Source of the DNA: Candidatus Poribacteria bacterium
GTDB taxonomy: Bacteria; Poribacteria; WGA-4E; WGA-3G
Assembly: GCA_022394755.1 (NCBI GenBank)
Contig: JAGFCA010000029.1
Span: 62,001 to 126,000 of the forward strand
Direction: 5' to 3'
Length of the DNA stretch: 64,000 nt
The notes beneath the pieces are model-generated. The model had not been told where the DNA came from, did not search any database, and worked only from the letters and a program-made list of their open reading frames with translations. The translations under genes were made by a program, and so were the position numbers. Position 1 is the stretch's first letter, and each line of letters opens with the position of its first letter. Shown piece by piece: positions 1 to 64,000 of this stretch.

Positions 1-1491
1 ACCTTTTCCTCTTTTTGGGAATTTTGTGTCTTCTTTCAAATAATTACCCATCGAATTGCGAACATCACTGTGCATTTTGCGTTCAAGGTTAATCATTCCA
101 TCCCTCGCCCTAACATCTACAAAAAATGGATCTTTCTGAGGGGTATAGTCCATCTTTATCCATTCATTGTCATCACCAAGCCGATAATCGACTTTAGAAC
201 GTTCTGTACCACCAAATATATTAACTATGATATCTGTATTTGATGTTTCATCTGATTGAACTTCCCATGGTGCCCATATATTCATTTGATAGTCTGCTGG
301 ACGTCGTGCTGCTTTAAACCTAATTGAATATTTGTTTTCAGTGAAGGTGAAGATACCATACCCATTTGGTGCACCGTCCCGCATCGTGGTGTGGGGAATT
401 CCAACTTCATCCAGTGTGCCTTGCCACCAACTACCCGATGTAGTCGCATGATTATGGTGGTGGTGCGGTTGTTCACCATGCCACCCGTGTTCAGGACCTA
501 CAAATTCATCACGTTGAATGTGTGTATGTGCTGATAAGGATAATGTATTCGGACGATCACCAAGCAGATTCATCAATTTATCCACATCACTCATTTCTTT
601 TAATGGTATATGAAATGACACGACAATAAGCCTATCTTTCGGTACAAAAGCCAAATCGTTTTTTATAAATGTCAGTTGTTTTTCACCAACATGACTGGAA
701 TATGAAGGTCGATTATCAGCATTACGGAAGAACTTAACATTGTCTATATTGATGAAGTGTACCGGACCCCAATCGAATGAATAACAGGTGGGTCCGAAGA
801 CACGTTCGAATGTTTCATCTGCATATTTATCTTCAGTAGCTGCAAAGTTCATGTCGTGGTTACCATATACGTTATACCAAGGTATGCCAACAGTTGACAT
901 GACTTCATTTAATGGTTGAAATAACTCTAATTTATCTCCCACCAAATCACCGAGACTAATACCAAATACAGCCTCAGTTCCAATCACTTCCTCAATAACA
1001 TCGTGTGCTAACCACTCAATTTCCTGCATACTTGTAGGTTGTGTATCCCCAAATACAAGGATTTTAAAGGTATCAGGCTCTTCTTGTTCATAAAGTGGAA
1101 AATCAATCGATTCTGGTAGTGGTCCAGTTGGGGCTACACCTGCATATTTTAAACCATCTGGAGAACCATGGGGCTTATGTATATAATGGAATACAGGAAG
1201 TTGATCTTCATTAACAGGTGTCATATATCCTCTCGGTTTTATGACAAAGATGATCGTGTCATCGTCAACATTTAGAGAATACTCTCCGTTTTCATCTGTT
1301 TCTACAATATCTGTTCCATTCGATACACGGACCCCAGACAGACCATTCTCGTCAACATCTTTTACTTGGTTTTGATTGGAATCTAAATACACAGTTCCGG
1401 TTGCAGTTGTGTTTGCCTCTGCCTGAATACATGAAGCAAGACATGTTAAAATCATTATAAATATGAAGAAATAGTTTATCCTATATATCAT
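1..1491 (-). CDS. Exported calcineurin-like metallophosphoesterase (3' end outside window)
   Basis: The reading frame is open for 497 codons from the ATG at 1491 to the window edge, so the C-terminus is missing. Residues 1-25 form a signal peptide ending near LTCLASC, which could be a lipobox. Residues about 30-90 resemble the beta-sandwich domain that precedes this phosphoesterase type (V.LD.N.N...D..E.GLSGVRVSNG). The catalytic domain shows GDTQ (148-151) and GNHD (210-213), two of the metal-binding motifs of calcineurin-type phosphoesterases. The part near the window edge matches the position of the C-terminal domain of the family. The substrate cannot be told; these enzymes usually hydrolyse phosphomono- or diesters in the periplasm. 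No co-directional neighbour lies close upstream. The family call is firm; the lipoprotein call is weak. Confidence 0.85.
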   Translation of the reverse strand, partial: MIYRINYFFIFIMILTCLASCIQAEANTTATGTVYLDSNQNQVKDVDENGLSGVRVSNGTDIVETDENGEYSLNVDDDTIIFVIKPRGYMTPVNEDQLPVFHYIHKPHGSPDGLKYAGVAPTGPLPESIDFPLYEQEEPDTFKILVFGDTQPTSMQEIEWLAHDVIEEVIGTEAVFGISLGDLVGDKLELFQPLNEVMSTVGIPWYNVYGNHDMNFAATEDKYADETFERVFGPTCYSFDWGPVHFINIDNVKFFRNADNRPSYSSHVGEKQLTFIKNDLAFVPKDRLIVVSFHIPLKEMSDVDKLMNLLGDRPNTLSLSAHTHIQRDEFVGPEHGWHGEQPHHHHNHATTSGSWWQGTLDEVGIPHTTMRDGAPNGYGIFTFTENKYSIRFKAARRPADYQMNIWAPWEVQSDETSNTDIIVNIFGGTERSKVDYRLGDDNEWIKMDYTPQKDPFFVDVRARDGMINLERKMHSDVRNSMGNYLKEDTKFPKRGKG

Positions 1492-1605
1492 CAAAATCTC
1501 CTTATTATTAAAGTAATCTGATATTTCTCAATATTCTTCAGAATTTAATGTTTATCAGTGTTTACTTTTTATTATACTAAAGTTTGGATTTATTTACACA
1601 TAGCA

Positions 1606-2002
1606 CTCCGCTGGAGCAAAGAGACCGATTTTACTGATGCCCTTTTTGATGCTTTATCATCTGTGTTTATACGTCCGCGTAGATTACACATTCTCATGCC
1701 TGAGGCGTGATATGTCTGTAGAAAAAACGTGTTGAAGAAAGATGCACTCCAGAGGAGTGCTATATACATACTAAAGTTTACACATGTCTTGCACATAGCA
1801 CTCCGAAATCAACGGTATGAACGCCTTATGGGCATTCCCCGGGAGTGCAGCGGGTTGTCAATCCACATTCTATAGACATATTGCTCCGCTGGAGCAAAGA
1901 GACCGATTTTACTGATGCCCTTTTCTATACTTTGTGGGTATAGGTTTATAGTCCGTTTCGGTGTCCTCTCCTTACGCCAGAGGTGTGATATGTCTGTAGA
2001 AA
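1606..2002. repeat. Duplicated palindromic repeat locus with TGTAGAAA tails
   Basis: A 41-bp sequence starting CTCCGCTGGAGCAAAGAG occurs identically at 1606-1646 and 1884-1924. Each copy is followed 56-54 bases later by a similar tail, GGCGTGATATGTCTGTAGAA (ending 1724) and GGTGTGATATGTCTGTAGAA (ending 2002). Between them lies a palindrome, GCACTCC-aga-GGAGTGC, at 1744-1760. At 1806-1850 an AATCAACGGTATGAACGCC element recurs inverted at 19.3-19.5 kb. Nothing coding is visible in the 1492-2219 gap. The repeats look like dispersed REP/MITE-type elements. Confidence 0.75.
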
Positions 2003-2219
2003 TAGGGGAAATCCTTACTAAATATAGTTATATCAGATTATAGTGAAGTATGAAGATAATTATACCCGCCGCTATAAAGGCGATCTTCGAATCACGACTT
2101 AACTCAGTGGTAATCCAGAATCGGTGTTACCTCCTAACATAACCAAATGTGTAATTAATTCAATACTCTACCATAGTAGGTTAAACACCATTCTAAGAAG
2201 TATCAGTTAAGTGTCAATA

Positions 2220-3152
2220 TTAATCTAAACCCCACTCTTTTCGAAGGTCTGCCATCGGTTTATATTTTACATTCTTATTATAGAAATTCCCAAGCCATGT
2301 ACCATCATCTCGGAAGTAAAAACGTTCATCTTTTTCCTCACATGCGAGTTGGTATCGTGTATCAATACTGATACGGTAGCAATCAGAACGATTTGGGGCA
2401 CTACTATGCATCATGTAAAGACCAAAAATTATTACATCACCCGGTTGAAAGTGTGCCGTAGCTAATGTGAATCCGAACTTATCAACCATTTCTCTCGGTT
2501 CAGTACTAAAAACCGCATCTGTTAAATCACGGTCCATATCGGTGGCACCATAGGTTGACTTTAATTGATTATGACGATGTGAATTAAGACAAATAACCAA
2601 TGGACCGTTCTCCAAGTTAATGTCTGTCAATGCACTCCACATCGTATATCGATTTTGTGTACCGCGTCCAACATAAACACTATCATAGTGAAAATGGTTG
2701 TGTCCACCTGTTGCCATACACCGGAGCCACCGTTTATCGAATGTGATTACAGGACCACCAAGGAATTCTTCATAAAATCTCATTGTTTCTTGACTATCTA
2801 CAACATCAAGAATTGGTTTTGCATGTGCCACTTCTGTTTGTCGAAAGAAACTAAATGTACGATTATCATCACTAATGATACCTTGTTCTACAGGTGTATT
2901 CGGTTTAATTCCACCGTTTTTGCCAATTGCTTGTAATGTCCATAGTGCTGCCTTTTCTGCAGCCTCACGGGGATGAAAACCTCGGATAAATAGATAACCG
3001 TCCACATCTATTCTTTGATGTAAGGCATCAATATCATTGAGCAGATGACTTGAATCTGTTAATTCAACTATCTCCTCACCAAAATGAAAATGGTGTTGAC
3101 CAAATTCGAAACGTGTGCCAATGGGTATTTTCTTCGATATATTCAGTGTCAT
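2220..3152 (-). CDS. Phytanoyl-CoA dioxygenase (PhyH) family protein
   Basis: A 310-residue member of the Fe(II)/2-oxoglutarate-dependent PhyH superfamily; known members hydroxylate small organic substrates in the cytoplasm. The metal triad is complete: H155 and D157 in the HFHYD motif and H249 in MMHSSAP, with R260 as the likely 2-oxoglutarate anchor. The double-stranded beta-helix core spans about 140-275. A longer N-terminus than in its neighbours (HFHFGEE, 21-27) is unusual but carries no recognised domain. It is the last gene of the minus-strand run, 59 bp after the preceding PhyH gene. The substrate is unknown. The ATG at 3152 has no strong ribosome-binding site. Confidence 0.85.
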   Translation of the reverse strand: MTLNISKKIPIGTRFEFGQHHFHFGEEIVELTDSSHLLNDIDALHQRIDVDGYLFIRGFHPREAAEKAALWTLQAIGKNGGIKPNTPVEQGIISDDNRTFSFFRQTEVAHAKPILDVVDSQETMRFYEEFLGGPVITFDKRWLRCMATGGHNHFHYDSVYVGRGTQNRYTMWSALTDINLENGPLVICLNSHRHNQLKSTYGATDMDRDLTDAVFSTEPREMVDKFGFTLATAHFQPGDVIIFGLYMMHSSAPNRSDCYRISIDTRYQLACEEKDERFYFRDDGTWLGNFYNKNVKYKPMADLRKEWGLD

Positions 3153-3211
3153 TTATGTGTTTTACAATGTAAAGTAATTATTCATGCTATTAGATTCTTA
3201 GATAAATAGAT

Positions 3212-4024
3212 TTACTGGGGATCACCATTTTCGTATGAGAATATTAAAGGTAGATGTACATCATCTGCTAAGATATCACCAGTCTTTAATTTTACAAACA
3301 CTTCTTCTGGTAATGCACTCTTCTTGCCATTGAATGTCGCATCTTCAGGCATAAACAGCATAGCAAAAGCACGGCGTAGATTTGTTGTCATATTAGGTCC
3401 GGCAGCATGAGCAACTAAGCCACTAATGAAAACGCCATCACCAGCCTTCATTTCAGCTACAAACGGATCAATTCCTGCCCACTCTGGATATTCCTTAAAC
3501 AATTCTCCAACACCAACTTCACCAAGAATTCCACCCACTTCAAAACCACAGCTTTTATGTGTTCCGGGTAAGAAATACAAACACCCATTTTGAATTGTTG
3601 CATCGTCAAGTGCTATCCAAAACATGATTGCTTGGTGTGAATAAAAGGGATCATAAGGATTATCAACATGAAAATTCGTAGGATTTGCCCACGGCTGTTT
3701 TACCATAGCATGGTCATGATATAAACGCACACCTGTTGTTTCAGCCAGATCTGCTGCCATCCTACCTAAATCAGCGTTGAGTATTAATTCCTTAACCCTA
3801 TCATCAGTTTTCCATAGATTCACGCATTGAATAAAGACATTGCTGTAGTAATTGTCTGCACTTTGATAAAGGTTTAAGTCATCACATTCTATGAAATTCT
3901 TGACTGATTCAGTTATAACATCTTGCCATAATGATAATTCTGGTCCTTGTAGAAAATCCTCAATTATGAGAAAGCCATTTTCTTGGTAATAATCAATCTG
4001 ATTAGTTGAAAGTTGGGTATTCAT
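3212..4024 (-). CDS. Phytanoyl-CoA dioxygenase (PhyH) family protein
   Basis: A 270-residue PhyH protein counted from the ATG at 4024. A GTG at 4042 in the same frame would add six residues, but family N-termini usually begin as here (STNQIDYYQENGFLII). The triad is H119 and D121 (NFHVD), H206 (VAHAAGP) and R217/R218 after TTNL. FLPGTHKS (151-158) is the typical strand after the metal motif. It starts close behind the stop of the 4049-4852 PhyH gene, so the two are probably translated from one mRNA. It is only distantly similar to its PhyH neighbours and so probably acts on a different substrate. Confidence 0.85.
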   Translation of the reverse strand: MNTQLSTNQIDYYQENGFLIIEDFLQGPELSLWQDVITESVKNFIECDDLNLYQSADNYYSNVFIQCVNLWKTDDRVKELILNADLGRMAADLAETTGVRLYHDHAMVKQPWANPTNFHVDNPYDPFYSHQAIMFWIALDDATIQNGCLYFLPGTHKSCGFEVGGILGEVGVGELFKEYPEWAGIDPFVAEMKAGDGVFISGLVAHAAGPNMTTNLRRAFAMLFMPEDATFNGKKSALPEEVFVKLKTGDILADDVHLPLIFSYENGDPQ

Positions 4025-4048
4025 ATAGTTATGGTGACTCACTACATA

Positions 4049-4852
4049 TCAATCATAATTGCTCGGTCTATGATCACCAAGGAGTCTCCTTTGACGTGGA
4101 TTTGCTTGGGCAAGTATGTTCTCATCAAACTTGAATTTATTTAAATAGGGAGGATATTTCTGTGTAATCATCCTTTTCGCATAGTGTACCTGCATAAGAT
4201 AGCGTGTTTCATCACTTATATTTGCTGTCCCTCGATGCCATACTTCGCTACGGAATAGCACAACATCACCAGCATTACATAAGATACTTTCTTCAGTTCG
4301 ATTATTCCATTCAGTTGCACCATTAGGTGAACAGCCAGATAAATGACTACCCGGTACAAATTTTGTTGGACCCAACTCCTCATACATATCATTAAGGTAA
4401 TAGTGTGCAGTTGTGATGAAAATAGGTATTTTGACACGAGGGTCATTTCGTACATCTGCTGGAAGACTCATTGGCAGCCAGTCCGTATGTAAACCTTGAT
4501 CTGGTCTTCCTGGACCTGTCAACCATGAATGCATTCCTATACAGTGGCAATCTTCCCCATGAACAGCCTCCACAACCTCAATCACTGGTGACCTATCAAG
4601 ATATTGAAGATACAGTGAATCTCGATTAAATGAGTTGCTGATGAGTTTATGTAAGAACGCATCCCCTTTTTCAAGTGTTTCGTCTCTGTCATGGGACTCA
4701 GGTATTGCTTCTAAACGATCCATTGTGTCTCGTAGAACTGCGATTTCTTGTGAATCAAGTACACTTGGAAAATATACATATCCATCTTTCTCCAAAGCTT
4801 CTACTTGATCTTCTAATGAATTGTATGCAACAAGTGATAGTTCTTTTGCCAT
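4049..4852 (-). CDS. Phytanoyl-CoA dioxygenase (PhyH), paralogue A
   Basis: A 267-residue PhyH protein with a full set of catalytic residues: H122 and D124 (GLHTD), H206 (VWHRGTA) and R217 (DETRYLM). GPTKFVPGSH (161-170) is the canonical family strand. The protein is the same length as, and alignable without gaps to, the product of 7689-8492; most residues are identical, including the C-terminal PRQ.RLLGDH.PSNYD, so the two are a recent duplication. It lies 22 bp downstream of the creatininase-family gene and just upstream of another PhyH gene. The start at 4852 (MAKELSLVAY) matches the start of the paralogue, which supports it. Confidence 0.88.
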   Translation of the reverse strand: MAKELSLVAYNSLEDQVEALEKDGYVYFPSVLDSQEIAVLRDTMDRLEAIPESHDRDETLEKGDAFLHKLISNSFNRDSLYLQYLDRSPVIEVVEAVHGEDCHCIGMHSWLTGPGRPDQGLHTDWLPMSLPADVRNDPRVKIPIFITTAHYYLNDMYEELGPTKFVPGSHLSGCSPNGATEWNNRTEESILCNAGDVVLFRSEVWHRGTANISDETRYLMQVHYAKRMITQKYPPYLNKFKFDENILAQANPRQRRLLGDHRPSNYD

Positions 4853-4874
4853 AAACTATACCCTTTAGTTCTAC

Positions 4875-5768
4875 CTACAAAATGCGTCCTTTTGGAATCC
4901 GTGAATTAGCGTGCCATTGAGAATCTTTAGGTGGTTCAGGATTCGGGGGTTGCATAGATGCAAAATCAGTTAATTTCGGTCTTATCTCTTCTTCCCAAAT
5001 CCCTTCTACATCATCAAAGGTCAATGGTGTAGTATTCGCTCCTTCATTTTGATGTTCAATCAACAATTTCTCTGTTTTATCTCCAAAATGTTCAATAATC
5101 CCTTCAACCATCTTTTCACCAACAAGACGACTTGAAGACTCATTATAGTCACCCATAGCAAAATCAGGTTTTCGTGTGTCATCTTCCGGCATCCTGGACA
5201 TATCTACACAATCTGGGGCAACCGCCCATAGAGCAGAAGTCTCCCCACGACCGGCATGTCCTCCCATACCTTTACCATCTTCAAAATCATCTCTATTAAG
5301 TCCTATACCCATTAGTGAATACAATCGTACACCTACGTGTTGTTGCATAATATCAATTACAATAGGAACATCTTGGTGGTGTGGTCCTGAATGTCCAGAG
5401 AATAGGATTGCACCTTGAAAACCTAAAGCATCCACTGCTCGAATATGATAACACATACTCTTTAGGAACATCCATGGTGGAATGGCTGTTAACCATGTTC
5501 TTTCTTGGTTTATTTTCGCATGTCCCCATGAACCATAACCACTAATCTCATGACAGTGCCAGTAGTAGGGTGGTGCTACAATTCCTCCATGAACTTGTGC
5601 CGCATGAATGCAACACTCATGTGCTCGAATTGCGTCTAAACCCACAGCATTATGCCAACCATGTGGTTCACATAGACCATAAGGTAGATATACAATTGGA
5701 CACTCTTTGAATCCTTCTTCTAATTCATCGGGAAACATTCTTTCCCATTGAACTTTTCTTCCAGACAT
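4875..5768 (-). CDS. Creatininase-family amidohydrolase
   Basis: 297 residues of the creatininase/MftE/FAPy-hydrolase fold, metal-dependent enzymes that open amide or cyclic amidine bonds in the cytoplasm. The metal-site motif GLCEPHGWHN (31-40) supplies E34 and H36, and D45 follows in VGLDAI. The second family signature HSGPHHQD lies near 123 and HAGRGETSA near 170. Real creatininase cannot be distinguished from other family members by sequence alone. A good ribosome-binding site (AAAGGA) precedes the ATG. It sits within a set of five PhyH genes in one direction, which suggests that the hydrolase and the oxygenases process one N-containing compound; that link is inference. Confidence 0.85.
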   Translation of the reverse strand: MSGRKVQWERMFPDELEEGFKECPIVYLPYGLCEPHGWHNAVGLDAIRAHECCIHAAQVHGGIVAPPYYWHCHEISGYGSWGHAKINQERTWLTAIPPWMFLKSMCYHIRAVDALGFQGAILFSGHSGPHHQDVPIVIDIMQQHVGVRLYSLMGIGLNRDDFEDGKGMGGHAGRGETSALWAVAPDCVDMSRMPEDDTRKPDFAMGDYNESSSRLVGEKMVEGIIEHFGDKTEKLLIEHQNEGANTTPLTFDDVEGIWEEEIRPKLTDFASMQPPNPEPPKDSQWHANSRIPKGRIL

Positions 5769-5871
5769 TATAATCCTTTCAATTCTGATTCATTACCAAT
5801 GGTTTGCTGGCGACCCCTTACATTTTATAAAAAAGATCTTAATAACAGGATTTACACACACTATAGATTTA

Positions 5872-7608
5872 TTAACGTTTCTCACCGGGTTTACGATATT
5901 TTGATGAATAACTGTCGCCTTCAGCATCGTATGACACAAAAACTTCACCATCTTTTACTATCAGACGTGGAACAGTTCTGTGTCGTCCATCTCTTTCAGG
6001 ACCACGCATTACAGCAAATTGTTCCTCTGTCATGTCTTCCACCATATCACCCCATCGGTCTTGTGGATCAACGACACCTCCACCCCAATTTACATTTTTG
6101 GATTGATACTTGATTAATACACCACGTCTTGGAGTTGGATTTTTCCATGCTAAAGCCCCATGTGTACAGCCACCATCCATAAAGAAGAGTACATCCCCTG
6201 CCTTCATGACTGGTTGAACAACCAAACCCATTGTATCATCACAAGTACGGATACCACGAGGCATTGAATACTGAGTCTTATGTGATCCAGGTACACATGC
6301 AAATCCACCTAAGCCCGGTTGAACATCACGCAATTGCCAAGTAATAGTTACCGTTTCAGCATAACTACGTCCATTCTTAAAATCGTAACCTCTTGATGGA
6401 CTCATTGGTTCGTTTCCATCATGTAGTGAATGTCCTGATGTACCTTCAACAGCACAGAATACAGTTGCACCACCACAGCGATAGCCACTGCCTCCCATCC
6501 AGTTCATTCTCTGAATAACTTCAGGATGAGCAATCATCTTACGGAATGGTTGATTATACGGATCAGGGAGATCTAATAAACCGGATAGAAGTGGTCGTCC
6601 TGTGCCTGCTTGACTTACTGATCCACCAGCCAGTTCTGATCCAACGACAATACGATCTTGGAACTTATCAACGGCTTCATTAGCTTCAGCAAGCCATTGT
6701 TCATCCATTAAACCACGGACAACAAGATAACCGTTTAGATCCCAAAAATAGAATTCTTTCTCATCAATTCCAGAGTTAGGATCACGTGTATAATATGATG
6801 GATGTAAAACTGTCGGGTCATCCTCTACCCAAGTTTTTTCTCCATCCGTATTAATGACAGGTGGAGGATTTGACCCTTTAAAACCGGGAACATACATAAC
6901 TGCTTTTTGTGCTTCAGCTGCTTCATCTGACCATCGGGGTAATGATTCAGTTTCAGATTGTGGTCCCTCTGGATTAGATTGGATTGCTGCACGCGCTGCA
7001 TACTTGTAGGACAATAAACGTTTCGGTTTTTCTTTCCATGGACGTACACCTTGAAGCGTAGTTGTAGCTACTAAGAAAAGATCTCCAGCTTTTAGGGAAG
7101 GTTGGATTACAAGACCCATATCATCCGCCCCTGTGCTCAAATCATCAGGTGTTGGTACATTACTCTTATGGCTTGCTTGAACAACGACCAATCCACCATC
7201 ATCATCTACAACATCTTCCAACACCCATATTGCTTTTACGCTCTGACAACTTCTTCTATCTTTTTGAATACGATATGCAAGGGAGGGATTTCTCGGCTCA
7301 TCACCACCCTCAAGTGATATACTTGTTTCGCCATCATTATAACCTAATAGTGAGGGTGCTTGATCTAAACGAAAACCGTGTCCAATTATCTGATTCAAAT
7401 ACCACACCAGTGTTGGATGGACAAGTAGGTCGCGAAAGAATTTCCTATTTGTATCTGATCCACCTAATAGATTTCCATTTCCTGATATTGCATCCAAAGC
7501 ACTGTTTAGGGATAATACTTCTTCCTCACTTAATACACTGGGGATGTGTAGGTAACCTGCCACATCAAATGCATAATTTTCTTCATTTGTCATAATTTCA
7601 TTATCCAT
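5872..7608 (-). CDS. Double PhyH-domain fusion protein
   Basis: 578 residues holding two PhyH-like domains in tandem (about 12-210 and 285-505), joined by a linker with a tyrosine/proline-rich end. The halves align at several landmarks: GYLHIPSVL/GYLVVRGLM, LEGGDEP/LHDGNEP, GGLVVVQASH/GGFACVPGSH and KAGDLFLV/KAGDVLFF. The N-terminal half has E100 where the first iron histidine is expected and Q186 at the distal histidine, so it probably does not bind iron. The C-terminal half has H396 and H483 plus R494/R495, but the residue two after H396 is G398 instead of Asp/Glu. About 73 residues after 505 contain no known domain. Ordinary PhyH proteins are half this length. A role as an oxygenase or halogenase is open. 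Confidence 0.82.
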   Translation of the reverse strand: MDNEIMTNEENYAFDVAGYLHIPSVLSEEEVLSLNSALDAISGNGNLLGGSDTNRKFFRDLLVHPTLVWYLNQIIGHGFRLDQAPSLLGYNDGETSISLEGGDEPRNPSLAYRIQKDRRSCQSVKAIWVLEDVVDDDGGLVVVQASHKSNVPTPDDLSTGADDMGLVIQPSLKAGDLFLVATTTLQGVRPWKEKPKRLLSYKYAARAAIQSNPEGPQSETESLPRWSDEAAEAQKAVMYVPGFKGSNPPPVINTDGEKTWVEDDPTVLHPSYYTRDPNSGIDEKEFYFWDLNGYLVVRGLMDEQWLAEANEAVDKFQDRIVVGSELAGGSVSQAGTGRPLLSGLLDLPDPYNQPFRKMIAHPEVIQRMNWMGGSGYRCGGATVFCAVEGTSGHSLHDGNEPMSPSRGYDFKNGRSYAETVTITWQLRDVQPGLGGFACVPGSHKTQYSMPRGIRTCDDTMGLVVQPVMKAGDVLFFMDGGCTHGALAWKNPTPRRGVLIKYQSKNVNWGGGVVDPQDRWGDMVEDMTEEQFAVMRGPERDGRHRTVPRLIVKDGEVFVSYDAEGDSYSSKYRKPGEKR

Positions 7609-7688
7609 TCGTGTCTCCTATAAGAAATATATGGTCGATAAATTCTAATTTAAGGAATAAGTAAAGACATCATTAGTAGGCTATCACA

Positions 7689-8492
7689 TCAATCGTAATT
7701 ACTTGGACCGTGGTCACCAAGGAGTCTTTTCTGACGTGGGTTGGCTTGGTCAAGTATTGTTTCATCAAATTGGAATTTGTTCAAATAAGGAGGATATTTC
7801 TGTGTAATCATCCGTTTAGCATAATGTACCTGTAATAAATATCGTGTATCATCTGATGTATTGGCAGAACCACGATGCCATACCTCACTACGGAAAAGGA
7901 CAACATCCCCAGCATTACATATAATACTTTCTTCAGTTCTATTATTCCACTCTGTCGCTCCGTTTGGTGAACATCCAGAGTAATGACTTCCCGGTACAAA
8001 CTTTGTCGGACCTAATTCTTCATACATATCATTAAGATAGTAATGTGCAGTGGTAATAAAAATAGGAACTTTCACTCGTGGATCTTGACGGATATCTGAT
8101 GGGAGTGAAATTGGTAAGTAATCGGTGTGTAACCCCTGATCCGGTCTTCCAGGTCCTGTTATCCATGATTGCATTCCAATGCAATGACAATCTCCACCAT
8201 GAGTTTCTTCCGCAACTTCAATGATTGGAGATTTATCAAGAAATTCGAGATAAAGAGGATCCCGATTAAATGAATTATTGATGATTTTATTGACAAATGA
8301 ACCACCATTTTCAGGGGTTTGGTTACGGTCATAACATTCAGGAATAGTATCTAATCTATCCATGGTAGAACGTAATACATCAATCTCATCGGAATCAAGA
8401 ACATTTGGGAAATAGACATAACCATCCTTTTCCAATGCTTCAACTTGATCTTCTAATTCTGTATAAGCAACAAGTGAGAGTGCTTTTGCCAT
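7689..8492 (-). CDS. Phytanoyl-CoA dioxygenase (PhyH), paralogue B
   Basis: 267 residues, the sister copy of the 4049-4852 product with the same length and catalytic set: H122 and D124 in GLHTD, H206 in VWHRGSA and R217. Differences from the sister are concentrated at residues 45-110 (for example NQTPENGGSFVNKI against DETLEKGDAFLHKL), near the part that usually lines the substrate entrance, so the copies may differ in substrate. It follows the toroid-protein gene by 44 bp and precedes the double-PhyH gene by 80 bp. A ribosome-binding site (AAGGAGAA) lies before the ATG at 8492. Confidence 0.88.
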   Translation of the reverse strand: MAKALSLVAYTELEDQVEALEKDGYVYFPNVLDSDEIDVLRSTMDRLDTIPECYDRNQTPENGGSFVNKIINNSFNRDPLYLEFLDKSPIIEVAEETHGGDCHCIGMQSWITGPGRPDQGLHTDYLPISLPSDIRQDPRVKVPIFITTAHYYLNDMYEELGPTKFVPGSHYSGCSPNGATEWNNRTEESIICNAGDVVLFRSEVWHRGSANTSDDTRYLLQVHYAKRMITQKYPPYLNKFQFDETILDQANPRQKRLLGDHGPSNYD

Positions 8493-8536
8493 AATAATTC
8501 TCCTTAATCACATTCCAATAATAGTTATCTCTAAAT

Positions 8537-10351
8537 TCAATCATCAATCGACCATGTGCAATTAATATTTGAGTCAATATAAAACTGTTTTAATGCAGGT
8601 TTATCAAACCATAGTTGCATTGCTTTATTTACAATATGTCCAACACTATTAACCTTAAGGTATAAGCCACCAGCAGTCCATTCTGGAATCATACTATACT
8701 GTCCTGTTTGTGCTGCATATATACTAAGTAATGCTAACGGTTCCATCGCATCAAGGTTAGCAGTCTTATGATTATCCTGCAAGAGTTCAGATACTGATTT
8801 ACCTTCATGACCCTCTTGAAGTTCAGTTTTATCCATTACACGACTATGAAAAACGAAATCGTCCTCAAGAGTAAATAGACCACTATCAGAATGTTGTCTT
8901 CCTTGTAGTAAGTTATCACCAATTTTCTCTGCCATTGCCAAGAATTCTGGTTTGGGGTCAACACGATATAGATCTACCAAAGCGAAAATATAGGCTGGTT
9001 CCAAGGCTGTAGTGTTAGTGTTTAAATCTGGGTCTAAACTAATGTCGATCCCAATGTCTCCAATATCAAAATGTATTAACATGGTTCGAAGGTAGTCTCT
9101 AAATTCATTTCTACCACCAGATATACGATATCCACGTGCACAAACTGAGGTAAACAGTGGAGTAATGTATTGAGGTAGAAATGCCCCACCCTCCTTTGCT
9201 CCAAAGTATAACTTGGCATCTCGAAATGGTCCTTCAATACGATAATTTGTTAGGTATGTACCATCAGTTATGATACTCTTAAGTGTATTATTTTCTTGAT
9301 CATAGGAGGCATCCAAAAAACCGATAATGTGCTGTTCAAAAGCATCTTTAATGTGTGCCATTTCACCGACACGACCATTCTTTTCAGCATTTTCCACTAT
9401 TGTTAACATACCCATCATCTGTGTAATGGCATGGTTCAGAAGATTCCCTACATAAAGTCTGGGTTCAGTTGCCTGAGGATATTTCTTACCAAATATATTT
9501 AACCCTCGTTTAGAACTTTGTGGATGTACCAAGAATGGTAGTATACCAGTGTCTGGATTACGTTGTCTTATAATCAAGTTCAAAAGACGTTCTGCCCAAA
9601 TTCGTGGGGCTTCCTCATGTCTCTGGTACCCCAAACTATATGCAGCATAAGCCATATCCAATGCGACACTTATAAATGAAAGATCTCCGGTTATTATAGG
9701 TTGTTTATAACCACTCCACGGTCTGTTCCATGTATTATCATGATCAACATTCTTATGAAAATCACCATGTCGATTATAGTGTAATGCATCCCAATCCTTA
9801 ATATTTGCTTCCCAAATACCTTTAATTAACATTTCACATCGATCAGAATCTACAGCATTTAGGAATTCCCATAGCGGATACACATCCTCTATTTCATGGA
9901 CAACACCTTTCATACCATATCTATTTCCTGTAACAAGATCAACATAACCATGTCCACCCCAATGCAAAACACCACTTTCAGTATACCAATAATGGTTGAA
10001 CATATAATCGGTTGCTTCACCTGCAGCACTCACAAATTTTGCATCACCAGTGAATTGACTCAAGGAAGTAAGTAATCGGATTAAATTCTGTTGATTTTGA
10101 AAAAAACACCAAACAGTCGGTTTCGGTTCTGTTCCAGATTTATAGGAAGTCATTGATCGAGGGGCTATTAAATGGTCAATATCGAGGCAATCAGCGAACA
10201 ATGGCATGTCTTTTCCGCTATATCTGTCTCTACCATGGTTTATGGCAGTTTCTGCGAAAAGACTGGCAGCTTTCAAGAATCTGTTATCCTCTATTTCATC
10301 CGAGCTGAATGTGTTGTTTCCAATCCAACGATCAATACGATTAGTATTCAT
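8537..10351 (-). CDS. Six-hairpin (alpha/alpha-toroid) protein, possible carbohydrate-active enzyme
   Basis: 604 residues without signal peptide or membrane segment. The pattern of helical hairpins with aromatic and acidic loops (WCFFQNQQNL at about 86-95, HWGGHGYVDL at about 136-145, KGVVHEIEDVYP at about 154-165) resembles the six-hairpin glycosidase-like fold that includes polysaccharide lyases, epimerases and unsaturated glycuronyl hydrolases. The clusters of D, E, H and W in these loops could form an active site, but no exact family motif is recognised. The ATG overlaps the stop of the upstream membrane-protein gene by four bases (ATGA), so the two are translationally coupled. A role on a glycan or glycoside is inferred only from fold. 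Confidence 0.6.
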   Translation of the reverse strand: MNTNRIDRWIGNNTFSSDEIEDNRFLKAASLFAETAINHGRDRYSGKDMPLFADCLDIDHLIAPRSMTSYKSGTEPKPTVWCFFQNQQNLIRLLTSLSQFTGDAKFVSAAGEATDYMFNHYWYTESGVLHWGGHGYVDLVTGNRYGMKGVVHEIEDVYPLWEFLNAVDSDRCEMLIKGIWEANIKDWDALHYNRHGDFHKNVDHDNTWNRPWSGYKQPIITGDLSFISVALDMAYAAYSLGYQRHEEAPRIWAERLLNLIIRQRNPDTGILPFLVHPQSSKRGLNIFGKKYPQATEPRLYVGNLLNHAITQMMGMLTIVENAEKNGRVGEMAHIKDAFEQHIIGFLDASYDQENNTLKSIITDGTYLTNYRIEGPFRDAKLYFGAKEGGAFLPQYITPLFTSVCARGYRISGGRNEFRDYLRTMLIHFDIGDIGIDISLDPDLNTNTTALEPAYIFALVDLYRVDPKPEFLAMAEKIGDNLLQGRQHSDSGLFTLEDDFVFHSRVMDKTELQEGHEGKSVSELLQDNHKTANLDAMEPLALLSIYAAQTGQYSMIPEWTAGGLYLKVNSVGHIVNKAMQLWFDKPALKQFYIDSNINCTWSIDD

Positions 10352-11739
10352 ACAGTCTCCAATTTGCTTGTTTCTGTGTCAGGTTTACTCAATAACAGAT
10401 AAATACCATATCCAACAACAGCAAATCCGAAAAGAGTAAATGGCATTTGCCATAGTAAATAACTCATGTGGGTATGTATAAAAGAATGACTTTTAAAGAT
10501 GACAAACCAGGATAATGGTGCTAAAAAAGAAAACCATGTCGCTATAATTAAGGCAATACTTCGTTGTCGTGAAGTTTCTGTCCTTTGCTTAGTTCGTATA
10601 ATAGCTACAACTGACATGAAAATAAACATAACAATTAGATAACTATAACGAATTTTGAATAAATGCTTTGTAATAAAAGATTCATTCATCTTGAAATAGT
10701 TATTAAAATCAAAGTATACTCCGTTGATATAGGTCTTAACAACTCCAAACGTACCTGCTTTTAAACTTGCTCCATAAATTGGTGGAAAATCTTCTGCTTC
10801 CCCATGTGTTCTTTTGCCTATGGAATAAAATACATGATCAATTCCATCCATGAAACCGCCCTTAACAGACCCTATCTGAATACATAACATCATGAGACTT
10901 AGAAAAATTGCGACACCACAACCAATACCTGTACCAATAGAATATTTCAACCACTGTTTCTTGTTCCAATTATCAATAATACCATAATATACAAATGGAA
11001 CGACCATCATTACCAATGTTGTTGTTATATATTCATAACCATTAATAAAACACTTAATAGATACTGAAATGAAAATTAATACACTAAACCAGATAAAATG
11101 TCTATTTGTAGAATCTTTGTAACTTTTGAGAAAATACAAAACCGCAATCATTGGTAAGTAGAATCCCCATGTACTCCACCATAGGTTTTTACCGAAGACA
11201 GTTAGCCAGTGAGATAATACTGCAGAAGCTAAGACAAAAGTGCCTGCTAAACCTCCAAACTCACTATAAAACCATACTATAATTAATGTCAATGTAATTG
11301 CAGTTAACAGGGAGGTTAGAATATAGAAAAACCAGAATTTTGCTATTGATGACACAGGAATCAGTTTATCAAGCAAACTGAAAATCATACCTTGACCACC
11401 AGGTTGTGAATTGTATGTTTTGAAATTCTCAAATGAATAATTGTACAAATAAGCGTTATATTGTGGACCTCTTGCAGCAGTTGGTATCCATTCTTGATCT
11501 GCTTTTTTCGCTGTTCCCCAACCATTCAAACCCCCTGCTGAGAAGATGCCATCTTGACGAGACTTTACCATCCGTCCCATGACATGGCTTTCAGTGTCCT
11601 TCTGGTGGGTGTCAAACCATTTTTGATCTGCTACCTTCCATAAATTTAGGAAAAAACCAAAAAACAGTAATATTATAGACACACTCCATATCAAGGATAG
11701 TCTAAATTTTGGACAATTTATTAGATCTTTTATAGACAT
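10348..11739 (-). CDS. Polytopic membrane protein of unknown function
   Basis: 463 residues. About ten strongly hydrophobic segments can be seen, the first at 12-35 and the last at 425-450, and a long soluble loop of about 80 residues (40-120) follows the first. This arrangement, with an aromatic-rich loop between TM1 and TM2, is like that of GT39/GT83-type lipid-linked glycosyltransferases or other polytopic envelope proteins, but no DE or other catalytic motif could be fixed. It is the first gene of the minus-strand run and overlaps the toroid-protein gene by four bases. Coupling to a potential carbohydrate enzyme supports an envelope-glycan role; this is inference. Confidence 0.65.
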   Translation of the reverse strand: MSIKDLINCPKFRLSLIWSVSIILLFFGFFLNLWKVADQKWFDTHQKDTESHVMGRMVKSRQDGIFSAGGLNGWGTAKKADQEWIPTAARGPQYNAYLYNYSFENFKTYNSQPGGQGMIFSLLDKLIPVSSIAKFWFFYILTSLLTAITLTLIIVWFYSEFGGLAGTFVLASAVLSHWLTVFGKNLWWSTWGFYLPMIAVLYFLKSYKDSTNRHFIWFSVLIFISVSIKCFINGYEYITTTLVMMVVPFVYYGIIDNWNKKQWLKYSIGTGIGCGVAIFLSLMMLCIQIGSVKGGFMDGIDHVFYSIGKRTHGEAEDFPPIYGASLKAGTFGVVKTYINGVYFDFNNYFKMNESFITKHLFKIRYSYLIVMFIFMSVVAIIRTKQRTETSRQRSIALIIATWFSFLAPLSWFVIFKSHSFIHTHMSYLLWQMPFTLFGFAVVGYGIYLLLSKPDTETSKLETV

Positions 11740-12004
11740 GCTATACCAGTTTTATTGTCAATCATGTATATTTACTACTTTAATCTAAGATTGTAAATTT
11801 ACTATTTAATAACCGTTATCTATTCAAATCCATTATACCTATTACAAATTTCTCAGTCAATATGATTCAACTTATAGGTATGTCATTTTTTTACCTGAAT
11901 TTATTGTATATTACCTATTTCCTTGATATAATTCCATTAATCTAACAAAATGCTATTTGCTTGTATTTATTATCATTCACTCAGAATTCATTATATATCC
12001 TAAA

Positions 12005-12961
12005 ATGTCAATCATTCAAGCATTAGAATCAGATAATCTGACCGAATTACAGACTATACCTAAGACAGATTTTCATTGCCATGCATTGCTTAGTACAAGA
12101 AGGAAGAATGTAGAGGAATGGATTGGCAAGTCCTTAGCAAAACCACCATACAAAATGAATGGACTTGAGGGTATGATGGATTACGTGAGTGTAACATTAA
12201 CACCACATTTAATGCATAATAAAGGTTTTGAATTCGTTGCAGTCTCTGCGATTGAAGATGCAATAAAAGATGGTGTTGTTATCCTTGAAATAAGTTTTGA
12301 CATCCGATTGGTCAATTTCTATCAAGAGGGCTTAAATTCTCTGCAGACATTTATAAAATCGTTGATAACGTCTTTTCATGGAAAGATTGATTTACGTCCT
12401 GAACTGGGTATTGCTCGTGATTGTGTTAAGGATCAACAACTGATGAATTTGGCATTTCAAGCTATTGAATTAGAGTTATTCAAATCAATTGATTTATATA
12501 GTCACGAAGAAGCATGTACTCCTGAAGAGGCTAAGGTTTTATATACAATAGCACAAAAAGCAGGAATGAAACTGAAAGCACATGTCGGTGAGTTTAAGGA
12601 TGCTGAAGAAATTCGTAGAACTGTTGAGCTATTGGAACTGGATGAAGTACAACACGGTATAGCAGCTACAGAGTCAGTTGAAGTTATGAAATGGTTGTCT
12701 GAAAACAAAATCCAATTAAACGTATGTCCAACAAGCAATGTGATGTTGGGTGGTGTAAAAAACATTGAAGTACATCCTATACGTATATTATATGACTATG
12801 GTATCCCAGTTACGATTAATACAGACGACCTAATGATTTTTGATCAGAGTGTCTCTGATGAATATCGTAACCTTTATCAAACTGGTATTTTTAGTAGTAA
12901 AGAATTGGAATGTATTCGAAATACATCCCTTTCGCTTAGTCAATTAAGTAAAGATAAATAA
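12005..12961 (+). CDS. Adenosine/AMP deaminase-family hydrolase
   Basis: 318 residues of the metal-dependent deaminase superfamily, which removes the amino group of adenosine, adenine or related purines in the cytosol. Visible motifs in order: FHCH (H24, H26) for the metal, LYSHE, KAHVGE, LDEVQHGIAA, NVCPTSN and INTDD, the last holding the Asp pair of the active site. The ATG at 12005 gives a family-like N-terminus; a TTG at 11957 in frame would add 16 hydrophobic residues of no known role. The gene stands alone and faces away from the minus-strand run. Adenosine versus adenine or a modified base cannot be decided. Confidence 0.85.
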   Translation: MSIIQALESDNLTELQTIPKTDFHCHALLSTRRKNVEEWIGKSLAKPPYKMNGLEGMMDYVSVTLTPHLMHNKGFEFVAVSAIEDAIKDGVVILEISFDIRLVNFYQEGLNSLQTFIKSLITSFHGKIDLRPELGIARDCVKDQQLMNLAFQAIELELFKSIDLYSHEEACTPEEAKVLYTIAQKAGMKLKAHVGEFKDAEEIRRTVELLELDEVQHGIAATESVEVMKWLSENKIQLNVCPTSNVMLGGVKNIEVHPIRILYDYGIPVTINTDDLMIFDQSVSDEYRNLYQTGIFSSKELECIRNTSLSLSQLSKDK

Positions 12962-13053
12962 TCAAATATTAACATTGCCAGTTATGATAAATGACATTTA
13001 GTAATCATTGTATACGTAAGTTCAATTTGCATAGATATTCTTCATTATTTGAG

Positions 13054-13138
13054 ACGCTCTTGAGTCCCGTAGGGACGAAATGTCTATAGAAAACGCCGAA
13101 CAAACGCTCTTGAGTCCTGTAGGGACGAAATGTCTATA
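13054..13138 (+). repeat. Tandem pair of palindromic repeat units, period 50 bp
   Basis: Two copies (13054-13088 and 13104-13138) differ at one of 35 bases. Each holds the hairpin GAGTCC-cgta-GGGAC followed by the tail GAAATGTCTATA. They lie in the gap between the deaminase and the CehA-like gene. Related pairs occur at 19010-19088 and 33997-34100. Confidence 0.8.
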
Positions 13139-13227
13139 ATATAATGTCCTAAATCCGTGAAAATAAAAAAACAATTCGTAACTGGCACAAGTCGTAATAT
13201 TTAGAAGACTACATATTTGGAGGAACT

Positions 13228-15561
13228 ATGAGAGGGGAATTATTCAATCGTAGAATTTATAAGTCATTCATTAATAATATCTTTACATCACTTTTATCTG
13301 TTATTGTCCTGTCATTAATAACAATATTACCGTCTTTTTCTGATGAACATGATTTAGTGACAAATGTTGAATTTCAACCATTGGTATCAGCTACTGAAAG
13401 ACTAATTGAAGCGTTAGATTATGTTGGAGCACCTCTTGCAGATGAAGACCAAGCATCTATAAAGACTGCATCCATTTCAAATAACCATGAGCAAGCAGTA
13501 ATTGATATTCAAAATACTCTCGATAAGTACTGTATAGCTGAAGTACATATTAACCCAGAGAGTCGAGTAAAGGTAACTGAAGGAATTACTAATAAAGAAC
13601 TAATGCAAAGTGGTTGGCGGGTTTTTTTAATAAAGGTTCATAATGAAGCAGGTGTAACTGCTCCACTTGCAGCAGAAAGTCCAAATGCTGAACCTATATA
13701 TAAACGTTCCACTGGAAGTGCTGAACCAGAAAAAACTATTAAACAGAGTGATTTACCCCATCGATTTCTTGAAATGCAGATGTATAACAAACCTCCATTA
13801 AAAGAGGGTTTATCTGGATTGGAATTAGAATATAGAATTATTCAAATCTTCAGTCGAGATTCTGGTAAGAGAGAGGCAACACTTAGTTTTAATGTCGGAC
13901 AAGGAACACAGGATATCGGGTTCAGGAGTGAAGTGCCTATACTCTTCAATTGTCTACCTGCTGTAGAGGTGACATTTAATGTATTAGACTTTGATGGGAA
14001 CCCAACAACATGCTCATTTACAATTCGAGATACATCTAATAGAGTGTATCCAATGAGAGGAAGAAGATTAGCACCTGATTTCTTCTTTCATAACCAGATT
14101 TATAGAAAAGATGGTGAATCCGTTTTACTTCCACCAGGAGATTATACAGTCTCGTATACACGTGGTCCTGAGTATTTGATAAAGTCAAAAGCAATTACTG
14201 TACCAAATGCAGAGAAGCACGTAGAAAGCTTCAAATTGGAGAGATGGATACATATAGCTGCAGAAGGGTGGCGTTCAGGGGATCATCATGTTCATGCTGC
14301 TGGATGTTCACATTATGAAAGTCCAACCGAAGGTGTTACACCTGAAGATATGATGCGACATATTCTCGGTGAAGATCTGAATGTCGGGTGTGTCCTTTCA
14401 TGGGGACCGTGTTGGTATTTTCAGAAACAATTTTTTGATGGTAAAGTACATGAACTTTCTACAGATGACTATGTGATGCGTTACGATGTAGAAGTGTCAG
14501 GATTTCCATCGTCACATACTGGACACCTTTCTTTATTAGGACTTACTGAGGATGACTATAATGGGGTAGAACGTATAGAAGACTGGCCGAGTTGGGATTT
14601 ACCAGTATTACAATGGGCAAAAGAACAAGGCGCAGTAACAGGGTTTAGTCATAGCGGATGGGGATTAACTGTAGAAGGGGATCAACTCCCAAATTACAAT
14701 ATGCCTCCATTTGACGGTATCGGCGCGAATGAATATATCGTTGATGTTGTCCATGATGTAGTTGACTTCATCTCCACTGTGGATACTCCAGCGATATGGG
14801 AACTTAACATCTGGTATCATACACTTAATTGCGGTTTCCGAACACGTATAAGCGGTGAAACTGATTTTCCATGTATATATGGTGAACGTGTAGGACTTGG
14901 TCGTATTTACGTAAAGATGGATGACGGACCACTTGAATTTGATACCTGGGTTGAAGGTTTACGTGATGGACGTTCTTATGTTGGAGATGGAAAGACACAC
15001 TTACTTGATTTCACTGTAGGTGGTGTTCCTGTTGGTGAAAAAGTCGGTAATGGTGAAATTAGCCAATTGGATTTAGAAAAACCAAATACAGTTAAAATCA
15101 CAGCAAATTTTGCTGGATTATTACCTGAAACACCTAATCATGAAATAAAGAATAGACCTTTAGATCATCAACCGTATTGGGATATAGAACGAGCAAGAAT
15201 TGATGATACACGGACTGTTCCAATTGAATTAATTGTCAATGGAATGGTAGAAGGTAGACAAGAAGTAAGAGCAGACGGTAAGATTGTCCCAATTGAATTT
15301 AATGTCGAAATTAGTCAATCCAGTTGGGTTGCATTACGTATATTCCCATCATCACATACAAATCCTGTATTTGTAATTGTTGATGAGAAACCTATTCGTG
15401 CAAGTCGAAAAAGTGCCCAATGGTGTTTGGATGCTGTGGATGTGTGTTGGAATCAAAAGGTTAACAGAATTCGAGAAGAGGAACGTGATGCAGCGAAAAA
15501 AGCCTATGATGTAGCAAGAGAAACATATCAGAGAATTCTTGATGAAACTACTATGGACTAA
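13228..15561 (+). CDS. Exported CehA/McbA-family metallohydrolase
   Basis: 777 residues with a signal peptide (about 1-37, ending SFSDEHD). Residues 40-345 are beta-rich and without a clear family match. The catalytic part begins at WRSGDHHVHAAG with D352, H353, H354 and H356, the metal-binding DxHxH-type motif of the CehA/McbA group within the PHP-like hydrolases; GFSHSGWG near 473 and GETD near 547 are further family landmarks. Known members split aryl carbamates or related esters, but most are uncharacterised. A perfect GGAGG sits eight bases before the ATG. The last 40 residues are charged and coiled-coil-like. It is followed 35 bp later by a PhyH gene. Confidence 0.82.
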   Translation: MRGELFNRRIYKSFINNIFTSLLSVIVLSLITILPSFSDEHDLVTNVEFQPLVSATERLIEALDYVGAPLADEDQASIKTASISNNHEQAVIDIQNTLDKYCIAEVHINPESRVKVTEGITNKELMQSGWRVFLIKVHNEAGVTAPLAAESPNAEPIYKRSTGSAEPEKTIKQSDLPHRFLEMQMYNKPPLKEGLSGLELEYRIIQIFSRDSGKREATLSFNVGQGTQDIGFRSEVPILFNCLPAVEVTFNVLDFDGNPTTCSFTIRDTSNRVYPMRGRRLAPDFFFHNQIYRKDGESVLLPPGDYTVSYTRGPEYLIKSKAITVPNAEKHVESFKLERWIHIAAEGWRSGDHHVHAAGCSHYESPTEGVTPEDMMRHILGEDLNVGCVLSWGPCWYFQKQFFDGKVHELSTDDYVMRYDVEVSGFPSSHTGHLSLLGLTEDDYNGVERIEDWPSWDLPVLQWAKEQGAVTGFSHSGWGLTVEGDQLPNYNMPPFDGIGANEYIVDVVHDVVDFISTVDTPAIWELNIWYHTLNCGFRTRISGETDFPCIYGERVGLGRIYVKMDDGPLEFDTWVEGLRDGRSYVGDGKTHLLDFTVGGVPVGEKVGNGEISQLDLEKPNTVKITANFAGLLPETPNHEIKNRPLDHQPYWDIERARIDDTRTVPIELIVNGMVEGRQEVRADGKIVPIEFNVEISQSSWVALRIFPSSHTNPVFVIVDEKPIRASRKSAQWCLDAVDVCWNQKVNRIREEERDAAKKAYDVARETYQRILDETTMD

Positions 15562-15596
15562 TAAGAATGTGCTACTATATCTCTAAGGAGTAATTA

Positions 15597-16364
15597 ATGA
15601 AATTATCATCTGAACAGATAAAAAAATTTAAGCAAGTGGGTTATTTAAAAATAGATGAACAAGTCATTGATGACAATCACCTAAATGTATTACGCGATCA
15701 TTACGATCAACAGTTTGCAAAAAGACGGAATACTGAAGGTGAAGGTATGCGTAACCTTGCAATCGTTGAAGATTCTGAAAACCATGATGACGAAGAATCT
15801 ACTGATGAGATGCTTCAAATCATGGAGATGTGGCGAATTGATGAAGAATACAAGAAGCTACTCTATCACAAACCAATGTTGGATATTGTTGAAAGTCTAA
15901 TTGGAGAAAATATACAGTTGTTTCATGACCAGGCACTCTACAAACCCGCTTATCACGGTGGAGAAGTATTTTGGCATCAGGATAATGCATATTGGCAGTG
16001 TCAACCGGCAGATCTTGTCAGTATTTGGTTAGCACTTGATGACGCAGATGAAGAAAACGGATGTATGAATGTTATTCCAGGAAGTTATTTAAAGGGATTA
16101 TCTTCACACAGACGTGCTGAATCAGAAAAAGGAAAATTACCTGCATTATTACAAGTGGATGCAGATGTAGATCGTTCAGTTCCAGTTCCTGTACGTGCGG
16201 GACATGTCATGGTACATCATTGTATGACGCTACATCAAACAAACCGTAACCATTCATCTCGTGATCGACGTGCATTAGCAATTCATTATATGCCATCTGG
16301 AACAAAAAATCGTGAAGGTGTTGTGATGAAAGACAATTTACTTCTACGTGGTAGTTTAGTTTAG
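15597..16364 (+). CDS. Phytanoyl-CoA dioxygenase (PhyH) family protein
   Basis: 255 residues with H127 and D129 (FWHQD), H213 (TLHQTN) and R224/R225, so the iron triad and the 2-oxoglutarate anchor are intact. NVIPGSY (158-164) is the usual core strand. An acidic loop NHDDEESTDE (62-71) is unlike the other PhyH proteins here. An AAGGAG precedes the ATG by seven bases. Position 35 bp behind the exported metallohydrolase suggests co-transcription, though the two act in different compartments. The substrate is unknown. Confidence 0.86.
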   Translation: MKLSSEQIKKFKQVGYLKIDEQVIDDNHLNVLRDHYDQQFAKRRNTEGEGMRNLAIVEDSENHDDEESTDEMLQIMEMWRIDEEYKKLLYHKPMLDIVESLIGENIQLFHDQALYKPAYHGGEVFWHQDNAYWQCQPADLVSIWLALDDADEENGCMNVIPGSYLKGLSSHRRAESEKGKLPALLQVDADVDRSVPVPVRAGHVMVHHCMTLHQTNRNHSSRDRRALAIHYMPSGTKNREGVVMKDNLLLRGSLV

Positions 16365-16402
16365 AAAACCGATGGAGGTAAAGTATAATTACGGAACAAC
16401 AG

Positions 16403-17116
16403 ATGAATCACTTTGACTACAAACCTTTCTATCGTCGCAATTTGCCCCATATACAACCTCCGGGAGCAACTTTCTTTGTTACCTTCAATCTTGCAGGTTC
16501 CCTACCACGGAGTATTTTGCAGCAGTGGAGATCGGAAAAAAGATTACTTGAAGTAGAAAAATTACATGTCCTCAAGTTACGAAACAGCGATCGCCTTGCT
16601 GCTGTTGAACATAAGATATTTGAAAAGAAACGTGAATGGTTCCAAAAATTTGAAAAAACGTTAGATAATGCACAAAGTGGACCTATATGGCTCAATGACG
16701 GTCAGATTGCTAAAGAAGTGGCAGATAGTATGCACTATCGAGATAAGCAGGTGTTTTGTTTAGAGGCCTATTGCATTATGGCCAATCATGTCCATGTTGT
16801 CTTTACCCCACTTCCAATACAACCATTGGAAGTACTGCAAACTGTTAGTCCGCGGAATAAAACTGCACAAACTAACAGTTTGTGCTACAAGTCACTCTCA
16901 TCGATTATGCAATCACTCAAGGGGTATACAGCAAGGAAAGCCAATCAGTTATTAGGGCGCAACGGTGCTTTCTGGCACCATGAAAGTTTCGATCATTGTG
17001 TGCGAAATCCGAACGAATTGAAACGGATTATAAGTTATGTACTCAATAATCCTGTAAAAGCAGGTTTAGTTGATGAATGGGATAATTGGCAGTGGAGCTA
17101 TTACCGTACCGCATGA
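16403..17116 (+). CDS. REP-associated tyrosine transposase (RAYT, Y1/HUH superfamily)
   Basis: 237 residues. The HUH metal motif is H129-V-H131 (MANHVHVV), and the catalytic tyrosine is probably Y175 in SLKGYTARKAN. The C-terminus (ISYVLNNPVKAGLV) is the classical end of the family. RAYTs nick single-stranded REP palindromes and move or spread them. Residues about 145-162 (QTVSPRNKTAQTNSLCYK) are encoded by a copy of the REP-like palindrome that also lies just downstream of the gene, see the repeat entries. The frame is intact, so the enzyme may still work. The two REP copies differ at two of 34 bases. Confidence 0.88.
   Translation: MNHFDYKPFYRRNLPHIQPPGATFFVTFNLAGSLPRSILQQWRSEKRLLEVEKLHVLKLRNSDRLAAVEHKIFEKKREWFQKFEKTLDNAQSGPIWLNDGQIAKEVADSMHYRDKQVFCLEAYCIMANHVHVVFTPLPIQPLEVLQTVSPRNKTAQTNSLCYKSLSSIMQSLKGYTARKANQLLGRNGAFWHHESFDHCVRNPNELKRIISYVLNNPVKAGLVDEWDNWQWSYYRTA
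16837..16885 (+). repeat. REP-like palindrome inside the RAYT reading frame
   Basis: The arms CAAACTGTTAGT (16838-16849) and ACTAACAGTTTG (16871-16882) are exact reverse complements separated by 21 bases. The first 34 bases (16837-16870) repeat at 17131-17164 with two mismatches. The element is translated as part of the transposase. Confidence 0.85.
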
Positions 17117-17128
17117 AGATTCTTTGTA

Positions 17129-17164
17129 CCGCAAACTGTTAGTTTGCGGAATAAAACTGCACAA
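17129..17164 (+). repeat. REP-like palindrome downstream of the RAYT gene
   Basis: CCGCAAACT-gtt-AGTTTGCGG (17129-17149) is a perfect nine-base-pair hairpin, followed by AATAAAACTGCACAA. This is the position where RAYT genes usually carry their cognate REP. It may also act as a transcription terminator for the gene, but no T-run follows. Confidence 0.85.
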
Positions 17165-18370
17165 CTACTTTATTTATTTTGCCAGAAAAATTCTTAAATG
17201 AGAATCCATTCTGGGATGCTCTCAGTATTGCATTAACGTCCAATTAGATATTAACTATGTCCACTTAGACAAAAGATTAACAATTCTTCAGCCCAATAAT
17301 TCCTTACTATACATACTTTTACTTAATAAGATTTTAAATAAATTAAGCTATAAACAAACAGCCAATATGTGTGATATATGTGTAATGTAGAATCAAGGGT
17401 TAGGAGTTATAGAATCCAAGTATATGGATAATGCTACTTGGGATTCTCTTGTGTTTTTTGTTGATGCAGCTGCATCCGGACAGAAGCAGCTGGATTGGTA
17501 TTTTATAACGTATATAAGAAAAGTTCGATACGACGAAGTACGATGAAAATATAGAATATTCGACTATGACATATAGTAAACTGACAGAGAATCGTATAAT
17601 ACTTGACTCCACACTCATGAGTCTTGACGCAAGGACAAAATCACATTGCTGGTTTTAAAATAAAAAATAATATGAAGAAAATAAATGACAAAGCAACTAA
17701 TACCATAAAAAATATACATTGGCAAAAATATAAATATACGTTACAATAACATATAGAAAAATAATATAATACATAGTAGTAAAATAAAGTGTATTATAAT
17801 ATAATCCAATAATCTGATTTTTCAGGAGTAAATCTGGTGGTAAATATTTTGTTTATGAGAATAATAATAGTAAAAACAGAATCATCAATCATCAAGGAAA
17901 ACTACAAAATTGTAACTTTTTTCAAATTTTAGAATTAGAGGTTTAATTCGCTATAAACCCAGACAGGGACTAATAGGAAAGGCAATCGCATAGCAAGAAA
18001 CAATCCTACACTTTGTAGGAAAAGTGTAACATTTTCTCACACATCTAATATAATGTACTAAGTTGGAAAAACGATAAAATCATCTTAATAATGTTATAGC
18101 TTAGATTTAATAATACTGTAAACTGTATAGTGAAAACCAATAACTGTAATCTATAAAATATACACATGGAAAATACGATATTTATGCCAAAATCTTTACA
18201 TACCCTATAGGACAACAACTATATTAGATGTAAATGAAAGCTGAATTCAAGAAGTAGTGATACGATTGAAGCAAGATAGTTGTGTTGATATCCCAGAAGT
18301 CTTGATTGTTTTTTCTATATTTCATAAGTAGATATCTACATGACACAAATTAGAATTAAAATATAAATTT
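17165..18370. other. Gene-poor AT-rich stretch
   Basis: No convincing gene is seen in about 1.2 kb. A 41-codon frame from the ATG at 17424 (MDNATWDSLVFF...) reads protein-like but has no nearby ribosome-binding site and may be a remnant. The rest is AT-rich and full of stops in all frames. Confidence 0.5.
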
Positions 18371-18808
18371 ATGAATGACAGATTTGAAGCCACTAATTTT
18401 GAGGAAGTTGAAGAAGCACTAAAACAGTATAATAATTTTCATGATGATTACATTGCTGGGATTGAGATTAAATTTGAGAATTACAAGGGTTTAGATGCCG
18501 ACGGAAGGTCTACAGGTATCGGAAATGCTGATAAGACAATTATACTTACGGTCAACACCTACCCTTATGGAAAAGATCATGAACAGTTTGTTAATGTCGA
18601 ATTAAAAGATGTCAAATCGTTTGAAATTAGCTCGTTACCCGAAGATAATGGTGCAAATCCTGGTCCAGACTGGGGTATTTTTGATATGACGATATTACCC
18701 GATAAACCTGAAAGAAATGATTTCAACTGCGAGATTAATTTCGTATATGGTGATTCGAAGTTTATAGTCATTTGCTCCAAAATTGTCTTTCATAAACAAG
18801 TTTCTTGA
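18371..18808 (+). CDS. Small acidic protein, unknown (immunity-protein-like N-terminus)
   Basis: 145 residues, acidic, without signal peptide or membrane segment. The start region NNFHDDYIAGIEIKF resembles the FHD...I motif found at the beginning of several small bacterial proteins, including Imm50-like immunity proteins; the match is by eye and weak. The rest alternates beta strands with Gly/Asp turns. It stands alone in a 2.5-kb gene-poor region between a RAYT locus and two repeat loci, and no toxin gene is nearby. No clear ribosome-binding site is seen. It could be an orphan immunity gene or an unrelated small protein. Confidence 0.5.
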   Translation: MNDRFEATNFEEVEEALKQYNNFHDDYIAGIEIKFENYKGLDADGRSTGIGNADKTIILTVNTYPYGKDHEQFVNVELKDVKSFEISSLPEDNGANPGPDWGIFDMTILPDKPERNDFNCEINFVYGDSKFIVICSKIVFHKQVS

Positions 18809-19009
18809 AAAAGGCTTTCCATTATTGGCAGTTTAAAGTGTAGATGATATAGGATTAACTATATTGTGGACAATTTCTGTGATGTGTTTCACCTATTATA
18901 CCATGATATATCGACCTTACGATATTCATCTAAATTAGGGCTAATTAACCGCAAAAAATTGGATTGACGTAGTAATGGAAATTATATAGGATTTACATAT
19001 AAACAACTA

Positions 19010-19088
19010 CTGAGTCCCGTAGGGATGGAATGTTTGTAGCAAATCTATGATAAACATAAACTGAGTCCCGTAGGGACGGAATGTTTAT
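19010..19088 (+). repeat. Tandem pair of palindromic repeat units, period 51 bp
   Basis: Copies at 19010-19039 and 19061-19088 share CTGAGTCCCGTAGGGA followed by GGAATGTTTRTA. The head is the same hairpin as at 13054-13138, with small changes in the tail. Confidence 0.8.
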
Positions 19089-19315
19089 AAAAATAACATT
19101 AACACTAATTGACTATCGTTTCGACAATTTCTGAGGTACCATAAACAATACTATTTGTGTTTCTTGTTTTTCAACACTTTTCTCACGCTAATCATACTTT
19201 TGATAAAATAAGTTCAGATGCACTATAACATACCCGGGAACGCTAGTGGAATGACTTTTGAGGATTAAGTAATTATATCGGTAATTCTAATTCTCCCAAA
19301 ACCGGTAGGCGCGGT

Positions 19316-19478
19316 TTCCCGGGGAATGCCAAAAGGCATTCATACCGTTGATTCACCGCACTGGATTTTTCACCAAAATTACCGTATTAAAAAATTAATC
19401 TTCATATGTCATTCATACCGTTGATTCAAGGAGTTCATACCTGGGGAATGTCTAAATGACATCCATACTGTTGATTCT
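19316..19478 (-). repeat. Three copies of an ATACCGTTGATTC palindromic element
   Basis: The copies are at 19316-19354, 19408-19427 (shortened) and 19437-19478. The long ones read GGGGAATG..., then a short complementary arm (CATTC or CATCC), then ATACYGTTGATTC. The element at 1806-1850 is the same sequence in the opposite direction, hence the strand given here. The GGGGAATGCC/GGCATTC arms can form a hairpin. Confidence 0.75.
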
Positions 19479-19719
19479 GATTCCTGAATCTGATTTGAGG
19501 GGCGAAAGGTGCATTTCCTAAAAACTATCCAAACTATTGTAATAAATACAATGTTAAGCATTCAGTGAAATCATATCAAATGGTTGTAGTAGTTGTACCG
19601 GAAATTGATACGCTGATTTAGTAATTGTAGTTTTCAATGCAAGAAATCGACGATGTGTTATCTATAGTTGGTTCATGGTGAGTCACCTAATTAAAACAGA
19701 GTTGTGGGGGTTTTTGATT

Positions 19720-20973
19720 ATGCTAAATGTCTCATACGAAAGATTGGTAATTGATGCCGTCAAAGGCGATGATGTAGCGATAAAAAATCTAAAAAATAGG
19801 ATACAAGCAGAAGCAAAATCTGCAGTAAGACATGTTCTTAAGCATAGAAGGTGTTCTAACGCTAAGATAGAAGATCTTGAGATACAAATAGTGCCGCAGA
19901 TTGTGCAAGCAATGTTAGGTGCTTTATCTAAGTATAATTTTAATAACTCGCTCCAGAATTGGATATACAGTCTTGTTTGTCATTACGTTGAATTAGCATT
20001 AAATAAAAAAGATGCATTGGAGCAACACGGAAGTAGTATTGACGAAAATGGAGTCACAAAATTATGTTACAACTCTCAAGGAACGAAACATCCACTGCTG
20101 GAACAAATTGACATTGAGGTACGTACACTTGTAAGTTTATTGAATCAATTATCTTATATTCAAACATACTCATCTTGTAGTGGACATCCAAACCGAGAAG
20201 AATGGAATACCGATAAATGGGTGCCCTATGGAGGATATATTGGACTGATACCTATCGGGTCCGTAGATAAAACCATCAATTTCCTTATTAGTTTGTTGAT
20301 GCGGTTAGATAATTCGTGTATGCCAACACACAATTCGTATTTACCAACTGACTTGCAGAATGATGCCACTTCTCCCGAAGCGATTCGTAAGCGATACAAG
20401 CAAGAAGACGCGGAAGCCTTATTCTGTTCCGAAGGACCTATTGTCCTTGTCGGTATTTCTCTTCGTTTTTTTACATACTATCGTGTAGAAAAGAATGGTT
20501 TAAAAATCTGGAAACAACTGATCGCGTGTCTAAGAGAGTTGATACCTGAAGACGAGTCACTTACTGACGAGATCAACACATCGGAGATTGCATTGCAGTG
20601 TTTACAAAAAATGTTGAACGGGCTGCCTTTTCTGTTTAGTGCTTCACTTGTGTCAAGTCCTGAAGGTTATCCCGGTATAGTTTTGAACACACAGGCAGAC
20701 CTTACTATATGTAATTGGTTTTCAACGTTAGCCGATCGGCTGTATACGCGTCTTGATGAAACAGGATGTACAGAGTCTAATTATCCAATAAAGAATCCGT
20801 CATTTACAATGAAATGGTCCTTCAGATTACGACCATTTCTAAATCAAGAATTACTACCGTTACCACATTTGTTGACGCCACAGTGGGTACCTCGCACTCG
20901 TGAATGCCATCTGAAGATTTGGAAACTACTTGAGTTAACGGTTGCGGAAATGCTTAACCACGATGGTTGCTAA
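19720..20973 (+). CDS. Sigma-region-2-like protein with a CSGH motif domain
   Basis: 417 residues from the ATG at 19720; an ATG at 19675 would add 15 residues without changing the domain call, but a GGGGG lies 10-14 bases before the inner ATG. Residues about 5-95 follow the sigma-70 region 2 plan (LVIDAVKGDDVAIKNL, then IEDLEIQIVPQIVQAM and FNNSLQNWIYSLVCHYVE). No region-4 helix-turn-helix follows, so it is unlikely to be a normal sigma factor. The middle has SSCSGHPNREEW (about 152-163) and GGYIGLIP, reminiscent of an SSCSG motif in TYW3-like proteins, by eye only. The C-terminus is unrecognised. It ends 25 bases before a WD40 gene with a strong GGAGG, so the two form an operon. Confidence 0.6.
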   Translation: MLNVSYERLVIDAVKGDDVAIKNLKNRIQAEAKSAVRHVLKHRRCSNAKIEDLEIQIVPQIVQAMLGALSKYNFNNSLQNWIYSLVCHYVELALNKKDALEQHGSSIDENGVTKLCYNSQGTKHPLLEQIDIEVRTLVSLLNQLSYIQTYSSCSGHPNREEWNTDKWVPYGGYIGLIPIGSVDKTINFLISLLMRLDNSCMPTHNSYLPTDLQNDATSPEAIRKRYKQEDAEALFCSEGPIVLVGISLRFFTYYRVEKNGLKIWKQLIACLRELIPEDESLTDEINTSEIALQCLQKMLNGLPFLFSASLVSSPEGYPGIVLNTQADLTICNWFSTLADRLYTRLDETGCTESNYPIKNPSFTMKWSFRLRPFLNQELLPLPHLLTPQWVPRTRECHLKIWKLLELTVAEMLNHDGC

Positions 20974-20998
20974 GAAACCTTGAGGAGGTTCTTTTGAT

Positions 20999-22900
20999 AT
21001 GCTATCCGAAGTTTTAAAGAAAAACCTTTTGCCAGAACACGATCTCTGTTTACCACAAGGAGCGATTTCACGTTTAGGAAAAGGGGGGATCACCGGTGCG
21101 GCACTCTCTCCAGATGAAAATCTGATTGCCGTGGCATCTCATATCGGTGTGTGGTTATACAATACACATACTGGAAACTTTTCTTCATTGATTGCTGAAA
21201 CGGAAACAGGTATCGTCTCGGCAGTTGCCTTTTCCACCGAGAATACCAAACTTGCAGTAGGAGATTGGGATGGAAAAATAACACTGTTGGATATTAATAC
21301 ACAAGAGAAATTTGCAACTTTCAATGCTAAAGGTACAGTTGAGTCAATTGTATTCTCTCCAGATGGCAATTACCTGGCAGCAAGTTATCAGCTTGGAGGT
21401 GTGATACTGTGGAACCTTACCACTGAGAAATGCCACATAACCTTACTTGAGGGTATGACAGTAAGTGCAATAACATTCTCCACAGATAGCCATATTCTCA
21501 CAACTGTAAGTCGTGAAATTCCTGATTCTGATGATACCGATGAAGACGGTCTTGTAATCGATAGTACACAGGACAGAGAAGTGATAGTCGCACAGTGGGA
21601 TGTTGTCACTGGAGAACTTTGCAGGAGTTTTCCATCAAAACAGGTTAGACTCATTACCTCTACACCAAACGGAGAACTTTTGGGTGCATACAACCGTGGT
21701 AATAAAGCCAGTATATTCCAACTTGATTCCGGCAAAGATTTAACCAGTTTCACACTTCCTGAATATGTACATTTGATTGGATATACTGTTAATAATTGGC
21801 TGCTTTTGTTAAGTGGTGATGTCTTCACGATTTGGAGTGATACCGAACAAAAGGATTTCTTTCTAAATCAACCAATCCACGGTGAGGGATGGCTTGTTTC
21901 TTTTATCCCAGATACAAAACACATTGTAAGTATAGCCAGAAGCGGTACCCTAAGACGTTGGGATATTGGTAATAATCAGAATATTCGGTTGCTTGAAAAG
22001 GTTAGAAGGAATGGGACATCTGATACTGGATTTCGAGGTCATAGTCTTTCTTGTTCTCCCAATGAACGCTCACTTGTAACGAGTGTTTTAGGGTTTGGTG
22101 GTACTGAGATCGTATTGGAAAATGAGGAGAACTGCTTTACAATCAGTCCAGAAATAACCACTCCAGGACTACCTGCCACTTCAGCTGCTGTATCACCAGA
22201 TCTCACGTTGTTAGCAACAGGAGGTGTATTGGACAAATCAATTACAATCTGGAATGTAGAAACTGGAGAACCGATTAGGGTTATGATGGGACACACAGGA
22301 GAGGTCTGCGACCTCGCGTTTTCTCCTGATGGAAAGTATTTGGTAAGCGGTGGAGCACGTGCATGGGAGTATGATGAAGATGGTGATGAATACATAGACC
22401 GCCCTGATGCGACAATTATGTTCATGATGAAAGACGATAAGATTCATTATTTCTACTTCGATAAAGATGGACACATGGATACAACTGTCAGAATCTGGGA
22501 AGTCAATACGGGGAAATGTTTAACCACACTTGAGAACGATGGGTGGATGAACCGTATTGCATTTTCTAACGACGGAAACCTTCTCATAACTTCGTCGGCG
22601 AATTACATAAATCTATGGTGCACACAGAAGTGGGAAAAACTATCGACATTTGATACAGTAAAAATTGAATCCTTAGCGTTATCGTCGGATGGAACACTTC
22701 TCGCTATCGGGGGAACATGGCCAGAGCAGCGTATCCAAATCTGGAATGTGATCACTCGTGTCCTTGTTGTTGAATTTTTTGGACATAAAAGTGATGTAGA
22801 ATCAGTCGCTTTTTCACCAGATAGCACTATCTTGGCAAGTAGTGGTTATGACAGAGTAATCTATTTGTGGGATTTGAAACCATATTTAAAAAATACATAG
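20999..22900 (+). CDS. Cytoplasmic WD40-repeat beta-propeller protein
   Basis: 633 residues composed of WD40-type repeats: recurring [AV]FSPDG.YL.[AV]SG...[IV].[LI]W...TG blocks, for example at about 100-137, 405-425, 440-460 and 590-630. The number of blades is about 10-13, more than one propeller. No signal peptide precedes them, so the protein is probably cytoplasmic, unlike the exported WD40 protein at 25043. WD40 propellers usually act as scaffolds for protein complexes. A charged loop near 477-500 (YDEDGDEYIDRPD) interrupts one blade. GAGGAGG precedes the ATG. It is the second gene of a two-gene unit with the sigma-like protein and appears GC-richer than its surroundings. Confidence 0.85.
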   Translation: MLSEVLKKNLLPEHDLCLPQGAISRLGKGGITGAALSPDENLIAVASHIGVWLYNTHTGNFSSLIAETETGIVSAVAFSTENTKLAVGDWDGKITLLDINTQEKFATFNAKGTVESIVFSPDGNYLAASYQLGGVILWNLTTEKCHITLLEGMTVSAITFSTDSHILTTVSREIPDSDDTDEDGLVIDSTQDREVIVAQWDVVTGELCRSFPSKQVRLITSTPNGELLGAYNRGNKASIFQLDSGKDLTSFTLPEYVHLIGYTVNNWLLLLSGDVFTIWSDTEQKDFFLNQPIHGEGWLVSFIPDTKHIVSIARSGTLRRWDIGNNQNIRLLEKVRRNGTSDTGFRGHSLSCSPNERSLVTSVLGFGGTEIVLENEENCFTISPEITTPGLPATSAAVSPDLTLLATGGVLDKSITIWNVETGEPIRVMMGHTGEVCDLAFSPDGKYLVSGGARAWEYDEDGDEYIDRPDATIMFMMKDDKIHYFYFDKDGHMDTTVRIWEVNTGKCLTTLENDGWMNRIAFSNDGNLLITSSANYINLWCTQKWEKLSTFDTVKIESLALSSDGTLLAIGGTWPEQRIQIWNVITRVLVVEFFGHKSDVESVAFSPDSTILASSGYDRVIYLWDLKPYLKNT

Positions 22901-23364
22901 TCTCGCTACTTATGTTTGTACTACAAATACTTCTTATACGTTTTGCAGATTATAAAGACAAAATGTAGACCAACATATCAAACGACTAGACCCACCTCTA
23001 ATAACTGTAGATAAAAATATATGTTTCCAAAAAGTTTTTTTACATTATATTTTTTACATTATAATGTCAAATAAAATGAATAGAATATATATATTTAACG
23101 AATAAGATAACCTGAGTTTGAAAATTCAGTTTTTGTATTTGAAACATGGAATCAACAATATGAATGAGATAAGATATTCCATACAAAACCATTCCTACCG
23201 AGTCTTTGAGTAGGGTTATCGAATTATGATCTTCAAATGCTTCTATGAATACAGCCATTAACGAATTATGGATATATTTGGTAATCTTTGAGATAATACT
23301 CAGTATTTTACTCTGGTTTTCTGTAATGAAGATAACATTTTTATAATTATATTTAGGAGAATTA
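22901..23364. other. AT-rich intergenic stretch before argJ
   Basis: No gene supported. The sequence TTTTTTACATTATA occurs twice in a row around 23035-23065. A minus-strand frame at 23067-23390 is not accepted, see rejected items. Confidence 0.5.
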
Positions 23365-24570
23365 ATGAAGCATATTGATGGAGGAATCACCGCTGTCCAA
23401 GGTATCAGAGCAGCAGGAATACATGCAGGAATAAAGAAAGATAATCAAAAAGATTTAGCTTTGGTTGAATCAATTACTCCCGCTATTGCAGCAGGTGTAT
23501 TTACAAAGAATAGTGTTACTGCTGCCCCTGTAATTCTATGTCGTGAACACCTTGTTGACCCAACAATTCAAGCAATCATCATCAATAGTGGTAATGCTAA
23601 TGCCTGTACAGGTGAACAAGGAATGATAAATGCACAGAATATGGCAGCACTAACTGCAGAACAACTGGGTATACCGACAGAACATATTCTTGTATCATCT
23701 ACTGGGGTTATAGGACAACAATTACCTATGGATGTAATTGAAAGTGGTATTCATGAAGCAGTTAAACAATTAAGTTCAGAAGGTGGTGCTGATGCTGCAG
23801 AAGCCATCATGACAACAGATACTCATCCGAAATCTGTGGCAGTTGAAATTGATATTGATGGAAAACCCATTAGAATTGGTGGAATTGCTAAAGGTTCAGG
23901 GATGATTGCCCCAAATATGGCTACAATGTTATCATACATTACCACTGATGCCTGTATGACAAGTGATATTCTTCAAACTGCATTAACACAGGTTGCTGAT
24001 GATACATACAATCTCCTAACAGTTGATACTGACAGAAGCACGAATGATACAGTTATTTTACTTTCTACTTGTAAAGCAGAAAATAGTGAGATACACCAAA
24101 CTGATGGATCTAACTATGATGCATTTTATGAAGGTTTACTCCAAGTCTGTACTGAATTGGTGAAAATGTTAGCAAGAGATGGGGAAGGTGCAACTAAACT
24201 TGTTGAAGTTGTCATACAAAATGCTAAAAACCGTGATGATGCCGAAAAAGCCGCACGGGCAGTTGCTGAATCACCTCTCGTAAAAACTGCCGTATTTGCA
24301 AACGATGCAAATTGGGGACGAATTATGATGGCAATCGGTAAATCTGGTGCAGAATTTGATCCATACAACGTTGATGTTATGCTTCAAGACTATGTACTTG
24401 TAAAAAATGGTATGGATGCTGGTTATGATGAAGAGATAGCTACAAAATTATTCGATAATGATCCTGTTCGGTTAGTTATTAATCTAAGGGAAGGTGATTC
24501 TGGCATTACAATGTGGACATGTGATTATTCATACGATTACATACGAATTAATGCCGATTATCGGACATAA
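23365..24570 (+). CDS. argJ: Bifunctional glutamate N-acetyltransferase/ornithine acetyltransferase ArgJ
   Basis: 401 residues, standard for ArgJ, which transfers acetyl between acetylornithine and glutamate in arginine synthesis (and in many species also uses acetyl-CoA). The self-cleavage motif KGSGMIAPNMATML is intact, with T187 as the nucleophile that becomes the N-terminus of the beta chain. NSGNANACTG (about 73-82) and NDANWGR near 312-318 are also conserved. TTAGGAG precedes the ATG by five bases. No other arg gene is adjacent; the next features are three tRNA genes. Confidence 0.95.
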   Translation: MKHIDGGITAVQGIRAAGIHAGIKKDNQKDLALVESITPAIAAGVFTKNSVTAAPVILCREHLVDPTIQAIIINSGNANACTGEQGMINAQNMAALTAEQLGIPTEHILVSSTGVIGQQLPMDVIESGIHEAVKQLSSEGGADAAEAIMTTDTHPKSVAVEIDIDGKPIRIGGIAKGSGMIAPNMATMLSYITTDACMTSDILQTALTQVADDTYNLLTVDTDRSTNDTVILLSTCKAENSEIHQTDGSNYDAFYEGLLQVCTELVKMLARDGEGATKLVEVVIQNAKNRDDAEKAARAVAESPLVKTAVFANDANWGRIMMAIGKSGAEFDPYNVDVMLQDYVLVKNGMDAGYDEEIATKLFDNDPVRLVINLREGDSGITMWTCDYSYDYIRINADYRT

Positions 24571-24631
24571 TTAAATCTAAATGTTCGTTTGACTTATCTC
24601 AATACGTATAAGTATAAACACTACAAAATAT

Positions 24632-24660
24632 TTGACATTAAGAACATATTATGGTATTAT
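24632..24660 (+). promoter_or_regulatory. Sigma-70-type promoter of the tRNA cluster
   Basis: TTGACA at 24632-24637, a 17-base spacer, and TATTAT at 24655-24660. Transcription would begin near 24667, 43 bases before the first tRNA. The hexamers match the consensus at 11 of 12 positions. The bases before the -10 (ATTATGG) also occur in the promoter at 58759. Confidence 0.75.
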
Positions 24661-24709
24661 ATTTTTTGCTTTTATGCGGGTAATTCATACTATCCGTACT
24701 ATTAGATAT

Positions 24710-24784
24710 GCGGGAGTAGCTCAGTGGTAGAGCTCCACCTTGCCAAGGTGGAGGTCGCGAGTTCAAATCTCGTCTCCCGCTCCA
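24710..24784 (+). tRNA. tRNA-Gly (GCC)
   Basis: Acceptor arms GCGGGAG and CTCCCGC pair fully; the anticodon loop TTGCCAA gives GCC. GTTCAAATC is the T-loop. The 3' CCA (24782-24784) is encoded. First of three tRNA genes in a row. Confidence 0.97.
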
Positions 24785-24788
24785 TAAT

Positions 24789-24862
24789 GGTGGCGTCGCC
24801 AAGTGGTAAGGCCAGAGTCTGCAAAACTCTTATCGTCGGTTCAATTCCGACCGCCACCTCCA
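24789..24862 (+). tRNA. tRNA-Cys (GCA)
   Basis: Acceptor arms GGTGGCG and CGCCACC pair fully; the anticodon loop CTGCAAA gives GCA. The 3' CCA is encoded at 24860-24862. It follows tRNA-Gly by four bases. Confidence 0.97.
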
Positions 24863-24876
24863 TTTTTCATTCTTAT

Positions 24877-24950
24877 GGGCGGTTAGCTCAGGTGGCTAGA
24901 GCGTTTGCTTGACATGCAAGAGGTCACAGGTTCAAGTCCTGTACCGCCCA
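24877..24950 (+). tRNA. tRNA-Val (GAC)
   Basis: Acceptor arms GGGCGGT and ACCGCCC pair; the anticodon loop TTGACAT gives GAC. The discriminator is A and, unlike the other two, the gene does not encode CCA. Confidence 0.96.
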
Positions 24951-25042
24951 TACTCCTACAGTAATTCCATAATTTGTGTTCGAAATATAAAACTATTATA
25001 TCTAACTATCTTATATCTCAACAGATAGAGGAGTGAATATAT

Positions 25043-27319
25043 ATGAGCATAAAACTTTTCGTTAACACATTATTTATTTCTTTTATAACATTTATAATTC
25101 CACTCACACTTGAAGCACATCCACTGGATTTAGTTTTCAGTGGACATACACAAGCAATCCACTCTGTTGCTTATAGTCCTGATGGGAAAATTCTTGCCAC
25201 ATATAGTGATGATACAACTATACGTTTATGGAATCCTAATTCAGGACAACTCTTTAGAGTCATTGATACATTTCATGGGGCAGGTTTGGATTTTAGTCCG
25301 GATGGATCTATCCTCGCAAGTGGTGGAGGAAATGAGAAAGGTATAAATCTTTGGAATCCTGAAACAGGTGAACTTCTAAGAGTATTAAATGGCAATCATA
25401 CCTTTATAGGCAATATTGCATTTTCACCTATTGGAGATATTTTTGCATCTGGAAGCAGAGATGGTCAGATAGATATTTGGAATCCAAAAACAGGTAAACT
25501 AATTCGCTCTTGGAAGGCAGGGAATATTGATGGGTTATCCTATAGTGCTGATGGATCACTTCTTGCCAGTGGTGAATATAAAGATAATAGCGTTAATGTA
25601 TGGAATGTAAATACAGGAGCATTAATACATAACTTCAACGGTTCTGGTCATGGAATTTTTGATATTGCATTTAGTTCTGAGGATTTCACATTAGCAGCAG
25701 TTGGGTGGGGAGCTATAGATATATGGGATGCAAATACTGGAATTAATAAACGTAGTATTAAAAAAGACTCTGGAAGAATTCTATTTTGTGTTGATATTAG
25801 TCAAGATGGTCGAATTCTTGCAACAGGAAAAGATGATGGAAAAATAAGTTTATGGGATATGAATACAGGTTCACTGATTCAAAATCTTAAAGTTGACAAT
25901 ATAGAAATCTACGATATTGTAATTAGTCCAGACGGGAACACATTGACAAGTGTTGGAAATGATGATCTCATCAGGCATTGGAACATCACACCTGCTGATG
26001 ATTTAGTTATACCTGAAATTCCTAATGTATTTATGGATGATAATGTGAATACATGGGTAGAAGACTTCGATGAACCTAATTTAAATTCATGGACAACACT
26101 TGAACATCAACGGGACAGAGCTTCATGGGAAATAACTGATGGAAAATTGGAAGTTAATACACAACCTTTCTGTAGAGACAGATTAAATCTTGGTGATGAA
26201 CTTGCACAAGAAACGAATACAACTCTTGAATTTACCGCATTTCCAATTGATTTAGAGCAACTTAGAGTAAAACTAAAGGTCAATTCAACTGATAACGCAT
26301 TCGCAGGTATTTTTATTGGTAAGAAACCTGATAGTTTATTTGTACGACAATTTAAGAACACCTACCTATTTGGAAATCATACAATAGGAAATCCAGATAA
26401 CTTGACATTTAATGCAGCTCCTTCAATTGGATATAACATTAACGAGATTGATGTCATATTTGATCGTGGACATTTCTATCTATTCTCTGAAGGAAAATAT
26501 ATCTCTGATTTTAAAGAAAGTTCAATAGATAAAATTAACTATGTAGGCATTGCTACATTTGTAGATCGTTGTAGTGAAAATGCATTTGCCATTCTTGACG
26601 ATTTTGAAATCTCAGGTCCAAATATTCCAAACAATGGACCGGTAAAGGTTGAACCCCAAGAGAATCTGAATGATGAAAAAATCGATATAAAAGATGCATG
26701 GATAGAAAATTTCAGTGATACAGAACTAAAATCCTGGAAACAACCAAAACATCAAATTGATAATAATCGTTCTACTTGGAAACCTAAAGATGGAGTATTG
26801 GATGTTTGGATTGAACCTTTACAACACCATGCTTTGTTTCAAACATATATATTAGAATTTGTTGGGTTTGAAATAAAAACTAAAACTGTAAACGTGAAAA
26901 TGGATGTACTTGAAGCAGTAAACTCAAATGTCGGTTTTATCATTGGACAACGTACCCCTGATGGAAACATCTATAGGCGTACTTATGACATTCTTCAAAG
27001 TGGGATCTGGGGACCACCCGCTTTCAAAGGGCAAGATCCAAAAGTTAACTTTGGACCATTGAAAAATATAGAAATCGACTTTAATAATGGTCATTTTGAA
27101 CTGCTCTCTGAAGGTGAACACATTTTGGAATTTGATGAACCAAACATACCTTATATTGATGTGCTTGGAATTATTGCCTACACAAGTGAAGTACCATTGT
27201 CACATTTTGTCGTTGATAATTTCATAATATCCAATGTCGCTAACCAAAATAATCAGAATTTGAATGTAGAGGCTAAAGGTAAAGCTACGATTCTTTGGGG
27301 TGAGTTAAAGAATAAATAG
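25043..27319 (+). CDS. Exported WD40 protein with two C-terminal beta-sandwich domains
   Basis: 758 residues. Signal peptide about 1-26 (LEAHPLD). Residues about 30-320 are seven WD40 blades (for example VAYSPDGKILATYSDD at about 43-58). Two related domains follow, about 333-520 and 550-735, each beginning with the same plan: W.E.F....L.SW..L.HQ.D...W. That plan resembles LamG/DUF1080-like jelly rolls, which bind or hydrolyse sugars, but no catalytic residues are identifiable. GAGGAG lies before the ATG. The protein probably binds ligands outside the cytoplasmic membrane. It ends at a strong hairpin at 27361. Confidence 0.83.
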   Translation: MSIKLFVNTLFISFITFIIPLTLEAHPLDLVFSGHTQAIHSVAYSPDGKILATYSDDTTIRLWNPNSGQLFRVIDTFHGAGLDFSPDGSILASGGGNEKGINLWNPETGELLRVLNGNHTFIGNIAFSPIGDIFASGSRDGQIDIWNPKTGKLIRSWKAGNIDGLSYSADGSLLASGEYKDNSVNVWNVNTGALIHNFNGSGHGIFDIAFSSEDFTLAAVGWGAIDIWDANTGINKRSIKKDSGRILFCVDISQDGRILATGKDDGKISLWDMNTGSLIQNLKVDNIEIYDIVISPDGNTLTSVGNDDLIRHWNITPADDLVIPEIPNVFMDDNVNTWVEDFDEPNLNSWTTLEHQRDRASWEITDGKLEVNTQPFCRDRLNLGDELAQETNTTLEFTAFPIDLEQLRVKLKVNSTDNAFAGIFIGKKPDSLFVRQFKNTYLFGNHTIGNPDNLTFNAAPSIGYNINEIDVIFDRGHFYLFSEGKYISDFKESSIDKINYVGIATFVDRCSENAFAILDDFEISGPNIPNNGPVKVEPQENLNDEKIDIKDAWIENFSDTELKSWKQPKHQIDNNRSTWKPKDGVLDVWIEPLQHHALFQTYILEFVGFEIKTKTVNVKMDVLEAVNSNVGFIIGQRTPDGNIYRRTYDILQSGIWGPPAFKGQDPKVNFGPLKNIEIDFNNGHFELLSEGEHILEFDEPNIPYIDVLGIIAYTSEVPLSHFVVDNFIISNVANQNNQNLNVEAKGKATILWGELKNK

Positions 27320-27360
27320 ATAGAATTCAAGTATAGGTATCTATTATCAGACAATTATAA

Positions 27361-27386
27361 GGGACATCAGTTTGTGCTGATGTCCC
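27361..27386. terminator. Bidirectional hairpin between convergent genes
   Basis: GGGACATCAG-tttgtg-CTGATGTCCC is a perfect ten-base-pair hairpin in the gap between the plus-strand WD40 gene and the minus-strand HAD gene. Only a weak T-run (TACTTCTT) follows on the plus strand, and AATTGT-type sequence on the other. Confidence 0.7.
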
Positions 27387-27441
27387 TACTTCTTAAGAAT
27401 TATTCATTCATTATAATTTATTTATGTAATTTACACAAACT

Positions 27442-28275
27442 TCAAGAATTAAATAGAAACCTGGTAAGTTCATCTCCTTCACGAAAATCATCTATGATAA
27501 TATCTGCTCCAACTCTGATAAGTCGTTCGCGTTTATCTGCGTTCATATTGTAGATATTGTCTTCGACTGAAGCAACGCCAACTGCAATTGCATTCACAGC
27601 TTTGGCATTCTGAATCTCTACATATCCATCACCTATAATCAATAATTCATTACCCGATAGATTAAAATCATTCAATATTTTCTGAATAACCATTTCCTTT
27701 GAAAATTTCTTATATTCACGTAATGCACCATAGATACCACCATTCAGAAAATCTGATACGCCAAGAAGGTTAGCTTCATTTTTTACAAATTCCACATCTG
27801 TTCCACTGGCAAGATAGCATTGTATATCCATTTCATATAGTTTCTTAAGAAATTCAAATGAGTTTGGCACACGTAAGGTGTCAGGAGTTATTTTTCCATC
27901 AGCTAAATCAGAAATTCTCTTCTCAACAATTGGAAGTAGTCGATTATTATATTCATCTTTATAGGATAAAGGATCTTGTGGTTTTCCACCCCGTTTTTCA
28001 ATTTCCTCTGCCAATTGCATCATCTGATAAATTGTCTGTTTCCCTGTAAGTCTATCAACAAATTCCACAACTATACTTTCAAGTTCTTCTTGAGATTCCT
28101 TTGTATCAGTTTCAGTCTGTAGAAACTCAATCATCATAGGTACCATAACATTTTGCCAACCATCTCGTATCAACGAGATTGTACCATCAAAATCGAATAC
28201 GACATGTTTGATAAATCCTGTTTCTATTTCATTATACTGTTCGATAGATGTTCCTTGAATATATGTGAACTTCAT
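27442..28275 (-). CDS. HAD-family phosphatase
   Basis: 277 residues of the haloacid dehalogenase superfamily. Motif I is VVFDFDGTIS with D28 and D30; motif II is ASGTD near 136-140; motif IV is IIGDGYVEIQNA near 213-224. A helical cap lies between about 45 and 120. Such proteins hydrolyse small phosphate esters, often phosphoglycolate or sugar phosphates; the substrate is not predictable here. The Asp nucleophile and general acid are present. It is divergent to the DUF58 gene and shares its promoter gap of 100 bases. Confidence 0.85.
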   Translation of the reverse strand: MKFTYIQGTSIEQYNEIETGFIKHVVFDFDGTISLIRDGWQNVMVPMMIEFLQTETDTKESQEELESIVVEFVDRLTGKQTIYQMMQLAEEIEKRGGKPQDPLSYKDEYNNRLLPIVEKRISDLADGKITPDTLRVPNSFEFLKKLYEMDIQCYLASGTDVEFVKNEANLLGVSDFLNGGIYGALREYKKFSKEMVIQKILNDFNLSGNELLIIGDGYVEIQNAKAVNAIAVGVASVEDNIYNMNADKRERLIRVGADIIIDDFREGDELTRFLFNS

Positions 28276-28375
28276 TTATTCATTATCTCCGATTTGCATT
28301 GATTTCTCATATCACTTTTGATAATATAAAGGCAAGTATGGAATTAATCAATGAAAAACTTCACTGTGGTAAAAT

Positions 28376-29251
28376 ATGCAAGAACAAGATATTCTGAAGA
28401 AAATTCAACGAATAGATATCTTTTCAAATCGATTAGTTAACACAGTATTTGCAGGTGAATACAAGAGTTTTTTTAAGGGGCAAGGCCTAACTTTCGATGA
28501 AGTCAGGGAATACCAAGAAGGAGATGAAATACGGACTATTGATTGGAATGTTACTGCACGGATGGGTCAACCTTTTGTAAAAAAATATATTGAAGAACGC
28601 GAATTAGTTTTGATGTTGATTGTTGATCTGAGTGCATCCACCTTATTTGGTAGTATTGATGAAACAAAAGCAGAAATCGCAGCCGAAATTACTGCTTTAT
28701 TAGCCTTCTCGGCTATAAGAAATAATGATAAGGTAGGATTAATTTGTTTCACAAATACTGTTGAACACTTCGTACCACCACAGAAAGGAAAAAAGCATGT
28801 ACTAAGGGTTGTGCGAGATATTCTACGGTTTCAACCCAAACATAAGGGAACAGATATAACACAAGCATTAAAGTTTGCCGATCAAATATTGAAACCACAT
28901 AGTGTGATTTTTCTAATATCAGATTTCAGGGATACAGACTATCAAAAACAACTTAGAATAATAAATAAAAGACATACACTAATTGCCATTACACTTGAGG
29001 ATCCACGTGAATCTGAAATGCCAAATGTAGGTCTGATTGAATTAGAGGATGCAGAAACCGGACTACGTAAAATCATTGACTCAAGGTCAGAAGATATAAG
29101 AAACGAATACAGTAAACAAAATACTCAATCTATTCAAGAAAGACAGAAGACATTCATCCATAGTCAAGTAGAATCTATAGATATAAAAACTAATCAATCT
29201 TATGTATTACCATTGATCCGTTTTTTTCGCCATCGGAGTCTTAAAAATTAA
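28376..29251 (+). CDS. DUF58 (vWA-like) domain protein
   Basis: 291 residues. The N-terminus has the DUF58 signature (GEYKSFFKGQGLTFDEVREY and EIRTIDWNVTARM, with GQPFVK following). The second half follows a vWA fold with the DLSAS metal site at about 83-87. These proteins usually occur with a MoxR-type AAA ATPase and help assemble or activate metal-enzymes or complexes. No MoxR gene lies in this window. The short next gap (38 bp) leads to an ABC ATPase. Confidence 0.85.
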   Translation: MQEQDILKKIQRIDIFSNRLVNTVFAGEYKSFFKGQGLTFDEVREYQEGDEIRTIDWNVTARMGQPFVKKYIEERELVLMLIVDLSASTLFGSIDETKAEIAAEITALLAFSAIRNNDKVGLICFTNTVEHFVPPQKGKKHVLRVVRDILRFQPKHKGTDITQALKFADQILKPHSVIFLISDFRDTDYQKQLRIINKRHTLIAITLEDPRESEMPNVGLIELEDAETGLRKIIDSRSEDIRNEYSKQNTQSIQERQKTFIHSQVESIDIKTNQSYVLPLIRFFRHRSLKN

Positions 29252-29289
29252 GTAATTTTAACCACAACATAATCTAAATTATTCTGATC

Positions 29290-30060
29290 ATGTCAAAACT
29301 ACACATTAGAGGATTATCACATTCGTTCAAAAAAGAACAGAAAAGACTAAATGTTATTAAAAACCTGGATTTTATTGTGGATGATGGAGAATTTATTGCA
29401 TTATTAGGTCCATCTGGATGCGGGAAGAGTACGCTCTTTAACATTATTGCAGGAATAATTCGTCCTGAATGCGGGGCAATGTTTCTAAACGGTGAATATG
29501 TAGATACTCATACAGATGCATTCGGATATATGCAACAGAAAGACCTTCTTTTACCGTGGCGTACTGTGATAAAGAACGTACTTATTGGACCTGAAATTCA
29601 AAAAAGTCCTGATAGCTTTGTTAAATCTAAAGCGTTATCTCTCCTATCTCAATTAGGACTTGAAGGGTTTGAAAATAGTTATCCAAATCAGTTGTCTGGT
29701 GGAATGCGACAACGAGTTGCATTGGTAAGGACACTCCTTTGTAATAAAGATTTCCTATTACTTGATGAGCCATTCGGAGCATTGGATGCTATGACACGCA
29801 GTGTTATGCAGTCGATTCTAATGGACATCTGGAATAAGAAAAAACAAACTGTCCTTCTAATAACTCATGATGTTGAAGAAGCACTCTGTTTAGCTGACAG
29901 AATCATTGTTTTAACTGCACGACCAACATCTATTAAATCAGAAATTGACGTTAATTTAGAACGGCCAAGAAGTACGACCGATAGTTATTACATTAACCTA
30001 AAGAAGCAAGTATTGGACATGTTACAGTTAGAATTGGAATCAATATTTACTATGAATTAG
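29290..30060 (+). CDS. ABC transporter ATPase, NitT/TauT (SsuB) type
   Basis: 256 residues. Walker A GPSGCGKST is at 40-48, the signature LSGGMRQR near 135-142 and Walker B LLLDEPFGALDA near 158-169, with TRSVM following and H at ITHDVEEA. The Q-loop is YMQQKDLLLPWRT, typical for the nitrate/sulfonate/taurine/thiamine-precursor importers. No permease or binding protein accompanies it, which is unusual for this type: it may serve a permease elsewhere. It follows the DUF58 gene by 38 bases. Confidence 0.88.
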   Translation: MSKLHIRGLSHSFKKEQKRLNVIKNLDFIVDDGEFIALLGPSGCGKSTLFNIIAGIIRPECGAMFLNGEYVDTHTDAFGYMQQKDLLLPWRTVIKNVLIGPEIQKSPDSFVKSKALSLLSQLGLEGFENSYPNQLSGGMRQRVALVRTLLCNKDFLLLDEPFGALDAMTRSVMQSILMDIWNKKKQTVLLITHDVEEALCLADRIIVLTARPTSIKSEIDVNLERPRSTTDSYYINLKKQVLDMLQLELESIFTMN

Positions 30061-30160
30061 ATCTTATCAATTCCTAATATCATTCAGTTTGATCATATTC
30101 ATAAAGGATATTGACGCCATTATGATATGCTATATTTCCTGAGTATTTATTACTGACTAT

Positions 30161-31291
30161 ATGAAAAAAATTATCCAATCTATTGTCTTATCAGAGGAGA
30201 GACTATTGCGACAGAGTAAAATTTCAATCTTGATCCTATTATCAACCATCATAATTGTCGCAGGTTGTGGTGAAGATGACCCAATTGAATTCTTGTCAGT
30301 AAATCCATCAGATGGTAGCACAATTACTACGGATTCAATTATTACCATAAAATTCAGTGGAACACCTAATAATTTGAATATTTCTACAGGAAATGTAACC
30401 AAGAATGGAGATTCCGTTTCTATTTCAGGTCCATTTGAAATTGGGGAATTAACTATTGATATCGAATGGGAGGAAGGGAATCACAGTCTAACATATAAAG
30501 TCGAAAAACCAGATTTAGGTATTCCTGAAGGTATGGTATTGATACCTGAAGGTAAGTTTAAGATGGGAAGTCTGAGTGGTGATGATGGTATCGTTGAAGA
30601 AATTGGTACTTCTATTTCATTAGATGCCTTTTACATTGATCAATATGAAGTAACAAATCAGGATTTTAAAGAGTTTATTCAGGCGAATTCCGATTGGTCT
30701 AAAGATAATATTGCATCCAATTTACATGATGGAAATTATCTGACTAATTGGAATGGTGATAACTTTCCTGATGGAAAAGCGGACCATCCTGTTGTATATG
30801 TCAACTGGTATGCAGCAGTTGCTTATGCACTTTGGTTAGACAAAAGATTACCGACTGAAGCTGAATGGGAAAAAGCTGCACGAGGTGGAATTGAAGGTCG
30901 AAAATATCCATGGGGTAATTCAATTGATGAGAGTCAAGCAAACTATTCTTTGAATGTTGGAATCACTGGCAATACTACACCTGTTGGTGAATATCCTCCT
31001 AATGAATTTATGATTTATGATATGGTTGGAAATGTATTAGAATGGTGTATTGATAGATACGATAGAAATTATTTTGATGAAGTATCCGATAGTAATCCTA
31101 TTGGTGGAAATGATACAATTAAAGAAATTAAGATTGAATATCGCAGAATCACATCTTCACGATCAATCAGAGGCGGTTCTTGGGTAGAAAGTGGACAACC
31201 TCGAGTTTCAATTATATACAGACGTGGGAATGAACCAGCACGTACAAGTCATTTAATAGGGTTTCGGTGTGCCAAATCAATATCACAATAA
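30161..31291 (+). CDS. Lipoprotein with formylglycine-generating-enzyme-like (SUMF1) domain
   Basis: 376 residues. A membrane-spanning stretch at 21-35 ends in the lipobox VAG-C36. Residues about 40-120 form an Ig-like domain (NPSDGSTITTDSIITIKFSG). The FGE/SUMF1 domain (about 125-375) starts GMVLIPEGKFKMGS and has NQDFKEF and VNWYAAVAYALWLDKRLPTEAEWEKAARGG. Real FGE needs two cysteines close to the C-terminus; here only GFRCAK remains and the first is missing. It is therefore probably not an active formylglycine generator and may bind a ligand or sugar. It is thus not evidence for maturation of the sulfatase at 37804. Confidence 0.8.
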   Translation: MKKIIQSIVLSEERLLRQSKISILILLSTIIIVAGCGEDDPIEFLSVNPSDGSTITTDSIITIKFSGTPNNLNISTGNVTKNGDSVSISGPFEIGELTIDIEWEEGNHSLTYKVEKPDLGIPEGMVLIPEGKFKMGSLSGDDGIVEEIGTSISLDAFYIDQYEVTNQDFKEFIQANSDWSKDNIASNLHDGNYLTNWNGDNFPDGKADHPVVYVNWYAAVAYALWLDKRLPTEAEWEKAARGGIEGRKYPWGNSIDESQANYSLNVGITGNTTPVGEYPPNEFMIYDMVGNVLEWCIDRYDRNYFDEVSDSNPIGGNDTIKEIKIEYRRITSSRSIRGGSWVESGQPRVSIIYRRGNEPARTSHLIGFRCAKSISQ

Positions 31292-31476
31292 AATTGTCTA
31301 ACCTAAGTTTGATCATAGGTAATTGAACATACTTATTATTTGTTACAGTCAAATTCAGTAGGTGTTGTTTGTCAACGTGGAATACCCTAAGGCATTCCCC
31401 TGTTGGGAAAAATGTATTTACAGAATTATCTAATTCTTGTATACTTCTGAAAATTTCAGATTTAAGAGGAATAAAT

Positions 31477-32457
31477 ATGGTAAAATGCGCATTAATTAGT
31501 GGTAGAGGAATGGGGATGATGCATGGTGGTAATTTCCACGCACATCCAGATGCTGAAGTCGTAGCAGTCTGTGATATGGATGAGAATCTATTGAACAATG
31601 CTAAGGAAAAATTTGGGGTTGAAGGTTATTCAACAATTGAAGAATTATTAGAGAATTGTGATGCTGAATTGATACTATTGATTGTTAACGAAACACGTCG
31701 TATTCCACCCTTACGTGAATTAATCGCTGCTGGTAGGAATGTTTTCACTGAAAAACCTTTATGTGGATTACAAGGACAAGCAACAGTCCGAGAAGCTGAT
31801 TTGGCAATTGCTGCTCCTGCTATTGCTGAATGGCGTGAAACCAACCAGAAATTTGGTATTGATTACAATTACCGATTTATGGAACATTTCCGTAAACTTC
31901 ACGATGATGTTGTTGAGGGGAATCTTGGTGAAATTCGCATGTTACATGCACGTGCACATTTTAACTGTTGGTCACATGTAATTGATCAAATCCTATGGTC
32001 TATGGGTGTTCCAGAATGGGTTAGTGTAACTGGTGATCCAAATGAAGGTGGTGGTTGGAAAAGACTTATTCATATTGGATGGGAAAACGGTGTAGTCGGA
32101 TCGCTAATTGGAACAAACTTATGGGGATATGATGACCATCCGCTTCGAGTAAAAATACTTGGTGATAAGTCTTATGCTGAAGCAAAAGGTCTTGATGGTT
32201 CTTATGTCAGACGTAAAGCAAACAACTCTGAAATTGAAGAGGAATGGAATAATGAACCGGGGCAACCGGAAATGCCAGAATCCTTTAAAAGAATGGCTGA
32301 TGGTGTAATTAAAGCTATGCAGAATGACGAAGCTTTTCCAGCTGATGGAGAAGCCGCGTGGAACGAACTCTTATTTGAAGCTGCTGTACACCGATCCGCT
32401 TTACAAAATGGTGCAAGAGTGTATTTATCAGATGTTGACAAAGCTGCATTCATATAA
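31477..32457 (+). CDS. Gfo/Idh/MocA-family oxidoreductase
   Basis: 326 residues. An ATG at 31477 with AAGAGGA ahead gives a normal N-terminus (MVKCALISGRGMGMMHGG) over a Rossmann NAD(P) site. GEYKP-type catalytic Lys is in FTEKPLCG (K at about 93). The C-terminal beta-sheet domain follows (about 125-310). The family oxidises or epimerises sugars and cyclitols. A longer frame from 31369 has 36 leading residues that look non-homologous. It ends in a palindromic terminator at 32544. Confidence 0.83.
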   Translation: MVKCALISGRGMGMMHGGNFHAHPDAEVVAVCDMDENLLNNAKEKFGVEGYSTIEELLENCDAELILLIVNETRRIPPLRELIAAGRNVFTEKPLCGLQGQATVREADLAIAAPAIAEWRETNQKFGIDYNYRFMEHFRKLHDDVVEGNLGEIRMLHARAHFNCWSHVIDQILWSMGVPEWVSVTGDPNEGGGWKRLIHIGWENGVVGSLIGTNLWGYDDHPLRVKILGDKSYAEAKGLDGSYVRRKANNSEIEEEWNNEPGQPEMPESFKRMADGVIKAMQNDEAFPADGEAAWNELLFEAAVHRSALQNGARVYLSDVDKAAFI

Positions 32458-32543
32458 TCTAATAAGTAGATAAATCATACTTTATTCATAACTACATGAT
32501 TATATGAAGAAACACATAATTGACGCATTGATTTATTACCTTG

Positions 32544-32578
32544 AAACGCCGAATTTAACCAATTAATTCGGCGTTTTT
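32544..32578. terminator. Rho-independent terminator, probably bidirectional
   Basis: AAACGCCGAATT (32544-32555) and AATTCGGCGTTT (32565-32576) pair perfectly and are followed by TTT on the plus strand and, on the minus strand, by an A/T run. It lies between the convergent genes at 31477 and 32604. Confidence 0.88.
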
Positions 32579-32603
32579 CTCGTATGAATAGGCCACAAAT
32601 CTA

Positions 32604-33590
32604 TTATAATCTAACCACGACCTTTCCCATCTTTTCTCCTGTGAATAAAGATATAAAAGCCTTAGGTGCATTATCTAATCCTTCAATGATTGTCTCTTCC
32701 CATATAATCTTATCTTCTGCTATCCATTTTCTCATATCATTGTAAAACTCATGGTTACGGTTTTCATAGTCAGTAACAATAAAGCCTTGAATCTTAATTC
32801 TTTTACCAATTGCTGAGCTTAAATTTGTTGGTCCAGGTGTGGGTTCTACATCATTATATTGTGAGATCATCCCGCATAAGGGTATTCGACCGTGCCTATT
32901 CATAACTGATAATGCTGCTTGGAGATGAATTCCACCTACATTCTCAAAATAGATATCAATTCCATCTGGACATTGTCTGCGTAATTCTTCTTCTAAGTTA
33001 TCAACTTTTTTGTAATTTATGACGGCATCAACACCTGCTTTATCAGTTAACCATTCTAATTTTTCATCAGTTCCAGCACTTGCCACAACTCTACAACCCT
33101 TGATCTTTGCTATCTGACAAACAATTGATCCAACTGCTCCAGCAGCAGCGGAAACAAATACCGTTTCTCCTTCTTTAGGTTGACCAATATCTAATAAACC
33201 AAAATACGCTGTCCTTCCCGGCATACCAACTGCACCTAAGAATGACTGGAGTGGAGCAATACTTGTATTGACAGTTTGTAAATTGTCATCAGTTGCAACA
33301 TAATAATCTCTCCATCCTAAATAACCGACTACATAATCACCAACACATAATTTCTCAGAGCTTGATTCAATCACCTTTCCTACACAACCACCTTGAAGTG
33401 CTTGTCCAGGATCAACTGATCGCATACCCCCTCTCATATATGGGTCAACAGAAATAAAGATATTCTCAACTAATACCTCTCCTACCGCAGGTTCAGTTAA
33501 AGGTTCTTCAATCAGTTGAAATTCCTCTGGTTTAGGTATTCCAATAATACTATTTCTTAGTTGAATTTGCCGACTCACTATCTCATTCAT
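32604..33590 (-). CDS. NADP-dependent medium-chain reductase (CurA/leukotriene B4 dehydrogenase type)
   Basis: 328 residues of the zinc-free MDR family, which reduces the double bond of alpha,beta-unsaturated ketones and aldehydes. The nucleotide site is AAAGAVGSIVCQIAK (about 148-162), DPYMRGGMR (about 51-59) and FENVGG (about 219-224). The usual Cys/His zinc ligands are absent, as expected. It converges on the Gfo/Idh/MocA gene. The ATG at 33590 has GGAGATA ahead. Confidence 0.9.
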   Translation of the reverse strand: MNEIVSRQIQLRNSIIGIPKPEEFQLIEEPLTEPAVGEVLVENIFISVDPYMRGGMRSVDPGQALQGGCVGKVIESSSEKLCVGDYVVGYLGWRDYYVATDDNLQTVNTSIAPLQSFLGAVGMPGRTAYFGLLDIGQPKEGETVFVSAAAGAVGSIVCQIAKIKGCRVVASAGTDEKLEWLTDKAGVDAVINYKKVDNLEEELRRQCPDGIDIYFENVGGIHLQAALSVMNRHGRIPLCGMISQYNDVEPTPGPTNLSSAIGKRIKIQGFIVTDYENRNHEFYNDMRKWIAEDKIIWEETIIEGLDNAPKAFISLFTGEKMGKVVVRL

Positions 33591-33855
33591 AGTTATCTCC
33601 TACTTAAAATAATGACATTTCTATATCACTATGTTACCATATATAGTAGATTTAGAATTAAATGTTTATATAAAATTAAGAATCTGTTCCCAACTAATCT
33701 GCATCATGGATTCCAATCCCAACCCTTCAATTCCTCCTTCTCTTCATCTTCTGTAGCAGGGGATTCCAATCCTCGATCTTAAATTCAAACATAAAGTCAT
33801 TTGAAGATCATACAACCAGTGCTTTGGTACCAAACATTAAATAGCCATCCCCCAG

Positions 33856-34159
33856 GGTTATTTAGTTTTCGGTATTTTCTTCTATAATGTTCACATTCGT
33901 GAATTATTTATAGGTCGGAGTGGAACGTGGCGATACCCGATATGTATTGTTCATATTGGTTAATCGAACTCAATCCAAATCACTCACTAAGACCCTAAGC
34001 CCCGGAGGGGCGAAAGGTGTGTAGAAACCCCATCACTCACCAATACACAAGCCCCGGAGGGGCGAAAGGTGTGTAGAAACCACATCACTCACCAATACAA
34101 CCTACAAGATGAACTCTGAGTAACACACATGTACAGGTAATTCTTAAAACTAAATAACC
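33856..34159. repeat. Inverted repeats flanking the paired repeat units
   Basis: GGTTATTTAGTTTT at 33856-33869 is the reverse complement of AAAACTAAATAACC at 34146-34159. Beyond the arms the match decays. The enclosed 0.28 kb holds no gene but holds the repeat pair. It may be a small non-autonomous element. Confidence 0.5.
33997..34100 (+). repeat. Tandem pair of palindromic repeat units, period 52 bp
   Basis: Two nearly identical units start at 33997 and 34049. Each reads AAGCCCCGGAGGGGCGAAAG, then GTGTGTAGAAACC, then CATCACTCACCAATAC. CCCC-gga-GGGG is the hairpin head. The tail matches that of the loci at 1702-2002. Confidence 0.82.
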
Positions 34160-34278
34160 GTGGCCATCTCCCCAATTTACTTGACATTTGTCCCATAGTG
34201 TGGTTTTAATAATTGAAGAAACCTAAAATAATAGTCAACAATTCCGAAATTGGGTTATTTTAGAGGATAATTTATCAA

Positions 34279-35054
34279 ATGATTGAGAATCTTCCAAAAG
34301 AATACATCAATACTGATTTCGGTGATAAGATATACGATGAATGGTATCTAACGCATGGCAGGTTTAATTTCGAATCACCCGAATTTGTAAGGCAACATAT
34401 TCCTTTCTACGAACAATCGTTAGGATTATCAAATAAAGATTTCATTTTAGATGCAGGTTGTGGTATAGGTAGTTATACTCGTGAGTTTAACCGAAAAGGT
34501 TATAATATTATTGGTATAGATCTTTCAGAAAATTTCTTATCTGAAGCACGAGATATTACTAAATCTGAAGAATTGGATATAGAATATATATTAGGTGATT
34601 ATAATGAAATGAGTTTTGAAGATGAGTTCTCTGTAATTTTCTTTGAAGGGTCATTTTTCTATAAATCGAGAGATGGATTAGTTTCACTGTTATCACGTAT
34701 ATATAAAGCTTTAAAACCGAATGGTAAGTTATATTTTGTTCATCCAAATCAGGAAATCATAAAAAAGAATTATCCTTGAAGGAAACAGACTGAAATTGAG
34801 AAAAATGTCTATATCCATCAGAATGCTGAATATGATGAGGAAAATGATGGAGAAATGCATACTTGGTTAAAATTAGATTACAATACAACTGTACATTTTA
34901 AATGTGATTTTTTCGTAAAGTTTCTCAGTAAAAACAAGTGGAAAACTGTCTTATTGAAGCAGGATTCACACCCATCAAATTTTATAAGAAGCGTAGGTTA
35001 GAAAAGTTTCAACCCGATATTGATAACGGGTTTTCATTAGTTGGGTATAAGTAA
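34279..35054 (+). pseudogene. Broken SAM-dependent methyltransferase
   Basis: The first 166 codons form a class I methyltransferase N-domain (DAGCGIGSYTREFN, about 55-68, then IIGIDLSENF and FFEGSFFY). The frame ends at TGA 34777-34779. Translation after it continues in the same frame for about 70 codons (RKQTEIEKNVYIHQNAEYDE...), and then the family C-terminus (NCLIEAGFTPIKFYKKRR and GFSLVGYK) is found in a second frame that ends at 35054. So there is one in-frame stop and, near 34935-34945 in an A-rich stretch, one frameshift. A truncated 166-residue protein may still be made. Target unknown. Confidence 0.8.
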
Positions 35055-35078
35055 AAATCATTTTACTAAGTTATATGT

Positions 35079-35924
35079 ATGGATATAAAAACAGATAGAT
35101 ATAAAGAAATCTATGATAAGTTAATCTGGGATGGTTTCTGTGTAATAAAAAATATACTACAGGAAGACATGTTATCCCGTCTTCGATTAATTACATCTGA
35201 ATTACTGAGCCAACAAACAGAACAGGAACGGGCTGCTCACCGTTCATCTGGGAGTATGATCAGTGTTTATAGTCATTCGATATTCTCAGAATTAGTGGTT
35301 TATCCTCAAGTTTTACAGGCTCTTGATACATTGGGTTTCATAAGACCGAAATGGTCTTCAGGATATGTAATTAGCAAACCGCCAAAAAGTCCACCTTTAT
35401 TCTGGCATCAGGATTGGTGGGGATGGAATGATCCATGTAGCTACACACCATTACCACAACAACTATTCCTCATGTATTATCTGGTTGATACTTCTCCCGA
35501 CAATGGATGTTTACGAATTATCAAAGGGTCACATTTAAAAAGACATAAACTCCACGATATATTACCTGCTGCACATGCTGCTGAACTACAACAGGTAAAA
35601 GATATAGAACATCCAGCATTCAGAATTTATCCTGATGAAATTGACGTGCCTGTGAATGCAGGTGACCTTGTGATAGGTGATTCACGACTTCTTCATGCAT
35701 CTCATAGTAATCAAACAGAAGAAGATAGAACAGTAATTACACTATGGTATCATCCTTATTATGATTTACTACCATCCGCAATGAGAGCACATATTGGAAG
35801 ACTTCGCCAAAGTAATATGTGGACAGACGAGGATTGGGAACGAATTTCTGAACTCACACCCGTATACAATGGGGAAACTGAACCCATAAAATGGAATCGA
35901 TCACCTGGCCCTGATTTGATTTAG
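35079..35924 (+). CDS. Phytanoyl-CoA dioxygenase (PhyH) family protein
   Basis: 281 residues with H110 and D112 (FWHQDWWGW), H206 (LLHASHSN) and R217, so the iron triad is intact. RIIKGSHLKRH (146-156) is the core strand. The WWGWND loop after the metal motif is special to one PhyH subgroup. It follows the methyltransferase pseudogene by 24 bases. Substrate unknown; it is distant from the other PhyH proteins here. Confidence 0.87.
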   Translation: MDIKTDRYKEIYDKLIWDGFCVIKNILQEDMLSRLRLITSELLSQQTEQERAAHRSSGSMISVYSHSIFSELVVYPQVLQALDTLGFIRPKWSSGYVISKPPKSPPLFWHQDWWGWNDPCSYTPLPQQLFLMYYLVDTSPDNGCLRIIKGSHLKRHKLHDILPAAHAAELQQVKDIEHPAFRIYPDEIDVPVNAGDLVIGDSRLLHASHSNQTEEDRTVITLWYHPYYDLLPSAMRAHIGRLRQSNMWTDEDWERISELTPVYNGETEPIKWNRSPGPDLI

Positions 35925-36106
35925 AATGAATGATATATCATAATGTTACAAACAGATTGAATATGAATAGTTTTTCTATTACTCTACACTTATATGTATT
36001 GTCTAATCGGTATTTAACATAATTACACAGGAACTTACAGTTGAAAATACAACCAATTGATAATTACAATGGATGAATAGTCTTAAAACTATTGGTGGGA
36101 AAAGTG

Positions 36107-36899
36107 ATGAAAACCACTATCACACGGTTTATATCTGTATGGGTTAGTTTGATTCTTATTAATTTGGTAAATATTAGTATAAGTTTAGCTGAAATTGATT
36201 TTAATGATTGTGTTGCAATGTTATACTTTAACGATGGTACTGGGGACGTAGCCAAGGATGCTTTTGGCAAGGACAATAATGGTAAGATACATGGTGGTGC
36301 TAAATGGGTTAATGGAAAATTTGGGAAAGGTTTAGAGCTTGATGGGACTGATGATTATGTTGAGATTGCACACGATGATTCTTTAATGGTTAGTGGAAAA
36401 CATACAATTGCTCATTGGTGTAAATTAACTTCTGTACCCGCTGGTGGAATGGGTGTTGTCACTAAGGATGATTGGGCACCAGGATTTTGGTGGGATGGAA
36501 GCATTATCAGACATCATACTCATGATCCACCCGCTTCACTATATTGATGCACCTTGGTACCCTGATACCGAGTGGCATCATGTAGCAGTTAGTTGGGATG
36601 GTGAAGAATTTGTTGTATATCTTGATGCTAAGAAAATTGGTTCAGGAACAAATGCTAAGAACATAGGACGGAACCCATTAACAGATAAGCCATTTCTTAT
36701 CGGTATCTATCTCACCACGGGACAACATGGACAGTAGGGTGCTTTTTTATCTACAATTGTTGATGATGTTGCCATCTTTAATATTGCATTATCGGATAAC
36801 GAAATTGAGACCATCATGAACGAAGGATTAGAAATGGCAGCAAGTGTTGATCCTACTGATAAACTTACAACAACTTGGTCAACAATTAAGGTCTATTAG
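36107..36899 (+). pseudogene. Broken exported LamG-domain protein
   Basis: The ATG at 36107 starts a signal peptide (ITRFISVWVSLILINLV... SLAEI), and the LamG start (AMLYFNDGTGDVAKDAFG, GKFGKGLELDGTDDYVEI) follows. Near 36540 the frame shifts by one base: the first frame ends at 36547, while a second carries on with WHHVAVSWDGEEFVVYLD. That frame is interrupted by TAG at 36735-36737 and continues with VDDVAIFNIALSDNEIETIM to a stop at 36899. A frameshift and an in-frame stop are thus both present. The LamG fold usually binds sugars. Confidence 0.82.
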
Positions 36900-36928
36900 C
36901 CTTACATAAATACCTACTACGAATGCTG

Positions 36929-36974
36929 TGTTGTTCTGTTCTGTCGTACAAGGTGTAGATTGAACAGAACAACA
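36929..36974. repeat. 13-bp inverted repeat before a PhyH gene
   Basis: TGTTGTTCTGTTC (36929-36941) and GAACAGAACAACA (36962-36974) pair perfectly around a 20-base loop, 34 bases before the ATG of the next gene. It could be an operator or leader hairpin, or end the upstream transcript; no T-run follows. Confidence 0.6.
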
Positions 36975-37008
36975 TTCTATGAGAGTATAATTTTACAGGA
37001 GAGATTCT

Positions 37009-37767
37009 ATGCATGAAATTCCCATTTTTCATGATTATACGTTTGGGGATCAGGAAAGAACGGTATTAGATTTTGATGGTCATTTTGCCTTTCCAGGTCT
37101 ACTGACAGAGGATGCACAGAATAGATTGACTGAATCTTTGGATTATATTCAATCAATCATCCCCGGCTGTAAAGAAGGACATGAACCAAATAGGTTTTCT
37201 GCTGAATATGATAGTTATCTCGAAAGTCTAATTGGACACCCACAAATGCTAAAACTTGCTCGTGAAGTATTGGGTGATGAGATTAGATACGACCACTGTG
37301 TAAGTCTCAACCGACCAGGAGGGAATGGTGGAATCGGATGGCATAGTCATGGTTATTCTGAAGACGACCCACGATACGGGTTTGTTCGTATTTTCTTTTA
37401 TGTAAATGGTTTTGAAGCAGATGATGGCGGGTTAAAAGTTGTACCAGGTAGTCATCTGTATAGAGATCCAAAAATACATGGGGCGACAGATGAAATCTTA
37501 CGTGAGGGTTGGTTGGCAGGAAAAACACATAAAGAAACAGGTAAGCCTATGAATATTGAAGAATTATCTGTGCCATCTGGTACTGTGGTTTTAATGTGGA
37601 CACATGCCGCACATGCTGTAAATCCAAGAAAACCAGACAGTGATACAAGGTGGACTGTCGTTTATGCATATCGTAATCCTGGAAAAGATGCAGGGGCAAG
37701 ATGGATTACACCAGAATTTGAAAATAAAAATATTCCTGGGGCAGAAGGTCTAATGTCCTTATATTAA
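37009..37767 (+). CDS. PhyH-family protein with HxH metal motif
   Basis: 252 residues. GWHSHGYSEDD (111-121) carries the first histidine H112, but the position normally held by Asp or Glu is H114. The other landmarks are normal: VVPGSHLYRD (144-153), H199/H202 (WTHAAHAV) and R214. A PhyH subgroup with WHSHGY is probably a distinct type, and the metal ligand set may differ from that of standard oxygenases. AGGAGA precedes the ATG. It lies 36 bases before the sulfatase gene and so is probably co-transcribed with it. Confidence 0.83.
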   Translation: MHEIPIFHDYTFGDQERTVLDFDGHFAFPGLLTEDAQNRLTESLDYIQSIIPGCKEGHEPNRFSAEYDSYLESLIGHPQMLKLAREVLGDEIRYDHCVSLNRPGGNGGIGWHSHGYSEDDPRYGFVRIFFYVNGFEADDGGLKVVPGSHLYRDPKIHGATDEILREGWLAGKTHKETGKPMNIEELSVPSGTVVLMWTHAAHAVNPRKPDSDTRWTVVYAYRNPGKDAGARWITPEFENKNIPGAEGLMSLY

Positions 37768-37803
37768 TTCTTTATCATTTATCACTGTACAACTAACACT
37801 AAT

Positions 37804-39228
37804 ATGTCAACAAATAAACCACATATTCTATTCCTAATTAATGACGAACACCGGCCTGATATTCTCCCAATAGAGGGTAATTCAGTTATCAGAACACCCA
37901 CTTTATCTCGATTTATAAATGAAGGTGTATATTTTAGAAATGCGTATACACCTTCCCCAGTTTGTGTGCCTGCGAGACAAAGTTTTTTGTCAGGTCTCTA
38001 TCCTCGCAATAGTGGTTGTCTGAACTTTGGTGACCCAATGCCAACAGAAGTAAGAACCATGCCTGGACATTTAGGTAATTATGGATACTATTCTTGTTGT
38101 GCAGGAAAAATGCATTTTGTTGGACAGGATGTAATGCATGGATGGCAAGAACGGATTGGACGCGATATCATTGGAAATAACGGTTATCCATTTCCACCGG
38201 TTAAGGATGAATACACTGCACAAATTAAACGAGAACCTGGTACAGGAATGAAGCAGAATAAAGTTGTTCAGGAGATACGGGATGCACAACCCGGTATTGG
38301 ACATTGGATGCTTCATGATCAATACAATGTAGACGGAGCACTACTGTTCTTGGAAGAGTATTTCGTTAATGCATCTTATGATAGACCAAAAGCAAATCCA
38401 CTCTGTATGGCTGTGAGTTTAATCGCACCCCATTACCCATACCAATGTCCACTTGATCTGTTTAACTATTATATGCAACGTGTAGAGCCTATTGTTGAAG
38501 AACCAAATGAGAATTTTGACTATGATAACTTTTTTAGAGTGGAAGTCGGGAAAGATGTTACATACCGTCAAGCACATAGGGCGACTGCAGCTTATTACGG
38601 GATGATTGAATGGATGGATAGACAATTTGGACGTGTCATTGATAAATTAGAACATCTAAATGTACTTGACGATTTTATCATCGTATTTCTCTCTGACCAC
38701 GGTGAGATGTTAGGTACAAAAGGATTATGGGAAAAACAGAGTTATTTTGAGCCATCTGTCCGTGTACCACTATCTATATGGAATCCAGAAAGATTCGGTG
38801 TAGAACAGAATATAGTTAACGAAAATGTTTCTCTGGTTGATCTCTTTCCTACTTTATGTGAATTATCAGATATACCTACGCCTGAAGAACTGGATGGAAA
38901 TTCTCTTGTTCCTCTAATTCAAGGAGAAACTGCTGATTGGGATGATACTGTCTATAGTGAACTCTGGCGTGCACAGAATGGTCCATCAGTTATGGTTAAA
39001 GAGGGGGATCTAAAATATTTTCAATTTAATAATGATAAAGGTTGGCAAGATCAACTTTTTGATTTATCCAATGATCCGTCAGAGAATAATAATCTAATAA
39101 ATGATCCAAATTACTCAGAGCAATTAACACATTTAAGGTCAAAAGTAAATGCATTACCAACACCTCGAGAAAAGAATAAAGACAATACTTTTATCGACCT
39201 ACATAAACCTATTAATAACTCACTTTAA
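37804..39228 (+). CDS. Type I (formylglycine) sulfatase
   Basis: 474 residues without a signal peptide. The maturation motif is C54-V-P-A-R58, where the Cys becomes formylglycine; the metal site begins at LINDEHRPDI, and SDHGEMLGTKGLWEKQS near 298-314 is the second metal-site signature. The family hydrolyses sulfate esters of sugars and small molecules. A cytoplasmic location is suggested by the missing signal peptide, unlike the polysaccharide sulfatases. It follows a PhyH gene by 36 bases, a link that suggests combined handling of a sulfated small molecule. Confidence 0.88.
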   Translation: MSTNKPHILFLINDEHRPDILPIEGNSVIRTPTLSRFINEGVYFRNAYTPSPVCVPARQSFLSGLYPRNSGCLNFGDPMPTEVRTMPGHLGNYGYYSCCAGKMHFVGQDVMHGWQERIGRDIIGNNGYPFPPVKDEYTAQIKREPGTGMKQNKVVQEIRDAQPGIGHWMLHDQYNVDGALLFLEEYFVNASYDRPKANPLCMAVSLIAPHYPYQCPLDLFNYYMQRVEPIVEEPNENFDYDNFFRVEVGKDVTYRQAHRATAAYYGMIEWMDRQFGRVIDKLEHLNVLDDFIIVFLSDHGEMLGTKGLWEKQSYFEPSVRVPLSIWNPERFGVEQNIVNENVSLVDLFPTLCELSDIPTPEELDGNSLVPLIQGETADWDDTVYSELWRAQNGPSVMVKEGDLKYFQFNNDKGWQDQLFDLSNDPSENNNLINDPNYSEQLTHLRSKVNALPTPREKNKDNTFIDLHKPINNSL

Positions 39229-39582
39229 TCAATTCGTAATCCTCATTAAAAGCAGAATATATCTTTACTTTTCTCTCTACTAAACTGCATTAACACTTCT
39301 GTTTACTCTTCTCTACTTCTAACATAGAATATAAAGAATTATGCATTTCAAAAAGAATACATCTGTTCCAAGGCATTTAGTTCAGAATCAGAAATAAAAA
39401 ACTATATAGTATAATACTCTAAAGTATATTACCTTCAATCAGAAATATGTAAAAATATTAAATGGATACACTACTATAAATATTGAATTGAACATATTTT
39501 ATTTTTATGATAAATTACGCATTATGTAAATGTAAGTTTCCACTAAGTTCTTGTCTTAACTTCTGAGGAGGAGTTGTACAAA
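39229..39582. other. AT-rich gap before the PSD1 gene
   Basis: No gene is supported. AT-rich with a strong GGAGGAG at its end, see the next gene. Confidence 0.5.
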
Positions 39583-42500
39583 ATGTTTCGGCGAAAAAAA
39601 GAAACAAGATTATTTTCCAATAAACGGTTATTAAGAATCTTTAGTATACTGTTTTTATTTCATCTTATATTGGCTGTGAATATAAATGTTGTAAACGCAG
39701 AGAAAATCAACTTTGATAGAGACGTACTTCCTATTCTGTCTGATAAATGTTTTGCATGTCATGGTCCTGATCCTGCTACTCGACAGGCTAATTTACGACT
39801 TGATAAAAAAGAAGGGGCATTCTCTGAACCAAGCGGATATCCTATTATTGTTCCTGGGGAACCAGAAAACAGTGAATTGGTTTTAAGAATCACACATGAA
39901 GATCTTGATAGACGCATGCCACCTCAATCTCAAAATCGCCAACCCACTCAAAAACAGATTGATACATTAATTCAGTGGATCGCAGAAGGTGCAGAATGGG
40001 AAGAACATTGGGCATATATACCTCCTCAGAAAATTAATCCACCTGATGTCAATTATAAAGATTGGATACACAATCCCATTGATAATTTCATCCTCAGTAA
40101 TTTAGAAAAAGAAGCACTTATACCATCAAAAGAAGCTGATAAAAGAACACTAATTCGTAGGTTATATTTTGATCTAACTGGATTATTACCACCATCAGGA
40201 GAAGTAGAGCAATTTATCAGAGATGAACGACCACAAGCTTATGAAGAATTAGTTAATCGATTACTCACAAAGCAACAGTTTGGTGAGAAAATGGCTATTT
40301 ACTGGTTAGATCTTGTACGATACGCAGATACAAGTGGGTATCATTCTGATGAAAATGTTAGTGTTTGGCCCTATAGAGATTATGTTATTAAGGCGTTCAA
40401 TGATAATATGCCGTTTGATCAATTTACCATAGAGAATTTAGCAGGTGATCTCTTACCTAATGCTTCACCAGATCAGAAAGTTGCATCTGGTTACAATAGA
40501 CTAATACAGACAACAGCTGAAGGTGGTGCTCAAGCAAAAGAATATCTGGCAATCTATGCTGCTGACCGTGTTCGGACGACTGCATCTGTTTGGTTAGGAG
40601 CTACTCTCGGTTGTGCACAATGTCATGACCATAAATTTGATCCATATACCGCTAAAGATTTCTACAGTTTTGCTGCATTTTTTGCTGATGTTGAAGGTCC
40701 AGGTGTATATCGTGGTGGAAGTAAGTGGGATCCTGTGGTGATGCTACCTACTCCAGAACAACAAAATGAATTAGATCAAATTGATGATGAATTGGTAAGA
40801 TTAAAGAAAGTCTTTGACTTATCATCCCCAGGATTGCAATCTGAACAGAAAAAATGGGAAGACGAGATCATACCACTTCTTTCTTCAACGGATCCAGCAG
40901 ATTTCGCTTGGGTTGACGATGCACAATCTAATGGAGGTAGAACAGATGGTAAATGGAACTTTGTAGGAAACACTGAGGCTCCTGTCTTCAGTAAAAAATA
41001 CTCACGTTTACAAACTGCTAATCCGGATCAACTTATTCAACATAGTTTCCATAATGCAAATCGAAGATTCAAACTAAATGATGGAGATAAACTATTTGCC
41101 TATGTTTGGTTAGATCCTGAAAACCCACCGAGAACCATAATGTTACAATGGAATGATGGAACTTGGGATCATCGTGCATTCTGGGGTGAAGATAAAATAA
41201 CCTATGGTGAAATTGGGAATGATACACCCGCACATAAACCAATGGGTGAACTTCCAAAAATTGGTGAATGGGTTCGTCTTGAAGTAGATCCTGAGATTGT
41301 AGGGTTGAAGAAAGATAGTGTTCTCAATGGGATGGCATTTACTCAATTTGGTGGGACAGCGTATTGGGATATTGCAGGTATTACTACTACACTCGGTTAT
41401 GTAACAAAGAATTCTCATGATACCGCTGTTATCAACGCTATACAGGTTGATTCAAATGTTAGAACAACAAATCAAAGACAGTTGATTGAGGATTACTATA
41501 AGAAAATTGCTCCCGCCTTGGATGGAATTCGTAATGAAATTGCTACATTAGAAAAACGGATATCAGAAATTAGAGCACAAAGCCCATATTCTCTTACTAC
41601 TGTTTCTGTTCAACCTCGTACTACACGTATTCTACCGAGAGGGAATTGGTTAGACGATTCTGGTGATATTGTTGATCCAATGATTCCTGAATTCATGGGA
41701 GAACTCGGAATAAATAATAGACGTTCCACAAGACTTGATCTTGCAAAATGGGTAGTTTCAAAAGAAAATCCTCTTACAGCACGCACTTTTGTAAATCGTT
41801 TATGGGCACTCTATTTTGGTACAGGTATATCTCGTGTTCTTGATGACCTTGGGGCACAAGGTGAACCACCTGTACATTCTGATCTTCTTGATTGGTTAGC
41901 AGTTGAATTTATTGAGAGTGGGTGGAATGTAAAACATTTGGTCAAGACGATTGTTACATCAAATGCATATCGTCAATCTTCAAAACCAAATGATGTTTTA
42001 CAGGAAAAAGATCCATACAATCGTCTAATTGCACGTCAGTCAAATTGGCGTTTAGATGCAGAAATTATTAGAGACAATGCACTATTGCTCAGTGGTCTTC
42101 TTGAAGATAAAATAGGTGGTCCAAGTGTCAGACCCTATCAACCTGTAGGATATTATTCAAACCTCAACTTCCCAAAACGTAAATATGTACACGATAAAGG
42201 TGAAAGTCAATATCGTCGAGGTCTATACACACATTGGCAGCGAACTTTCCTTCATCCAAGTATGATGGCTTTTGATGCACCAAGTAGACAAGAATGTACT
42301 GCAGAACGTGCTTCATCAAATACACCTATGCAAGCACTTACATTACTTAATGATCCTACCTATGTTGAAGCTGCTCGAATGTATGCTGCCCGAATTATCA
42401 AGGAAGGTGGGGATACTCCAGAAAATCGTATTAAGTGGGCATATAAACAAACTCTATCTCGATTGCCAAATCCTAACGAATTAGAACTCATTACTGGGAT

Positions 42501-42669
42501 GTTTGAAAAACACAAAAATGAATATGATCAGAATCCAGATGCAGCAAACCAACTCATAGCTACTGGTGAAGCACCCCAAATTCAAGGTATTGATACAACA
42601 GAACATGCAGCATGGACTTCCGTTGCACGTGTGATTCTGAATCTACATGAAACAATAACACGATATTAA
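39583..42669 (+). CDS. Exported cytochrome c / DUF1549 / DUF1553 (PSD1) protein
   Basis: 1028 residues from the ATG at 39583, which sits nine bases behind GAGGAGGAG; a TTG three codons upstream is less likely. A signal anchor spans about 18-38. The heme motif is C56-F-A-C59-H60 in a PSCyt1-type domain (about 45-135). DUF1549 covers about 160-365 and has GCAQCHDHKFDP, a second heme-like Cys-x-x-Cys-His. A carbohydrate-binding-like insertion of about 200 residues (about 445-620) precedes DUF1553 (about 710-980). Such proteins are characteristic of Planctomycetes and Poribacteria and are usually paired with a DUF1501 protein, as here. The function is unknown. Confidence 0.9.
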   Translation: MFRRKKETRLFSNKRLLRIFSILFLFHLILAVNINVVNAEKINFDRDVLPILSDKCFACHGPDPATRQANLRLDKKEGAFSEPSGYPIIVPGEPENSELVLRITHEDLDRRMPPQSQNRQPTQKQIDTLIQWIAEGAEWEEHWAYIPPQKINPPDVNYKDWIHNPIDNFILSNLEKEALIPSKEADKRTLIRRLYFDLTGLLPPSGEVEQFIRDERPQAYEELVNRLLTKQQFGEKMAIYWLDLVRYADTSGYHSDENVSVWPYRDYVIKAFNDNMPFDQFTIENLAGDLLPNASPDQKVASGYNRLIQTTAEGGAQAKEYLAIYAADRVRTTASVWLGATLGCAQCHDHKFDPYTAKDFYSFAAFFADVEGPGVYRGGSKWDPVVMLPTPEQQNELDQIDDELVRLKKVFDLSSPGLQSEQKKWEDEIIPLLSSTDPADFAWVDDAQSNGGRTDGKWNFVGNTEAPVFSKKYSRLQTANPDQLIQHSFHNANRRFKLNDGDKLFAYVWLDPENPPRTIMLQWNDGTWDHRAFWGEDKITYGEIGNDTPAHKPMGELPKIGEWVRLEVDPEIVGLKKDSVLNGMAFTQFGGTAYWDIAGITTTLGYVTKNSHDTAVINAIQVDSNVRTTNQRQLIEDYYKKIAPALDGIRNEIATLEKRISEIRAQSPYSLTTVSVQPRTTRILPRGNWLDDSGDIVDPMIPEFMGELGINNRRSTRLDLAKWVVSKENPLTARTFVNRLWALYFGTGISRVLDDLGAQGEPPVHSDLLDWLAVEFIESGWNVKHLVKTIVTSNAYRQSSKPNDVLQEKDPYNRLIARQSNWRLDAEIIRDNALLLSGLLEDKIGGPSVRPYQPVGYYSNLNFPKRKYVHDKGESQYRRGLYTHWQRTFLHPSMMAFDAPSRQECTAERASSNTPMQALTLLNDPTYVEAARMYAARIIKEGGDTPENRIKWAYKQTLSRLPNPNELELITGMFEKHKNEYDQNPDAANQLIATGEAPQIQGIDTTEHAAWTSVARVILNLHETITRY

Positions 42670-42700
42670 TTCTTATTAGTATATCAAAGAGAATAGAATT

Positions 42701-42979
42701 ATGAGATCGATTAAGTTTTTAAAAGTTTATTTTTGGTTTACACTAATAATATCAGTAATCTTGTCAGTATCTTCCTTTAAACATACGATGTTTTATCATT
42801 TTTTTATAAAGAACTTTGGCATGTCTTCTAAAGATTTAGAAAGAGTACCAATTCCGATAGATACAGGTATTGCAATGTCAATCATTTTTGACATATTATT
42901 AACAGTAGCATTACCTATTACACTAATATGGATTCCTTATGTAATAATTTCCTATATGCGAAACCGTAGATCAAAATAA
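42701..42979 (+). CDS. Small membrane protein, unknown
   Basis: 92 residues with two hydrophobic helices (about 9-27 and 55-83) and a positive end (MRNRRSK). The linker (KDLERVPIPIDTGIA) is short. It lies 31 bases after the PSD1 gene and on the same strand, so it is probably co-transcribed. No family is recognised. Confidence 0.65.
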   Translation: MRSIKFLKVYFWFTLIISVILSVSSFKHTMFYHFFIKNFGMSSKDLERVPIPIDTGIAMSIIFDILLTVALPITLIWIPYVIISYMRNRRSK

Positions 42980-43064
42980 GCTTAATTTTAAGATATGCTT
43001 GTAGCAAATACTCTACCCATATTAATAATTTAAATATGATACATCAATAAGGAAATACTATCTC

Positions 43065-43413
43065 ATGGGGAAGTACTTAATACTGCTTGCAATTATTTTT
43101 GTAATTATAGCTAACTGATGATAATTCAGAGAGCAAAGACAATAAAATAAATTGGAAACGTGGATTCTTCAGACTAACATTAATAATATCAATATTAGCA
43201 GGTATATCGTTCGGGTTAAAAGTTGCTATTGATGCCAAAAATGATAATCTTGGTGTAGAGGAGGATGAATTCACTGAAAAGTTAAAAAAGAATCCAAAAG
43301 GTGCATTCATCGGATTTTTTCTATTAATTTTCGGGTTCGTATGGCTATTATATTTTATTTTTCTATGGCCAATGTACCATTTAATAAAGTTTGTTGTAAA
43401 AGGATTTCAATAA
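43065..43413 (+). pseudogene. Frameshifted small membrane-protein gene
   Basis: AAGGAAA and an ATG at 43065 start MGKYLILLAIIFVIIAN, which stops at TGA (43116-43118). A different frame continues from there as DDNSESKDNKINWKRGFFRL, followed by two hydrophobic segments and ending KFVVKGFQ at 43413. The joined product would have about 115 residues and three membrane helices. No start codon is available for the second part, so a frameshift in or near GCTAACTGATGAT is the simplest view. Confidence 0.65.
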
Positions 43414-43484
43414 ATATATCATAAGCTTAGCAATCTAACTTGCACACTGTTGTGAAAACAAAATTTGAATAGGAGGTATAAAGT

Positions 43485-44924
43485 ATGTCATTAGATATCA
43501 ATGAGAAGGAAAAACTTCAACTTACAAGGCGTACGTTCTTAGGGAAATCAGTCCGTGGAATCGGTTCATTAGCACTTGCATCTTTGCTATCACCATCACT
43601 CTTAAGTGCAGCTCCTAAAATCGAACAGTGGAAAGGAATAATAACCGAACCACATTTTATCCCAAAAGCTAAAAGAGTTATACATCTATGCATGGCTGGG
43701 GGTCCATCTCATTTGGAAACTTTGGATTACAAACCAAAACTCGCTGAAATGCATGGACAACCTATGCCTATGTCATACACTAAAGGGCAGCCAATAGCAC
43801 AACTACAAGGACAAGCTAACGCACTCAAATGTCTTGGTCCAACACACGAATTTAAGAAGTATGGTGAATCAGGACAAGAAATGAGTTCTGCATTTCCACA
43901 GATTGGTAGTCTTGCAGATGATATTTGTATTATACGCTCATTACGAACTGAACAAATTAATCACGATCCTGCACATACATTCATGAACACAGGGACTGCA
44001 ATATCTGGGAGACCCAGCATGGGTTCATGGCTGCTTTACGGACTTGGAAGTGAAAATGAAAACCTACCGGGATATGTTGTACTCGTATCATCTGGTGGTG
44101 GACAAGATCAGCCAATAGCAAACCGTCAATGGCATAGCGGTTTCCTACCAGGACAATTCCAAGGTGTACAATTCCATTCCAGTGGTGATCCGGTTCATTA
44201 TGTTTCTAATCCAAATGGAGTTTCTACGGAACAACAGAAAGATGTGGTAGGTACAGTTCAATCATTAAATAATATACTCAATGAAACTGTTGATGATCCC
44301 ACTATTTCTACACGTATTAATCAATACGAAATGGCTTTCCGAATGCAAACAAGTGTGCCAGAATTAACTGATGTATCTGATGAACCACAAGATATGTTGG
44401 ATATGTATGGCGCAAAACCTGGTGATGGATCGTATGCATCCAACTGTCTACTGGCAAGAAGGTTAGCTGAACGCGGTGTACGTTTCATACAACTCTATCA
44501 TCGTGGTTGGGACCATCACGGTGGAATACAAAACGCAATTAAAACTACTGCAGGATATGTTGATAAAGCAACTGCTGCATTGGTTAATGATCTAAAACAG
44601 CGCGGAATGTTAGATGATACCTTAGTTATTTGGGGTGGTGAATTTGGTAGAACTCCTATGGCTCAAGGTAGTGGGCGCGACCATCACATTAAAGGATTTT
44701 CAATGTGGATGGCTGGTGGCGGTGTACAAGGTGGAATCAGTTATGGAAATACAGATGAATTAGGATATAACGCTGTTGAAAATATCGTTCATGTCCATGA
44801 TTTCCACGCTACTATGTTACATCTATTGGGTATTGATCATGAAAAATTGACCTACCGTTTCCAAGGTAGAGATTTCAGACTTACCGATATTCACGGACAT
44901 GTCGTACGTGATATTCTTGCCTAA
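43485..44924 (+). CDS. DUF1501 protein with Tat-type signal
   Basis: 479 residues. The twin-arginine R15-R16 (LTRRTFLGK) and the following hydrophobic stretch (SLALASLLSPSLL) form a Tat export signal. The DUF1501 domain begins at AKRVIHLCMAGGPSHLETLDY, and WGGEFGRTPM near 383-392 and GRDHH are further family marks; the fold is related to alkaline phosphatase/sulfatase metal enzymes. AGGAGG lies before the ATG. It is the usual partner of a PSD1 protein, here separated by 0.8 kb of small membrane genes. The joint role of the pair is unknown. Confidence 0.92.
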   Translation: MSLDINEKEKLQLTRRTFLGKSVRGIGSLALASLLSPSLLSAAPKIEQWKGIITEPHFIPKAKRVIHLCMAGGPSHLETLDYKPKLAEMHGQPMPMSYTKGQPIAQLQGQANALKCLGPTHEFKKYGESGQEMSSAFPQIGSLADDICIIRSLRTEQINHDPAHTFMNTGTAISGRPSMGSWLLYGLGSENENLPGYVVLVSSGGGQDQPIANRQWHSGFLPGQFQGVQFHSSGDPVHYVSNPNGVSTEQQKDVVGTVQSLNNILNETVDDPTISTRINQYEMAFRMQTSVPELTDVSDEPQDMLDMYGAKPGDGSYASNCLLARRLAERGVRFIQLYHRGWDHHGGIQNAIKTTAGYVDKATAALVNDLKQRGMLDDTLVIWGGEFGRTPMAQGSGRDHHIKGFSMWMAGGGVQGGISYGNTDELGYNAVENIVHVHDFHATMLHLLGIDHEKLTYRFQGRDFRLTDIHGHVVRDILA

Positions 44925-44939
44925 ACAATTATGGCTATA

Positions 44940-44973
44940 ATAGTAGGTTCGGTACCAGAACCGAACCTACTAT
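44940..44973. terminator. Bidirectional hairpin between convergent genes
   Basis: ATAGTAGGTTCGGT (44940-44953) and ACCGAACCTACTAT (44960-44973) pair perfectly over 14 bases with a six-base loop. It lies between the DUF1501 gene and the minus-strand Gfo/Idh/MocA gene. There is no strong T-run, but the stem is very stable. Confidence 0.75.
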
Positions 44974-45012
44974 GAACTTGATCAAATTATCTTTTTCCTC
45001 TAACATTTCAAA

Positions 45013-45996
45013 CTAAATTATCCCTGCTGCCCTCAAAACTGTTTCCTGTACAATGTATTCATGCTCCAATGAACGATCAGGTGATTTCTCTCCACGAATA
45101 TCAGCAACAAATACCTTAAGACTATCCACATATCTTGGACGTGCTTCAACTGGAACAGTTTGCCAACCTTTAACGTAACCATCACGATCATTATCAAGAC
45201 ACAGTCTGAGAGATGGCGGTTCAAGTGGTTCAAGTATTGCACTACCACGCGTACCATAAACTTCTAATCGTCTTGCTCTACCAGAATCAATCTCTAATGC
45301 AGTAGATTCAAGAATCGCTAATGCTCTTGGGTATTCAAATACTGCAGCTGTATTGTTTCTATACCAAGCAACATCATGACCTTCATGTCTACTAAAGGGG
45401 GTAACATAGGTTGGACGTCCTAACAATGCAACAATGATATCCGTTAGATGACACGCAAGGATGAACATGATCCCACCAGAATGTTCACCCATGGAATCCC
45501 AACGTTGCCAATGGCTATCGTTTGATAGTCCAGAGGAGATTCTTCCACGAACTGAGAAAATTTCGCCAAGTTTTCCTGAGTTTACCCAATCCAATATAAA
45601 CTGAAATCCAGCATTGTACCTAAACATATATCCGAGTTGGACGAGTAAGTCATTTTCCTGTGCAATCTCTAATACTTCTCTAAATTCATCAAGATTATCA
45701 CCTGCAGGTTTATCAAACCAGACATGTTTTCCGTGCTCAAGTATCTCTCTGGCAAATGTAAGATTTTGAGATACACGTCCTTGTGCTGCTATACCGACGA
45801 TAGATTCATCATCGAGCATCTCTTCTTTAGATTCAAACCAATAGACACCATCGTATATCTCACTTTTACCTATTGATTCTCTAACTTCATCTGATGGTTC
45901 AAAAACACCAGCAAACTCAATCTCATTACTCTCTTTCATCACTCGTGCTTTACCTGAGGCATGGTCATGTGAAATTCCATATTGTGCAAGTTTCAT
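45013..45996 (-). CDS. Gfo/Idh/MocA-family oxidoreductase
   Basis: 327 residues from the ATG at 45996, which lies six bases behind AAAGGAG; the ATG five codons upstream overlaps that site and is less likely. The N-terminal NAD site is unusual: MKLAQYGISHDHASGK replaces the normal GxGxxG loop. The catalytic-site lysine is in WFDKPAGDN (near 92-100). The C-terminal domain has the HLTDI motif near 178. It differs from the protein at 31477, so it is not a duplicate. Substrate unknown, probably a sugar or cyclitol. Confidence 0.83.
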   Translation of the reverse strand: MKLAQYGISHDHASGKARVMKESNEIEFAGVFEPSDEVRESIGKSEIYDGVYWFESKEEMLDDESIVGIAAQGRVSQNLTFAREILEHGKHVWFDKPAGDNLDEFREVLEIAQENDLLVQLGYMFRYNAGFQFILDWVNSGKLGEIFSVRGRISSGLSNDSHWQRWDSMGEHSGGIMFILACHLTDIIVALLGRPTYVTPFSRHEGHDVAWYRNNTAAVFEYPRALAILESTALEIDSGRARRLEVYGTRGSAILEPLEPPSLRLCLDNDRDGYVKGWQTVPVEARPRYVDSLKVFVADIRGEKSPDRSLEHEYIVQETVLRAAGII

Positions 45997-46260
45997 TATA
46001 TCTCCTTTCATAACTCCATTAATACTTATTCTATTTTACAAAATGGGTAAATCCTTAGACTGATACTGATTCTAACATAACTTACATTTTAGTTCATGTG
46101 AAAAGTAGATGCTAAATTCTGATTCTTATGCTAAACTCATTGAAGAGAATATTCTATGATATATCTTTATATAATCCTTCAATTGCCTTTCTTAAATCTA
46201 AATTGTTGCTTCTTAAAATTCAAACCAGTTTAATATATTATATTTCTCTGAATATCAGGG

Positions 46261-46548
46261 GTGATAGTGAATTCAGTAAAAATAACTCTTCAGTTCTATA
46301 CTAAACCAGATTGTGAATTGTGTGATAAAGCGAAAATTATCTTTGATAGAATTCAAAGTAAATTATCATATATTTCAATTGAAGAAATTGATATTACTAA
46401 GAATCTGGGTTTATTTACTAAGTATAAAGAGAGAATCCCTGTAATTGAGCTGGAGCACAAAATGTTAGGGCAACATAAAATTGAGGAAAGAAGATTGTTA
46501 TGGATATTAAGGTGGAATTATCTATTAAAAATACTAAATAGGAGTTAA
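46261..46548 (+). CDS. Glutaredoxin-like (DUF836) protein
   Basis: 95 residues with C18-E-L-C21 in the thioredoxin-fold position (FYTKPDCELCDKAK) and IPVIE (about 60-64) as the cis-proline part. This type reduces disulfides or carries electrons. The start is a GTG at 46261 or one at 46267; both have AGGGG ahead. The stop is two bases from the next gene (gamma-glutamyltransferase), so the two are probably co-transcribed. Confidence 0.75.
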   Translation: MIVNSVKITLQFYTKPDCELCDKAKIIFDRIQSKLSYISIEEIDITKNLGLFTKYKERIPVIELEHKMLGQHKIEERRLLWILRWNYLLKILNRS

Positions 46549-46550
46549 TT

Positions 46551-48170
46551 ATGGCATTTCCATCATACGGTTTAACACATCGGTCAACAGTTACTGGTAC
46601 TCGTGGTATGATTACAAGTGCACATCCTCTTGCAAGCTTAGCTGGTGTTCGTATTCTACTGGCAGGAGGTAATGCATTTGATGCAGCTATAGCTGTGGCA
46701 TCTACACTAAATGTAGTTGAACCCTATATGTCAGGTATTGCTGGAAATGGATATATGCTACTCTACAGTGCCAAAGATAAAACCCACCATGTAATAGATT
46801 ATTTAGGGACTGCACCATATAATGCTACACTTGATGCATTCCAAACACAAGAATCACAAAGAATTGGTATTCGTTCGGGAATGGTTCCAGGTGGGTGTGG
46901 AGGTTGGATAGAATTATTAGAACGATACGGTAGTATGGACATAATTGACGTTTTTACTCCGGCTATTGAATTAGCTGAGAATGGTTACGCAGTAACCGTA
47001 AAAAACGCTGTTTTTATTGCAGGTGCACAATCTTATTTCTCAAAAAGAGCTAATGAAGTAATTGCTTCACGGGGTAGAACACCAAAACCTGGGGAAGTAT
47101 TGATTCAAAAGGATTTAGCTAACACATTTAGACAGGTTGCTGAAGGTGGAACAGAGGTATTTTATAAGGGTGAAATTGCTAAAGAAATTGTAAGGTTTTC
47201 TGAAGAAAATGAGGGTCTAATTACAGAAAAAGATCTTTCAGATTTTAAAGTAGAATGGCAAGATCCATTATCAATTAAATACAAAGATTATACTATTTTT
47301 TGCCCTCCTCCACCATGTTCAGGGTTCCAATACCTTGAAACATTCAATATACTTGAGAACGACGATCTTAGTAATCTTGGACATAATTCAGTCGAATATT
47401 TACATCTCCTCATTGAGGCAATTAAACTTGCAAGTGCTGATAGAGCAGAATATGCACCTACACCTAACCCTCCAATTCATAAGCTTTTATCTAAAGATCA
47501 TGCCAAATCTTTACGCAGTCGAATTAGTGAAAATGCAGCAATCAGTGGAGGGGAACGTTGGACAAAAAATAAGCTCCAAGGTGAAATTATCGCTGATGAT
47601 TGGACTACTGAATGTACAACCCATTTTGATACTGCCGATGCTGAAGGAAATATCGTCGCTGTAACACAAAGTCTCGGTCAAGCATTTGGTTCAGGAACTA
47701 TTCTTGGAAATACAGGTATGTTTTTAAATAATTTTATGAATTGGTTTGATAGAGAACCAGACAGTCCGAATGCAATTGGTCCACATAAGCAAATTGAGAT
47801 GTGTATGGCACCCTGTCAGGTATGGAAGAAAGATCAACCGTTTGCTGCTATCGGTACACCAGGTAGTCACGGAATATTACAGACAACACTACAGATGATC
47901 TTAAATCTTATTGAACACGGAATGAATATTCAGGCTGCTATTGAAGCTCCACGATTACGACTTATAAATCCAGGTACACATGTTGCCATGGAAGGACGAA
48001 TTCCTGTTCCTGTACGGGAAGCATTGATTGCACGAGGACATGATGTAGAGGTATTGCTTGATTGGACTGCAACTGTTGGCGGAGGACATGGTATAGCATT
48101 TGATATTGATGAAGGTACATTCATGGGTGGTGCTGATCCAAGACGTGATGGCTATGCAATTGGTATATAA
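46551..48170 (+). CDS. Gamma-glutamyltransferase family protein
   Basis: 539 residues. The autoprocessing and catalytic threonine is T356 in CTTHFDTAD, and the glycine-rich site GTPGSHGILQT lies near 440-450, both characteristic of the family, which transfers or hydrolyses gamma-glutamyl groups from glutathione and similar amides. No signal peptide is present, unlike the periplasmic enzymes, so it may be a cytoplasmic member acting on another amide. AGGAG precedes the ATG. The glutaredoxin-like gene immediately before it suggests thiol metabolism; that is inference. Confidence 0.88.
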   Translation: MAFPSYGLTHRSTVTGTRGMITSAHPLASLAGVRILLAGGNAFDAAIAVASTLNVVEPYMSGIAGNGYMLLYSAKDKTHHVIDYLGTAPYNATLDAFQTQESQRIGIRSGMVPGGCGGWIELLERYGSMDIIDVFTPAIELAENGYAVTVKNAVFIAGAQSYFSKRANEVIASRGRTPKPGEVLIQKDLANTFRQVAEGGTEVFYKGEIAKEIVRFSEENEGLITEKDLSDFKVEWQDPLSIKYKDYTIFCPPPPCSGFQYLETFNILENDDLSNLGHNSVEYLHLLIEAIKLASADRAEYAPTPNPPIHKLLSKDHAKSLRSRISENAAISGGERWTKNKLQGEIIADDWTTECTTHFDTADAEGNIVAVTQSLGQAFGSGTILGNTGMFLNNFMNWFDREPDSPNAIGPHKQIEMCMAPCQVWKKDQPFAAIGTPGSHGILQTTLQMILNLIEHGMNIQAAIEAPRLRLINPGTHVAMEGRIPVPVREALIARGHDVEVLLDWTATVGGGHGIAFDIDEGTFMGGADPRRDGYAIGI

Positions 48171-48241
48171 TCAGAATTCCATTGAAACCAAAATCTACTA
48201 TCTCATAAAGACTAAAATGATCTATTTATTGGAGTGTGAAT

Positions 48242-48691
48242 ATGAACCATCCTAAGCACATTGTTGCTGTTTCAGGATTAATTAGTCATCCAGATGGAAA
48301 CATCTTATTGATAAAAAGTCCTCGCCGTGGATGGGAATTTCCTGGTGGTCAAGTCGAGGAAGGTGAGACCATTATTGATGCATTGATACGTGAAATAGAA
48401 GAAGAAACTGGCATCAATGCTGCCATCGGTTCATTGGTTGGTATTTACTCGAATATAATATCTCCAACTAAAGTCATGTTTGGCTTTTTGGGTGATTACA
48501 TATCAGGAGAATTACAGACCAGTGAAGAGAGTTTAGAGACAATATGGATTTCGCACCAAACTGCCCTACAGCAAATCTCCAATCCTGCAGTATCTGATAG
48601 AATGAAAGATATGGTTAACTTCACTGGACGTATAATTTATAGGGCTTATACCACAAATCCTTATCAAATTTATAAACAATGTTACCTATAA
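48242..48691 (+). CDS. NUDIX hydrolase
   Basis: 149 residues. The Nudix box is complete: GGQVEEGETIIDALIREIEE with ETGI directly after it (about 35-58). Such enzymes hydrolyse nucleoside diphosphates linked to another group, such as oxidised nucleotides or ADP-ribose. The ATG at 48242 has GGAG eight bases ahead; a GTG two codons upstream is less likely. It stands alone. Confidence 0.87.
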   Translation: MNHPKHIVAVSGLISHPDGNILLIKSPRRGWEFPGGQVEEGETIIDALIREIEEETGINAAIGSLVGIYSNIISPTKVMFGFLGDYISGELQTSEESLETIWISHQTALQQISNPAVSDRMKDMVNFTGRIIYRAYTTNPYQIYKQCYL

Positions 48692-49047
48692 TATACTGTA
48701 GTTTTGACAATTACTGTCAGGCAGATATACAATTGTGTATTCATTAAAAACTGTCCAAAGTTTAGTATAATATAATGTGAATCTGGTTATTAGTTCAGGA
48801 ATTTCATTTTACCAGAAGCTAATACAAAATTTCTGTAGGAATGTTTAACCTTCTCTTAGAATCGATTGATTTTCATACTCACATTAGAATAGTATTACTC
48901 ATTAATGAGAAAAGATATTTTCAATTCTATACAAAGACTCAAAAATTGACTTGAAATATACGTCTATAATTAATATCAGATTTCTAATCCTTGAAGAATC
49001 CTTACTCATAATATTACAAAATAACAATACAATTAAAGAAAAATAAA
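48692..49047. other. AT-rich intergenic stretch
   Basis: No gene is supported. TATAATATAATG near 48764-48775 is promoter-like, but no clear -35 is found at the correct distance. Confidence 0.5.
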
Positions 49048-49434
49048 ATGTTAAATCAATATCCTTATCCTGAAGCTGATGGTAGACGTAGTATATTAGG
49101 AGGTTTAATCCTAACGATCATTACATGTGGAATATACGGTCTCTATTGGCAATACTAACAGATGGATACATTAAATATCTGGTTAGGAAGAAGGGACTAT
49201 TCTTTTTTCTTATGGTTAATACTTTCATTTTTAACTTGAGGCATTTTTGGAATATATTATGAATATAAAATGGCTTGTGGGATTAATGAAGTACAGAATA
49301 ATAATGATATGTTACATGATCATAACTTGCCGATTATCTGTGTACTATTAGCGATTTTTAGTATCGGTATTGCGTCCTTAGCAATACAACAATTCCAGAT
49401 TAATAGATTATATGGACATACAGCTGATGATTAA
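49048..49434 (+). pseudogene. Broken DUF4234 membrane protein
   Basis: From the ATG at 49048 one frame holds a DUF4234-like protein: ILTIITCGIYGLYWQY, then a TAA at 49156, then QMDTLNIWLGRRDYSFFLWL, then a TGA at 49237 where the family has a Cys (LTCGIFG pattern), then GIFGIYYEYKMACGI and a final hydrophobic helix to 49434. The frame is unshifted, so the two stops are substitutions. The end overlaps the DUF2752 start by 23 bases. DUF4234 proteins are small membrane proteins of unknown function. Confidence 0.78.
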
Positions 49435-49798
49435 TCAAAAGAATCTTGCAAAGATTTTTATATGCGGATTAATTGTTGTAGGTGTTTATTCTGCTTGGGT
49501 TGGATTAGTTCCTGACCAGGTTTCATTAATTCCTTGTCTATTTCATTCATTAACAAATATTCCTTGTCCAGGATGTGGAATGACACGGGCATGTCTCTCA
49601 ATTACACAGGGTAATTTCCTACAAGCTTATATGTTCAATCCATTTGCTTTTCTACTAATTGGAATTGCGGTATGTGTTGGTTTTTTCTCTAATAAAACAA
49701 AATATATATGGGGAAGATTTTCTAATAAAACACAAAATTGGATCCTGATCTTATGTTTAGGAATGTGTTTGTCTACATGGCTATTCAAAATATTGTAG
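49412..49798 (+). CDS. DUF2752 membrane protein
   Basis: 128 residues. IPCPGCGMTRACLS (about 50-63) is the DUF2752 signature, between hydrophobic helices; the role of the family is unknown. The ATG at 49412, or an inner one at 49427, is possible. It overlaps the DUF4234 pseudogene, a combination often seen in DUF4234/DUF2752 pairs. Confidence 0.85.
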   Translation: MDIQLMINQKNLAKIFICGLIVVGVYSAWVGLVPDQVSLIPCLFHSLTNIPCPGCGMTRACLSITQGNFLQAYMFNPFAFLLIGIAVCVGFFSNKTKYIWGRFSNKTQNWILILCLGMCLSTWLFKIL

Positions 49799-49894
49799 AT
49801 TTTGCATGGGTTTGATTTATAGGAATACTACATTAATTAGAATAAAGTTAATTGTCGCTTTACATTACATGAAGAAGGAAGAAATCTAACTAAC

Positions 49895-52228
49895 ATGGTT
49901 GAGACATTGAATTATTCAATCCGGAACAGATTCATGAGTAAAATATTTACGCCAGCGAAATACCTCTTTTTAATTTTCACAATGCTGTTTTTAATACCTC
50001 AAGGTGTAAATTACGCCCATAATGTGTTACCTGAGGATCACAATCACCGTCCTCATTTTGTTAATGAGAATGCGGTTGAGGGCACTAATTCTATTCAGAA
50101 TGTCTACGTTTCAGAAAACACCCCAAATCATATCATAGGAAGCATAAAAGCAGTTGATGAAGATGAAGATGACACGTTAACTTATAGTCTCAAATCTGAG
50201 TATATGTATTATAGTCTCACTCCTGATCATCCTCAATATGCTCAATTTCCTGAACGTCTAAATTATAACGAATTTTACTCGGTTAACTCTAAAACCGGTG
50301 AGGTTAGTATCGGAAGTAGTGGATTAGATTATGAAGCATTTCCATATACATACCACCCTACACATATATATCAACCTGTACCAATCATGGTTGAAGATGG
50401 CAATGGTGGTAGTGCTCTGTTCTGGTATCTGGTTTACATCAAAGACGAGAACGACAATGCACCTACATTCTCAGCAGATAGTCGGACCCTGACTGTCAAT
50501 GAAAACGAACCTTTAGACGCTACGGTTGGCACGGTTTCCGCAAATGACGCTGATTTCTTCGCAGGGGATCACACTTACAGTATTGAGACAGAGAATGTAC
50601 CGTTTACAATTATAAGCAGTAAGCGGAGCGGAATTATAAAAACCACTTCTGTCTTGGACTACGAAACTACGAATTCTTATACGATAAAAGTCAAAGTTGA
50701 TGACGGTTTCGGTACTGATTCAATCTCAGTAATTATCAACATAAATAATGATATGAGCGACGATCCTTCCATTAACAGTAACCCTTTGTTCACTGATGGT
50801 GCTAACACTACACGATCCATCGTTGAAAACACACCTGCTGGTATGAATATCGGATCCGCAATTTCTGCAACAGATTCTGATAACAGCGATACATTAACAT
50901 TCTACCTCAGTGGCACCGATGCCAGATCCTTCAACATTGTTAGTACAACAGGACAGCTACAGACCAGTGCTGCGTTAGACTACGAAACAAAAAACGCTTA
51001 TGAAGTAACCATTACTGTATCGGATGGTAATGGAGGAACAGACTCAATTGCTGTCACTATCAATATCACGAACGACACAAGCGATGATCTTGCGATCCAG
51101 CAACAGTCTGAGGTTACAACACCACAAAACACAGATACGCAAATCCCCCATACAGTGCAGGACGATGATTTCCAACAACCAAAGTCTGAGGTAGATACTG
51201 AACTTGAACCCAATTATACTATTATTCCTTTTGATTATGAGAAGGAAAGTGTCGGTAAAATCGTATTTAGTGAGTTCATGTTTGCTGATCTTGGTACATA
51301 TCCTCAATGGATAGAACTATATAATACTACGGATCAAGACATAGATTTGAATGGATGGAAAATTGTGGGTAGATATTTGGATAATTCAGGTACAATTAAC
51401 ATACTAAACTCTCAGATTATTTCAAAATCTTTTATAATAAATGCTAAAGAAACGGGTTTAATAGTTAGTTTTGAAACACTCAATACAAGGGAAAGGATAT
51501 CTAATGGGTTACATGAAATTACCTATCCTTTAGCATCTAAGCACCTGAATCTCTGGAATCATGAAGGACTTGTGTTAGAATTGCATGATTCCCAAGGTAA
51601 TCCTATAGATCGTATTGGTAATCTAAACGAAAAAAATGAAGTTGTATGGGAAATACCAACAACTGTACGGGAAAATAGAATTTCTCTGATAAGAAGGATA
51701 AAATCTATACAAACACAAGAGTATAACTTCAGTTTCGGTATAAAAGAATTTGGTTGGTTTTCAACTGATAAAGTTAGACTCCTGAGCGAAAATGGTAATC
51801 AGCGTTTTTATGGTAGACATACAGATTTAGGTACGCCGGGTCATAGAACTGAGTCTGGAGACGTGTTACCTGTTACACTTTCTTCATTTAAGGCGCAGAG
51901 AGATAATAACCGCCAGATTATTCTTAGATGGGTTACAGAATCAGAAGTCAATAATGCTGGTTTCAATATCCTACGAAGTGAAACTAAACAGGGTCGGTAT
52001 GAAAAGATTAATCCAAAACTCATTCAAGGAGGAGGCACAACTGGAAAACGTAATTCTTATATGTGGACTGATACAACTACAAAACCGAATATTGTTTACT
52101 ATTATCGTTTAGAAGAAATATCGTATGCAGGATTACGTAGTCAGTTAAACTCTGTTCGTACTTATGGACATATGTCTGCAAGTAAAATGTATATTACACA
52201 ATGGGTTAATCTGAAAAAGCGTAACTGA
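49895..52228 (+). CDS. Exported protein with cadherin-like repeats and lamin-tail domain
   Basis: 777 residues. A signal peptide ends near 42 (VNYAHN), with the start at 49895 or at an inner ATG 13 codons later. Cadherin-like repeats follow (about 65-185, 190-285 and 295-395); DENDNAP at about 187-193 is a typical calcium-binding linker. A Pro/Gln/Asp-rich linker (about 395-440) leads to a lamin-tail domain (FSEFMFADLGTYPQWIELYNT, near 452-472). The end (LSSFKAQRDNNRQIILRW... YYYRLEEIS) is a beta-domain that often ends exported proteins of this sort. The cadherin part looks GC-richer than the flanking parts, which may mark a domain acquired or exchanged. It is probably a surface or adhesion protein. 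Confidence 0.83.
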   Translation: MVETLNYSIRNRFMSKIFTPAKYLFLIFTMLFLIPQGVNYAHNVLPEDHNHRPHFVNENAVEGTNSIQNVYVSENTPNHIIGSIKAVDEDEDDTLTYSLKSEYMYYSLTPDHPQYAQFPERLNYNEFYSVNSKTGEVSIGSSGLDYEAFPYTYHPTHIYQPVPIMVEDGNGGSALFWYLVYIKDENDNAPTFSADSRTLTVNENEPLDATVGTVSANDADFFAGDHTYSIETENVPFTIISSKRSGIIKTTSVLDYETTNSYTIKVKVDDGFGTDSISVIININNDMSDDPSINSNPLFTDGANTTRSIVENTPAGMNIGSAISATDSDNSDTLTFYLSGTDARSFNIVSTTGQLQTSAALDYETKNAYEVTITVSDGNGGTDSIAVTINITNDTSDDLAIQQQSEVTTPQNTDTQIPHTVQDDDFQQPKSEVDTELEPNYTIIPFDYEKESVGKIVFSEFMFADLGTYPQWIELYNTTDQDIDLNGWKIVGRYLDNSGTINILNSQIISKSFIINAKETGLIVSFETLNTRERISNGLHEITYPLASKHLNLWNHEGLVLELHDSQGNPIDRIGNLNEKNEVVWEIPTTVRENRISLIRRIKSIQTQEYNFSFGIKEFGWFSTDKVRLLSENGNQRFYGRHTDLGTPGHRTESGDVLPVTLSSFKAQRDNNRQIILRWVTESEVNNAGFNILRSETKQGRYEKINPKLIQGGGTTGKRNSYMWTDTTTKPNIVYYYRLEEISYAGLRSQLNSVRTYGHMSASKMYITQWVNLKKRN

Positions 52229-52311
52229 CATACCATCCCATGTAGTAATCGATTCAAAGGCAAATTTTTTTTATGATTAAAATGAATAAATCACAATAAC
52301 ACATACGGGTA

Positions 52312-53517
52312 TTATTCGTCGTGTTGCAGAAATCGATGGGCTTGTATCTCTCCATTTTTTACGGTATTGACGACAAGGCTCTTAATTGCATGTCTATTTT
52401 CATCAAAACGGGATATCTGAGTAGCTCCATCATAATCCTGAGTTGCCATAATTTCATCTCGAATTGCCTCAGTATCGTTGTCATTTGTCCGACGTATTGC
52501 TTCAATTACAATAGTCATAGCATCATACCCAAGAGCTGCTGGACCGTCCGGGGGTATATTATAAAGTTCAATATAGGCATCAACAAATTGTTGTCCTAAT
52601 TCACTCAGTTGACTACCTGGTGAAAAGTGATTGGTAAAGAAACTACCTTCTACTGCCGTTCCACCGATTTCAACGAGATCTGGTCGATCCCAACCATCTC
52701 CTCCAAGAAATGTCGCTGAGATACTAAAGTCTGTAGATTTCGCTTGTTTCACTGCCAATGGAAATTCTGATCCTAATCCTGGTAAAAAGATTATATCAAC
52801 AGCAGGATCAACTGCATCTATATACATTAACTGTTCTGTAAAATCTGTAGTTCCAGTTTCATAGAATTGATGTGTTGCTACTGTTCCACCTTGACTAAGA
52901 AAAGTCTCTATGAATACGTTTGAAAGTCCCTCTGAATAAGTGTTACCAGTTTCTGTTAGGACAGCAGAATTCTTAGCACTCAGTTCCTTTATCGCAAAAC
53001 TTGCAATAACTTTTGCCTGGAAAGGATCTATGAATCCCCCCATAAACGTATAATCTCTACCTTTTGTGACATTTGGATTCGTCGGATAAGTCGTTACCAT
53101 AGGTATTTTGTTTTCTTGAGTAACCTTACCCACTTCCAGTGCGATATCAGAATAGTCTGGACCCACAATGGCAAGAACTCCTTCACGAATTAAGGATTCT
53201 ACATGTTTTACACTTAATTCTACATCTTTATTATCATCTTTTATAATTAGTTCTATAGGAGTTCCATTAATACCCTCGTTTTTATTCGCAACTGTCACAG
53301 CTAACTCAGCACCATTACGTGTTGTTCCTGGATCAGGTGAACTATATATAAAACCGATTTTTACTGTATCAGATACTGTAGCTCCTAAATCATCTGGTGA
53401 GACCACTTGTTGTATCCGCTCACACCCAATTAAGGTTATACTCATTAGGAACATGAAGATGAATGTACTATTTACTGAAATATAATGAATTCTATTTCTA
53501 AATTGTTGGATTAACAT
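52312..53517 (-). CDS. Branched-chain-amino-acid-type ABC substrate-binding lipoprotein
   Basis: 401 residues. Hydrophobic leader and lipobox LIG-C33. The rest is a type I periplasmic binding fold: VKIGFIYSSPDPGTTRNGAELAV, IVGPDYSDIALEV and NPNVTKGRDYTF are typical of Leu/Ile/Val- or amide-binding members. The ligand is not predictable. No permease or ATPase is adjacent, so its transporter is elsewhere or it acts as a sensor. It is followed on the same strand, but not closely coupled, by no further gene in this direction. Confidence 0.85.
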   Translation of the reverse strand: MLIQQFRNRIHYISVNSTFIFMFLMSITLIGCERIQQVVSPDDLGATVSDTVKIGFIYSSPDPGTTRNGAELAVTVANKNEGINGTPIELIIKDDNKDVELSVKHVESLIREGVLAIVGPDYSDIALEVGKVTQENKIPMVTTYPTNPNVTKGRDYTFMGGFIDPFQAKVIASFAIKELSAKNSAVLTETGNTYSEGLSNVFIETFLSQGGTVATHQFYETGTTDFTEQLMYIDAVDPAVDIIFLPGLGSEFPLAVKQAKSTDFSISATFLGGDGWDRPDLVEIGGTAVEGSFFTNHFSPGSQLSELGQQFVDAYIELYNIPPDGPAALGYDAMTIVIEAIRRTNDNDTEAIRDEIMATQDYDGATQISRFDENRHAIKSLVVNTVKNGEIQAHRFLQHDE

Positions 53518-53566
53518 TTACATTCCTTTAACATAAAGTAATTTCAAATTATTACATCTACCCTTG

Positions 53567-54529
53567 TTATTGCCCTATTAGGATTGTACCTTTTTCACCT
53601 ACAATCCATCCAGTTTTATTAAAAAAGAATATATCTTGAAGATTTTTGGTGGTTGGAGATGGATAATGATTCCAAGTTTCTCCGCCATTAAGTGTATGTA
53701 AAATAATACCTTCTTCACCAATCACCCAACCAATCTGTTCATTCTGGAACATAACATCCCGTAAACTTTGCTTTATATTTAATGAAATCTTATTCCAACT
53801 ATTTCCACCATCTGAGGTTTTTAAAATTAATCCGTCTGTTCCTACAATATAGCCATTTAACTTACCTGTAAAATGTACTTTAAATAAGGGTTGTTCAACT
53901 TTACTAATCTGTCGAATCCACTGTTTTCCACCATCTTTGGTATGTAAAATTTCACCCATTTCACCTACAACCCAGCCATAGTTAGAATCGACAAAATGAA
54001 CCCCCCAAAGATGTTTGTCTGAAGGATTCTTGATTTTCTCCCATTTTGATCCACCATTATGTGTATGTAGTATTGTTGATATCCCTTTTTCATCGATCCC
54101 ACCAACTGCCCAACCTTCGGCAGCACTTACAAAATGTAAATCTAATATCCCAGGTGGTTTGGATGAACCTGATCGGATCTGATGTTGAAGTCCCCATGTC
54201 GTGCCGCCACTACTGGTATAATGTATTTTACCCATTGTCGTCAGCCAACCGTTTTTTGGAGTTAAAAACAAGACTCGTGTTAGAGTATCTGTTAAATTTC
54301 CTTTTTTTTCTGATTGATTCCATGTATTACCGCTGTCTGTTGATGTCATTACAAGTCCATCATCACCAGATACCCAACCAGTTTTCTTATCTAAAAAGTA
54401 TACACTGAAGAGATGTTTTGTAGTTCCACTCTCAATTTCTTTCCAAACTATAGATGATGAATCATTCGAACAACCTGAATACATGACGGTGAAAAATACA
54501 AGTACCAGAATGTAAATTTTATGTATCAT
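53567..54529 (-). CDS. Ycf48-like beta-propeller lipoprotein
   Basis: 320 residues. Lipobox YSG-C20. The rest contains about six repeats of the form W.VG..G.I..T.DGG..W, as in Ycf48/HCF136-like and sialidase (Asp-box) propellers; photosystem function is not implied. Each repeat has DSGNTW, GGTTWG, NGGSKW, DGGKQW, DGGNSW or NGGETW. It sits 50 bases upstream (in transcription) of the binding lipoprotein gene, so the two may be co-transcribed. Confidence 0.85.
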   Translation of the reverse strand: MIHKIYILVLVFFTVMYSGCSNDSSSIVWKEIESGTTKHLFSVYFLDKKTGWVSGDDGLVMTSTDSGNTWNQSEKKGNLTDTLTRVLFLTPKNGWLTTMGKIHYTSSGGTTWGLQHQIRSGSSKPPGILDLHFVSAAEGWAVGGIDEKGISTILHTHNGGSKWEKIKNPSDKHLWGVHFVDSNYGWVVGEMGEILHTKDGGKQWIRQISKVEQPLFKVHFTGKLNGYIVGTDGLILKTSDGGNSWNKISLNIKQSLRDVMFQNEQIGWVIGEEGIILHTLNGGETWNHYPSPTTKNLQDIFFFNKTGWIVGEKGTILIGQ

Positions 54530-54699
54530 TTTTTAACTCCAGAAGAATAAAATTATTGCTTTTATCGTCTATTTTATGATAAATTAATGTAACTCATTTA
54601 CTCAGATATGTCAATCAAAAACACAATTATCATAAGAAAGACAAAAGCTTAATCAATATAGATTCTATACTACTGATTCTCATATCAGAAAAATAATTA

Positions 54700-55620
54700 A
54701 TGAAATATATAATCGGAATTGATGGTGGAGGAACGAAGACTATTGGACGAATAACTACATCTAATGGTGAAGTAATTCATAAGATGAAGTCTGGACCATC
54801 TAATTACCATGTTGTTGGGGTTGATAATACATATCAAGTATTAAAGGAAATAATCACTACCCTCACTTCACAAATTGATTACACACCTGATAACCTTGTT
54901 ATTTGTATAGGAATGGCAGGTTTGGGTCGTGAAGATGATAAAAAAGTAGTCAATGAAATCTGTAATAATATTGGAACAACAACACAGAGAATACTAACAC
55001 ATGATGCTCATATTGCATTGGTTGGAGGAATTGGTAAATCTGAGGGAATAATAGTTATCTCAGGAACCGGATCAATTGTATATGGGATTGATTCACATGG
55101 AAGTGAAATTCGTGCCGGAGGATGGGGTTATCTCATTGGAGATGAAGGTAGCGGTTATGACATTGCTATCAAGGGACTACAAGCCGTTGCAAAAGCTGCT
55201 GATTATCGACAACCTAAAACTATTTTAACAGAATTATTCCTTAATAAATTAAATCTTGATGATCCAAAACAATTGATTAATTGGGTACATGCAGTAGGAC
55301 GGCATGAAATTGCTAATCTCTCAACAATTGTATTTGAAGGAATTGATAATGATGATAAAACTGCCATTCAGATAATTGATTCCGTAACTGATGAACTCGT
55401 GTGTGCCATCATATCTGTTGTAAATCAAGCAACGTTCAATGATTCTATTGATATTGTTTTAAATGGTGGAAATCTGGTTCATCAATCTCTATTTTCTAAT
55501 AAACTAAAAGAAAAAATATATGATAAATTGAAGAATATTTCAGTGATGTTTCCAAAAAACGATCCAGTTTATGGGGCAATTATGATAGCAAAATCCTGCT
55601 TTTTGAAGGATACAAAATAA
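54700..55620 (+). CDS. BadF/BadG-type sugar kinase (likely MurNAc/GlcNAc kinase)
   Basis: 306 residues of the ASKHA fold. The phosphate-binding loop is IGIDGGGTKT (4-13), and ISGTGSIVYG and GWGYLIGDEGSGYDI are typical for the BadF/BadG/BcrA family that includes GlcNAc kinases and the MurNAc/GlcNAc kinase MurK. It is followed 16 bases later by murQ, so MurNAc or anhydro-MurNAc recycling is the best assignment. It may equally accept GlcNAc. Confidence 0.85.
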   Translation: MKYIIGIDGGGTKTIGRITTSNGEVIHKMKSGPSNYHVVGVDNTYQVLKEIITTLTSQIDYTPDNLVICIGMAGLGREDDKKVVNEICNNIGTTTQRILTHDAHIALVGGIGKSEGIIVISGTGSIVYGIDSHGSEIRAGGWGYLIGDEGSGYDIAIKGLQAVAKAADYRQPKTILTELFLNKLNLDDPKQLINWVHAVGRHEIANLSTIVFEGIDNDDKTAIQIIDSVTDELVCAIISVVNQATFNDSIDIVLNGGNLVHQSLFSNKLKEKIYDKLKNISVMFPKNDPVYGAIMIAKSCFLKDTK

Positions 55621-55636
55621 ATAAAGAATATCTCTT

Positions 55637-56521
55637 TTGATTACTGAACAACAGAATAAAAATTCTATTGATATTGATCTAAAATCTATTCCTGAGATAG
55701 TCACAATATTCAATCAGGAGGATAAAGTTGTTATAGATGCTGTTGCAGCTGAATCTGAAGCGATTGTTAATGCAATAGAATTAATTATTGATGCATTCAA
55801 CAACGATGGTAGACTATTTTATATCGGAGCAGGAACAAGTGGTCGTCTTGGTGTGTTGGATGCATCGGAATGTCCCCCCACTTTTAGTACTCTTCCTGAG
55901 ATGGTGCAGGGTATCATCGCCGGTGGAGATTCCGCTCTCAGAAAATCAATTGAAGGTGCAGAAGATAATTATGATAAAGGGACAATTGAAGTAAGAGAAA
56001 ATGGGATTTCAGCCAATGATGTATTAATAGGGATCGCATCAAGTGGACAAACTCCTTTTGTATTAGGAGCACTAAAAGAAGCTAATTATAACAAAGCAAC
56101 TACGATTCTACTTAGTTGTGTACCACCCTCAGATGAATTAAAAGATTATATCAACCATTTCATTACACCTATTGTCGGTCCTGAAATCATTACTGGTTCT
56201 ACACGGTTGAAGGCTGGTACAGCTACAAAGCTTATTCTAAATATGCTTACTACGATTTCAATGGTAAAAATAGGAAAAGTATATAATAATCTAATGGTAG
56301 ATGTCCATGCTTCTAATACCAAATTAATTCAAAGAAGTATACGTATAGTTCAGTCGATTACTGGAGTTGATTCAACAGTAGCTCAAAAGACATTAAAATT
56401 GGCTGAGGGAAGTGCTAAAACTGCGATAGTTATGATCGAAAAAGGAGTGAACCGAACTGATGCAATTGATCTATTAGATAGATATAACGGTTTCTTAAGA
56501 CCTATATTAAACAGTAGTTGA
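55637..56521 (+). CDS. murQ: N-acetylmuramic acid 6-phosphate etherase MurQ
   Basis: 294 residues, the usual MurQ length. The SIS domain has YIGAGTSGRLGVLDASECPPTF-type sequence (about 59-80), with GIIAGGD following and GSTRLKAGTATKLILNM at about 187-203. MurQ splits MurNAc-6-phosphate to GlcNAc-6-phosphate and lactate during cell-wall recycling. The start is TTG at 55637; no ATG lies near, and the N-terminus (ITEQQNKNSIDIDLKS) agrees with the family. It directly follows the sugar-kinase gene. Confidence 0.94.
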   Translation: MITEQQNKNSIDIDLKSIPEIVTIFNQEDKVVIDAVAAESEAIVNAIELIIDAFNNDGRLFYIGAGTSGRLGVLDASECPPTFSTLPEMVQGIIAGGDSALRKSIEGAEDNYDKGTIEVRENGISANDVLIGIASSGQTPFVLGALKEANYNKATTILLSCVPPSDELKDYINHFITPIVGPEIITGSTRLKAGTATKLILNMLTTISMVKIGKVYNNLMVDVHASNTKLIQRSIRIVQSITGVDSTVAQKTLKLAEGSAKTAIVMIEKGVNRTDAIDLLDRYNGFLRPILNSS

Positions 56522-56575
56522 GATTTTACAATCAAACACACATCTCGTACTCTAAATTTCTGAGGAGATTGAATT

Positions 56576-57532
56576 ATGAGTAATCCTACAAAGGTTGGTT
56601 TAGCAAAGACTGGTAGAAGAAGATCTAATGTCTATCAATCATTAGACAATATTCGAGAAGACATTACACCTAAAGTACAAGAAAAAGTATTATTAAAACC
56701 TAATTTTTTATCTAATACAAACCAACTTGCATCATCACATGTTGATGCAATACGTGGAACATTGGATTTCCTTTTAAGCACACCGAATCCACCTAAAGAG
56801 GCTATTATTGCTGAAGGGGCAAATGAATCTTTTTCTGGAGAGGCATTCCAAGTATTTGGGTATGAAGCATTGCAAGCCGAATATGATATACCGATAAAAT
56901 TAATTGATTTACATACTGAAACAGAATGGGAAGAAACGAAAGTTTTTCTGGCTGGACGTTCAGAAGAAACGGTTCGGATGCCGAAAACTGTGTTGGATTG
57001 TCCGTGTACCATTTCCGTCGCTATTGCCAAAACTCATGATGCTGGGGTTGTTACCCTTGCAATGAAGAATATGATAATGGGGACTATTCATAAAGATGAT
57101 CGAATTAAAATGCACGGGTATCTCACTCATGCTGATAGAGAATTACCTCGTGAAGCACAAACTCTAAACATTAACTTACTTCGACTATCACGATACCTAA
57201 AACCTGATATAGCAGTTGTTGATGGAACATTGGGTTTGCAAGGTAACGGTCCTGGAGGTTCAGATTCTGTGCAACTTGGTATTGCTGTTTCAAGTGGAGA
57301 TGTATTTGCTGCTGATGCAGTGACTTCTAAGGCTATGGGTTTTGAGCCATTAGAAATAGGATTATTCAATTATGCTAACGAATTAGGTTATGGAACTGCA
57401 GATCTAAAAGATATTGATATTCTTGGAACGGATGTCAATTCAATTGCCATTCCATTCAAACCCCATGAGACAACTGAACTTCAGTTTAAATGGCAAGATT
57501 ATGATTCTGAGGAATATCTTACATTAGATTAA
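56576..57532 (+). CDS. DUF362 domain protein
   Basis: 318 residues. KVLLKPNFLS (about 38-47) is the DUF362 start, and VDGTLGLQGNGPGG near 215-228 its second mark. No iron-sulfur Cys cluster is appended, unlike many DUF362 proteins. The function of the family is unclear. GAGGAG precedes the ATG. Position behind murQ suggests read-through, but no functional link is visible. Confidence 0.85.
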   Translation: MSNPTKVGLAKTGRRRSNVYQSLDNIREDITPKVQEKVLLKPNFLSNTNQLASSHVDAIRGTLDFLLSTPNPPKEAIIAEGANESFSGEAFQVFGYEALQAEYDIPIKLIDLHTETEWEETKVFLAGRSEETVRMPKTVLDCPCTISVAIAKTHDAGVVTLAMKNMIMGTIHKDDRIKMHGYLTHADRELPREAQTLNINLLRLSRYLKPDIAVVDGTLGLQGNGPGGSDSVQLGIAVSSGDVFAADAVTSKAMGFEPLEIGLFNYANELGYGTADLKDIDILGTDVNSIAIPFKPHETTELQFKWQDYDSEEYLTLD

Positions 57533-57611
57533 TCTAAACCTTAAACTATTATAACCTTACCTACTCAAGAGATTATAACATTCTTGAAATGACTCAATTA
57601 AAAGGAATATT

Positions 57612-58481
57612 ATGAAACGTATTTTTTCAGTTCTAATTTTATTCTTACTACTAACTACAACACCCGGTTTTAGTTGGTGGGGTGGTGGACATGACATTCT
57701 CACACAAGCTGCAGTAAAAGCATTGCCAAATGAAATGCCTGAATTCTTCAGGTCCGACATTGCAGAGAAGATGATTGCACATAGTGCGTATGATCCGGAT
57801 GTGTCAAAAAACCGTAATATGCCAAATGCTCGTATAGCTGAACATGGAGAACACTACTTTGATCTTGAACTTATAAAGGATAATCCTATTCCTGAAAATC
57901 GAGATGCATTCATAAAGTTGTGTGCTGAGATGAACCTTGAACCAGGTAAGGTTGGATATCTTCCATATTCTCTTGCTGAATGGACTGAAAGATTAGCAAT
58001 TGCTTTCGCTGAATATAGAAAATGGCCTAATAACCCAATGATACAGTATAAATGCTATCTTTATGCTGGTTTCCTTGGTCATTATGCACAAGATATGTGT
58101 CAACCATTACATTTAACTGTTCATTTTAATGGCATAGTTCAAGACGATGGCACAGTCCTTCATAGAGGTATCCATGAAAAAGTAGATTCATCGGTGGAAG
58201 TAATGAAATTAAGTCCAACTGAACTTGCTAAAAATCAAAGTATCAAACATGTAGAAGAACTTTTACCTGCAATTACCAAGCAAATACAAGATGGGTTTGG
58301 TCTTGTCGATAGAGTTTATGAATTAGTGGAAGATTATGAAAAACTAAAGACTCCAAGTCAAGAGCTGATTAACTTTACACAAGATAGATCTAAGGAATCT
58401 GTTAGGTGGACGGCATCTCTATTTTATACTGCATGGAAATTATCTGATACTATTTCTCTTCCAGGATGGTTAGAAAGATAA
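57612..58481 (+). CDS. Exported S1/P1-type nuclease or zinc phospholipase C-like protein
   Basis: 289 residues with a signal peptide (about 1-21). The mature start WWGGGHD fits the fold in which the N-terminal Trp ligates zinc. HSAYDPDV, HGEHYFDLE and GHYAQDMCQPLH are the conserved His/Asp zinc-ligand sets of the trinuclear site. The S1/P1 and PLC groups share these, so either nuclease or phospholipase activity is possible. Confidence 0.83.
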   Translation: MKRIFSVLILFLLLTTTPGFSWWGGGHDILTQAAVKALPNEMPEFFRSDIAEKMIAHSAYDPDVSKNRNMPNARIAEHGEHYFDLELIKDNPIPENRDAFIKLCAEMNLEPGKVGYLPYSLAEWTERLAIAFAEYRKWPNNPMIQYKCYLYAGFLGHYAQDMCQPLHLTVHFNGIVQDDGTVLHRGIHEKVDSSVEVMKLSPTELAKNQSIKHVEELLPAITKQIQDGFGLVDRVYELVEDYEKLKTPSQELINFTQDRSKESVRWTASLFYTAWKLSDTISLPGWLER

Positions 58482-58793
58482 CAAGAACAGTTAATAGTCT
58501 ACCATTTCAGTTTCACAATTAATTCTAAAATCTCAGTATATTAGTTTTATCAATTACATTTGGTTGAGTAAAGTCTTTCTAAGAATAAAAGTCATTCAAA
58601 CTTGATTTTGATAATTGGTAGATATACTTGATTATGTAAGAAGAACACCTTTACACGGTAGGTGCAGTTTCCAACCCCATCTAAATAGAAGAATCTAATT
58701 ATGATACTTAGGTTAAATTCTTACACATAACTTATATGTCCTTGGCATTTATGGATATTTGACAAATCTCTTATATTATGGTATGCTTGAAGT
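58482..58793. other. Intergenic stretch before the sulfur-carrier group
   Basis: No gene; it holds the promoter at 58759-58787 at its end. Confidence 0.6.
58759..58787 (+). promoter_or_regulatory. Sigma-70-type promoter, probably leaderless
   Basis: TTGACA at 58759-58764, a 17-base spacer, and TATGCT at 58782-58787. The expected transcription start (about 58793-58795) coincides with the ATG at 58794, so the mRNA may have no leader; indeed no ribosome-binding site is seen. The bases ATTATGGTAT also occur in the tRNA promoter at 24632. Confidence 0.6.
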
Positions 58794-59057
58794 ATGTCAG
58801 ATAATTTTATCCTACCTGGAATAAACCCAGATGCTGAATATGATTTTGGCGATCTTGGGTGTGGAGATCTTATCATTGCTCTTCTCAAATCGATGAGATC
58901 TTTAGAGCCAGGACAAATCGTACAAGTCCATGCTACTGACCCAGGAGCACCTGTGGATATTGCAGCATGGTGTAATATGATAGGTAATGAACTTCTCGCT
59001 GATTGTTGTGGAGAAGATAATGCCTATTTTCTTATAAAGAAAGGAGCAGCTTCTTAA
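58794..59057 (+). CDS. TusA-like sulfur-carrier protein
   Basis: 87 residues with the TusA fold: GDLGCGDLIIALLKSM holds the cysteine (residue 23), but it is followed by Gly rather than the Pro of classical TusA. GQIVQVHATDPGAPVDIAAWCNM is the family's second half with a second Cys. These carry persulfide between sulfur enzymes. It overlaps the DsrE gene by one base (TAATG), so the two are coupled. Confidence 0.82.
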   Translation: MSDNFILPGINPDAEYDFGDLGCGDLIIALLKSMRSLEPGQIVQVHATDPGAPVDIAAWCNMIGNELLADCCGEDNAYFLIKKGAAS

Positions 59058-59416
59058 TGTCGAAGTTGATGATAAGCATTACGCATGCAAAAGATAACAC
59101 TGATAAAGCTACTGTCGGTTTTGTCGTAGCGAATGCTTCTGTGGCTTCAGGTATTGAAACGGTAATTTTTCTAAGTACTGAAGGCGTACACCTATGTCAG
59201 AATGGGTATTCAGATGATATTCATGAAGACGGTTTCGCACCTTTGAAACAACTAATGGATGACTTTGTTGAAGTTGGGGGTACAATTTGGGTTTGTTCTC
59301 CATGCTTTAAAAAACGAAACCTTAATGAAAATAATCTTGTTGAGGGTGCATTAATTGTTGGTGGGGCAAAAGCAGTAGAATTTCTTACCACGGGTGGATC
59401 TTCTATTTCCTATTGA
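59057..59416 (+). CDS. DsrE-family protein
   Basis: 119 residues with the DsrE/DsrF-like fold (KLMISITHAKDNTDKATVGFVV at about 3-24, TVIFLSTEGV in the middle, and a Cys in WVCSPCFKKR). Proteins of this type accept or transfer sulfur with TusA. The stop TGA is followed in the same frame by about 54 open codons (ending 59580s); the natural family end is near ISY, so the extension is probably unrelated. It is part of the TusA-like/DsrE pair. Confidence 0.83.
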   Translation: MSKLMISITHAKDNTDKATVGFVVANASVASGIETVIFLSTEGVHLCQNGYSDDIHEDGFAPLKQLMDDFVEVGGTIWVCSPCFKKRNLNENNLVEGALIVGGAKAVEFLTTGGSSISY

Positions 59417-59688
59417 AAAAATAAAGAGGAGTTCCTGCTATCAAATGCAGAAACATCCAATTGGGATCAGTTGAATCCTAATTATATGTATCAGGCAACC
59501 CTTCCTACTCGGAATAATTACACATTCTTTAGACAACTTTATGGATATAGAATACATCTAAGGGAGGGTTCCTTTATAACATAGAAATCATTTCAGCATT
59601 TACTCCTACCGAAATAATAATACAACCTTTTAATACACATACCATATAAATAATATTATTCATAAAGAGACATGTCAGGAATAAGTCT

Positions 59689-60429
59689 ATGCGTGAAGAA
59701 GATCTAATTGCTCCAGAATCGATAAATACCCCACATATTTGCGAAGGTGGAAATCTTGATTGTGGATCCGGGTTGCTTCTTCTAATACGCAAATCTATGG
59801 AACAAGTGCCTGATGGAGAAGTACTTGAAATTAGGAGCACAGAGATAAGTGTAAAAGAAGATCTACCGGCATGGTGTAGAATGACTGAGAATCCATACCT
59901 GGGTTGGAGATCTTCCACTGAACACAATAAGTATTTTGTTCAACGAGGAGAAGAGGAACAGGATGCTGAAGTTGCTTATGAACAAGCACGAGATTACCGA
60001 TGGCAAACACGTATTCACTGGGATGGAGGATTACAGGCAAAAGTATTCTGTAGAAATCATTCATGGGCAGTTGGACAATCTGCAAGCTTCGATGTCAGAG
60101 ATGCAGCACCCAGTGCAGTGGAATATGTCCTGGGTGCACTCGGCTCATGTTTAGCAATGTGTTTTCAGATAAGAGCATCACAACAAAAAATCGAAATTGA
60201 TGAATTAGAAATCTCATTAAATGGTCAAATTGATAATATTTTTGTTTTTTTAGGTACAGAACAAAACGGACATAGTGGAATCAACGAAATTAGTGGCACA
60301 ATATATGTTGCGTCTGATGCAGATGATGAAGTATTAGAAAAAGTATGGCAGGAAACACTAACTGCTTCACCCGTTACAAATACACTTACCCACAATACAA
60401 ACATAAATGTTGATTTGCGCGTAATATAA
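59689..60429 (+). CDS. TusA-like/OsmC fusion protein
   Basis: 246 residues. Residues about 15-90 form a TusA-like domain (LDCGSGLLLLIRKSM, and LPAWCRMT), again with C-G instead of C-P. Residues about 110-245 form an OsmC-like domain (DAAPSAVEYVLGALGSCLAM, with LTASPVTNTL). The second redox Cys of OsmC is Ser in ASPVT, so a peroxidase role is doubtful; a persulfide- or thiol-binding role fits better. It lies 270 bases after the DsrE gene. Confidence 0.85.
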   Translation: MREEDLIAPESINTPHICEGGNLDCGSGLLLLIRKSMEQVPDGEVLEIRSTEISVKEDLPAWCRMTENPYLGWRSSTEHNKYFVQRGEEEQDAEVAYEQARDYRWQTRIHWDGGLQAKVFCRNHSWAVGQSASFDVRDAAPSAVEYVLGALGSCLAMCFQIRASQQKIEIDELEISLNGQIDNIFVFLGTEQNGHSGINEISGTIYVASDADDEVLEKVWQETLTASPVTNTLTHNTNINVDLRVI

Positions 60430-60601
60430 AAAGCATAAATCTAAAAGTCAAACATCTATTTGACAAGATTGTTTAATCAGTGAAATCGTATCAAATGATT
60501 GATGCCTTGATAGAGTTAAGGTATTGGTTAAGCTTGTATACTCTACACAATGACAATATTAAGATGTCATTAACAATTACAAGGATTAAATCAGGTATAA
60601 A

Positions 60602-61096
60602 ATGGATAATCCGAATAAAATTAAAGACTCAATAGAAATACTTGTTAATCCCAACATCACTCCTGATGAGTTTTTTGCTTTTTATGAGAAGAACAATTTA
60701 TGTGAAGTAGGGTTTGGTAAAGAGGTTGCATAGCGAATATTGAAACATCAACATCTCATAATTGCAGTTTATATTCAGACAGTACTCATAGGATTGGCAC
60801 GTGCTACTGATGATGGACTTTCTGCTGATATCATGGAAATTTCTATAGGCGGGTAATATCAGGGAAGTAATTCAAAATATAACAATGGATCACTTATTGA
60901 AGCTGACGTAGAGCGAGTTGGTTATAAATTAGGAAAAGTACTTATCAATGAATTAGAGATAATGGGAGCAACATTCATCACAGGTTACATTGTAGAAAAC
61001 TGTGATGAATCCTTTTATAACTCAATTGGTTTTAGTGAAAATGAAGGACATCTTATCTTCTATATAGACAACTGTCCATACTCATCAAAATCGTAA
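60602..61096 (+). pseudogene. Broken GNAT acetyltransferase
   Basis: One unshifted frame of 165 codons from the ATG at 60602 has TAG at 60731 and TAA at 60854. Its pieces are family-like: VNPNITPDEFFAFYEKNN, then IIAVYIQTVLIGLARATDDG, then VGYKLGKVLINELEIMGATF and ENCDESFYNSIGFSENEGH. The acetyl-CoA loop lies around the second stop. Stop 1 may derive from CAG. It ends right at the start of the DUF4177 gene. Confidence 0.8.
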
Positions 61097-61309
61097 ATGG
61101 AACATCAGATGAAAAAGTATGAATATAAGACAATCAGGGTTAGTATGAAGGGATGGGGGTTTAAATCAAGAAGTATACCCGATCTTGAAGAAACATTAAA
61201 CGAAGAAGGAAAAGAGGGATGGCGATTATGTGAGATTGTCCAACCTTCTGGAGCATTTGGTGAATCTACTGCCGTGATTGTAGTTTTTGAAAAGATTATT
61301 GAAGTATAA
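61097..61309 (+). CDS. DUF4177 small protein
   Basis: 70 residues (66 from the inner ATG at 61109). YEYKTIRV and LNEEGKEGWRLCEIVQ are the DUF4177 signature, a small beta-hairpin protein family of unknown role. It begins directly behind the stop of the GNAT pseudogene. Confidence 0.75.
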   Translation: MEHQMKKYEYKTIRVSMKGWGFKSRSIPDLEETLNEEGKEGWRLCEIVQPSGAFGESTAVIVVFEKIIEV

Positions 61310-61462
61310 TACACCCATCTATAGGTGAATAACCATTAAATTGAATCATAATTTTTCAATGATGATAAGACTAATAAACTTCGATAATGTAATTCATAAA
61401 ATGATAAATGAGTACTGAAGATAAATATATCAATCATTTTTATCCCGAAAGGTATACCATAA

Positions 61463-62626
61463 ATGAATAACTTACCACAATTCCCCGTGACTGTAGTGGG
61501 AAGCATGCCACGTTCAAAGGAAATATCACGGGCACTTAGAGATAAAGGAAAAGGTCGAATAAGTAATGAAGACTTTAATGTTATCGCTGACGATGCTGTA
61601 TTAGAAAGTCTTAAATTACAAGATGATAATGGGGTAGATATTGTCAGTGATGGTGAACAACGCCGGGATAATTTCTATTCATTTATTACTGACTGTATTG
61701 ATGGTATTCGACTGATGACTCTCGCTGAAATGTTGGATTATGTTGAGGATAAAGCCGCATTCGAACAATTGCTCAACGCACTTGATGTTCCTGCATTTGC
61801 TCTAAAAAATCCGGTTGTAAATGGGAAATTAGAACGTACTACATCCCTTGTTTTGAATGATTATCTTTTCTTAAAAAGACATACTACAAAACCTATAAAA
61901 GTCACACTTCCCGGACCATATTTACTAACACGTTCTATGTGGGTAAAAAAGTTATCATACGATTTCTATCCTGATAAAGAATCATTAGGAAACGATGTTG
62001 TCAATATATTACGTCAGGAATTACTGGAACTACAGAAGGCGGGTTGTAATTATGTTCAATTTGATGAACCTGTTTTGACTGAGGTAGCGTTTACAGGTCC
62101 ACACGAAACACACACCTTTATGTGTGCTGCACTTTCTGAAAAAAGTAGTCCAGAAGAAGAACTCAATTTTGCAGTCGAACTTATTAATCGTGTAATTGAT
62201 GGCTACGATGACATCAAAACTGCTATGCATGTCTGCAGAGGAAATTGGAGTCAACAAGAAGATGTACTTCTTCGTGGATCTTACGATCTATTAATTCCAT
62301 ATTTTAGTCAGATGAATATAAATCAGTTCGTATTGGAATATGCAACAGAACGGGCAGGAAGTATTGAGGTATTATCTGAACTTCCAGCAAATAAAGAAAT
62401 TGGTCTTGGAGTAGTTGATCCGAGAACAACAGATGTTGAATCTGTTGAGTTTATTGTTGATAAGGTGAAATCTGTATTGAAACATCGAAATCCTGAACAA
62501 ATCTACCTTAATCCAGATTGTGGTTTTGGTACATTTGCTGATAGACCCGTTAATACTACAGAAATTGCAGAACAAAAGTTAAAAACTATCAGAAATGCTG
62601 CAGAAATACTAAGATCCGGCCTATAA
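61463..62626 (+). CDS. MetE-like cobalamin-independent methionine synthase family protein
   Basis: 387 residues equal to the C-terminal barrel of MetE. Zinc ligands H256 and C258 (HVCRG) and C353 (NPDCGFGT) are present, with D201 (QFDEPV) near the substrate. Stand-alone proteins of this type transfer methyl groups to homocysteine or related thiols from diverse donors. The N-terminal half of MetE, needed for the folate-dependent reaction, is absent. Confidence 0.88.
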   Translation: MNNLPQFPVTVVGSMPRSKEISRALRDKGKGRISNEDFNVIADDAVLESLKLQDDNGVDIVSDGEQRRDNFYSFITDCIDGIRLMTLAEMLDYVEDKAAFEQLLNALDVPAFALKNPVVNGKLERTTSLVLNDYLFLKRHTTKPIKVTLPGPYLLTRSMWVKKLSYDFYPDKESLGNDVVNILRQELLELQKAGCNYVQFDEPVLTEVAFTGPHETHTFMCAALSEKSSPEEELNFAVELINRVIDGYDDIKTAMHVCRGNWSQQEDVLLRGSYDLLIPYFSQMNINQFVLEYATERAGSIEVLSELPANKEIGLGVVDPRTTDVESVEFIVDKVKSVLKHRNPEQIYLNPDCGFGTFADRPVNTTEIAEQKLKTIRNAAEILRSGL

Positions 62627-62677
62627 ATTCTACCTCTCATTTTTGAAGGTAATATGATGTTTCTTCATATATCCTTC

Positions 62678-62707
62678 TTGTAATACTAAGAGACTATATG
62701 CTATAAT
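62678..62707 (+). promoter_or_regulatory. Sigma-70-type promoter before the DUF4432 gene
   Basis: TTGTAA (62678-62683), an 18-base spacer, and a perfect TATAAT (62702-62707). The expected start (about 62714) lies 39 bases before the TTG start codon, leaving room for the AAGGAG site. Confidence 0.6.
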
Positions 62708-62752
62708 GCTTTTACGTCCATTCACAATTGTAATTATTAAGGAGAGAATTAA

Positions 62753-63835
62753 TTGATTAATATTTTTGGTGAAGCTTATGATAAAGTGCAACTACTTCGC
62801 CACATCGGTGACATATCACAAGTTGCCGAAGCAAAGTCTTATCAACTTTCAGATGGCAATGAAAAAGGTACAGATGCCATTGGGTTCAGAACAGGTTCAG
62901 GTCTAAATTTCACTGTCCTTCCAAATCGTGGGATGGATATCTCATTTGCAGATTATAATGGAATTCCCTTATGTTGGCGTTCAAGTACAGGTGATGTAGA
63001 AGCATCCTTTTATGAATCTGATGGAGTAGGTTGGTTACGGGGTTTCTATGGAGGATTATTGACAACTTGTGGTATGACCCAAGTAGGTCCTCCAAATACT
63101 GATGATGATGAACAGCTTGGATTGCATGGTAGAGTTTCTCATATTCCTGCGAAAAATGTATGGGTAGATAGTAGATGGGAAGGTGATAGATATATTATAT
63201 GGGCACAAGGTAAAGTGACTGAAACTACAGCAATAGGAGAACACTTGTGCAGGACACGCCGAATTTGGACTGAATTAGGATCAAATAAAATACACATTGA
63301 AGATATTGTTGAGAACTTAGGCTATAAAGAATGTCCACATATGTATCTATTCCATATTAACATCGGGTACCCAATACTTGCAGAGGGTTCTGAATTAATT
63401 TCTCCGACAACACAAGTAACACCAAGAGATGAACCGGCAAAAAACAATCTTAATAACTATAATATTGGTGAACCCCCTACTGTAGATGCACAAGAACAGG
63501 TGTATTTTCATGAAATGGAACCTGATGTAGACAACCATATTCGGGTCGCACTTGTAAATCGTAGATTTAATAAAGAACAAGGAATTGGCATTGCAGTTAG
63601 ATATCATAAAACTCAATTTCCACATTTTATACAATGGAAATTATGTAGTCAAGGATCCTATGTTATGGGATTGGAACCATCAAATTGTAAAGTTGCTGGG
63701 AGAGCAGTAGAAAGAGAACAAGGAACATTACAACATATTGAACCTGGTGGTCGGAGACATTATGAAGTTGAAATAAATGTCCTAACATCCAACACTGAAA
63801 TACAAGAATTAGAACAATTAATAACAAAAAATTAA
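62753..63835 (+). CDS. Aldose 1-epimerase-like DUF4432 protein
   Basis: 360 residues of the galactose-mutarotase-like fold: VLPNRGMDISFADYNGIPLCWRS-type start (about 48-70), LHGRVSHIPAKN near 124-135 and MYLFHINIGYPIL near 197-209. The start codon is TTG at 62753, seven bases behind AAGGAGAG. Family members probably change the anomeric or ring form of sugars; the exact substrate is unknown. Confidence 0.85.
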   Translation: MINIFGEAYDKVQLLRHIGDISQVAEAKSYQLSDGNEKGTDAIGFRTGSGLNFTVLPNRGMDISFADYNGIPLCWRSSTGDVEASFYESDGVGWLRGFYGGLLTTCGMTQVGPPNTDDDEQLGLHGRVSHIPAKNVWVDSRWEGDRYIIWAQGKVTETTAIGEHLCRTRRIWTELGSNKIHIEDIVENLGYKECPHMYLFHINIGYPILAEGSELISPTTQVTPRDEPAKNNLNNYNIGEPPTVDAQEQVYFHEMEPDVDNHIRVALVNRRFNKEQGIGIAVRYHKTQFPHFIQWKLCSQGSYVMGLEPSNCKVAGRAVEREQGTLQHIEPGGRRHYEVEINVLTSNTEIQELEQLITKN

Positions 63836-63890
63836 ATATATCATTCCATAAGAGTGGATCCTTTTCTATCCTCTCTCAAGGAGAAATTAT

Positions 63891-64000
63891 ATGAAAAATA
63901 GATTTTCCTACACTAATTCATTTGCATTAATTATCACATTTCTTATTGCTCTTATAAGTATACAATTCACTGCACAGGCACAGATATCAGGTGAAAGTAC
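63891..64000 (+). CDS. Exported protein (5' end only)
   Basis: The window holds the first 36 codons from an ATG preceded by AAGGAG. They form a signal peptide (FALIITFLIALISIQFTAQAQ, cleavage expected after AQA). The function is outside the window. Confidence 0.75.
   Translation, partial: MKNRFSYTNSFALIITFLIALISIQFTAQAQISGES

What the first reader, a model, noticed from the sequence alone, without database searches (positions are those of the whole stretch)
2220..11739. Single-direction cluster of five PhyH proteins, a creatininase, a toroid protein and a membrane protein
Seen: eight genes on one strand in 9.5 kb, with gaps of about 20-100 bases and two overlaps or near-overlaps. Known: PhyH enzymes oxidise small molecules; creatininase-type enzymes open amides or amidines. 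Inference: this is a pathway that oxidises and hydrolyses one N-containing compound, perhaps attached to a sugar (toroid fold) and imported or formed at the membrane. I know of no described pathway of this gene content.
Basis: partly seen in the sequence, partly recalled or inferred. Interest (0 to 1): 0.6.

Follow-up and report, generated by a model that had tools for sequence, protein, structure and literature searches.

The report
Sponge-symbiont lyase and multi-oxygenase gene cluster
Eight adjacent genes in a sponge-dwelling Poribacterium, most of them kept as neighbours in dozens of related genomes, probably make enzymes that oxidise and cut apart an acidic-sugar compound, a combination I found no description of, whose true substrate is still unknown.

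Summary
In detail: eight same-strand ORFs at 2220-11739 (gaps 59, 6, 22, 103, 80 and 44 nt, then a 4-nt overlap). They encode five PF05721 (PhyH) proteins, one PF02633 (creatininase-family) protein, one PL2 pectate-lyase-family protein (the "toroid") and a 9-TM protein with no known family. The genome is a sponge-type Candidatus Poribacterium with about 117 PhyH genes, so PhyH genes alone mean little here. This run is nevertheless its longest, and chance rarely gives one as long (P about 0.0006).

I count 25 other genomes with at least five of the seven families within about 25 kb. The usual order elsewhere is E-D-H-G-C-C-B on one strand. Gene A joins only in the window's own genus.

The N-compound reading is not supported. 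D lacks the aligned E122, W154 and W174 of creatininase. G keeps the PL2 metal site and catalytic arginine but has E for the substrate-binding lysine. Best reading: a Poribacteria-specific cluster that oxidises and beta-eliminates a modified uronate-type glycoside. The substrate is unknown. E is a two-domain PhyH with a dead N-domain and a halogenase-like HxG...H C-domain. Novelty: new variant built from known families.

The parts
10348..11739 (-). H: first gene of the run; 463-aa membrane protein with about 9 TM segments and an invariant D48-T-E50 after TM1; no known family
   Evidence: ORF; no Pfam/NCBIfam match; 21-member alignment; hydropathy; weak GT-C structural resemblance (E 0.16 to ALG9, model pLDDT 46)
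8537..10351 (-). G: PL2-family (PF06917) lyase-like protein, no signal peptide seen; start overlaps the end of H by 4 nt
   Evidence: 275 bits PF06917; PDB 6ojk, 5a29, 2v8i at E about 1e-44; metal site H134/E153/H195 and base R194 conserved 27/27, K132 replaced by E155 in 26/27
7689..8492 (-). F: PhyH oxygenase (HxD...H), tandem paralogue of C (82% identical)
   Evidence: F-type and C-type copies largely separate in the tree
5872..7608 (-). E: two-domain PhyH-like protein; N-domain lacks metal ligands, C-domain has H396-x-G398 ... H483; nearest solved relative HygX
4875..5768 (-). D: creatininase-fold metallohydrolase (PF02633), E34/H36/D45 conserved; not a creatininase by residue test
4049..4852 (-). 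C: PhyH oxygenase (HxD...H), paralogue of F
3212..4042 (-). B: PhyH oxygenase (HxD...H); best solved relatives SnoK, EvdO2, human PHYH, PHYHD1
2220..3152 (-). A: PhyH oxygenase (HxD...H); best solved relative 1-deoxypentalenic acid 11-beta hydroxylase; joins the cluster only in the window's genus
1..1494 (-). Calcineurin-like phosphoesterase (PF16370 family), cut by the window edge; in relatives it follows A by 3-10 nt, here 725 nt away
   Evidence: family f32; the gap holds two copies of a dispersed repeat
11957..12961 (+). Divergent neighbour: adenosine-deaminase-family protein; divergent ADA/H pair also in G030 and G040
13228..15561 (+). Divergent neighbour: CehA/McbA-family metallohydrolase
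   Evidence: NF038032 284 bits; also beside ADA and H in G040

Best explanation
The eight genes are one co-transcribed, Poribacteria-specific cluster for processing a modified acidic-sugar (uronate-type) compound, most likely taken from the sponge matrix. Proposed mechanism: canonical PhyH oxygenases (B, C, F, and A in this genus) hydroxylate or oxidatively O-dealkylate sugar positions. The two-domain PhyH protein E does a further oxygen-dependent step with an unusual HxG...H iron site. The PL2-type lyase G then cleaves the glycosidic bond next to a uronate by metal-assisted beta-elimination. The creatininase-fold metallohydrolase D opens a cyclic product such as a lactone or a 1,3-diketo ring. 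The membrane protein H acts on a lipid- or membrane-bound form. Shown: gene content, compact co-directional layout, conserved neighbourhood, intact PL2 and PhyH catalytic residues, D not a creatininase. Inferred: one transcript, catabolic direction, order of steps, the reaction of every enzyme, and the substrate.
For: Tight same-strand layout with a 4-nt overlap. Conserved neighbourhood across two genera, co-directional in the usual order E-D-H-G-C-(SodC)-C-B; in another family of the order C-B is still adjacent, followed by a DUF6785 membrane protein. G is full-length homologous to PL2 lyases. Residues that PMC10992409 gives as the YePL2A metal site (H109, E130, H172) and base (R171) are H134, E153, H195 and R194, identical in 27/27 sequences. 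K132, which binds substrate in YePL2A, is E155 in 26/27 and R272 is K in 24/27, pointing to a substrate other than polygalacturonate. Family neighbours in relatives fit sugar-acid breakdown: SGSH-type sulfatases, enolase-superfamily proteins, GH32. PhyH relatives act on sugars: EvdO2 and HygX are the second-best solved relative of B and the best of E (orthosomycin oligosaccharide oxygenases, PMC8234114), and a Poribacterial PhyH enzyme removes 2'-O-methyl from ribose (PMC12709175). Poribacteria were already proposed to degrade the host proteoglycan matrix using carbohydrate, sulfate and uronic-acid genes (PMC8546597).
Against: No PhyH protein here can be given a substrate; all score far below every NCBIfam equivalog. 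The sulfatase and DUF6785 proteins found beside the cluster in relatives have no close counterpart in this genome (best 35% and 49%), so they are not obligatory parts. Poribacterial carbohydrate genes were reported as not highly expressed in one sponge (PMC8546597). If H is a GT-C transferase, a biosynthetic reading is as natural. No transcript or metabolite data exist.
Confidence: 0.48

Rival explanations
1. The cluster makes or tailors a glycoconjugate or secondary metabolite. H is a GT-C glycosyltransferase, the PhyH proteins are tailoring oxygenases (as in orthosomycin pathways), and G is an editing lyase.
For: H has an invariant DTE motif after TM1, and the best structural matches of its model include GT-C enzymes: ALG9, Pmt4, AftA. 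B, A and E are nearest in the PDB to natural-product oxygenases: SnoK, EvdO2, 1-deoxypentalenic acid hydroxylase, HygX.
Against: The H model is poor (mean pLDDT 46, no match below E 0.001). No cytoplasmic glycosyltransferase, NRPS/PKS or activation enzyme is among the eight genes. Relatives put sulfatases and enolase-superfamily proteins beside the cluster, which suits breakdown.
Confidence: 0.25
2. One reading: a pathway that oxidises and hydrolyses a nitrogen compound such as creatinine, a guanidine or an N-methylated amine.
For: D has the creatininase fold with E34/H36/D45 conserved. A sponge can supply creatinine to symbionts (PMC8546597).
Against: D lacks residues aligned with creatininase E122, W154 and W174 and scores 36.7 bits against a cut-off of 235. 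No creatinase, aminotransferase, amidase or N-transporter is in the run. Its usual partner G is a uronate-lyase homologue.
Confidence: 0.1
3. Modified-nucleoside salvage: a PhyH enzyme removes 2'-O-methyl and the divergent adenosine-deaminase-family protein acts next.
For: PHYHD1-type PhyH enzymes, one from Poribacteria, demethylate 2'-O-methyl nucleosides (PMC12709175). B matches PHYHD1 (46 bits). The ADA/H divergent pair is kept in the genus.
Against: The ADA-family gene lies on the other strand and was not seen in the neighbourhood in the second genus. It does not explain G, D or H. B is no nearer to PHYHD1 than to SnoK, EvdO2 or PHYH.
Confidence: 0.09
4. No shared pathway: PhyH genes are so numerous in Poribacteria that they pile up beside unrelated genes.
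For: About 117 PhyH genes, and runs of two to four occur elsewhere.
Against: The specific orthologous groups, not just any PhyH, stay together in dozens of genomes through much local reshuffling.
Confidence: 0.08

Closest known systems
Polysaccharide lyase family 2 (YePL2A, YePL2B, PelW)
   Same: Full-length homology (E about 1e-44), same metal-site and catalytic-arginine residues
   Different: Substrate lysine K132 replaced by Glu, R272 by Lys in most copies; scores 119 against 1000 for the PelW equivalog; neighbours are PhyH oxygenases instead of pectin genes
Phytanoyl-CoA dioxygenase family (PF05721): EvdO2, SnoK, PHYHD1/FJS, HygX
   Same: Fold family and, in A, B, C and F, the HxD...H iron motif
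   Different: All far below every characterised equivalog; E is a fused pair with a dead N-domain and HxG...H C-domain
Creatininase family (PF02633): creatininase, MftE, IolN
   Same: Fold family and E34/H36/D45 metal ligands
   Different: No E122/W154/W174 counterpart; 36.7, 22.8 and 28.3 bits against cut-offs of 235, 172 and 245
Polysaccharide utilisation loci
   Same: A lyase gene in a compact operon-like run; sulfatases and enolase-superfamily genes adjacent in relatives
   Different: No SusC/SusD among the eight genes; five PhyH oxygenases instead

Membership tests
Polysaccharide lyase family 2 (G) | Sequence homology over the (alpha/alpha)7 domain | tested here: met
   PF06917 275 bits (cut-off 26.6); PDB 2v8i residues 8-463 aligned
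Polysaccharide lyase family 2 (G) | Metal site His109, Glu130, His172 and base Arg171 | tested here: met
   H134, E153, H195, R194 in 27/27 sequences
Polysaccharide lyase family 2 (G) | Lys132 and Arg272 of the polygalacturonate enzymes | tested here: not met
   E155 in 26/27; K290 in 24/27: family member, probably another substrate
Creatininase (TIGR04448) (D) | Score over the curated equivalog cut-off | tested here: not met
   36.7 against 235 bits
Creatininase (D) | Glu122 and tryptophans 154 and 174 | tested here: not met
   Aligned positions are Gly/other in the D profile; the role of these residues in creatininase is from memory
Creatininase-fold metallohydrolases PF02633 (D) | E-x-H ... 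D metal motif and domain score | tested here: met
   79 bits against 31; E34, H36, D45, H126 invariant
Fe(II)/2OG PhyH oxygenase (A, B, C, F) | HxD ... H iron ligands | tested here: met
Fe(II)/2OG PhyH oxygenase (E) | HxD ... H iron ligands | tested here: not met
   N-domain lacks both histidines; C-domain is H396-x-G398 (A in some) ... H483
Fe/2OG halogenase (E) | HxG/A ... H motif | tested here: met
   motif definition from PMC10947486. AspH has HxG and is not a halogenase, so the motif alone is not decisive
Fe/2OG halogenase (E) | Match to the chlorinating-enzyme model TIGR01762 | tested here: not met
   No match for E
[quoted passage not shown]
   Only a 46-bit similarity to PHYHD1
GT-C glycosyltransferase (H) | GT-C fold with acidic motif in the first outer loop | tested here: inconclusive
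   DTE motif invariant; model pLDDT 46; best match ALG9 E 0.16
SusC/D-type polysaccharide utilisation locus | SusC/SusD pair | tested here: not met
   No such domain among the eight proteins

The most novel reading that the evidence does not exclude
A previously undescribed route of glycan use in sponge symbionts: several dedicated PhyH oxygenases oxidatively strip or modify sugar substituents (for example O-methyl groups) of a host uronate glycan so that a re-specified PL2 lyase and a creatininase-fold hydrolase can dismantle it. E, with an HxG...H iron site beside a dead PhyH domain, would be a new type of oxygenase or halogenase. This would give the puzzling PhyH expansion of Poribacteria a carbohydrate function.
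Probability: 0.2. Interest if true: 0.68.

Novelty: new variant of a known kind. Interest (0 to 1): 0.45.

Why it matters
[quoted passage not shown] A neighbourhood that ties specific PhyH groups to a lyase with a known reaction type gives a concrete entry point: assay the lyase, find its product, then test the oxygenases on it. It would also bear on how abundant sponge symbionts feed.

Tried and rejected
PDB profile search with H: nothing. Pfam on 21 H homologues: nothing consistent. Sigma-70 promoter and terminator scan: no more hits than shuffles, so not used. McCulloch 2015 (HygX) and Kamke 2013 (glycobiome) are not held. Considered and rejected: true creatininase; pectin as substrate (K132/R272 not kept, and no pectin genes in the run); a SusC/D-type locus; A as a constant member; the sulfatase and DUF6785 proteins as obligatory parts.
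Full report
What is there. In transcription order they are H (membrane, 463 aa), G (604), F (267), E (578), D (297), C (267), B (276) and A (310). Gaps, in coordinate order, are 59, 6, 22, 103, 80 and 44 nt; G starts 4 nt inside H. Pfam names A, B, C, E and F as PhyH, D as creatininase family, and G as PF06917, the PL2 pectate-lyase family; H has no family.

The organism. Named relatives are all Candidatus Poribacteria. The host genome (5.19 Mb, 228 contigs) has about 117 PhyH genes, which agrees with the published expansion of this family in the phylum (PMC3909097). PhyH genes therefore carry little information by their number. Still, the window has the longest run in the genome, and five or more in a row occurs in 0.06% of random placements. 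The paralogous pair C/F (82%) makes this test optimistic.

Is the neighbourhood conserved? I searched 85 genomes of the phylum with seven of the proteins and tabulated positions (counts for C include both C- and F-type copies). D-E lie within 30 kb in 29/32 genomes that have both, D-H 29/32, G-H 32/44 (32 of 33 on one contig), C-G 32/35, E-H 38/47, B-C 19/24. From that table I count 25 other genomes with at least five of the seven families within about 25 kb, among them five genomes whose cluster lies on one chromosome-size contig (G080-G084). In the second genus the usual order is E-D-H-G-C-(SodC)-C-B on one strand, followed by a DUF6785 membrane protein and an enolase-superfamily protein, with sulfatases near. 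In another family of the order, C-B-DUF6785 is kept, with A and G on the same contig about 21 and 36 kb away (G025). The window is thus a compact, rearranged version. A is adjacent to C/F only in the window's genus; elsewhere it is on another contig or megabases away.

The PL2 protein G. It aligns with PL2 lyases over nearly the whole catalytic domain (E about 1e-44). By the review PMC10992409 the YePL2A metal site is H109/E130/H172, the base R171, R272 is also involved in catalysis and K132 binds substrate. In G these are H134, E153, H195 and R194, invariant in 27 sequences, but E155 (26/27) and K290 (K in 24/27). So the chemistry is probably kept and the substrate probably changed. No hydrophobic N-terminal or TM segment is seen, so it should act in the cytoplasm on an imported, short substrate.

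The creatininase-family protein D. E34, H36 and D45 are invariant. Aligned with creatininase structures, E122 falls on Gly and W154/W174 are not kept (the importance of these residues is from my own knowledge). It fails the creatininase, MftE and IolN equivalogs. It is a metallohydrolase of unknown substrate.

The PhyH proteins. A, B, C and F have the usual HxD...H ligands. E has two PhyH halves: the first lacks both histidines; the second reads LHDG (or LHDA)...THG, that is HxG/A...H, in all orthologues examined. Its best solved relative is HygX; that alignment covers the first half of E. HygX itself reads LHGG at what looks like the same place, which I could not confirm structurally. HxG/A is the motif of Fe/2OG halogenases, but the hydroxylase AspH also has HxG (PMC10947486), so halogenation is only a possibility. 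A census of this genome found 121 PhyH domains, 96 with HxD; most of the rest keep the distal His but lack the carboxylate (alignment of that group is rough).

The tandem pair. A tree of 43 C/F sequences puts the C-type copies in one supported group of 19, with F-type copies outside it. The duplication is thus older than the split of the two genera, although the deeper forks are poorly supported.

The membrane protein H. About nine TM segments, invariant DTE after TM1. The AlphaFold model is poor, but its best structural matches include GT-C enzymes. I treat GT-C as a lead only; there is no evidence that it is a transporter.

How it may work. The steps are set out in the best explanation: oxidise (B, C, F, A, E), eliminate (G), open a ring (D), with H at the membrane. 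The gene layout and catalytic residues are shown; one transcript, the catabolic direction and the substrate are inferred. A biosynthetic reading is the main rival. The nitrogen reading, modified-nucleoside salvage and plain coincidence are less likely.

Novelty. Every domain except H is known. The combination and its conservation in Poribacteria were not found in the papers that could be searched; most subscription papers are not held, so this is not proof of absence. I rate it a new variant of a known kind with moderate interest: the neighbourhood is real, the substrate unknown.

Noticed in passing
window 1590-2002: Two copies (278 bp apart, 86-88% alike in their conserved blocks) of a dispersed repeat of about 127 nt; eight matches in the genome at 77-100% identity. 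They lie between A and the phosphoesterase gene, which abut (3-10 nt) in relatives, so the repeat may have split the operon.
   Followed up: partly
own genome, 121 PhyH domains (window and loci L136-L215): About a fifth of the PhyH domains lack the HxD carboxylate (LHGG, LHCA, HNG and similar) but keep the distal His: a large HxG/A/S-type group in one sponge symbiont.
   Followed up: partly
window 11957-16364: The divergent run ADA - CehA/McbA - PhyH faces H; ADA beside H recurs in G030 and G040 with a PhyH gene, and CehA in G040.
   Followed up: partly
L037:15988-17964, L076:14822-16741: DUF6785/DUF6784 membrane proteins (16 matches in the window's genome) follow the C-B pair in two families of the order; a candidate uptake protein family worth a look.
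   Followed up: no
L036:11101-13299: A sigma-54 activator with an N-terminal Rieske domain plus GAF and PAS domains beside the cluster in some relatives: an unusual possible redox-sensing regulator.
   Followed up: no
L038:13625-14200, L090:12226-12801: A Cu/Zn superoxide dismutase gene sits between the C and F PhyH genes in many relatives but not in the window.
   Followed up: no
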